Part shown: piece after piece, positions 1 through 32,528 of the stretch
Position numbering within the stretch: the stretch's first letter is position 1
Layout of the letters: every line of letters begins with the position of its first letter
DNA from: Candidatus Moraniibacteriota bacterium
GTDB lineage: Bacteria > Patescibacteriota > Minisyncoccia > Moranbacterales > DUUL01
Direction of reading: 5' to 3'
Assembly: GCA_027008775.1 (NCBI GenBank)
Contig: JALVDV010000010.1
Span: forward strand, 1-32,528
DNA: 32,528 nucleotides
Made by a program: the position numbers and the translations under genes
Notes under the pieces: generated by a model
Seen by the model: only the letters and a program-made list of their open reading frames with translations
Database searches by the model: none
Told to the model about the DNA's origin: nothing

Positions 1-484
1 ATTTTTTCTTCCTTTTCCTCTCCATGGAGAAAGTGTTTTTGAATCTTAAGACATCTGTCAATATCTATTTTCTTCAATCTTTTTTTAAATACCTCCCATG
101 CTATTTCTTCTATCTCCGGATCATTTTTTATTTTTCCTTCCTTTTCTTGAAGGAAATTTCTCTTGATTTCGAGAGCACCATAAATTTTTCCTTTCTTCAA
201 TCTTTTTTTAAATACCTCCCATGCTATTTCTTCTATCTCCGGATCATTTTTTATTTTTCCTTCCTTTTCTTGAAGGAAATTTCCTTTGACTCTGAAGACA
301 TTACCAATCTCTTCCTTCTTCAATTCTTCTTTCATCACTTCCAATGCCATTTCTTTTATTTTTTCTTCCTTTTCCTCTCCATGGAGAAAGTGTTTTTGAA
401 TCTTAAGACATCTGTCAATATCTATTTTCTTCAATCTTTTTTTAAATACCTCCCATGCTATTTCTTCTATCTCCGGATCATTTT
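1..484. repeat. Perfect internal direct repeats in the repeat-protein gene
   Basis: 1-127 is identical to 358-484 (offset 357 nt = 119 codons); 69-160 is identical to 192-283 (offset 123 nt = 41 codons). Confidence 0.9.
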
Positions 485-779
485 CCGAGAGAAAGTGTTC
501 TTTGATTTTGATGGCACTATTAACCCATCCTTCTTTTAATTCATTTTTAATAACATTAAAAGCTAGTTCTGCCGTTTTTTTCTTTGAAATTTCATAATCT
601 TTAAGTAATTCTTTAGCTTGTTCATATTCCCCTTTTTCTAAATACAAACCAAATTGTTTCAATACAGCTTTTTCTTGCGCGTTTTCTATATGCTCCTCTT
701 TTTCTTGCTGTGGTAATTTGTCAAATTTTTCTTGATCTTCTTGTTTAGAAAAATTAGATTGTAATTTTTTTTCTAACAT
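1..779 (-). CDS. Repeat protein, Lys/Glu-rich and probably alpha-helical; C-terminus runs off the window
   Basis: Minus strand is open from ATG at 779 to position 1 (MLEKKLQSNFSKQEDQEKFDKLPQQEKEEHIENAQEKAVLKQFGLYLEKGEYEQAKELLKDYE...), with repeated DPEIEEIAWEVFKKRLKK units. Absent from the ORF track, which lists an antisense ORF instead. Confidence 0.8.
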   Translation of the reverse strand, partial: MLEKKLQSNFSKQEDQEKFDKLPQQEKEEHIENAQEKAVLKQFGLYLEKGEYEQAKELLKDYEISKKKTAELAFNVIKNELKEGWVNSAIKIKEHFLSENDPEIEEIAWEVFKKRLKKIDIDRCLKIQKHFLHGEEKEEKIKEMALEVMKEELKKEEIGNVFRVKGNFLQEKEGKIKNDPEIEEIAWEVFKKRLKKGKIYGALEIKRNFLQEKEGKIKNDPEIEEIAWEVFKKRLKKIDIDRCLKIQKHFLHGEEKEEK

Positions 780-796
780 AGACTTAATTAATTATT

Positions 797-1786
797 TTAC
801 TTAGAAGTCTTCTCCTTCAACGGTTTCCACCACCCAGGATTGTTTTTGTACCAATCAACGGTTTGTTTTAGACCTTCTTTCCAGGAGATTTTTGGCTCCC
901 AACCCAGTTCGTTTTTGATTTTGCTGAAGTCAATGGCATATCTTTGATCGTGCCCCTGGCGGTCCTCCACGTATTCTATCATACTTTCGTCTTTCTCCAT
1001 CAATTCCAAAATTTCTTCGGTAATTTCCAAATTAGTCTTTTCATTGTCACCGCCAACACAATAAGTTTCTCCGATTTTTCCTTGGTGAATAATTTTATCA
1101 ATGGCCCGACAGTGGTCTTCCACGTGTAACCAATCGCGAATGTTTTGACCGGTACCGTAAACGGGCACTTTTTTGTTTTCCATTAAGTTGGTCACGAAAA
1201 GCGGAATCAGTTTTTCCGGAAATTGGTAGGGTCCGTAGTTGTTGGAACAGTTGGAAATGGTAATGGGTAATTGATAAGTGTGATAATAAGCGCGCACCAG
1301 ATGATCAGCCGCAGCTTTAGAGGCGCTGTAAGGACTGCGAGGATCATATTTGGTCTCTTCATTAAAAGGAGGATCGGTTGGACCAAGAGAACCGAAAACC
1401 TCATCGGTGGAAATATGATGAAAACGCACTCCACCGTTGCCTCTGGCGCTTTCCAATAAATTTAAAGTTCCGTTGATGTTGGTGCGCGCAAAAACATCGC
1501 TATCTTCAATAGAGCGATCCACGTGACTCTCGGCGGCGAAATGAACAACCAGGTCAACCCTTTTCATTAAATCGTTAACCAGCTTTCTATCGTTAATGTC
1601 GCCTCGGACAAATTCATAGCGAGGATTGTTTTCCACGGATTTTAGATTGGCCGGATTGCCGGCGTAAGTGAGGGCGTCCAGGTTGATGATTTTATAATCA
1701 GGATATTTTTTTAAAATGTACCGGATAAAATTGGAACCGATAAACCCCGCTCCCCCCGTAACTAAAATACTTTGATATTTTTGCAT
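797..1786 (-). CDS. rfbB: dTDP-glucose 4,6-dehydratase
   Basis: N-terminal ILVTGGAGFIGSNFIRY, HFAAESHVDRSI, STDEVFGSLG, YSASKAAADHLVRAYYHTY; classic RmlB. Confidence 0.97.
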   Translation of the reverse strand: MQKYQSILVTGGAGFIGSNFIRYILKKYPDYKIINLDALTYAGNPANLKSVENNPRYEFVRGDINDRKLVNDLMKRVDLVVHFAAESHVDRSIEDSDVFARTNINGTLNLLESARGNGGVRFHHISTDEVFGSLGPTDPPFNEETKYDPRSPYSASKAAADHLVRAYYHTYQLPITISNCSNNYGPYQFPEKLIPLFVTNLMENKKVPVYGTGQNIRDWLHVEDHCRAIDKIIHQGKIGETYCVGGDNEKTNLEITEEILELMEKDESMIEYVEDRQGHDQRYAIDFSKIKNELGWEPKISWKEGLKQTVDWYKNNPGWWKPLKEKTSK

Positions 1787-1891
1787 TTTTAAACTGATTG
1801 AAGTTTTAAATTTTTTACGGCAGATTTTGTTTTGGCGGAATGTATTTCGCCATCCCCCGATTGTTTTTTCTATTATAGCCGGATTTTATTT

Positions 1892-3667
1892 TCAAGCCAA
1901 TTGGTATTGCCACAATTGCCAGTATTTTCCCCGGCGAGCTAACAGTTCTGTATGGGTGCCATCTTCCACAATTCTTCCCTGATCAAAGACTATAATTCTG
2001 TCCATTTGTTTCAGAGTAGAAAGACGATGAGCGATGACCAAGGTGGTTCGCCCTTTCATTAAAAACTCCAAAGCTTTTTGGATTTCTTTTTCCGCTCGGG
2101 AATCCAAGGAACTGGTGGCCTCATCCAGAACTAGGATGGGAGCTTTTTTGAGTATTGCCCGGGCAATCATTATTCTTTGTTTTTGTCCGCCGGATAGTTT
2201 AACACCGCGCTCTCCCACCATAGTTTTGAATTTTTTGGGAAGACTGTTGATGAAATCAAAAGCGTAGGCTTTTTGGGAGGCTTCTCTAATTTGCTCCCGG
2301 GTGGCGGAGGGAAAACTGTATTTGATATTTTCTTCAATGGTGCGGTGAAATAAAAGGGCTTCTTGAGGAACATAGGCGATGGCCGAACGTAAATCGTCTT
2401 GTCTTATTTTCTTAATATCGTAGTTGTCTATCCTAATTGTACCGGAGTCAACATCCACAAAACGCAAAAGTAAGCTTATTAGAGTGGATTTGCCGGCGCC
2501 GGATTCTCCCACCAGACCCACTTTTTGTCCGGCCGGAATCTTTAAAGACAAATTTTTAAAAATAGTTTGATTCTTGTTGTCTTTGTAGCGAAAATTTACT
2601 CCATTAAATTCAATTTCACCTTTCTTAATCTCAGCCGGTTGAGCATTGGCTGGATCTTTTATTTCGTACGGTCTGAATATTTCTTCCAGTCCTTCTTGCA
2701 ACTGACTTTTGGCTTCAATAAATTTATTGATATTTTGACTGAGAAATTCCAGATTGTTGTAGAGAGTGTAAAGCATAGTTATAAAAAGGATGACATCACC
2801 AAGAGTGATTAAACCTTTTTGCCAATTGTAAATAGCCATAAAAACAACAGTGGTAAAAATGGCAATGGCCAAAAAGTTGCTAAACAAAAGCACTTTATCA
2901 AATTGCCACCAAATTTTGCGGTGGGTTTTTTGGTATTGAGTTAGAACTTGATTCACCCTCTTTTCTTCTCTTTGGGAGGCTACATTTTGTTTGACGGCCA
3001 GAATATTAGCCAAGATATCCACCACCACGCCTTTAGCTCGAGAAAGTTGAGCCGTATATTGTTGACTACCCTGGGACAATTTGCCGGCCGAATGCAAACT
3101 ATAAACAATAATAATAATCAAGGAAATCAAAGCCGTTAAGCCGATTTGAACATTGATCCAAAAAGCAAAAAACAAGAATACCGAGAGTTTGATAAATAGG
3201 TTGAGAAAGTTCCATAAAAAAGTAGTGGAGAGCGAAACCATTGCTTGAGAAATGTTGAAAATTTTGTTTTGCAATGTTCCACTGAGACGGTTGGCAAAGT
3301 AGCCGGCGCTGTGTCCGATCAGATAATTAAAGGCTGTTTGAGCGGAAAATTTTTCCATAGCTGTCATCCAGAAAGAAGCAAAAAAGCCACTGGCTCGGTA
3401 GAAGATGTTGGTAAAAACCAGAGCCAGCACCAACAAGATAAAATTCAAAATAACCACATCGGTGGCGGAATATCCGGCGTTGAGGGCGTTGGTGATATTT
3501 CTAATAATTAAGAAGGTAAAGGAGTGGATTAGAGCGGCCAATACCACTGCTGTAATCGCCAATATCCCCCAGGAAAGATTTTGTCGCATCACAAAAAACC
3601 AAAATCTAAAAGGATGGTTACGAAAATAAGTGTAATTGATTTTTTTAAAAGTTTTCTTTGTTTTCAC
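1892..3667 (-). CDS. ABC transporter, fused permease/ATPase
   Basis: TM N-terminal half; Walker A GESGAGKST, signature LSGGQKQR, Walker B ILVLDEATSSLD. Confidence 0.95.
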   Translation of the reverse strand: MKTKKTFKKINYTYFRNHPFRFWFFVMRQNLSWGILAITAVVLAALIHSFTFLIIRNITNALNAGYSATDVVILNFILLVLALVFTNIFYRASGFFASFWMTAMEKFSAQTAFNYLIGHSAGYFANRLSGTLQNKIFNISQAMVSLSTTFLWNFLNLFIKLSVFLFFAFWINVQIGLTALISLIIIIVYSLHSAGKLSQGSQQYTAQLSRAKGVVVDILANILAVKQNVASQREEKRVNQVLTQYQKTHRKIWWQFDKVLLFSNFLAIAIFTTVVFMAIYNWQKGLITLGDVILFITMLYTLYNNLEFLSQNINKFIEAKSQLQEGLEEIFRPYEIKDPANAQPAEIKKGEIEFNGVNFRYKDNKNQTIFKNLSLKIPAGQKVGLVGESGAGKSTLISLLLRFVDVDSGTIRIDNYDIKKIRQDDLRSAIAYVPQEALLFHRTIEENIKYSFPSATREQIREASQKAYAFDFINSLPKKFKTMVGERGVKLSGGQKQRIMIARAILKKAPILVLDEATSSLDSRAEKEIQKALEFLMKGRTTLVIAHRLSTLKQMDRIIVFDQGRIVEDGTHTELLARRGKYWQLWQYQLA

Positions 3668-3684
3668 GAGAAATTGCCTTGATT

Positions 3685-4275
3685 TTATTTTGCCAATTTA
3701 CGCTGGCTGGTTGCGTAATCTGGTAAGAGGTATTTTCTGGCCAGGCAGAGGGGAACAATTGTTTGAGCGCTAAGAAATTTCCCTTGGTCCAACATCCGGT
3801 AGGCTTTTTTGATTTTTATTCTGACGATTTCCAGTCCGGCTTCTTTTTCTGAACTTTCCAGTTTTTGGCCGACAAACCGCAAACCTTCAGCAAGAAAAAC
3901 GTGGCTTCTTTCCGAAGACAGTCCGGCAAAAACAAAATAACTGCCTATTTTTTTGATCTTCTCGGCTTGGTAACCCGTTTCTTCGCGAAGTTCTTTGCGA
4001 GCGGAAATAAGTGGGGTCTCCCCTTTCTCTTTTTTGCCTGTTGGTAATTCCAGCAACTTGTGTTGACTGGGATATCTAAATTCTCTAATAAAAATAATTT
4101 TGTCAGCCAAGACGGGCACGACTGTCACTGAACCGCCGGTGGCCAAGAAATAATAATCCCCTTCTCGTCCACTGGGGAATCTAAATTTATCGTGAATAAT
4201 CTTGAACCACTTGTTTCTATGAACCACCTCGGAAAACAATGTTGGCCATTTTCTTTTCCGCTTTACTTGCGACAT
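3685..4275 (-). CDS. NUDIX hydrolase (ADP-ribose pyrophosphatase-like)
   Basis: Nudix box GKKEKGETPLISARKELREETGYQ. Confidence 0.92.
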   Translation of the reverse strand: MSQVKRKRKWPTLFSEVVHRNKWFKIIHDKFRFPSGREGDYYFLATGGSVTVVPVLADKIIFIREFRYPSQHKLLELPTGKKEKGETPLISARKELREETGYQAEKIKKIGSYFVFAGLSSERSHVFLAEGLRFVGQKLESSEKEAGLEIVRIKIKKAYRMLDQGKFLSAQTIVPLCLARKYLLPDYATSQRKLAK

Positions 4276-4299
4276 GATTGATTTGATAAAGTAAAGAGG

Positions 4300-4791
4300 T
4301 TACGACGATAAAATTTTCAGCAAGAAGGCGCCAATCAGCCCCAAGCTGAGAACTAATTTCAGAAGACCTCCCAATAACAAGCCAAGCAAGGAGCCGACGC
4401 CGGCCTTAGCGGCTATTCTGCCTTCTTGATGCTGTATGTATTCCGCCAAGAAAGCGCCCGCGAAGGCTCCCGGAAATATTCCGGGCAAATTAAAAAAAGA
4501 AAAGCCTAAAATCAGACCAAGTAAAGCGCCAAGAACACCGAGCCAACTGGCGCCAAAAACTTTTGCCCCCAACAGTCCGGCTAAAAAATCAATAATCATT
4601 CCCAGAAGAGCTATGATACCAGACCAAACAACAAAAGCAATACTGATTTTGACAAAAGATGTTCCCAAGCCGTAAATAAATATCCCCAACCAGATTAGAG
4701 GTAGTCCGGGAATAAAAGGCATAATTAAACCGGCCAGACCAACCAGGAAAAGCGTGAAGGTGGCAAAAATTACAAAAAGTTGTGAGATCAT
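4300..4791 (-). CDS. DUF456 family membrane protein
   Basis: Gly/Leu-rich TM protein with MPFIPGLPLIWLGIFIYGLG and a glycine-zipper-like centre. Confidence 0.8.
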   Translation of the reverse strand: MISQLFVIFATFTLFLVGLAGLIMPFIPGLPLIWLGIFIYGLGTSFVKISIAFVVWSGIIALLGMIIDFLAGLLGAKVFGASWLGVLGALLGLILGFSFFNLPGIFPGAFAGAFLAEYIQHQEGRIAAKAGVGSLLGLLLGGLLKLVLSLGLIGAFLLKILSS

Positions 4792-4801
4792 TTTTTGTTT
4801 T

Positions 4802-5365
4802 TTATTTTTTTATTATTTTGGAAAATTCTTGAAAGGAGAGACCTTCTTGATCTTTGCTGGAAACGAGCGGTTGAGTTAGTCCGTATTTTTCCAGTTGCCA
4901 ATCTATTTTTAAATCCGAATCGTTCCAAAGGACGCTGACTTCCGCTTCGGGGTGATAAAATTCCGTACATTTGTAAAAAAAGATTGTTTCATCTTTGAGC
5001 GAGAGAAAACCATGCAAAAAACCGGCGGGAATCCAAAATTGCTTTTTGTTTTCTTCATTTAGTTCCACACTTTCCCACTGACCGTAAGTTGGGGATTGCG
5101 GACGAGCGTCTACAGCTACATCCAAAACCGCGCCTTTGATTACTTGTACCAACTTGCCTTGTCCAAAAGGATTTTTTTGCAAGTGAAGTCCTCTGAGGAC
5201 ACCTTTGGCCGATTGGGAAAGATTGTCTTGAACAAATTTTTCCTTTAAACCAATTGACTGGTACTTTTCTTGATTATAGCTCTCCATAAAGAACCCGCGT
5301 TGGTCGCCAAAAACATCCGGCTCTATAATTAAGAGATCTTTTATTTTGGTGGGAATGACTTTCAT
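4802..5365 (-). CDS. rfbC: dTDP-4-dehydrorhamnose 3,5-epimerase
   Basis: DQRGFFMESYNQEKY, LRGLHLQKNPFGQGKLVQVIKGAVLDVAVDAR, IPAGFLHGF. Confidence 0.96.
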   Translation of the reverse strand: MKVIPTKIKDLLIIEPDVFGDQRGFFMESYNQEKYQSIGLKEKFVQDNLSQSAKGVLRGLHLQKNPFGQGKLVQVIKGAVLDVAVDARPQSPTYGQWESVELNEENKKQFWIPAGFLHGFLSLKDETIFFYKCTEFYHPEAEVSVLWNDSDLKIDWQLEKYGLTQPLVSSKDQEGLSFQEFSKIIKK

Positions 5366-5407
5366 TTTTGGATTGAAAAAATTACTTTAGCAAAATTTAT
5401 ACACCTG

Positions 5408-6085
5408 TTATTTTATCGTGAAATCAATTTTCTTAACAATGTACCAATTTTGTTTGTCCCGGGACCAGTAAATATAGAATTGATATTGACCCGGTTTTTC
5501 AATAGTACGTAAAACAATTCCGCCACAGCGAGGATTGTCAAATTGGCTAAAGTGATTATAAGAAGCTCCGGCGTAAATTTTTACTATTTTATTGAGCGTT
5601 GGCCGAGAAATACTTTTTGTTCCTTGGCAAATCTCTGTTAAAATGTAGCCATCCCGGGGACTTTTGTGTATTTTGAAGCCGTAGGCCAATTCCGGCAATT
5701 CATCAAAATTAAAAATATTCTCTGTTTTTATTTTCCCCATTTCTTCTTTGTTGACCAGACCGGCTTCTAGAGAATAATTATTTTTAGCTTTAACGAAATT
5801 GGCCAAACAGTTTTGGTTGTTTTTGTTTTGACTGTTGAAAATCTTTCCCAAATTAACTTTGTTGCCGGGATTTTTTGGAGAAGATTGTTTTTCTTCTGAT
5901 TGTATTTTCTTTATTTTCGCTTGTCCAAAAGGAATTTCTTGACCGGCTAAATTTTCGGAATTGTTGCTGTTTAACAGTTGGTTTTTGTCAGAAAAATTTT
6001 GCTTTCGGGTAAAATATTGACGGCCAAACCAGAAAGAGCCAACAACAAGGATGATTATTAAAGCAATTCCCAGCTTAACTTTCAT
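5408..6085 (-). CDS. Hypothetical protein with N-terminal TM/signal anchor
   Basis: Complete ORF; MKVKLGIALIIILVVGSFWFG anchor. Confidence 0.65.
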   Translation of the reverse strand: MKVKLGIALIIILVVGSFWFGRQYFTRKQNFSDKNQLLNSNNSENLAGQEIPFGQAKIKKIQSEEKQSSPKNPGNKVNLGKIFNSQNKNNQNCLANFVKAKNNYSLEAGLVNKEEMGKIKTENIFNFDELPELAYGFKIHKSPRDGYILTEICQGTKSISRPTLNKIVKIYAGASYNHFSQFDNPRCGGIVLRTIEKPGQYQFYIYWSRDKQNWYIVKKIDFTIK

Positions 6086-6108
6086 AATTAGTTTTTATTT
6101 TTTAGTTT

Positions 6109-6513
6109 TTATTTTTTGGTTTTGCTTTTATCTTCAGTTTTAGCCTCAGCGCTACTGGCTGTTTCTATTTTATCTTCAGCCTTAGTTTCTTTTTCACGAT
6201 TTTTCTTGCGGGCAAAATAGTAAATCAAAGCGCCAACCAATTGAAAAAAGAAAATAACCAAAAACCAGGCCACCAAGTCATTTCCCTTCTCATTTCTGAT
6301 AACATCAACCAGCATCCAAAGCCAAAAAATAAATGTTATTGTTAAGAACAAAAACAAAAAAGCCATTAGTCCGAAGAAAATAACAAAAGGCCATTGAGGA
6401 ATGTTGTCGCAGGGAACTGTTTGACCATTGACTTTACAGACCGCTTCTGCCAACACCGGCTGTACAGAAAGCAGAGCCAAGACTGAAGTCATTATTGATA
6501 ATGATTTTTTCAT
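6109..6513 (-). CDS. PLDc_N-like small membrane protein
   Basis: Signal peptide, then a WMLVDVIRNEKGNDLVAWFLVIFFFQLVGALIYYFARKK PLDc_N-type motif. Confidence 0.75.
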   Translation of the reverse strand: MKKSLSIMTSVLALLSVQPVLAEAVCKVNGQTVPCDNIPQWPFVIFFGLMAFLFLFLTITFIFWLWMLVDVIRNEKGNDLVAWFLVIFFFQLVGALIYYFARKKNREKETKAEDKIETASSAEAKTEDKSKTKK

Positions 6514-6647
6514 ACTTTTGTTTTAATTTAAGAGTTATGTCCTCATCTTAGCATTTAAGATTTGGATAGGCAAGCTGACAGATATTTTTCCAGGAGGCAA
6601 GAAGCTTTCATGGCTAATGCGAGAAAAGCGCCTGTTTTAATTTAGAT

Positions 6648-6675
6648 TTGATTTATTGGTTTTTTGTGGTATTAT
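6648..6675 (+). promoter_or_regulatory. Promoter for the tRNA-Ser(GCU) array
   Basis: TTGATT (6648-6653), 16 nt, TATTAT (6670-6675), upstream of all the tRNA-fragment repeats. Confidence 0.6.
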
Positions 6676-6696
6676 GTAGCCTGTGGCGTCGGCAAG

Positions 6697-6829
6697 GGAG
6701 AGGTGCCGGAGTGGGAATGGTCTGAGCTAGCGAAGACTATTCCGGATTTTTAAGTATAAAATCCGCGGAACCACTCTGGTGGGAAATAAAGCGAAAGCAA
6801 GTTAACAGTTTCAAGAGAAAACGCTATCC
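6697..6829 (+). repeat. tRNA-Ser 5' fragment (6697-6714) plus structured insert A (6715-6829)
   Basis: GGAGAGGTGCCGGAGTGG equals the first 18 nt of tRNA-Ser(GCU). The 115-nt insert is repeated inverted at 10097-10211. Confidence 0.9.
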
Positions 6830-6949
6830 GGAGGAATGCCGGAGTGGTTGAACAAGATTCCTCGGTCCGGAATCTTCCCTGCTAAGAACACCTTAGCAGG
6901 GTTCGTCTCAGGAATAATTGTTGGGGGTAGGATATTTAATTTTACATTT
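6830..6949 (+). repeat. tRNA-Ser 5' fragment (6830-6853) plus structured insert B, copy 1 (6854-6949)
   Basis: GGAGGAATGCCGGAGTGGTTGAAC matches the first 24 nt of tRNA-Ser(CGA); insert B is 96 nt. Confidence 0.9.
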
Positions 6950-7069
6950 GGAGAGGTGCCGGAGTGGTTGAACAAGATTCCTCGGTCCGGAATCTTCCCT
7001 GCTAAGAACACCTTAGCAGGGTTCGTCTCAGGAATAATTGTTGGAGGTAGGATATTTAATTTTACATTT
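6950..7069 (+). repeat. tRNA-Ser 5' fragment (6950-6973) plus structured insert B, copy 2 (6974-7069)
   Basis: GGAGAGGTGCCGGAGTGGTTGAAC matches the first 24 nt of tRNA-Ser(GCU). Insert B is identical to copy 1 except one G/A (ttgggggtagg vs ttggaggtagg). Confidence 0.92.
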
Positions 7070-7160
<91 letters not shown>

Positions 7161-7162
7161 AC

Positions 7163-7192
7163 AAAAAACAGACTTTTAAAGTCTGTTTTTTT
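7163..7192. terminator. Rho-independent terminator after tRNA-Ser(GCU)
   Basis: AAAAAACAGACTTTTAAAGTCTGTTTTTTT. Confidence 0.85.
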
Positions 7193-7209
7193 GTGGATGG
7201 TGCTGTAGC

Positions 7210-8493
7210 TCACTTCTGTTTTTGGCAATGTTTTTCAATAATTTCTTTTAGCGGTTTTTTGTCTTTCAATAAAACCAGTTTGATGCCGGTCTGCGCCAAT
7301 TTCTCCTTGGCTTTCGGGCCAATGTGACCGGTGATAACTTGGTCAGCCTGCGCCCAGCGGATAAAACGCCAGCCCCGGCCCTTGTCACCTTGACGAAAAT
7401 GATTTGTCACTTCTTGACTGTTTACAATCTTGCCTTTTTCCTTATCAACATCAACAAGTAAAAAAGTTTTCTCGCCTAAAGTTCGGAAACTCACTTCGCC
7501 GGTGCGCAGAGGAATAGCACAGCGCCAAATGTTATCTTTTTTTAACGGCGGAGCGGGCAGTTGGGAAACTTGTCGTTTTAGCCTTTCTTGAAATCTGTAA
7601 CCTTTATTCCAAGCGGAGGGATAAATTCTGGTTTCTTTAAGCTTGTGGGAACTGATTTCCGTGCTGATTTGACCGATTTCCGGAAATTCTTTTTTGAGAT
7701 TTTCTTCCATTTTTTTGACGAAGCTTGAAGCTTCCTCCACTGTCAGCTCTGCCGGCAAAGTTATCTTTAAATCAACTATATTTTGCCAACCCTGGCGACG
7801 AGTTTTGATTTCGGAAAATTGAATCTGATTATCTTGAAGAAATTTTTCCAGCTTTTTTCTTAATTCGGGATCACTTTTATCAACCAAAATGTCTGTGGCC
7901 GATAAAGCCAGACTGTAGGATTCAAAAACGATGTATCCACCCACTAACAGTGAAAGAATGTTATCTATCAGAGGAAAATATTTTATCAAAAATAGTCCGA
8001 CCAACACGGCCAGCGAAATCAGCACATCCATACGATCGTGTTGGCCATCGGCCAACAAGGCCGGGGATTGATATTTGTTGCCAAAATAAATTTTCAAGCG
8101 AGCGGTCAGTTCATTGATGATCATGGAAGCGACCATCAGGCCGATACCCAGCAAAGTAAACTGGGCTTGATTTTCTTTCAGGTAAAGATTTTTCAGCGAT
8201 TCATAAATCAGAAAAAGCCCGGTGGCAATCAGAATTAGCGCTATTATAAAGCTGGCCAGACTTTCATATTTTTGGTGGCCAAAAGGATGATCTTCGTCAG
8301 CCGGTTTTTCCGCTTTTTTAATTCCAATAAAAGTAATGGCGGAAACCACAATGTCAGAAAAAGAGTGAACTCCCTCTGCTATTAAGGCTTGGCTGTGGGC
8401 GCACAGTCCGGCGGCAACTTTCATAACCGAGAGGAGGAAATTTGCCGCCCCGCCAATGATTGATATCAAGCCGGCTTTTCGATTTAAGTTCAT
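7210..8493 (-). CDS. Cation diffusion facilitator fused to a C-terminal NifB/NifX-like (dinitrogenase Fe-Mo cofactor) domain
   Basis: CDF N-terminus (ALIAEGVHSFSDIVVSAITFIG, LLADGQHDRMDVLISLAVLVG); C-terminus GRGWRFIRWAQADQVITGHIGPKAKEKLAQTGIKLVLLKDKKPLKEIIE. Confidence 0.9.
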   Translation of the reverse strand: MNLNRKAGLISIIGGAANFLLSVMKVAAGLCAHSQALIAEGVHSFSDIVVSAITFIGIKKAEKPADEDHPFGHQKYESLASFIIALILIATGLFLIYESLKNLYLKENQAQFTLLGIGLMVASMIINELTARLKIYFGNKYQSPALLADGQHDRMDVLISLAVLVGLFLIKYFPLIDNILSLLVGGYIVFESYSLALSATDILVDKSDPELRKKLEKFLQDNQIQFSEIKTRRQGWQNIVDLKITLPAELTVEEASSFVKKMEENLKKEFPEIGQISTEISSHKLKETRIYPSAWNKGYRFQERLKRQVSQLPAPPLKKDNIWRCAIPLRTGEVSFRTLGEKTFLLVDVDKEKGKIVNSQEVTNHFRQGDKGRGWRFIRWAQADQVITGHIGPKAKEKLAQTGIKLVLLKDKKPLKEIIEKHCQKQK

Positions 8494-8638
8494 ACGTTGA
8501 AAAATGATTGTTGGTTTTATTATAACTTTTCTCGTTTCGCCCTGTCAATGCAATTGACTGAGCTGATTTTTTTTGGGATAATTCCTCTGTGAGTCTTGCG
8601 CTGAGTTTCGGTTTTCTTAAAAAATTAAAGTCAGTTTT

Positions 8639-9205
8639 ATGCTGGTGGGAGTTTCCGGCAAAAAAGGCAGTTTCTCCGAAGAAGCGGCCGAATATTATTT
8701 GAAAAGGATTGGTAAGAAAAACTACCGCTTGCTTTATTTAACTTCAGTGGAAAATGTTTTGAGCGCTTTGGAACGGGAAAAAATAGATTTGGGAATTTTT
8801 CCCATTGAAAATTCCAACGGCGGAATTGTTTATGAGGCTGTTGAAGCGATGTCCAGACACAATTTCAATATCAAAAAATTTTTTGAAATAGATATTCAGC
8901 ATTGTTTGTTGGTTTTGCCGCAAACCCTACCTCAACAGATTACCGGTATTGCTTCCCACCCTCAAGCATTAAAACAATGTCGGATGTATTTGAAGCGCAA
9001 ATGGCCCAAGATGGAGCTTATTGAATGGAAAGATACCGCCTTAGCGGCCAAGAACTTGGCCGAAGGGAAAATGCCTTCGTCCACAGCGGTTATTGCTCCG
9101 GAAAGATCAGCCGAACTTTACAACTTGGATATTCTGGAATCCGGTATTCAGGATTTGAAATTTAATTTCACCACTTTTCTGGCGGTGGAAAAAAGAATAA
9201 ACTAA
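8639..9205 (+). CDS. pheA: Prephenate dehydratase catalytic domain, no ACT domain
   Basis: GSFSEEAAEYY, IFPIENSNGG, HCLLVLP, SHPQALKQC, FNFTTFLAVEK. Confidence 0.85.
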   Translation: MLVGVSGKKGSFSEEAAEYYLKRIGKKNYRLLYLTSVENVLSALEREKIDLGIFPIENSNGGIVYEAVEAMSRHNFNIKKFFEIDIQHCLLVLPQTLPQQITGIASHPQALKQCRMYLKRKWPKMELIEWKDTALAAKNLAEGKMPSSTAVIAPERSAELYNLDILESGIQDLKFNFTTFLAVEKRIN

Positions 9206-9223
9206 AATTAAGTTAGACCCGCC

Positions 9224-9916
9224 ATGGAAAAAACATCTTTGGAGAACAAAACAGGCAAACCAAAAATAGAAAAAGCTGAATCTAAAGAAAAATCTTTGGA
9301 GGGGGAAGTCGTTACCGCCAGGAATTGGAAAGAATATAGTGATGATTTGAAAATATCGCCTGAATTTTTGAAAAACAAAGCAATTCTTAACTTGGGGAGC
9401 GGTTACAGCAACCTGCGGGCTGACTTAAAAAAATTGGGGATTGAAGTAAGACAACTGGTGGAATTGGATAAACTTTTTTTGCCAAAAGAAGAGAGGAATA
9501 ATTTTATCCGGGCAGACGCCAGAAACTTGCCGTTTAAAGATAAACAGTTTGATATAGCGTTGGCATTTTGGTCAACCTATCAGATTCCGGAGGAAAGTAA
9601 AAAGAAAGTTTATCGGGAATTGTTTAGGGTGGCCAAATTTTCTCATATTGCGCCCATTTTCGGAATTGACTTTGAAATTATTAAAAATATTTCCGATGAA
9701 GAAGAAGGCGTTGAAATCATACTTTGCCAACCATTCGGAGATCAGGAAATAAGCTCCATAGCTTCGGAAACTGATTATGACAATCTTTTAAATTCCTTAA
9801 CTCCCAGGGAAAGAATTATTAAGCCGGTGGCAGAGCAAGTCACAGTTCTACAAAAAAAAGACAAGAAGGTTTTTTCCAGTAAAGGTGGAAGTTTGATAAT
9901 TGTCAGATCGGAATAA
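9224..9916 (+). CDS. SAM-dependent methyltransferase (class I-like)
   Basis: ILNLGSGYSNLRADLKKLGIEVRQLVELD, ADARNLPFKDKQFDIALAFWS. Confidence 0.75.
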   Translation: MEKTSLENKTGKPKIEKAESKEKSLEGEVVTARNWKEYSDDLKISPEFLKNKAILNLGSGYSNLRADLKKLGIEVRQLVELDKLFLPKEERNNFIRADARNLPFKDKQFDIALAFWSTYQIPEESKKKVYRELFRVAKFSHIAPIFGIDFEIIKNISDEEEGVEIILCQPFGDQEISSIASETDYDNLLNSLTPRERIIKPVAEQVTVLQKKDKKVFSSKGGSLIIVRSE

Positions 9917-9946
9917 TTGTTTTAAACAGATAAATTTACTGGACTC

Positions 9947-9984
9947 AAAGCAAAAACTCGCCTTTAAAGGCGAGTTTTTGCTTT
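9947..9984. terminator. Bidirectional terminator between the methyltransferase gene and tRNA-Ser(CGA)
   Basis: AAAGCAAAAACTCGCCTTTAAAGGCGAGTTTTTGCTTT. Confidence 0.85.
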
Positions 9985-10006
9985 AAATTTAAGGAGCTGA
10001 AAATTC

Positions 10007-10096
10007 TGGCGGAGGAAGAGAGATTCGAACTCTCGGTACCAAAAATGGTACAACGCTTTTCGAGAGCGTCCCGTTCAACCACTCCGGCATTCCTCC
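10007..10096 (-). tRNA. tRNA-Ser(CGA)
   Basis: Reverse complement GGAGGAATGCCGGAGTGGTTGAACGGGACGCTCTCGAAAAGCGTTGTACC...GAGAGTTCGAATCTCTCTTCCTCCGCCA; anticodon loop CTCGAAA. Confidence 0.96.
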
Positions 10097-10229
10097 GGAT
10101 AGCGTCTTCTCTTGAAACTGTCAACTTGCTTTCACTTTATTTCCCACCGGAGTGGTTCCGCGGATTTTATACTTAAAAATCCGGAATAATCTTCGCCAGC
10201 TCAGACCATTCCCACTCCGGCATTCCTCC
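10097..10229 (-). repeat. tRNA-Ser(CGA) 5' fragment (10212-10229) plus structured insert A' (10097-10211)
   Basis: The same 133-nt period as 6697-6829, in inverted orientation; insert copies differ at 6 of 115 positions, all transitions. Confidence 0.92.
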
Positions 10230-10265
10230 GGATAGCGTCTTCTTGTTGTTGAAGTTGGTTTTTGT

Positions 10266-10294
10266 ATTATAAATAAACAAAAAGAAAAAGTAAA
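10266..10294 (-). promoter_or_regulatory. Promoter for the tRNA-Ser(CGA) array
   Basis: Reverse complement TTTACT (10289-10294), 17 nt, TATAAT (10266-10271). Confidence 0.5.
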
Positions 10295-10744
10295 TTATTT
10301 TCTGTTTTTCTCTCTCCGCTTTGGCAATAGTTTTTTCCGCAAAAGAGATGATTTGTATTTTTCCGGATGGTAAGCCGGTAAGCGTTTGATTTTTGTTTCA
10401 GCCAAATCAAACTCTGTCAATTTTTCTTGTAGCTTATCAACAAAAACGCGCTGGTCGTAACCAAGAACAATAACGTCCGGCCGGTATTTTTTGATAACTT
10501 CATATTTGTTTCGCCGACTACCCAAAACAACTTTGTCCGCCAATTTACTTTTCGCCATCTTTTCTTGCCGTTGCCTTTCTTTATTCAAGGGATAGCGTCC
10601 TTTTACTTTCCCGACAGTTTCATCTCTGGCTAAAACCACTGTTAGGTAGTCTCCCATTTTTTTAGCCTTCCGCAAAAGATAAGTATGTCCCGGATGCAGA
10701 ATGTCAAAAGTTCCAAAGACCATCACTTTTTTATTTTTTGACAT
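10295..10744 (-). CDS. Cytidylyltransferase-like nucleotidyltransferase (TagD/RibL type)
   Basis: VMVFGTFDILHPGHTYLLRKAKKMGDYLTVVLARD and LGYDQR motif. Confidence 0.9.
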   Translation of the reverse strand: MSKNKKVMVFGTFDILHPGHTYLLRKAKKMGDYLTVVLARDETVGKVKGRYPLNKERQRQEKMAKSKLADKVVLGSRRNKYEVIKKYRPDVIVLGYDQRVFVDKLQEKLTEFDLAETKIKRLPAYHPEKYKSSLLRKKLLPKRREKNRK

Positions 10745-10858
10745 GGGATAAAGTTAATTTATTTTAAAGAATTCCGCTTTGGTTATATCGCCGACAACGA
10801 TATTGAGCAATTAGGTACCGCTAATTTTGTTGTAGCTCAAAGCTGTGGATAACTTGAT

Positions 10859-10889
10859 TTGACTTTTTTGTTGTTAATGCTACTATAAT
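10859..10889 (+). promoter_or_regulatory. Promoter of the small peptide gene
   Basis: TTGACT (10859-10864), 19 nt, TATAAT (10884-10889). Confidence 0.55.
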
Positions 10890-10945
10890 AACAGTTGAGT
10901 ACCTTTAACACAAATAAATATAAAAAGAAAGGAGGAAAGAAAGTC

Positions 10946-11131
10946 ATGGGCAAAACTTCGACAAACTGTAAAGGCGGAATTGTTGGTGCGTTCGTGTATG
11001 GGGTCACTGGTGGTTCGTGCCCTAAAACCACATCCAGTGGCAAAGGCAGCAATTTCACCAAAACAACCACCTCCGGTTCCGGGTCAAACAAGACGACAGT
11101 GACCTGTACCGGGAAGGGTTGTAAGAAGTAA
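10946..11131 (+). CDS. Small Gly/Ser/Thr/Lys-rich protein with 4 Cys (61 aa)
   Basis: AAAGGAGG Shine-Dalgarno about 10 nt before ATG 10946; MGKTSTNCKGGIVGAFVYGVTGGSCPKTTSSGKGSNFTKTTTSGSGSNKTTVTCTGKGCKK. Confidence 0.65.
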   Translation: MGKTSTNCKGGIVGAFVYGVTGGSCPKTTSSGKGSNFTKTTTSGSGSNKTTVTCTGKGCKK

Positions 11132-11135
11132 TCAC

Positions 11136-11330
11136 CCATGGCGGTTGACGGTATCCAATATGGATGTCGACCGCCTGCATGGTGACGGGATGCTGGAACC
11201 TGTGCCGGGTTCGTACGGTAACGACCGGGCTAGGTGAAGGGATAGCAAGACCGCTGAAAGTAGCGTCCTGTCGCCGTTTCGTTGGAGTAACACTCCGCCT
11301 ATTTGAGGCATCTTTAGATGCCTCTTTTTC
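11136..11330 (+). ncRNA. Putative structured RNA or 3'UTR downstream of the small peptide gene
   Basis: Hairpin GGCGGTTGAC...GTCGACCGCC, closing helix GACGGG/CCTGTC around two further hairpins, GGAGT-AAC-ACTCC, then a terminator. Confidence 0.5.
11305..11329 (+). terminator. Rho-independent terminator
   Basis: GAGGCATC TTTA GATGCCTC TTTTT. Confidence 0.9.
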
Positions 11331-11417
11331 TTTGTTTCTTCCAACTGAATCGTAGCTTGACCGCTGATGTTCTTTCCTGTATATTGAACGCAAACCTCAA
11401 ATAAAGGAGGTGATATT

Positions 11418-11639
11418 ATGGAGGTAACACCTCCGGGGGGGGTTGGTGAATTTGTCTTAACGTTTGCCGGGTGGCGAACATCAAGACGACAAGTAGCCAA
11501 CTCCCTTTTTTATTATTGCCAGCTTGCTGTCAAAAAAAACAATTATTCATTTTCAAGAATTCAACAAAGGCACAAAGACAAAGCCGGGGAATTCTTCCGT
11601 CAGCGCTCGCCCTTCCTTTTTGGTAATTCTCCAAATTGA
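11418..11639 (+). CDS. Possible small ORF with a full-length SD; antisense overlap with the 3' end of pcm
   Basis: AAAGGAGGTGAT (11403-11414) 3 nt before ATG 11418; no family recognised. Confidence 0.35.
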   Translation: MEVTPPGGVGEFVLTFAGWRTSRRQVANSLFYYCQLAVKKNNYSFSRIQQRHKDKAGEFFRQRSPFLFGNSPN

Positions 11640-12170
11640 ATTTTGAATGGGAATGACCATTACCCCTCCCTCACGCAACTGGGCAAAAAGCTCCACTGGT
11701 AGCTCTTGAGCGCTGGCGGAAACAAGTATTTTGTCGTAGGGAGCATTTTCCGGATCACCCAAGATCTTCCCGCTTCTTCTTATCTGAGCATTCCGCCAGG
11801 AAAATTTAGCCAAATATTTTTGTAAATTTTTCCGGCCAAATTCCACCAAATCGTCCACTCTTTCCAATCCTTCCACTCTTCCGGTCGGACCAACTAAGTG
11901 AGAAAGGAGAGCGGTCGTCCAGCCGGAACCGGAACCGACATCAAGAATTTTTTCTCCTTTTTGCGGTTGTAAAAATTCCAACATAAAAGCGACGGTGGCC
12001 GGCTGAGAAATTGTCTGCTCGGCGCCGATGGGCAAAGGACGATTTAGATAAGCCAAATCCTTCATTTTCTCTGGCACAAAATCGGCCCTGTCCACCGTCC
12101 GAAAAGCGGAAATAATATTTTTACTGCGCAAAATCCCTTGATTTTTCAACTCTCGAATCAGCTCGTCCAT
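11553..12170 (-). CDS. pcm: Protein-L-isoaspartate O-methyltransferase
   Basis: RADFVPEKMKDLAYLNRPLPIGAEQTISQPATVAFMLEFLQPQKGEKILDVGSGSGWTTALLSHLVG; start set at MDELIREL to avoid overlapping sfsA. Confidence 0.93.
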   Translation of the reverse strand: MDELIRELKNQGILRSKNIISAFRTVDRADFVPEKMKDLAYLNRPLPIGAEQTISQPATVAFMLEFLQPQKGEKILDVGSGSGWTTALLSHLVGPTGRVEGLERVDDLVEFGRKNLQKYLAKFSWRNAQIRRSGKILGDPENAPYDKILVSASAQELPVELFAQLREGGVMVIPIQNSIWRITKKEGRALTEEFPGFVFVPLLNS

Positions 12171-12249
12171 ATCGCTTCTTTGTTTATTAAACAAAACTAT
12201 GAATGTTTTTGCCGAATAAAAAGTTGGCCGATTTGGAGAAGTGCTCGTT

Positions 12250-13056
12250 TCAGTTAATAATCGGTAATGATTTTTCCAATTCCATTTGGACACTGTCGCC
12301 CCGCCAAGTAAATTTGAGACGATAGGCTAAAAATTCAACTCCTTTTTGTCGGGCTTGTAAATAACCTTGGTAAAATTCTTTGTCAATCTTGTCGGCCACC
12401 TGAAATTGTTGGCAATCGTTACGCGAAACCAAGAAAACCACTACCGCCCGATGACTTTTTTGCGTTTCTGCCGTCAACTCCCGCAAATGCTTTAAACCTC
12501 GTTTGGTGGAAGCATCGGGAAAAGCGCAGACCCCCTCGGCAACTTTTAGAGTGGCGTTCTTAACTTCCAGAAAAACCTTCCGACCGGTAGCATCTTCCAG
12601 AAAAAGATCAACACGGCTGGAATTGTTTTGTCCGTAAGGCACTTCTTTTTTTATTTCCCGGCCACCTTCTATTTCTTTGATTATTCCTTTTTCTATGCCC
12701 TCCTTAACCAAATGATTGGGCAAATGTGTGTTGATTAAACAAAATTTCTCGGAAACCGAATTATTGCTTTTGGCAGAAAGAAATGTTTTCTTGTTGTCCG
12801 GTCCCGCTAAGTTGCCGTCTGAAAAATCGGGAAGGCTATCGTTGAGTTGTATAATTTGAGTGGTATATTTTAGTTTACGTTGGGGATTATCATTGGTGCT
12901 AAGATAAACCGGGTTATTCTTTGCCAGCAAGGTTTTCATCGTGCCGGTATTGGGTGTGTGAGCGACTACTCTTTGGCCGTTAGACAACTCCACCTCCATC
13001 AAAAACCGCTGGAAACGGCGACGATAACGAGAAACAAGTAAATTTTCCAATAACAT
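12250..13056 (-). CDS. sfsA: SfsA family DNA/RNA nuclease-like protein
   Basis: RRFQRFLMEVELSNGQRVVAHTPNTGTMKTLL, RVDLFLEDATGRKVFLEVKNATL, FPDASTKRGLKHLRELTA. Confidence 0.93.
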   Translation of the reverse strand: MLLENLLVSRYRRRFQRFLMEVELSNGQRVVAHTPNTGTMKTLLAKNNPVYLSTNDNPQRKLKYTTQIIQLNDSLPDFSDGNLAGPDNKKTFLSAKSNNSVSEKFCLINTHLPNHLVKEGIEKGIIKEIEGGREIKKEVPYGQNNSSRVDLFLEDATGRKVFLEVKNATLKVAEGVCAFPDASTKRGLKHLRELTAETQKSHRAVVVFLVSRNDCQQFQVADKIDKEFYQGYLQARQKGVEFLAYRLKFTWRGDSVQMELEKSLPIIN

Positions 13057-13085
13057 TTCTGAAGTAAATCTATTCCGCCATTAAA

Positions 13086-13562
13086 CTAATTTTCCTTTCT
13101 TCTTTTTTGGTAAAAAAGAATTAAGGGAATTCCCACCAAGACAAAAGAAAGTCCGGTGGCAATGCGTCTTTTCTGACTTATTCGGAAACGTTGCCTGTTT
13201 TCTTTTTTGGCTTTTTCCAAACACTGGTTATACTTTTTTCTTAACTTCGCCTTCTGGACTTCGGTTAATTTTTTGCCGGCAACTTCGCCGACATTGGCTG
13301 ACTTCGGCGGTGGCGCCATTGTTCCTCTGGGACGCCCAAGATTACCGGCCAATCTTCTGGCTTCTATTAGGTCAACGTTGTATTCGTCGCAAAGGTAAAT
13401 TCTGTCCGGACCAAATTCCGGCTGATCAATTTTGAAAACATAAAGATTGAATAAAGCGTTGAAAAAGAGAATTGCCCCGATGGAAGTGATAATAATTCCG
13501 GTGGTTACCCCCACCAAGTTAATTAAAGATCTGATAATTTTAACAGCCCTTGATTCTTCCAT
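13086..13562 (-). CDS. Hypothetical two-TM protein
   Basis: Complete ORF with TM segments at both ends. Confidence 0.6.
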   Translation of the reverse strand: MEESRAVKIIRSLINLVGVTTGIIITSIGAILFFNALFNLYVFKIDQPEFGPDRIYLCDEYNVDLIEARRLAGNLGRPRGTMAPPPKSANVGEVAGKKLTEVQKAKLRKKYNQCLEKAKKENRQRFRISQKRRIATGLSFVLVGIPLILFYQKRRKEN

Positions 13563-13744
13563 TTTTTTGAAGTTAATTGTTAACTGTTTGTTTTATTTTA
13601 ACACAGGATTCATGGCAAGCAAAATTCAAATCATCTCAGGTGATTGGATTTCTGTTGTCTAGGTTGTAAAATAATTTTTTCTTTTGTAATAAAATTCAAT
13701 TGCGAAGAAGCAAAGTCTTTGTTGGTAAAAATGTCTGCCATAAT

Positions 13745-14578
13745 TTATTTTAACTTCTTCCGTTCTTTCTTTCTCGGTAGATAATTTTCTTTTGTTGAAA
13801 CTTTTTTACCACTTTTCTTTTCCAAATCTTTGCGAGCTTTGCCCGCTACCGAACCACCTTTTTGTGCGGCAACTTTGTTTTCGGGCAAACCCTGTGTATC
13901 AATATTTTTGGCGATTTCGGTTGTTGCCGCTTCGCCTAACATTGTAAAAATCAGCTCCAAGTCATTCATATGATCGCACAAATTCTCCCTTTTTAGTTTT
14001 TTAAATTTTTTGTATTCACTCGGCGTCATTCCAAAAGTCGCTTTTGAAATTTCCGCCGTCAAAATCGCGTATTCTTGTTCTTCTTTTACTCCGCGCTTTT
14101 TCCACTCATCGGTAAGTGTGGCACGGACCTCAATACCACGCATTCGTTTCTCAATCCAACTGTCGGGATACCCCTTGGCTTTATAAAGCGCTCTTGTGCG
14201 TTTGGTAGCTAGCTCGGGATCTTCAATTTCTTGCACTCGCTCATATCCAACTCGCGCCAGCCAGCGCTTAAACGGTTCGGCCTTGGGAGACGGTATTGAC
14301 TGAATAATACGGAAAATACCTTCTGTATTGGCGCAATTCAACTTTTGTATACCGCCTTTTGTTTGTATCGGAAGGGGGGTGGCAATTTACCCCCACCCTT
14401 TGGCAAGTTCAGGATCTCTGCGACGCATATCTTTGATATACCCTTTTGATTGTTTAGAATCTGTCAGCGCCGCCACCACATCTTCAATCACAAAGTACCA
14501 CTCCCCATCTTTGAGTGTTTTACGAATTTCTTTCTTTTGAAATATTGCGATTTTGGTTGTTATAATTTCTTTTGCCAT
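13745..14578 (-). pseudogene. BRO family N-terminal domain protein, interrupted by an in-frame TAA at 14387-14389
   Basis: MAKEIITTKIAIFQKKEIRKTLKDGEWYFVIEDVVAALTDSKQSKGYIKDMRRRDPELAKGWG*IATPLPIQTKGGIQKLNCANTEGIFRIIQSIPSPKAEPFKRWLARVGYERVQE..., same frame on both sides of the stop. Confidence 0.85.
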
Positions 14579-14639
14579 AATTTTTGATTTGCTTAAAATC
14601 GACATCGTTCTTGTTGTGTCACTTTTGCCGTCATAGATA

Positions 14640-14665
14640 CCCCCGCCCTTACAGGCGGGGAGTTC
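14640..14665. repeat. GC-rich palindromic hairpin
   Basis: CCCCGCC CTTACA GGCGGGG upstream of the Bro-N gene. Confidence 0.6.
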
Positions 14666-15037
14666 TCGCTGGATGAATGACACGGTTGTATGTTATTTTT
14701 TTTGCTTGGAAAAGATAATAAGGGTTTTTGTATTAATCGTTTTGAAAACTTTTTGAACCGTTGCAGTTTTTGCAACGGTTGCTGTTTGAGTGTTTTGGTT
14801 GAGTTCTTTCTCGTTTAACCTAACCGGAAAATTCGCTTGTCAACCCCATCCATTTTCCTGAAGTTGATTATTAACCGTTTGTTCTATTTTAGCACAAGGT
14901 TATCTGTTTTCCAATTACGAGATAGTTGGCACTCTCGTGGCTCGCTCATTGCCTCCGATTAAAATTTTGTGGTTATTTTTGCACCAAAAGAAAAAGGGTT
15001 GTGCCAAACAGACGACTGGCGTAAATAAGCAATATTA

Positions 15038-16792
15038 TTAAACCAGTTTCTTGGTGATTTCATAAATTCTTCTACCAAGCAACTCAGTTCTTTGAGTTAT
15101 GTCATTTTCTGTCCATTGGTAATTATTATTTTCTAATTTTTCTACAACCTCTTTTACTAATTGAATAGAATCATTCTTTTTGTAGTATTCCGTAACTTTA
15201 TCTTTTATACTCGCATTTCCAGCTGCAGAATTTACATATTTTGAAAGTGGTAAAATATTCCCAATTTGATGCATACTCTCTAATTCAATATTTTCATCCC
15301 CAGATTGCGCAGCAATATGCTCAAGATTTGCTAAGTTTTCTTCAAAGTTAAAAGATGTCGCACTTTGTGTGTCTTCTAAGTTAATTTTTTGAAATACATA
15401 TCTTATTATATTTCTGTGTTTCGGTTTTCTGTAATCTATCTCCATAAAATTCTCCATGAACTCAGATTCTCCAGGAAATAGTTCTTCCAGTTTCTGAATA
15501 AATCTAGTATAAATATCACCGATTGCCTGAGTATCTTCTGAGCTAGTATTTTGAAACTCTTCCGCAAATTTACCATATAATTTTTCAACTTTATTAGCTT
15601 GTTTTTTCGAAATCGCTGAGTATGCAAAATGAAACTTTTCTGTTGCTCCTATAATATCTCGCACCGTTTTTGAGTCCACACTATTTCTTATGATAGACAT
15701 AAATAAAATATAAGACTGCGTGATCTCAAAACTGCGAATGTTTTTTAGAAATGTTAAAATCTGTGCATTATAATCTCTTTTCTCCGTCCAATTATAATCA
15801 ATTAAATCAAAAAACGAACGAAAAATTTTAGAATTTTCTACCAGATCATCAGCAACAGGGCTGTAACCATTTTGTTTTATATAATTTGAGAAATTTCTAT
15901 AGAGATTCTTTGAAGTTGTAAACTTCGTTCCGCCAAAATAAGAATGCCAAAAGTATTTAAGAAATGATTCCGTATTAACTTTCACAGCTGAAACATCTTC
16001 TATATTAGATATGACTTCTGACCACTTTGCTTTCATGCTTTCAAGATCATCATTAGCACTGGCATTTTTATAAAATAGATTTTTCAATAAATCCATATTA
16101 CCAAGCTCCTGACCTCGTGCATTGACTATCTCAAATGCTGTGTATGCTTCTTCATCAGAATCAACTTCTATTGTTACGACTCGCAATTTGTCTATACTGT
16201 CACTAATCTTTCTAAATGCTGCTAATGCACCTTCTGATTGAGTAATTAGATTTTTAACTTGTTCATATAAAAAGTTGTAGTTTTTATATACATTAAACTG
16301 ACTCAAAAGTTTTTTGAGTGGACGCTTGGGGGTAGTGCTTCCCTCTAAGATAAAACTATTAAAAAAATCTTCATCGCTGCTCCATACTTTTAAAGTATAA
16401 CCATCAATTTCTCCAAAAGAGGTCTTGTCTGTAAGACGATCAGATAAACTGCTAGCAAAACTAGACAAACGATCTTTTTCTAGATCTGACAATTTACCAC
16501 TGCTTAAAAATTCCTTGGAAATATCCCTTAAAACAGCTATGAGTATTGCTAACGTAATCATCCTCTGCTGACCATCAACTATGTCATAGACACCATCTTC
16601 TTTTTTTTGAAAGATAAATGAACCCAAAAACGATAAAGATATCGCTTCTTCACTAATTAGGTCATTAAAAAATTCCTCCACTCTTTCTTCACTCCAAACA
16701 TAAGGGCGTTGATAATCGGGGATTTGATATTTGTTACTATTAGTGTTGCTTGAAAAAATTTCAACACCTACTTTTTTTTCTTCAATCTTCAT
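15038..16792 (-). CDS. DUF262 (GmrSD-like) protein with degenerate DUF1524/HNH-like C-terminus
   Basis: YQIPDYQRPYVWSEERVEEFFNDL, DIVDGQQRMITLAILIAVLR; C-terminal LEHIAAQSGDENIELESMHQIGNILPLSKYVN. Confidence 0.88.
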   Translation of the reverse strand: MKIEEKKVGVEIFSSNTNSNKYQIPDYQRPYVWSEERVEEFFNDLISEEAISLSFLGSFIFQKKEDGVYDIVDGQQRMITLAILIAVLRDISKEFLSSGKLSDLEKDRLSSFASSLSDRLTDKTSFGEIDGYTLKVWSSDEDFFNSFILEGSTTPKRPLKKLLSQFNVYKNYNFLYEQVKNLITQSEGALAAFRKISDSIDKLRVVTIEVDSDEEAYTAFEIVNARGQELGNMDLLKNLFYKNASANDDLESMKAKWSEVISNIEDVSAVKVNTESFLKYFWHSYFGGTKFTTSKNLYRNFSNYIKQNGYSPVADDLVENSKIFRSFFDLIDYNWTEKRDYNAQILTFLKNIRSFEITQSYILFMSIIRNSVDSKTVRDIIGATEKFHFAYSAISKKQANKVEKLYGKFAEEFQNTSSEDTQAIGDIYTRFIQKLEELFPGESEFMENFMEIDYRKPKHRNIIRYVFQKINLEDTQSATSFNFEENLANLEHIAAQSGDENIELESMHQIGNILPLSKYVNSAAGNASIKDKVTEYYKKNDSIQLVKEVVEKLENNNYQWTENDITQRTELLGRRIYEITKKLV

Positions 16793-16871
16793 ACTTTTAT
16801 ATATTAATTATACCATTAAATTTTAATACTTAAACTTTATTACATTTTTTATCCTCTGTTAAAAATTAGAA

Positions 16872-17044
16872 TTACTTTGCTAAATCTGAAACGTTAACTC
16901 CAGGTGCTTTGGCAATTTTTTCATTGTTTCCAAAGTGAGGTTTTGCTTATCTGCTTCAAGATTGCTGATGTATGCACGCTCAATTTTAGTCGCGCGATAA
17001 ATATCGCCTCGTAACATTCTTTTCACTTCGCGAATTTTTTTCAT
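16872..17044 (-). pseudogene. Decayed XRE-type HTH regulator
   Basis: MKKIREVKRMLRGDIYRATKIERAYISNLEADKQNLTLETMKKL, then a frameshift to APGVNVSDLAK*; total 173 nt, not a multiple of 3. Confidence 0.7.
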
Positions 17045-17206
17045 GTTCTGTCTGAATTTTTAATTATCAACATGCATATTATAGCATAATACAATTTATT
17101 GATGTAATGCAATGTATCTTGATGGGCAATGGTTTTGATTGATAGGTTGTTTTCTTTAGTTTTTAGTTTCAAAAAAACTCCACCTGGCAGAAAGATTTCC
17201 GTCCAC

Positions 17207-17239
17207 AAAAAAAACAGGCTTTTAATGAGCCTGTTTTTA
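17207..17239. terminator. Terminator after tRNA-Ser(GGA)
   Basis: AAAACAGGCTTTTAATGAGCCTGTTTTTA. Confidence 0.75.
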
Positions 17240-17241
17240 TT

Positions 17242-17329
<88 letters not shown>

Positions 17330-17428
17330 GGATTTTTTGATTTTGCTTGTCCTTTGCAAAACACCCCTTTTCACCAGCCCAGTATATCTTTCTTTATCCG
17401 ATTTGTCCATACTAAAATAATCAAAATC

Positions 17429-20400
17429 TTACTCCCGCAAATTCCAAAGATCCAAGAATTCTTCGGAGTGTTTGTCTCGTTCATATTTTCGTTGCAAAAA
17501 GTCGCCGGAGAGAATATCGCGGGCGAAGTCTTGGATTTGCTCTTCCAGCTCCCTCACTTCCGCAGAAGAAAGACTGAACTCCCGGCGTTCAAAGCGACCG
17601 GTCTTTTTACTTTTTTCCACGAAATCCAAAACGCCCTCGCTGACTTTTATTTCCGGATGCCCGGTTTCAGCGTAGTGACGATCCAGTAAGAGTTTATAAA
17701 AAACCAGTTGCCGGCGGAGAGCTTCTTTTTCTTCTTTGGTTTTTTCTTGATAGGTGCGGCCGGTTTTGTAGTCCACCACGCGAATTTTGTTGTTAGGCAG
17801 GCGTTCTATTTTATCAATAATTCCGTAAAGACGCAGGTTTTCTCCGTTAAACAGTTTGAAAGTGGTGGAAAATTTTTTCTCCAATTGAATATCCAGATTA
17901 AAAGTGGCGGAATAATTTTGATAATACTCTTGCAACAAAGCTTGGCCTCTTTTGGCAATATCCGAGTAATATTTTGTCGGCACGAGAGTATTGGTCAAAC
18001 TTTGTTGGAAATATTGCAGAAGTTTCTTTTCCGATAGAACCTTGCCGGTTCGTTGGCACTCTTTGAAAAAGTCTTCCAGGGCCTGATGGATAATATTTCC
18101 AAAAATCATATTTTTGTTCGGCTGACTGGGTAATTGCAAAAGATTACGGAAAAAATATTTTAAAGGCGATTGGAAATAGTTGTTCAAAGCGGAAACGGAA
18201 AGTGTTCTTTTTAAAAACTCCGCCCGAACATATTCCGGACTGAAGACAGACAAGATCGGGCGACGCGGAGGTTGAAAAAGTTTGTTGATTTTTTTCCGAG
18301 TTTCCGTGGTCGGCGTCTTAATCTTTTCCGTCAATTCTTCGGGAAAAGCCGTTAAAAAACGAGAAGGGGTTTGCTCTCGTCCTTCCAGGTCCAAACGAGA
18401 ATAGCTGATTAAAACTTCTTTCTTTCCCCGAGTCAAAGCGACGTAGAATAATCTTTTTTCGTCTTCCACTTCGCCGGCTTGCTTGGAGATGGGCAATTTA
18501 AACGCTTGTCCCCTTTTTCGGCCCGGCCAAACGGAGTCGGTAAAATTGGTGATGTAAACCGTGTCAAACTCCAAACCTTTGGAACCATGGGCGGTCATCA
18601 AATTAACTCCGGCAGAATGATTATCTCGTCCCAAGTCAATGGTTAAATTGTATTTTTTGAGAATATCAATATATTCCAAAAAGTCCGACAAGTTGTAATC
18701 GCCTTGACTGAAGAATTGCTTGCGAATTTCATCAAAAAGTTTTTCCAAGCGTTTCAGTCCGGCGGAAGAGTCCGGTTTTTGCAGAATGTACTTCAGAAAG
18801 CCGGACTCCCGCGCAAACCATTCAAAAAATTCCAAAAAGTCAACCTGCGCCGATTTTTTCTGCGCTTCTTTTAACTTGTCAGCCAAGCTCAGCAGTTCAA
18901 TGGGGCGATTGATTTCCATTTTCTTCAGAGTTTCCGGAGAGGAAATAATATCCAAAATGATTCTTTCTTTTCTTTGCTTTCCCCGACGAAATTGAAGCCG
19001 ACGCAAAATTTTCATTACATCAAAAATGTCCAAGTTCCGAAAATCAACAAAGAGAAGTTTGGCCAAATATTCGTTTTCGTAGGGTTCGGCCACCGCTCGC
19101 AGAAAGATAATAAGTTTTTCAATGTCTTTGTTGTCCAGAATGTTCTCCTTGGAGAAAACTTTGTAAGGAATCTCATATTTGTCAAAAATATCTTTGATAG
19201 CAAAGAGATTTTTGTTTTGGCGGTAAAAAACAGCCAGAGAGTCGGGGTGGCAACCGGCGGATATTCTTTTTTTGATATCTTCCGCCAACCAAAGCAACTC
19301 TTCTTTGTAATCGCTAAATTCAGCCACTTTGACTTTGTGTTTTAATTCGGCCACCGTTTGATTTTTGGCGCGCAGTTTCGTTTTGCCGGCCAGAAGCGAA
19401 TGAGCCGAATCCAAAATTTGTTGACTGGAGCGGTAGTTATCAGTCAGATTGATGACTTTTACTCCCCGGTATTGTTTTTGGAAACGAAGAAAGTTTTCCA
19501 GGCTGGCTCCCTGAAAGGCGAAAATCGCCTGCTTTTCATCACCAACAGTAAAAACGTTGGGGCGGTCTTCATTGACGGCGGCGGAAGCGATCAACTCAAT
19601 CATCCTGTTTTGAGCTTGATTGGTGTCTTGGTGTTCGTCAACCAAAATATATTGATATTGTTCTTGTAAGACGGTCAGGTATTCCGGATTTTTCTCCGCT
19701 TCCTGCACAACGGCCAAAATCATATCGGAGAAGTCATACAGGTCCGACTTTTGCAAAGCCTCTTGATATTCGGAATATATTTTGGCCAACTCCTTCTGTT
19801 TTCCCTCTTCCCGAAAAATTTTTTGCTCCACCGATTTCTTCAGGTCTCCCTTTTGACGATTGCCGGAACGTCTTCGCAAAAAAGCCTCTTCGCCTTCTTC
19901 GGCCAAGATTCTTTCTCTGATATTCGGCAAACTCTTCCGGAATTCCTCCGGTGAAATGGCTTCCCTTTTCAGGTCGTCAATGGCAGTGATGATCTCCTTG
20001 GTGTAGTGAAAATCGGAGGCAAAGGTTTTCAAATATTCCAGATGATGTTTTTTGAGAATTTTTTCAATGATTTTAATTTGCTGAATTTCGGTAACCGGCC
20101 GGGCCACGTTGAAACGGGAAAAATATTCCGGATATTTTTTGATCTGGTCTTCGGCAAAAGAATGGAAAGTGAAAATATTAACTTGGTAAGCCAAGTCGGG
20201 TCCGACAAATTGACTGAGGCGATCACGCATGGCTTGAACGCCGGTGTTGGTAAAAGTAAGCGCCAAAATATTGTCCGCCAAATCGGCGCCCAATTTGTCA
20301 ATGATGTTGGCGATGCGTAGAGTTAAAATTTGCGTCTTGCCGGTACCGGGGCCGGCGATGACGGTTACCGGTCCTTCAATGGTATCAACCGCTTCTTTTT

Positions 20401-20467
20401 GATGACGGTTTAATTTTTTGTAACTTTCTTGAAATTGTTGTCGATAAATGGTTTTTTCTTTATTCAT
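17429..20467 (-). CDS. UvrD/PcrA-like ATP-dependent helicase with C-terminal PD-(D/E)XK nuclease domain
   Basis: VIAGPGTGKTQILTLRIANI, ILVDEHQDTNQAQN, NLMTAHGSKGLEFDTVYI, LFYVALTRGKKEVLIS; nuclease motif LYGIIDKIERLPNNKIRVVDYKTG. Confidence 0.95.
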   Translation of the reverse strand: MNKEKTIYRQQFQESYKKLNRHQKEAVDTIEGPVTVIAGPGTGKTQILTLRIANIIDKLGADLADNILALTFTNTGVQAMRDRLSQFVGPDLAYQVNIFTFHSFAEDQIKKYPEYFSRFNVARPVTEIQQIKIIEKILKKHHLEYLKTFASDFHYTKEIITAIDDLKREAISPEEFRKSLPNIRERILAEEGEEAFLRRRSGNRQKGDLKKSVEQKIFREEGKQKELAKIYSEYQEALQKSDLYDFSDMILAVVQEAEKNPEYLTVLQEQYQYILVDEHQDTNQAQNRMIELIASAAVNEDRPNVFTVGDEKQAIFAFQGASLENFLRFQKQYRGVKVINLTDNYRSSQQILDSAHSLLAGKTKLRAKNQTVAELKHKVKVAEFSDYKEELLWLAEDIKKRISAGCHPDSLAVFYRQNKNLFAIKDIFDKYEIPYKVFSKENILDNKDIEKLIIFLRAVAEPYENEYLAKLLFVDFRNLDIFDVMKILRRLQFRRGKQRKERIILDIISSPETLKKMEINRPIELLSLADKLKEAQKKSAQVDFLEFFEWFARESGFLKYILQKPDSSAGLKRLEKLFDEIRKQFFSQGDYNLSDFLEYIDILKKYNLTIDLGRDNHSAGVNLMTAHGSKGLEFDTVYITNFTDSVWPGRKRGQAFKLPISKQAGEVEDEKRLFYVALTRGKKEVLISYSRLDLEGREQTPSRFLTAFPEELTEKIKTPTTETRKKINKLFQPPRRPILSVFSPEYVRAEFLKRTLSVSALNNYFQSPLKYFFRNLLQLPSQPNKNMIFGNIIHQALEDFFKECQRTGKVLSEKKLLQYFQQSLTNTLVPTKYYSDIAKRGQALLQEYYQNYSATFNLDIQLEKKFSTTFKLFNGENLRLYGIIDKIERLPNNKIRVVDYKTGRTYQEKTKEEKEALRRQLVFYKLLLDRHYAETGHPEIKVSEGVLDFVEKSKKTGRFERREFSLSSAEVRELEEQIQDFARDILSGDFLQRKYERDKHSEEFLDLWNLRE

Positions 20468-20532
20468 AATTTGTTTGAGGGGTTGCGGTTTGAAAAATAT
20501 AAGAAGAGTTAAATTTGTTTCCGCCCCGATTT

Positions 20533-21957
20533 TTAGTTATTTTTTCTCTTGGCAAACAAACTGGGAATTGTCTTTAAAATGATTTTAATGTCTCCCCAAA
20601 GGGACCAGTTTTCAATATAGAAAATGTCCAGGCGCACCTCATCTTCAAAACTCAAATCACTACGTCCGGAAACTTGGGCCATACCGGTAATGCCGGGCTT
20701 GATGGTCAAAACTCGTTTGGCATAGTCTTGATATTTTTTTACTTCCAATGGCTGGTGCGGTCGGGGACCGACCAGACTCATTTCCCCTTTGAGAACATTG
20801 AAAAATTGAGGCAACTCATCAATAGAATATTTTTCCAAAAAAGTTCCAACTTTGGTTTTACGAGGATCGTTTTTGATTTTGTAAAGAGGCCCTTTTTTGA
20901 TTGACTGTTTGGCAATCAATTCCTCCAGAAATTTGAGAGCGCGACGGTTGTGTTCCGGCGAATACTGTTTGCCGTGACAATATTTGTTTTTCATATAACG
21001 AAATTTGTAGAGATCAAACTTGCCTTTGTGCCCCACTCTTTCATTTTTGAAAATAATCGGCCGTCCGCTTTCCAGCCAAACAGCTAAGGCGGCCAACAGC
21101 ATGGGGACACTGAAAATAATTATGCCGAGCAAAGCGCCGACAATATCAAAAATTCGTTTGATAATTTTGCCCCAGCCGTCCAAGGGAGTATTTTTAATTT
21201 CAATCAGAGGTTCGCCCAAGAAAATGTCCACGGAAAAATTGGAGGACTGCAACATAGTGGGCAAATATTTGAAAGTGATGCGACGCCGGATACAATAATT
21301 TTTCAATTTCAGAAGCTCGTCTTTGTCCACTTCGGGGGTGCATTCAATAATTTCGTCAATTCCCTTGAGTTGCCTAATACGTTCAATTCTTTGTAAGTCA
21401 ATTTTGTCCAGATGACCGACTATTTTATAGCCAAGGGACAAATCGTTTTTTACTTTTCTTTTAACAGTGGAACAAAAGCCGTTTAGTCCGATGAGCAAAA
21501 GACGGTGGCGACCGATACCTTTGGTTTTCAGAAGGTAGTTCTGAAAAAATCGCAGAGTAAGACGTCCCAAAGAAACAAAAAGAAAAACAAACAAGCCACC
21601 GGCCAGAATTATAAAACGAGAAGAAAACAAATCCCTGTTTAAGAAAAACAAAACAATGAAAATGGTTATGACGATGGCGGTGGCGCGGAATATTTGATAA
21701 ATTTGGCTGATGATTTTTCTGGTGCTTTTGATGCGATAAAGGCCGTCAATGGCGTAAGTGATTATGAAAAAGATACCAATAATTAGAACAAATTTTGCGT
21801 ATTGTCCTTTATTGATTATTTCCGACTGAGGCAGAGGAAAAATTTCTATTAAACGAGAGCGAAAACGCAAATAATAAACCAGAGCGCCGGCCAAGAGAAT
21901 CATTAAGTAATCAACCGGTACCTGCAAAGCGCTAAAAAATAATTCCGATTTCTTCAT
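20533..21957 (-). CDS. Polyprenyl glycosylphosphotransferase (bacterial sugar transferase)
   Basis: N-terminal TM domain; KRIFDIVGALLGIIIFSVPMLLAALAVWLESGRPIIFKNERVG, SIDELPQFFNVLKGEMSLVGPRPH, KPGITGMAQVSGRSD. Confidence 0.95.
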   Translation of the reverse strand: MKKSELFFSALQVPVDYLMILLAGALVYYLRFRSRLIEIFPLPQSEIINKGQYAKFVLIIGIFFIITYAIDGLYRIKSTRKIISQIYQIFRATAIVITIFIVLFFLNRDLFSSRFIILAGGLFVFLFVSLGRLTLRFFQNYLLKTKGIGRHRLLLIGLNGFCSTVKRKVKNDLSLGYKIVGHLDKIDLQRIERIRQLKGIDEIIECTPEVDKDELLKLKNYCIRRRITFKYLPTMLQSSNFSVDIFLGEPLIEIKNTPLDGWGKIIKRIFDIVGALLGIIIFSVPMLLAALAVWLESGRPIIFKNERVGHKGKFDLYKFRYMKNKYCHGKQYSPEHNRRALKFLEELIAKQSIKKGPLYKIKNDPRKTKVGTFLEKYSIDELPQFFNVLKGEMSLVGPRPHQPLEVKKYQDYAKRVLTIKPGITGMAQVSGRSDLSFEDEVRLDIFYIENWSLWGDIKIILKTIPSLFAKRKNN

Positions 21958-22010
21958 AAAAAAATCAATTAAATCGCGTTGACAAAATCAGTATACACCA
22001 GAACAATTTA

Positions 22011-22041
22011 AAATTAAAGGTGTTGAAAACACCTTTAATTT
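22011..22041. terminator. Terminator of rnpB
   Basis: AAATTAAAGGTGTTGAAAACACCTTTAATTT. Confidence 0.8.
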
Positions 22042-22044
22042 CAA

Positions 22045-22424
22045 GTCGGGTCAACCCGTAAGCCGGATTCCGTTCTAGGAAAAAATTTATCTGCGTCATT
22101 TGTCGCCAAATGACTTTAGCGATTCACTCCAAAGAGTACGAACTTGCATCGGACAGGGTTTACCGCTCAACCTCACCAAATTAATGAAGAGGTTTCCAAC
22201 CCGACGTTGCCGACGGGCGAGTCGGGTAGCCGAAAGACTTCCCGACACTTTTCACCTTTCCCGAATTTTTGCGAACAAAAACTCGGTAGTATAGTCTCTG
22301 TGGCACTTTCCCTTGACAATCGTCACCGATTGCCCGATTGGCGTTACCAATTGCCCTAAAATGATGTCCGGACTTTCCTCTTTCCCGTTAAAAGGCGAGA
22401 AAGCAATTTCCCGGTTGACCCGCC
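22045..22424 (-). ncRNA. rnpB: RNase P RNA, bacterial type A
   Basis: Minus strand has GAGGAAAGTCCGGACATC and ACGGAATCCGGCTTACGGGTTGACCCG; P1 helix CGGGTCAACC/GGTTGACCCG; upstream TACAAT. Confidence 0.95.
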
Positions 22425-22470
22425 AAATTGTACCATAAAATTGTCGTTTTGTCCAGGGTGCTGTTTAAGC

Positions 22471-23655
22471 TCACTTTTCCAGAAGAGGTTTTTCCGTTTC
22501 CACTTCTTGCAGGTTTAAACTTTCCTTTCCCTCGGTTATTTTAGTGACATCTTTGTCAATTTTTTTGAATTCTTTTTGGGTGCGTCCGTAGTGATTAACC
22601 ACCGTGTTTAGAGATTTGCCCAACTTGTAATGATATTCTTCGTAAGCCTGCAAGTGACGAGCCAGCTTCTCCACATTTTTCTGGATTTCTTTGGTTTGTT
22701 CGTTCATTTTAATAGCTTTCAGTCCCTGCAGAACTGTTTGCAGATAGGCCAAAAAGGAAGTGGGCGAAGTGATAATCACTCTTTTATCCTTGAAAGCGTA
22801 CTCAATCAGGTTGCGTGAATTGATTTCGGTGGAGCCGACTTTGTTGACCAGCAAGTCGTAGTAAATTGATTCCGAAGGAATAAACATAAAAGCAAAATCA
22901 ACCGTGCCCTCCTCCGGACGAACATACTTGGCCGTTTCGTCTATTCTTTTTTTCAAATCTTCCTTAAAGCTTCTGGCAATTTTTTCTTTTTCTTCCTCAT
23001 TGGTGGCTTTCAGCAACCTTTCGTAATTTTCCAGACTGAATTTGGAATCAATGGGCACAACTTTATCGTCCACAAAAATAACCGCGTCCACAATCTCGCC
23101 GTTCTGGAAAGGAAATTGCATCTGGTAAACTCCGGGCGGCAAAACATTTTTCAGAATTTCTTCCAAATAATACTCGCCGAGCACCCCTCTCTGTTTGGGA
23201 TTTTTTAAAATGTCTTGCAGGTCCTTCAACTGCTGGGAAAAACTGATAACCTGTTTGTTGGTTTCATCCAACTTGGTTAATTTGTGAATCACCTCTTTGG
23301 TGGAGTTTTGGGAGTGCCGACTCATTTCATTGAATTGGTCGGTTACTTTGGCTAACAATTTGCGACTTTCTCTGGCAACGTGTTCCAGTGTTTCTCGGCT
23401 TTCTTTGCTAATATTGCTCATAAATTTATTACTTTCTTGAGCCTGACTTTGCACCAATTGGTGCGCCTGGGAGAGTTTCTCGTCCATAGTTTTGGATAAT
23501 TGAGCTAATTGTTGTTGCAAAATCATTAGTGATTGATCGTCTTTCGGTTTTTCCAACTCCTTCTTGAGCTCAGTCATTTTTTTGCTAAATAAAAAAACAA
23601 CCAACGCCACCGTGGCCAGAAAGAGAATGACGAGAATAATCAAAGTTAGATTCAT
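22471..23655 (-). CDS. rmuC: DNA recombination protein RmuC
   Basis: RGVLGEYYLEEILKNVLPPGVYQMQ, VVPIDSKFSLENYERL, FMFIPSESIYYDLL, RVIITSPTSFLAYLQTV. Confidence 0.95.
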   Translation of the reverse strand: MNLTLIILVILFLATVALVVFLFSKKMTELKKELEKPKDDQSLMILQQQLAQLSKTMDEKLSQAHQLVQSQAQESNKFMSNISKESRETLEHVARESRKLLAKVTDQFNEMSRHSQNSTKEVIHKLTKLDETNKQVISFSQQLKDLQDILKNPKQRGVLGEYYLEEILKNVLPPGVYQMQFPFQNGEIVDAVIFVDDKVVPIDSKFSLENYERLLKATNEEEKEKIARSFKEDLKKRIDETAKYVRPEEGTVDFAFMFIPSESIYYDLLVNKVGSTEINSRNLIEYAFKDKRVIITSPTSFLAYLQTVLQGLKAIKMNEQTKEIQKNVEKLARHLQAYEEYHYKLGKSLNTVVNHYGRTQKEFKKIDKDVTKITEGKESLNLQEVETEKPLLEK

Positions 23656-23813
23656 ATTTTTAGTTTAAAATTTTATTTCAAGGGGGGGTCCGACTTGGAT
23701 GAATTCATCTTATCACTAAAAAGGCCAGAAAACAATCTTGAAAAAACTTGCCCACTGTTTTTTCCCGTACTATACTTAGTTTGAATCTCATAATAATCAA
23801 TAAAAAACGAAAA

Positions 23814-25595
23814 ATGGATAGAGACAAAATTTTGCAATTAACTTGGTTGGAGGTTGTTATTTTATTTTGGATTGGATTGATAAATATCAATCTTTGTTTG
23901 GTTCTTTTGGGAATTTTTTATCCTTCGTTGATGTTATTTTTAAGTATTACTTGGTTGTTTCTCATTGCCATCGGACATAGGAAAAATTTTTGGCGGATTA
24001 GAAAAATCGGCAAAATGGAAAAAGCGGTTTTGGTTGGTATTTTGCTTTGGTCTTTAATCTTGTCCATTTTTACGGTTCCAACTATTTTCGGCGGACGTGA
24101 TGAGGGATCTTTTTCCGGTACCGCTTTTTTAATCAGAAAAAATCACCGTCCTATCGATCGGGGAAAAATCATAAACACTTTCGCGCAAATTTACGGAGAA
24201 GGAAAAGCCTTGAATTTCCCCGGATTCTATTATCAAAAAGAAGGAGATAATTTTGTTTTAAAAAGTCAATTTTTGCCGGCCTATCCGGCTTATTTGGCCA
24301 ATTTTGCCAATCCGAAAAACCCTAACTGGCTCAAGTTGGCCAATTTGTTGCCTCTTTTGATTTTTGGTTTAGCTTTTTATTTGACTTTGGAAGCTTTGAC
24401 GGCTAATCGGAAAAAATCGGTAGCCGGTCTGCTGTTGCTTCTGTCTTTGGCACCAATGATTTTATTTTATAAATTTACCCTATCGGAAATATTTTTCGCC
24501 AGTTTACTTTGGTCCTCTTTATATTTTTTGATAAAGTATCTCCGCTGTTTTAAAAAGCCGAATGGCAGTGAGCAACGCCTCTGGTTCTACTGGTTTATTT
24601 TTTTACCTCTTTGGCCGGCTCTATTTACCAGGATTGAAGCTCTACCGGTAATTTTCTTTTTGATCATTATCTTGATACTGACTACTCATCAATCTTTGCA
24701 AAAGACCTCCTATCAGGCGCCGATTTTTTTGGCAATTATTTTTTCTTTTTTGAGCATAATCTTGTTCGCTGATTTTTTTGTCAATGTTTTGAAAAGCGTC
24801 TTTTATTCTTTGCCGAGCCCGGGCACAGACATGTCTACAATGAAGCAAACAACCTGGTTACCAAAAAATTGGCGTGATTTTTATTTGGTAAAAGTTTTTT
24901 ACACTTACAATCTCTTACCACTTTTCCTTTTCGCCGGAGGAGCCATCTACACTTTATACAAAAAGAGAGATTGGTTTTATTTATTACCCCTGTTTTTTTG
25001 GTCGCCAACTTTGTTTTACTTAGTAGACGCCAATATCTCTATTGATCATCCTTGGATGCTGAGACGCTTTGTGTTCAGTATTTTACCCTTGGCTGTTATG
25101 TACACAATTTTGTTCTTCGGGGAAAATAGATGGCAAGGGAAAAAAGTTGGCTCACTGATTGTCGGTTTGTTGGTTGTTGTCAATTTATTTATTGGCTACA
25201 ATTTTTTAGTCTTTAGACAAAACGATGGTTTATTAAAAGAAACGAAAAAGCTGGCCCAAAAGTTTGGGTCGGATGATTTGGTTTTGATAAGTCGTGAAGC
25301 TAGCGGTTCCGGTTGGTCATTGATTTCCGCTCCGCTGAGAAATATTTACCAACGACAAGCTGTTTATTTTTTTAATCCAAACGACTACGCTAAAATCAAT
25401 TCTTCTAACTATGATCACATTTACCTTGTTGCCGATTTGGCCGAGCTTGATCTATACAGAAAAATAACAAAATCAGCCCTGAAAAGCGAGGATTATGTTA
25501 TCCATAATAAATTGATTTTGCCCACTAAAGACCCTCTGAAATTTCCCGGTTTTGTCAACAAGAAAGTTGACGGAAAAATATTTCAGTTGAAATAA
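23814..25595 (+). CDS. Multi-TM glycosyltransferase-like membrane protein
   Basis: Many TM segments; GGRDEGSFSGTAFLIRKNH resembles GT39/RgtA-type enzymes. Confidence 0.65.
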   Translation: MDRDKILQLTWLEVVILFWIGLININLCLVLLGIFYPSLMLFLSITWLFLIAIGHRKNFWRIRKIGKMEKAVLVGILLWSLILSIFTVPTIFGGRDEGSFSGTAFLIRKNHRPIDRGKIINTFAQIYGEGKALNFPGFYYQKEGDNFVLKSQFLPAYPAYLANFANPKNPNWLKLANLLPLLIFGLAFYLTLEALTANRKKSVAGLLLLLSLAPMILFYKFTLSEIFFASLLWSSLYFLIKYLRCFKKPNGSEQRLWFYWFIFLPLWPALFTRIEALPVIFFLIIILILTTHQSLQKTSYQAPIFLAIIFSFLSIILFADFFVNVLKSVFYSLPSPGTDMSTMKQTTWLPKNWRDFYLVKVFYTYNLLPLFLFAGGAIYTLYKKRDWFYLLPLFFWSPTLFYLVDANISIDHPWMLRRFVFSILPLAVMYTILFFGENRWQGKKVGSLIVGLLVVVNLFIGYNFLVFRQNDGLLKETKKLAQKFGSDDLVLISREASGSGWSLISAPLRNIYQRQAVYFFNPNDYAKINSSNYDHIYLVADLAELDLYRKITKSALKSEDYVIHNKLILPTKDPLKFPGFVNKKVDGKIFQLK

Positions 25596-25625
25596 AGTTG
25601 TTCTTGGAAGTGGTCTTTACATTTT

Positions 25626-26642
25626 TTAAGAGGTAGTTTTCCGGAGAAGTTTTTTGATTTGTCTTCTTAGGGCGCTAGGTTTTAAGGAGCCATTAACTGC
25701 TCCAATTTCTCCGATGACAGCCGTACTGTTGGCGATGCCGGCGGCCAGACTTCTTTTGAGTTTTTCGGAAAAATCCATCTCGTAGTCGCTCTCCGCTTCA
25801 ATATAGGTGGCTAAAAAGCCGGCGTTGAAAGCGTCACCGGCGCCGGTAGTGTCAACCACTTTGGCTTCAACTTCCGCCGACAGATGAAAGATAAAAAACT
25901 CTTTTTTGATAAAACTGGCTACCCAAGCGCCTCGTTTGCCATCCGTTAAGACAACAATTTTGACCCCTTGATTCAGCATTTTTTGGCAAAGCTCTTCCGC
26001 TTGAGCCTCCCCTACGGGTGTTTCAGTCAGAAGACAGGCTTCGGAAAAATTGAGAAAAAGAATGTTAACTTCGCCAAGTCTTTCCAATAGGTCGTCTCTG
26101 TTGTTTTCTAGTTGATAGCTGGAAGGGTTGAGAGCCAGGCCAGCCTTTTTCTCGTTGGCAAATTGAACGGTCAGATCAAGATTTTCCAAATTGTTTTTCT
26201 TTTGAGAACTGAGGTAAATCCAATCAACTTTTTCCCGGAATTTTTTAAAAGCTTTAGCTAAATTAAAATTTTCCACCGAATCGCCGCTGCGCAGGATTAC
26301 TCGGTCATTTTCTTGACGGTCAAAAATAACGATAGATGTTTCGGAGGGAATTCGTCCATTTTGTTGCATATAATTTTTTTTCAGTTTGAGCCTGCCTATC
26401 TGTTTTTGGATCCACTTTCCCGTCATTGTTTTGTCAGTGCGAGCGAAAACAAAAGCGCGTAAACCCAGTTTTTGCAAAGAGGCGCCAACATTAACAGCCC
26501 CTCCGCCGACCATCTCCCGGTAATCATCGGTATAAAATTTGGCACCGGCCGGCAAACAAATCTTGTCGCCTTCTTGGTCGTCAATTCGCAAACTAAAAAA
26601 GATGTCTCTGGTAGCTGAACCGATGCAAATTACTTTTTTCAT
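25626..26642 (-). CDS. PfkB family carbohydrate kinase
   Basis: GGGAVNVGASLQKLGLRAFVFARTD, VVDTTGAGDAFNAGFLA. Confidence 0.93.
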   Translation of the reverse strand: MKKVICIGSATRDIFFSLRIDDQEGDKICLPAGAKFYTDDYREMVGGGAVNVGASLQKLGLRAFVFARTDKTMTGKWIQKQIGRLKLKKNYMQQNGRIPSETSIVIFDRQENDRVILRSGDSVENFNLAKAFKKFREKVDWIYLSSQKKNNLENLDLTVQFANEKKAGLALNPSSYQLENNRDDLLERLGEVNILFLNFSEACLLTETPVGEAQAEELCQKMLNQGVKIVVLTDGKRGAWVASFIKKEFFIFHLSAEVEAKVVDTTGAGDAFNAGFLATYIEAESDYEMDFSEKLKRSLAAGIANSTAVIGEIGAVNGSLKPSALRRQIKKLLRKTTS

Positions 26643-26728
26643 TTCTTTAAAGAAAAACAAATTAGTCATTTAGTTTGATTGTTACTTCTTGGTATTTCTA
26701 AAGGTGGGTCAACCTTTTAACTGAGTAG

Positions 26729-28012
26729 TTACTTCAAGAATTTTTCCAAAGCCAGTAAGCGGTTGTATTTGACCGTTCTTTCTCCCCTGGCGGTAGCTCC
26801 CGATTTGATTTGTTCCGCTCCCAAACCGACGGCAAAATCGGCAATAAAATCATCCGGTGTTTCTCCGGAACGATGGGAAACCATTACTCGCCAATTATGC
26901 TTCTGGGCTAACTTAAAGGCTTCAATGGCTTCGCTAACGGTGCCAATCTGATTTATTTTTAATAATAGAGCATTACAAGATTTATTTTTAATTGCCTGTT
27001 TGATGCGCTGGGGATTGCTAACTGTTAGATCGTCGCCGACCACTTGCACCCCTTTCTTTTGTAATATCTTTCTCAACTTGGCAAATGATTTAAAATCATT
27101 CTGTTCAAAGGGATCTTCCAGTGAAATAATCGGATATTTTTCCACCAGCTCCAGATAGTGTTCCATCATCTCCTCGGTGGTTCTGAAATCATCCTCTTTG
27201 GTTTTGAAGCCAAGATTGTAACGACCGTCAACAAAAAATTCACTGGCGGCAACGTCCAAAGCAATGTCCACTCTTTTTTCATAACCGGCCTTCTGAATGG
27301 CCTGCATTAAAATATCCAGGGCTTCGCTTTCTCGGTAGAAATCAATGGGAGCAAATCCACCTTCGTCGCCGACTAAGGTAGAGCCACTGCCAAAATTTTC
27401 TTTAATAATTTCTTTCAAGGCGTGATAGACTTCAGCGGCTCCGCGATAATTTTCCTGAAAACTTCCCAAGTTGGGAGAAATCATAAATTCCTGGAAGGCC
27501 AGCTTATTGCCGGCATGCACTCCTCCGTTAATAACATTGAAAAAAGGACGACTAACTTTTAGAATCGGACCATCATTTTCTGACAACTCGGCAATGTATT
27601 CAAACAACTTTTTTCCGGAGGCAATCGCTCCGACTCTGGCTACCGCCATAGAAACCCCAACGATGGCATTGGCGCCCAAACGCGATTTGTTATCCGTACC
27701 ATCCAATTCTATCATTTTTTGGTCAATCTTTTTCTGTTCCAAAACATCTATATCAAGCAAGGCAGGCGCTATGGTTTCATTGACGTTTTTTACAGCTTGC
27801 AATACCCCTTTACCGGCAAACCTTTTTTTGTTGCCATCTCTTAATTCTACCGCCTCAAAGTCACCAGTGGAAGCGCCGGAGGGCACTCCTGACCAGGCCT
27901 TAACACTTTTTCTTTGCAAAAAAGTCTTGCTTTCAGCAATAACTTCCACTTCCAGGGTTGGGTTTCCGCGGGAGTCTAGAATTTCCCTGGCCTGCAAACT
28001 TTTTATTTTCAT
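26729..28012 (-). CDS. eno: Enolase
   Basis: MKIKSLQAREILDSRGNPTLEVEV, GGVHAGNKLAFQEFMI, GDEGGFAP, VGDDLTVSNP, VSHRSGETPDDFIADFAVGLGAEQIKSGATARGER. Confidence 0.98.
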   Translation of the reverse strand: MKIKSLQAREILDSRGNPTLEVEVIAESKTFLQRKSVKAWSGVPSGASTGDFEAVELRDGNKKRFAGKGVLQAVKNVNETIAPALLDIDVLEQKKIDQKMIELDGTDNKSRLGANAIVGVSMAVARVGAIASGKKLFEYIAELSENDGPILKVSRPFFNVINGGVHAGNKLAFQEFMISPNLGSFQENYRGAAEVYHALKEIIKENFGSGSTLVGDEGGFAPIDFYRESEALDILMQAIQKAGYEKRVDIALDVAASEFFVDGRYNLGFKTKEDDFRTTEEMMEHYLELVEKYPIISLEDPFEQNDFKSFAKLRKILQKKGVQVVGDDLTVSNPQRIKQAIKNKSCNALLLKINQIGTVSEAIEAFKLAQKHNWRVMVSHRSGETPDDFIADFAVGLGAEQIKSGATARGERTVKYNRLLALEKFLK

Positions 28013-28147
28013 TTTTATTTTCAGATTAAATTTGTTTATGGCGTTGTTTATGATACTATTCTCGCCCGGAAAAAGCAAATTGTAACCAATTGCTTCTCAT
28101 TTTTTAACGGTGATTTTTACAGATTTAATTTGCTTATTTTGATTTGT

Positions 28148-29617
28148 CTATTCGCTTTGGTTAGATTGGTTGATCAAGTTGACGGATTGTTTGTATAATT
28201 CCTCCTTAACTGTTTTTTCTTTTTTGCTTGAATAAGATTTGTTGGAAACGAGGACATCCAGGGGAGAGTTAATTTGATAACTTTGCTTTTTTCCTTTCGG
28301 CGAGATGAGAGTAACTTTGCCGACCAACTTATCTACGCCGGCCTGCTTTTGGATAAAGAGTTGGTAGTCGTCAAAAGTAAATTTTTCCGGCAAGTAATAG
28401 TCAAATTCAATGCTTTTGCTTTTGCCCAAGTTAACTTTCTGGAAAATACCAAAAACTTTTCGCCCCAACTCTTGGCTAAAATCAACCAATTTGACGCCGG
28501 AAATGCCGTTAACATCAAAAAGCCAACTACCCGCGGGCGCAAAGACGCGAAGATAGGTGCGGTAGTCTTCCGTGAGTAAATCGCGAACCATACCGTGGTG
28601 AATGTAGGTTATTTTTAATTTGGCCACCGGTTTTGGTTTACGAAAATCAACGGAGTAAACAAATTTTCTTTCTATGAGGGCGTCGGATTTTTTGGCACCG
28701 AGATTGGCATCAACCATCATTAAGAAGTCAGCGCCGGGAACTTGGCGAACATTGCCGGCCCAGCCCAGACGGCTAACCTTGTTTTCCAGCTTTTTGTCTT
28801 GAAAATAAAGAAGAATATCTTTTTCTCTGAGATGTTGTTCTATTTTTTTGATTAGCTTCTTCTTGTCTTCCCAGCTGGCAGATTGAACTTTGGCAACGAT
28901 GACCTTGGCCATTTTTTTCATAATGTATTTTCTTTTGCCTTTTTCTATTCCTTGTTGCCGGTAATCGGCTTCCACTTGTTTTTCCAATTTGGCAATAGCG
29001 TTTTCGCTAGTGTAAACTCCGGGATAATCTTCTATTTGCAGAGGACCGGTGATTTCCAAGAAAGACGGCAACAGTTTGGCCGAGATGGCAACCACCCCGT
29101 CAAACCTCTCTTTGCCTCCCTCCAAATGATAAAAATAAATGGCTTTTTTAGCGTTAGTGGGAAAATCAGGCGACCAGTTACTGTCTCTGAGCTCCCAATG
29201 TTTAACTCCCAGATATTTTAGCAAAGGTTCCGGCGGTTTGATGTGGCTAGAAACTCTGGAATCAAAGACGGTGGCATCGTGGCTGTCCACAAAAGAAACC
29301 TTGCCGTTTTTAATTTTAAGAATACCAAAGGAACCGATATAACCTCCGCCGGGACGGAGTTCATTGTTATTTTGGAAAAGCAAGAAAAAAGTGCTTTCCT
29401 TTTTATTGGACAAATCGGCAATAATATCCAGAACGGACAAAATATCATTTTTTTCCGTGGAATTGAGGGGAGCCATTTTGACCACCGGCTTAGCCAGACC
29501 CAAAATAGAGTGCAAACGATGATTTCTAAATTCCAAAAACAAGTAAAAGCCTATCAAAAAGATGGCGCTCAAGAGCCAGAAAAATATCCAAAATTTGATT
29601 GTCCTCTGTTTGGCCAT
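28148..29617 (-). CDS. DUF4012 domain protein
   Basis: FFLLFQNNNELRPGGGYIGSFGILKIKNGKV and RDSNWSPDFPTNAKKAIYFYHLEGG. Confidence 0.88.
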   Translation of the reverse strand: MAKQRTIKFWIFFWLLSAIFLIGFYLFLEFRNHRLHSILGLAKPVVKMAPLNSTEKNDILSVLDIIADLSNKKESTFFLLFQNNNELRPGGGYIGSFGILKIKNGKVSFVDSHDATVFDSRVSSHIKPPEPLLKYLGVKHWELRDSNWSPDFPTNAKKAIYFYHLEGGKERFDGVVAISAKLLPSFLEITGPLQIEDYPGVYTSENAIAKLEKQVEADYRQQGIEKGKRKYIMKKMAKVIVAKVQSASWEDKKKLIKKIEQHLREKDILLYFQDKKLENKVSRLGWAGNVRQVPGADFLMMVDANLGAKKSDALIERKFVYSVDFRKPKPVAKLKITYIHHGMVRDLLTEDYRTYLRVFAPAGSWLFDVNGISGVKLVDFSQELGRKVFGIFQKVNLGKSKSIEFDYYLPEKFTFDDYQLFIQKQAGVDKLVGKVTLISPKGKKQSYQINSPLDVLVSNKSYSSKKEKTVKEELYKQSVNLINQSNQSE

Positions 29618-29623
29618 ATGTTT

Positions 29624-31027
29624 CTAATTACTGCTTATGATTGATTCGGTTAAACGATATTCAATTTTTCTGGTTTGCAAATTTTGCAACAAGCCGTAGA
29701 GAAGCCAGAATAACAACGATGCCGGCCAGGCAAAATAGACATTCTGAATTGTTGCCAAAATAAGGAAAATGATAAAAATTGACAGGATGACCACCAGATA
29801 AATCCTTTTTGCGCCCTCCGATTGCAGGTAAGTCGTTCTGATTTCCCAAAAATACTGACCAAGGGCGCCGAGAAAAATCAAGAGCCCAAAAAGTCCCAGG
29901 TGATAATACAAGAAAAGAAATGAGCTGTTAAAACTGTCGGTGTAGAAGCCGGAGGGATTGCCTCCCAAAATAGGAAAAAAGAATTTTTTATTAAGATGGA
30001 ATAGATGAATGAGAATCTCTTTAATTTGAGCGATGGTGTTGACGTCGGAAAAATAAAACTTGAAAGAAAAAAATAATACCGACCAAACTGCTATTTGCAG
30101 AAACGCTTTTTCTCTAAGTAAAATACCCATAATCAAAATGGCGATAGCGATGATAAAGAAAAAGTAGAACTGCTGACTGAGAAAAAGTGCTAAACTTTGC
30201 ACTGTAAAAACGGCCAGAAAAAAATTTTTGGAATGATTTAATTTGGAAAGGCGAATGAGAAATGATTTTGTTAAAGAAACCACCTCCCGGTCAGATCTGA
30301 CCTCTTGCTCGGTAAATTTTTCCTCCTCTTTGTTTTCCGAGGGATTATTTTTGCGTAGATACCAAAGGCCCAAGGTCAAGGGAATAGTAATGCTTAAAAC
30401 GATTAAGCTGTCGGGAGAGTTGCTGTCGAGAGGTAATGATTTACGAATAAGCAGTTGAGCAAAAATTAGCAGCAGAGATTTGAGGAAGCCCAGGATAATA
30501 ATAAAAAGAATAAATTTTTCAATCCTTTTTTCGGTTTGGAAAAAGAATTGAAAGGCCAGAATAATAACAGGAAAAAGCAAGAAAAGCAAAAAAAGTTTTA
30601 GAAAATCAGGGTAATAAACGGAGGGGAAATCGCCACCGTTGCTGATTTTAGTGAAGAGAAAAGAGAAGAGAATGAGAATTTCTAAGATGAGCCAATATTT
30701 AAATAATGGCAGAAATTTAAATTTATGCCTGCTGATGAATAAATTCAAAAGACCAATAAAGGCCAAAATGACTATGAGCAAAACTTGGCTATCATTGCCG
30801 GCAGACAGAAATTGAAAAGGAGGAAACAGAATAATGAGCGTTAAAAAAAATATTAAACCTTTATGAAAACTGTGCCTAAATACCAAGGCGCTCACGAAAA
30901 GTAAGACCGAGAATATAGCTAAGGACATATTCAGACTGAAAACAAGCACCGCCACAAAAAGCAAGACAGTCGCTAAAAACAAAGATAATATCTTTTCTTT
31001 TTTGAGTGTTTCCAAATAGCTTTCCAT
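29624..31027 (-). CDS. O-antigen polymerase/ligase-like membrane protein
   Basis: Roughly a dozen TM segments and Wzy/WaaL-like layout; no strict motif. Confidence 0.55.
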   Translation of the reverse strand: MESYLETLKKEKILSLFLATVLLFVAVLVFSLNMSLAIFSVLLFVSALVFRHSFHKGLIFFLTLIILFPPFQFLSAGNDSQVLLIVILAFIGLLNLFISRHKFKFLPLFKYWLILEILILFSFLFTKISNGGDFPSVYYPDFLKLFLLFLLFPVIILAFQFFFQTEKRIEKFILFIIILGFLKSLLLIFAQLLIRKSLPLDSNSPDSLIVLSITIPLTLGLWYLRKNNPSENKEEEKFTEQEVRSDREVVSLTKSFLIRLSKLNHSKNFFLAVFTVQSLALFLSQQFYFFFIIAIAILIMGILLREKAFLQIAVWSVLFFSFKFYFSDVNTIAQIKEILIHLFHLNKKFFFPILGGNPSGFYTDSFNSSFLFLYYHLGLFGLLIFLGALGQYFWEIRTTYLQSEGAKRIYLVVILSIFIIFLILATIQNVYFAWPASLLFWLLYGLLQNLQTRKIEYRLTESIISSN

Positions 31028-31206
31028 AAGGATTGTTAAGATAAATTATAACTTGAGATGCTAACATAAATTTTATTTTTTGTCAACGAAAAGGAAATGA
31101 TTGTCAATTCTAAATAAAAATGTCATACTTCATTACCAAATTAAAATGTCATACCCGGGAAAAAATAAAAAAATTTTTGAGACTGTTTAATGGTGACTGA
31201 AAAATT

Positions 31207-31234
31207 TTGTCAGCCGAAAAATATTTGCTATAAT
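31207..31234 (+). promoter_or_regulatory. Promoter of the ncRNA
   Basis: TTGTCA (31207-31212), 16 nt, TGC-TATAAT (31229-31234), extended -10. Confidence 0.75.
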
Positions 31235-31241
31235 ATAAAAG

Positions 31242-31478
31242 AAAGGTCTTCAGAAAGAGAGGATGAATAACTCCCGCCCCGCTTTTGGTTTAGATGTTTT
31301 TTGAGAAAATTTCTAAACGACCGGCACCAATCTGATGGCAAGCTTAACCCAAACCAAAAGCGGGGCGGGAAACATGGAACCCACATTCCTTTTCAGGGAA
31401 AGATATTTTACTATTATATTTTTCCGACAAGAAAAATATCGGGATCCATACGACTCTCTGCATTGAAGACCTTTTTTT
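31242..31478 (+). ncRNA. Unassigned structured small RNA (about 237 nt)
   Basis: Closing helix AAGGTCTTCA (31243-31252)/TGAAGACCTT (31464-31473) followed by U7; 19-bp perfect helix 31273-31291/31351-31369; helix 31374-31382/31441-31449; hairpin 31416-31424/31431-31439. Confidence 0.75.
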
Positions 31479-31603
31479 GTAGCAGAAAGAAATAAAATGG
31501 AACAACTGTAAAAGAAGTGACAAAGCTAAAAATAAGGTTTTTGTTTAAGTTAGTTTAAGTAAGACTACCGGTCTTTATCTAGCTTTTAAAAATGATTTGT
31601 CTT

Positions 31604-32527
31604 TTAAAGACGATCGTAGTCGCGCATAACCAATTGCGCTTCTATTTGTTTAATCATTTCAATAACCACAGCTACCACTATCAAGATTCCCGTGCCTCCG
31701 ATGGTAAGATTGTTGTTGCCGGTAAAGGCCTGAACTATAAAGGGTAAGACAGCAATAAAACCGAGAAAGATAGCCCCACTGAGTGTTATCCTGTTAATGA
31801 GATAGTTTAAATACTCCACTGTTGGTTCACCGGGACGAATATTGGCAATAAAACCGCCCTGTCGTTGTAAATTTTCAGCAACGGTTTTGGGATCAAAAGT
31901 AACGGCTGTATAAAAGAAGGTGAAGGCAACTACCAGGATAAAATAAACTATTCCGTAAAACCATTGATTGGCGAATAAATCAGCCACTTTGCCGGCAATT
32001 TCCGCCACCAATGGGTTGTGCGATTTGGCTAAGAGATTGGAAATCATTCCCGGAAAAAGCATAATGGACATAGCAAAGATGATGGGAATCACTCCGGCTT
32101 GATTTACTTTTAGTGGCAATTGAGATTCAACACTTCCCGGAGCGCCGGTCTGAGCGCCTCTGATACGACGAGCGAAAGTAATGGGAATATTTCTGGTAGC
32201 TTCATTGATTACAACTATGGCGGCTACCGTGATAATTGTTAAGATTAGAAAACCCAGATAGGTCAGGGCATAAGTTGGATCCCAGGTGGCAATGATTTGT
32301 TTAATTGTTGTCGGCAGAGCGATCACTATTCCGGCAAAAATTAAAATGGAAACACCGTTACCAATGCCTTTTTCAGTGATGAGTTCTCCCAACCACATCA
32401 GAAAAATTGTACCAGCGGTAGCAATGATTACAATAACGATGTAGTTATAGATTGTTAGATGACCAAGAACATGATTACTACGAAGCAGGGCAATCATTCC
32501 CAGAGTTTGAATGGCAGCCAGGGGCAC
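31604..32527 (-). CDS. secY: Preprotein translocase SecY, C-terminal part (5' end outside window)
   Basis: WLGELITEKGIGNGVSILIFAGI, GVIPIIFAMSIMLFPG, FYTAVTFDPKTVAENLQRQGGFIANIRPGEPTVEYL. Confidence 0.97.
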   Translation of the reverse strand: MPLAAIQTLGMIALLRSNHVLGHLTIYNYIVIVIIATAGTIFLMWLGELITEKGIGNGVSILIFAGIVIALPTTIKQIIATWDPTYALTYLGFLILTIITVAAIVVINEATRNIPITFARRIRGAQTGAPGSVESQLPLKVNQAGVIPIIFAMSIMLFPGMISNLLAKSHNPLVAEIAGKVADLFANQWFYGIVYFILVVAFTFFYTAVTFDPKTVAENLQRQGGFIANIRPGEPTVEYLNYLINRITLSGAIFLGFIAVLPFIVQAFTGNNNLTIGGTGILIVVAVVIEMIKQIEAQLVMRDYDRL

Positions 32528-32528
32528 A

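Follow-up and report, generated by a model that had tools for sequence, protein, structure and literature searches.

A family of small three-way junction elements at tRNA genes of Patescibacteria, possibly inserted and selected as RNA

Insert A occurs twice in the window (i.e., the whole analysed stretch of 32,528 nt from a Candidatus Moraniibacteriota bacterium), at 6697-6829 on the forward and at 10097-10229 on the reverse strand, and is a divergent member of an undescribed element family of Patescibacteria, judging from negative Rfam scans and the open-licence literature. The shape of this family is kept by compensating mutations while its sequence changes almost freely. We give a probability of about one half to the reading that insert A was inserted as a non-autonomous element that targets tRNA genes, with selection acting on the structure of its RNA. 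That is, the family would comprise small non-autonomous elements (unit about 90-135 nt) that enter tRNA genes immediately downstream of an RGTGG motif. A second copy of the leader and the tRNA 5' part would follow the element, such that the tRNA survives, and the orphan tRNA 5' part upstream would serve as 5' strand of the closing helix P1. The sense transcript is predicted to fold into a junction of P1, P2 and P3, often followed by a U6 tract, which may pair with an A-rich P3 loop, and by a hairpin P4.

Both copies of insert A fold as three-way junctions, in line with the earlier sequence-only reading of this DNA. For copy 1, the MFE is -39.7 kcal/mol (z -3.2, matched by 0/200 shuffles), for copy 2 it is -37.9 kcal/mol (z -2.3, matched by 4/200 shuffles). 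When folded alone, the 83-nt cores (for copy 2 at 10142-10224, reverse strand) reach -34.9 and -34.7, respectively, with identical structures. Copy 1 starts with an orphan tRNA-Ser(GCT) 5' part, GGAGAGGTGCCGGAGTGG (6697-6714), which is identical to the start of the intact tRNA gene at 7070. Its 3' end, CCGGAGTGG (6706-6714), is paired in the fold and in the family, i.e., it forms helix P1 with 6771-6779, extended by a tenth pair, G-U, between 6705 and 6780. Both hairpins inside the junction are supported by the fold and by family covariation: P2 (6715-6742; 6715-6723 with 6734-6742) is built from GAATGGTCT/AGACTATTC with the loop GAGCTAGCGA of tandem-GA type, and P3 (6743-6765; 6743-6750 with 6758-6765) from CGGATTTT/AAAATCCG with the loop TAAGTAT. 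They are followed in the fold by the junction CGGAA and P1', CCACTCTGG(T) (6766-6780), the complement of the orphan tRNA 5' part; NGG followed by P1' is found throughout the family. The remaining 3' segment (6781-6829, delimited by the alignment with copy 2) contains ACAGTTTCAAGAGAAAAC, which looks, by eye and compared to family leaders, like a shortened form of their CAG-U6-P4 arrangement. The last 14 nt of the segment, AGAAAACGCTATCC, equal the leader of the tRNA-Ser(CGA) gene.

The alignment of the two copies confirms that they differ at 6/115 sites and by transitions only. Four of these differences had been proposed to keep pairing. This holds for gact/gatt in P2 and ctctgg/ctccgg in P1, which lie in family-supported helices and are tolerated via G-U, but not for gcgaaagc/gtgaaagc and gagaaaac/gagaagac, which fall into short downstream hairpins that lack conservation across the family and are not predicted for each copy. 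The comparison of two copies by itself is weak support for the fold, and the proof comes from homologues.

Sequence-based searches for such homologues were negative. An exact pattern of the closing helix, searched in 128 genomes of the order, matched in the window alone, blastn with insert A found nothing in 8 further genomes of the family, and it gave no match in phages and plasmids, the latter being expected for an element whose sequence is not conserved. We also searched 383 genomes of the class by arrangement, i.e., for tRNA-Ser 5' parts that recur at a distance of 106-136 nt. This yielded five further loci, each located before a tRNA-Ser(CGA) and sharing no obvious sequence with insert A. 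The plan of insert A is present in 4/5 of them, and the fifth (L063) folds differently. From these four loci we built a covariance model, R1; in the seed alignment (A4), a single loop A was deleted from two seeds so that MAFFT aligned the stems, and all later counts were made on unedited sequences. R1, which derives from other genomes and excludes the window, detects both copies of insert A with 31.3 and 28 bits (E about 1e-5 and 8e-5, respectively) and has matches in 47/383 genomes of the class (E <= 0.01). The retrained model R2 includes the window copies, scores them with 47.3 and 46.2 bits and finds members in 12/379 genomes spread over the phylum. Within their own genome, the two copies of insert A are the only members detected. 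With regard to known families, Rfam 15 reports only tRNA and RNase P above the curated thresholds for the window, permissive Rfam scans of the insert and four relatives give tRNA and sub-threshold matches only, and full-text searches of open-licence papers turned up no such element.

The alignment of homologues, to which the sequence-only reading had tied its proposed fold, shows clear covariation. Among 53 distinct sequences, 94.3% of the cells are paired compared to 68.7% in shuffles, the covariation score is 0.63 versus 0.17 (0/500 shuffles match it), and double-sided changes are observed in 23/25 pairs. Pairing collapses when partners are slid by 1-3 columns, with a shift of one column leaving about 40%. 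Resolved by helix, P2 is paired in 98.5%, P3 in 98.6%, lower P1 in 85.0% and upper P1 in 87.5% of the cells; both sides have changed in 9/9 pairs of P2, 7/7 of P3 and 6/6 of lower P1. The latter extends to the whole family what had been claimed for insert A, namely a closing helix that uses the tRNA fragment.

This alignment was fitted to a model, and we therefore drew an independent set of loci with the downstream leader alone (TTTTTTGNNYGAGGCNNNGCCGAG) as query against 84,980 species genomes, which gave 36 loci. In most of them, P2, P3 and P1' precede the leader and a tRNA follows it, although P1-P3 were not used in the search. Two adjacent perfect hairpins are found upstream in 17/37 leader-selected loci versus 9/740 mononucleotide-shuffled controls. 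Where the hosts of convincing matches are named, they are Patescibacteria (Moranbacteria, Yanofskybacteria, Buchananbacteria, Uhrbacteria, Sungbacteria, Colwellbacteria, Berkelbacteria and Microgenomatus, among others). The few matches in other phyla (Verrucomicrobia, Pirellulales, Dictyobacter, Eubacterium) come without the fold.

We also compared the frequency of G-U pairs with that of A-C cells, i.e., the G-U pairs of the other strand. The ratio is 44:5 in P2, 43:23 in P1 and 3:5 in P3, where almost all pairs are Watson-Crick and no asymmetry exists. Given the 44 versus 5 in P2, it is the fold of the tRNA-sense strand that matters. The model to which the alignment was fitted favours G-U over A-C. 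A-C cells also cost more search score, so that part of the bias may stem from detection; on the other hand, a ratio of 44:5 in a helix with 98.5% pairing is difficult to explain on this basis. The tolerance of G-U had been read as a sign of selection on RNA rather than on a DNA hairpin. It identifies the folding strand, but a preference for G-T/G-U on one strand cannot separate RNA from single-stranded DNA, and DNA parameters give the same stable fold for insert A.

The fold could thus matter as single-stranded DNA, with hairpins on the tRNA-sense strand serving a recombinase or a replication-linked transposase as in attC sites or IS200/IS605 ends, and the boundaries of the mobile unit at RGTGG on both sides would suit such an enzyme. 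We consider this improbable, as Y1 transposases show no association at the genome level: they occur in 28/47 carrier genomes versus 200/336 non-carriers. With equal frequencies in carriers and the rest, a Y1 transposase is probably not the partner; the genome of the window has one. No autonomous relative or mobilising enzyme was identified. In viral contigs, the closing-helix pattern gave 41 chance matches, mostly coding-like, and the IMG/VR pattern matches are coding or ordinary sequence, none of which fits R2 among those tested. No member was seen in the viral contigs examined, and this counts against the insertion reading, as does the negative result for a mobilising enzyme. Taken as a whole, the strand read with the tRNA presumably folds as RNA, and it is as RNA that the fold would be selected, with single-stranded DNA being less likely.

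A unit of the family consists of a tRNA 5' part ending in RGTGG, followed by P2 of about 9 bp, P3 of about 7-8 bp, NGG and P1' (the complement of the tRNA 5' part), usually a U6 tract and the hairpin P4, and finally the leader and the intact tRNA. The motif before the element is AGTGG in 42/75 and GGTGG in 8/75 distinct elements. It corresponds to G18-G19 of the D-loop in Ser, Cys and Ala tRNAs but to the acceptor/D stem junction (positions 8-10) in Leu, such that the sequence motif counts and not the position within the tRNA. By eye, a tandem G-A mismatch is frequent in P1 (GCC-GA-GTG with CAC-GA-GGC) and recurs in P4 and at the tip of P2. An A-rich P3 loop and a U5+ tract after P1' occur together in 54 elements, neither is found in 15, and one alone in 5 and 1, respectively; without the loci chosen by their U tract, the counts are 39/12/4/1. 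One reading of this co-occurrence is a contact between P3 loop and U tract, another one a shared loss in divergent lineages. The window copies follow the plan RGTGG-P2-P3-NGG-P1', with P1' complementary to the segment before RGTGG, and lack both frequent extras, i.e., their P3 loop TAAGTAT is not A-rich and no U5 tract follows. For U6-P4 as a tRNA promoter, inspection by eye gave no consistent -10 element.

Of the 75 distinct elements, 63 have a tRNA gene downstream on their own strand, at a distance of at most 160 nt. These tRNAs are Ser (38), Leu (13), Cys (5), Ala (3) and Pro, Glu, Thr and Gln (1 each). In 19/63 elements, the repeat begins 5 nt or more ahead of the tRNA, and such repeats are not accounted for by shared tRNA sequence alone. 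In the window, this is seen at the intact tRNA-Ser(CGA) (10007-10096, reverse strand; ARAGORN and Rfam), where a direct repeat of 32 bp lies on the same strand as the copy 2 core. The upstream repeat copy (10212-10243) holds the CGA leader and an orphan tRNA-Ser(CGA) 5' part and is 100% identical to the downstream one (10079-10110), in which the tRNA sequence is the genuine start of the gene. Copy 1 lies in the tRNA-Ser(GCT) gene and nevertheless bears the leader and the 5' part of the CGA gene; the latter, GGAGGAATGCCGGAGTGG (6830-6847, forward), was brought into the GCT locus with insert A and is identical to 10079-10096 of the reverse strand. Thus, a unit of element, CGA leader and CGA 5' part has moved, either via transposition or by recombination through the shared TGCCGGAGTGG. 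In relatives of the same family, the tRNA-Ser(GCT) and (CGA) genes have ordinary leaders and are free of elements, with differing neighbours so that the sites are not strictly orthologous. A further locus (L155, reverse strand, near 3748-3818) carries the element antisense to a tRNA-Arg, and the 3' end of this tRNA, ATGTGCCCCCGGAGGG, is duplicated on both sides. Together, the duplication, the carried CGA leader, the element-free relatives and L155 favour insertion, and the duplication itself would reflect it. Moreover, pairing of P1' with the target may take part in choosing or using the site. Tandem copies of the element are found in L116, L127 and L129, and elements without a tRNA nearby in L149, L165, L174 and L179. 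Of these, L174 and L179 (both G134) are near-identical dispersed copies of a variant with long P3, which could help to locate where the mobile unit truly ends.

Between copy 1 and the intact tRNA-Ser(GCT) (7070-7159, forward; ARAGORN and Rfam), the window contains two tandem B units (6830-7069), each with a tRNA 5' part and two hairpins, a plan similar to that of insert A. B unit copy 1 (6848-6949) consists of TTGAAC, two hairpins, GTTCGTCTCAGG and a leader, and it belongs to a 120-nt tandem repeat (97% identical) whose second unit (6950-7069, from the repeat comparison) comprises the GCT 5' part and B. B units enter the tRNA-Ser(GCT) gene 6 nt further in than insert A, and a comparable unit is present in L104. 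As family members they are rejected at present: R2 assigns only 6.9 and 5.9 bits to the two copies. According to fold prediction, an isolated segment of the B unit can form a three-way junction, while the whole unit does not.

The tRNA-Cys locus complicates the insertion reading. Here, the element is common to five species with conserved neighbouring genes (about 60-93% protein identity). Its P2 takes the forms GCTTGATGC/GCATTAAGC, GTCAGATGC/GCATTTGAC and GTCCGATGC/GCATTGGAC, i.e., three adjacent pairs have changed with compensation. The orphan acceptor strand GGTCCGT is unchanged in 5/5 species and has little or no part in P1. This persistence and the kept, unpaired GGTCCGT exceed what is expected for a dead insertion and count against the insertion reading. 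Either selection on the structure or repeated conversion or re-insertion must be at work, and because of this persistence we keep a cis-regulatory role as a serious rival, though a rather unlikely one. The element would then be a leader RNA that controls expression or maturation of the downstream tRNA. If P1' paired with the decoy 5' part, the tRNA would fold freely; if it paired with the real one, the tRNA would misfold. The balance would be set by a ligand, a protein or the contact of U6 and A-rich loop, or P1 and U6 would form a terminator. Beside the vertical retention at tRNA-Cys, this agrees with the location on the same strand immediately 5' of tRNA genes, with the 54/15/5/1 co-occurrence of loop and tract, and with the observation that P1' pairs about equally well with both 5' parts. 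In contrast, a leader function hardly explains why the element is sporadic and missing from the majority of genomes and tRNA genes in the class, the antisense orientation in L155 and the four loci without tRNA, nor do the served tRNAs share an obvious trait. The fit of P1' was tried as decisive test of decoy versus target and gave a mixed result: where orphan and real tRNA 5' part differ, it is better to the orphan in 14 cases and to the real tRNA in 10.

Relatives with lower scores show an extended P3 loop, and in L175, L186 and L188, P3 encloses a complete tRNA (Phe, Ser and Asn, respectively) between long inverted repeats. For the tRNA-Ser(GCT) of L186 (G282:C16) and the tRNA-Phe of L175 (G282:C6), the surrounding element follows an orphan tRNA 5' part. 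In L188 (G328:C30:6192-7087), two P2-P3 modules interrupt a tRNA-Tyr(GTA)-like gene, with the tRNA-Asn placed in the P3 of the first module. The tRNA-Glu-like gene of L131 has one module within the D-loop and, at about position 37/38, an entire tRNA-Ala. The nested Asn (L188) and Ala(CGC) (L131) tRNAs are the only ones found in the respective genomes. Given such loci, one can ask whether the element is removed from a precursor like an intron, which would join the orphan 5' part, or the interrupted exons of L144 and L188, to the remaining tRNA. The two modules within an otherwise complete tRNA-Tyr(GTA), the one in the D-loop of L131 and the RGTGG common to both boundaries fit this idea. It is nonetheless very improbable: uninterrupted tRNA-Tyr(GTA) and tRNA-Glu(TTC) genes are present elsewhere in the L188 and L131 genomes, which makes removal unnecessary, the downstream tRNA is already complete in the usual class, and no group I or II match was found by Rfam among the loci scanned. 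Because both genomes hold an intact copy of that tRNA, we also do not take the interruptions of tRNA-Tyr and tRNA-Glu to prove splicing. An extended form of the insertion reading, which is possible but tentative, sees tRNA-specialised, RNA-structured mobile elements of Patescibacteria, in which P1' acts as guide that pairs with the target to recognise or use it, the tRNA 5' end is rebuilt, and P3 carries whole tRNA genes in some lineages, such that tRNA genes come to lie in elements that are themselves located in other tRNA genes.

Nesting of complete tRNAs in an outer tRNA-like sequence is also observed in L131, L110 and L112 (Ala, Ala and Pro, respectively), where the two acceptor strands of the outer sequence, 5' and 3', complement each other, as in GGGCCTA with TAGGTCC. 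In L144 (2379-2819), an element lies in the D-loop of a tRNA-Ser(GGA) that lacks the 5' acceptor strand, followed by a stray tRNA-Ser 3' half; related, scrambled Ser loci are seen in L107, L124 and L130.

Compared to known systems, the family combines features of several. Like integrative elements with tRNA genes as attachment sites, it would insert site-specifically into a tRNA gene, with a duplicated piece that restores the gene; those elements, however, usually restore the 3' part, span kilobases and encode a recombinase, whereas here it is the 5' part, about 115 nt and no gene. REP/BIME and IS200/IS605-derived hairpin elements are likewise short, non-coding, hairpin-based and located after a short GG-rich motif, and in both the target flank may pair with an internal guide. 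Unlike them, the family has a covarying three-way junction of about 80 nt, a duplicated target and no Y1 association. IS200/IS605 insertion is marked by the lack of target duplication, while the repeats beyond the tRNA start described above are duplicated, which an element-borne right end could mimic. T-box leaders are also structured leader RNAs tied to tRNA by base pairing, but the elements precede tRNA genes instead of synthetase mRNAs, and neither a specifier loop or T-box sequence nor an Rfam match was seen. Bacterial group I introns of tRNAs share the location in a tRNA gene and a strand complementary to the 5' flank; in contrast to them, the elements have no catalytic core, measure 70-130 nt, sit in the tRNA 5' half and not the anticodon loop, and usually leave the downstream tRNA intact. 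Finally, tRNA-derived SINEs are short, start with a tRNA 5' part and are flanked by direct repeats, and differ in that the present elements are bacterial, take their tRNA part from the local gene and have no known A tail or retrotransposase.

The family is a strongly supported structured RNA that is missing from current RNA libraries. Genomes of the bacterial superphylum in which it resides are very small, and little selfish or dispensable DNA would be expected in them. Part of the closing helix is host tRNA sequence, i.e., a piece of a tRNA gene became part of another RNA fold. If mobile, the elements would represent a base-pairing-dependent parasitism of tRNA genes that does not harm them; if regulatory, single tRNA genes would be controlled by a decoy of their own 5' end. 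Apart from the tRNA loci, the window shows direct repeats of 127 nt (76-100% identical) at 1-484, within a gene for a repetitive helical protein that is cut by the window edge.

What the first reader, a model, noticed from the sequence alone, without database searches (positions are those of the whole stretch)
10097..10229. The same insert A sits, inverted, upstream of a second tRNA-Ser gene (CGA)
Reading the minus strand, GGAGGAATGCCGGAGTGG + insert A' (115 nt) + intact tRNA-Ser(CGA) has exactly the 133-nt period seen at 6697-6829. A direct repeat AGAAGACGCTATCCGGAGGAATGCCGGAGTGG brackets the insert. Two loci 3.3 kb apart in opposite orientation argue for specific association with tRNA-Ser genes rather than simple tandem slippage.
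Basis: seen in the sequence. Interest (0 to 1): 0.82.

Follow-up and report, generated by a model that had tools for sequence, protein, structure and literature searches.

The report
Structured RNA copying tRNA gene starts
The 133-base insert beside this tRNA gene belongs to a previously undescribed family of small structured RNAs, found in many Patescibacteria between the promoter and the body of serine, leucine and cysteine tRNA genes, each carrying a copy of that tRNA's first 10 to 18 bases and a matching complementary strand, which suggests a built-in brake or a tiny mobile element of tRNA genes.

Summary
Insert A occurs twice in this genome, both times directly upstream of a tRNA-Ser gene (CGA and GCT), and nowhere else. 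It is not local slippage. A is a diverged member of an RNA family with no Rfam 15 match. Its anatomy is: a copy (R) of the tRNA's first 10 or 18 nt, hairpin 1, hairpin 2, a strand complementary to R (antiR), usually a U-run, a short tail, then the intact tRNA. A covariance model found 85 copies across Patescibacteria; 77 lie directly upstream of tRNA-Ser (57), tRNA-Leu (10) or tRNA-Cys (10), on the same strand. Covariation is overwhelming: 25 of 27 pairs show double changes. AntiR matches its own R better than swapped ones (p about 1e-6). R stays identical to the tRNA where the adjoining leader has diverged. A U-run follows antiR in 73 of 85 copies (2.6 expected). Filled and empty forms of one tRNA-Cys locus exist in one genus, with the promoter upstream of the element. 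Most likely it acts as a cis-acting terminator or attenuator of tRNA transcription that is occasionally copied between tRNA loci. That mechanism is inferred. Both window copies have lost the U-run.

The parts
10212..10229 (-). R: upstream copy of tRNA-Ser(CGA) nt 1-18 (GGAGGAATGCCGGAGTGG), 5' arm of the closing stem
   Evidence: identical to tRNA 5' end; direct repeat; model match
10184..10211 (-). hairpin 1 of element A (GAATGGTCT...AGATTATTC)
   Evidence: fold; covariation in the family
10161..10183 (-). hairpin 2 of element A (CGGATTTT...AAAATCCG)
   Evidence: fold; covariation
10146..10155 (-). antiR (CCACTCCGGT), pairs with R
   Evidence: fold; own-versus-swapped pairing -20.3 versus -8.0 kcal/mol
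10097..10145 (-). tail of A (no U-run left: ...GACAGTTTCAAG) and the duplicated 14-nt leader AGAAGACGCTATCC
   Evidence: sequence
10007..10096 (-). intact tRNA-Ser(CGA); nt 1-18 are R-prime
   Evidence: ARAGORN, Rfam RF00005
10266..10294 (-). promoter-like TTTACT-17-TATAAT upstream of the whole array (consensus match only)
6697..6780 (+). second copy of the element (R of GCT type, hairpins 1 and 2, antiR CCACTCTGGT)
6781..6847 (+). tail, CGA-type leader and CGA-type 18-mer (GGAGGAATGCCGGAGTGG) brought along from the CGA locus
6830..6949 (+). B1: 120-nt tandem unit starting with a tRNA-Ser 5' copy; contains at 6887-6902 an exact antisense (AACACCTTAGCAGGGT) of the tRNA-Ser(GCT) anticodon arm
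   Evidence: sequence
6950..7069 (+). B2: second 120-nt unit (97% to B1)
7070..7159 (+). intact tRNA-Ser(GCT)
6648..6675 (+). promoter-like TTGATT-16-TATTAT upstream of the whole array (consensus match only)

Best explanation
Shown: insert A with its flanking 18-mer is one member of a widespread Patescibacteria family of roughly 80-nt structured RNA elements. The element lies inside the transcription unit of a tRNA-Ser, -Leu or -Cys gene, between promoter and tRNA, at a ...GTGG junction, with the tRNA's 5' end present twice (R and R-prime). R pairs with an internal antiR and closes a three-way junction over two hairpins. In most members a U-run follows. Inferred: the R:antiR stem plus U-run is an intrinsic terminator, so the element attenuates transcription of the tRNA behind it and R, as a tRNA look-alike, is part of the switch. 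The units are occasionally copied between tRNA loci, as from CGA to GCT here. The two window copies have lost the U-run and probably let transcription through.
For: Family and placement: whole-genome scans and context of 85 copies: 57 Ser, 10 Cys and 10 Leu on the same strand, mostly 14-50 nt before the tRNA. A pattern made only of hairpin 2 (no tRNA sequence in it) gives the same context: all its matches in Patescibacteria lie at tRNA genes. Structure: 88.9% of cells paired versus 68.4% shuffled, 25 of 27 pairs with double changes; the hairpins also hold on a sequence-only alignment. AntiR tracks its own R. U-run in 73 of 85, 2.6 expected. R equals R-prime at 90-100% over nt 1-18, 70% or less in the leader and 10% at nt 19. 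Filled (G023, G056) and empty (G075, G076) forms of one tRNA-Cys locus share the same promoter region upstream. The filled copies differ by compensatory changes in hairpin 1, so structure is kept in place. No better-than-shuffled promoter lies between element and tRNA.
Against: No expression data exist. No alternative antiterminator fold was demonstrated, and a simple terminator scan did not flag the multibranched stem. The window copies lack the U-run. One copy lies antisense to the 3' end of a tRNA-Arg gene, again with a direct repeat restoring the gene (L160), where attenuation makes no sense. Presence is patchy (30 of 131 genomes of the order). The covariance model contains R, so it leans towards tRNA starts; the hairpin-2 pattern is the control. 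Free folding of the whole transcript prefers R rather than R-prime as the tRNA's 5' half, which may be an energy-model effect.
Confidence: 0.5

Rival explanations
1. It is primarily a miniature mobile element that inserts at GTGG in tRNA genes, duplicates the target's 5' end so the tRNA survives, and recognises its target through antiR. The U-run and fold serve its own life cycle, not tRNA regulation.
For: Direct repeats of 10-41 nt flank copies. Filled and empty forms of one locus exist. Different tRNA types are hit, and one antisense tRNA-Arg. Near-identical elements (0.02-0.11 distance) sit at different tRNA-Ser loci in one genome or genus. In the window the GCT copy arrived with the CGA leader and 18-mer. 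Tandem copies occur.
Against: No protein gene in the element. No near-identical bursts within most genomes. Nearest relatives are often at the same tRNA type (36 of 85) or in the same genus (34 of 85), as expected for vertical descent. Compensatory changes in place at the Cys locus. Repeat length is variable and often ends exactly at tRNA nt 1. No phage, plasmid or viral match.
Confidence: 0.3
2. A tRNA-intron-like element: the segment from the GTGG junction to the end of R-prime can be removed from, or inserted into, the D-loop at RNA level, with antiR aligning both GTGG sites.
For: The unit that moved into the GCT locus is exactly element + leader + R-prime. R and R-prime are identical up to the junction. 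In free folding R pairs with the tRNA 3' end (P 0.91).
Against: No known splicing signature; no Rfam intron match. R-prime alone gives an intact tRNA, so splicing is not needed. The folding preference may come from multiloop parameters.
Confidence: 0.08
3. Plain tandem duplication and gene conversion between nearby inverted tRNA-Ser genes, without function.
For: The B array is a tandem duplication. The two A copies sit in an inverted repeat 3.2 kb apart with matching tract ends inside shared tRNA sequence; this very likely explains the copy at the GCT locus.
Against: Cannot explain the same covarying fold at Ser, Cys and Leu tRNAs in dozens of genomes.
Confidence: 0.07
4. A separate small RNA (about 95 nt, starting with a tRNA 5' copy) acting in trans, for example as guide or decoy, using the tRNA promoter.
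For: R is kept identical to the tRNA beyond what the stem needs, including nt 1-6; U-run 3' end.
Against: No partner protein found; R is tied up by antiR; always located in cis to the same tRNA.
Confidence: 0.05

Closest known systems
T-box riboswitch (tRNA-sensing leader with intrinsic terminator)
   Same: leader RNA that involves tRNA sequence and a terminator-like stem with U-run
   Different: lies in front of tRNA genes, carries a copy of the tRNA 5' end rather than a codon and T-box sequence; no Rfam T-box match
Integrative elements that use tRNA genes as attachment sites
   Same: tRNA gene interrupted and restored by a duplicated piece of the tRNA
   Different: 5' end instead of the usual 3' part; only ~100-130 nt; no integrase; conserved RNA fold; variable repeat length
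MITE/REP-like miniature elements
   Same: short, non-coding, structured, flanked by repeats
   Different: no terminal inverted repeats; closing stem uses target sequence; restricted to tRNA genes; RNA-type covariation with G-U pairs
Group I/II introns and archaeal tRNA introns
   Same: internal strand complementary to the flanking exon just before the junction (like IGS or EBS); sits in tRNA genes
   Different: far too small, no catalytic core found, second copy of the exon makes removal unnecessary
OMEGA (IscB-type) guide RNAs
   Same: 5' end of the RNA derives from the flank of the insertion
   Different: no nuclease gene in cis; guide would be paired with antiR

Membership tests
T-box riboswitch | matches T-box covariance model | tested here: not met
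   no T-box hit in cmscan with E up to 5 in the window region or 0.5 in ten element loci
T-box riboswitch | controls aminoacyl-tRNA synthetase or amino-acid genes | tested here: not met
   downstream gene is the tRNA itself in 77 of 85 copies
T-box riboswitch | specifier codon matching the cognate tRNA in the stem I loop | tested here: not met
   hairpin 1 loop (GAG..NNN..GAG type) does not follow the amino acid of the tRNA; read by eye
Intrinsic-terminator attenuator | GC-containing stem immediately followed by a U-run | tested here: met
   R:antiR stem and TTTTT within 20 nt in 73 of 85 copies; not met in the two window copies
Intrinsic-terminator attenuator | mutually exclusive antiterminator and regulated read-through | not testable with these tools
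   needs transcription assays; free folding ambiguous
Integrative element at tRNA gene | integrase or recombinase gene within the element | tested here: not met
   element is ~100 nt, too short for one
Group I/II intron | catalytic core or Rfam match | tested here: not met
Archaeal-type tRNA intron | bulge-helix-bulge at the splice sites | not tested
   not examined systematically
DNA transposon / MITE | terminal inverted repeats and fixed-length target duplication | tested here: not met
   direct repeats vary from about 10 to 41 nt; no terminal inverted repeat in the element itself, only the R:antiR pairing

The most novel reading that the evidence does not exclude
A ~100-nt RNA element that targets tRNA genes by base pairing between its own antiR and the tRNA's 5' end, moves as [element + leader + tRNA 5' copy] at RNA or DNA level into the ...GTGG junction, and then governs transcription of that tRNA through a terminator stem built half from itself and half from the host tRNA: a parasite or regulator that wears its target's 5' end.
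Probability: 0.15. Interest if true: 0.95.

Novelty: categorically new. Interest (0 to 1): 0.85.

Why it matters
tRNA genes are usually thought of as promoter plus tRNA. Here, in a large uncultivated branch of bacteria with very small genomes, dozens of species carry a conserved folded RNA between the two, built partly from a copy of the tRNA itself. If it is an attenuator, it would be a way of regulating individual tRNAs unlike T-boxes. If it is mobile, it would be one of the smallest site-specific elements known, with base pairing to its target. Either way the family, with a model and many instances, makes the question directly testable.

Tried and rejected
1) Simple genome repeat: rejected, only two copies genome-wide. 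2) The GCCGGAGTGG core alone marking insertions: rejected; other GCCGGAGTGG sites in the genome have no insert, and no other genome of the order has the exact R-N95..125-R pattern. 3) DNA similarity searches in relatives found nothing useful; reading tRNA-Ser upstream regions by eye gave the lead. 4) Known RNA family: no Rfam match. 5) Outward promoter at the element's 3' end (TTGATC...): proposed by eye and rejected, score 7.3 versus 6.9 in shuffles. 6) An extra helix GGCAR:YUGCC between linker and tail: only weak support (p 0.0065, in 42 copies with the common tail). 7) R protecting the tRNA from antiR: folding with R removed did not support it. 8) B as a second member of the family: not detected (about 11 bits, E about 1). 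9) Phage, plasmid or viral carriage: no match. 10) Literature: no description found in the held library; most subscription journals are not held.

Full report
Observation. On the minus strand 10229-10097 is an 18-nt copy of the tRNA start followed by 115 nt, and then the intact tRNA-Ser(CGA) at 10096-10007. The same 133-nt unit lies at 6697-6829 on the plus strand; the loci form a 157-nt, 94% inverted repeat. The genome (929 kb, 11 contigs) has no third copy. The other tRNA-Ser genes, GGA at 17329-17242 and TGA elsewhere, have a GGCAGAGTGG D-arm and no insert.

How the two copies are related. At the CGA locus the insert is bracketed by a 32-nt direct repeat made of 14 nt of leader and tRNA nt 1-18. 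At the GCT locus the first 18-mer is of GCT type (GGAGAGG...) but the second is of CGA type (GGAGGAA...) and is preceded by the CGA leader. So a unit consisting of insert + CGA leader + CGA 18-mer was placed behind the first GCT 18-mer. The GCT gene tolerated this because it had further 5' copies in the B array. Ordinary recombination between inverted tRNA genes could do this, and so could insertion of the unit.

From repeat to RNA family. Searches by DNA similarity gave nothing. Reading the upstream regions of tRNA-Ser genes in relatives showed the same order of parts in two distant genomes: copy of the tRNA start, hairpin, hairpin, complement of the copy, U-run, tRNA. Folding agreed. A covariance model from these four sequences found 29 of 131 genomes of the order at E up to 0.1, nearly all strong hits full length and in front of tRNA genes. 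A second model from 31 sequences found 30 of 131 genomes in the order at E up to 0.001, 27 of 384 in the class at E up to 0.01 and 10 of 380 across the phylum at E up to 0.001, seven of them outside the class. These are lower bounds, since only part of the candidates were scored.

Context. Of 85 copies examined, 57 precede tRNA-Ser (all four isoacceptors), 10 tRNA-Cys and 10 tRNA-Leu on the same strand, mostly within 50 nt. One is near tRNA-Thr, one is antisense to tRNA-Arg, and six had no tRNA called within 420 nt, of which one is the window's own GCT copy (tRNA further on in the array), one is masked, and one ends with its contig. Because the model includes the tRNA-like R, I used a control without it: the hairpin-2 string CGGGTTTCAAAAGAAACCCNGG in 84,980 genomes gave 14 stretches. 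Thirteen are Patescibacteria or unnamed bins that match them, including Moranbacteria and Colwellbacteria, and all lie at tRNA genes; the fourteenth, an Elusimicrobiales bin, shows only the hairpin. Viral contigs, phages and plasmids gave none.

Structure. On 84 distinct sequences 88.9% of cells pair against 68.4% in shuffles; 25 of 27 pairs have changes on both sides; the covariation score is 0.523 against 0.166, and slid controls give 0.04-0.11. The two hairpins are equally well supported on an alignment made from sequence alone. The third helix joins R, which is host tRNA sequence, to antiR. Across the family R differs with the tRNA, and antiR fits its own R better than other antiRs (-11.2 versus -8.4 kcal/mol, p 1.2e-6). 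Many members have a GAG/CGA internal loop in that helix, while the window copies pair throughout. No Rfam family matches.

Two further regularities. First, R equals the first 18 nt of the tRNA at 90-100% per position in 30 elements, while identity in the leader is 70% at -1 and falls below 50% by -10, and at nt 19 it is 10% (selection was on the first ten positions). In Leu genes and some Ser genes the junction is at nt 10. Identity beyond the paired part suggests that the copy is kept as a copy. Second, a run of five or more T follows antiR in 73 of 85 copies against 2.6 expected; the two window copies are among the exceptions.

Gain, loss and promoter. In one genus the same tRNA-Cys locus is filled in G023 and G056 and empty in G075 and G076, with the same promoter region upstream. 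The filled copies differ by paired changes in hairpin 1, so the structure is maintained in place. The promoter therefore reads through the element. In the window, promoter-like sites also lie upstream of both arrays (as a scan their number is no more than shuffles give). I looked for a replacement promoter at the 3' end of the element and found no signal above shuffles. Nearest-relative analysis shows both vertical descent (same tRNA type 36 of 85, same genus 34 of 85) and spread between tRNA loci (same genome 11 of 85, expected 1.1).

Mechanism. The parts lie in the order of a transcription attenuator: promoter, 5' arm, enclosed hairpins, 3' arm, U-run, gene. That is my best reading, at about even odds. 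What it senses is unknown. A mobile origin is also well supported, and the two are compatible: an element that inserts into tRNA genes and stays under selection as part of their transcript. The copy in antisense to tRNA-Arg (L160) with its own direct repeat speaks for mobility. The intron-like reading (removal or insertion at the two GTGG sites) is kept as a minor rival and as part of the most novel case: free folding of 37 full transcripts pairs R, not R-prime, with the tRNA 3' end, but the energy difference of about 6 kcal/mol may reflect multiloop parameters.

Limits. All evidence is comparative sequence. Genomes are metagenome bins without names in the main tool. E-values of the homemade models are rough. 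The literature search covered only openly licensed papers.

Noticed in passing
L084 (G015), L092 and L081 (G017): Nested tRNA-Ser genes: an intact tRNA-Ser flanked by CCCCGTAGAAAAGC / GCTTTCTTACGGGG sits inside the anticodon loop region of another, split tRNA-Ser, in one case several layers deep.
   Followed up: partly
window 6887-6902 and 7007-7022: The B units contain a 16-nt exact antisense of the tRNA-Ser(GCT) anticodon arm (7099-7114), forming a 10-bp hairpin with its own sense copy.
   Followed up: partly
L160 (Colwellbacteria, MHIZ01000012.1), minus strand 3751-3823: An element lies antisense to the 3' end of tRNA-Arg(TCG) with the 16-nt direct repeat ATGTGCCCCCGGAGGG restoring the tRNA end.
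   Followed up: partly
L120, L168, L169, L203, L204, L206: At several tRNA-Ser(GGA) loci antiR no longer fits R; its A-rich replacement (CAAAAATTCAAA) is complementary to TTTTGAATTTTTG further downstream, as if rewired.
   Followed up: no
family-wide tail after the U-run: Two tail types: GATCGAGGCTTTGCCGAGAAA and ATTTACGAAGTAAAT-like hairpins; the first may also pair with the linker GGCAR after hairpin 2 (p 0.0065).
   Followed up: partly
L092, L116, L124, L169: Palindromic repeats such as CCTGCCTGCCGGCAGGCAGG and TCCGCCAGCTGGCGGA are inserted in tRNA-Ser D-loops or in element tails, so these loci collect several kinds of insert.
   Followed up: no
window 1-484: Tandem coding repeat of 111-123 nt units.
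   Followed up: no
window 7210-8493: Cation-efflux protein fused to a C-terminal Nitro_FeMo-Co domain, between the two tRNA-Ser loci.
   Followed up: no
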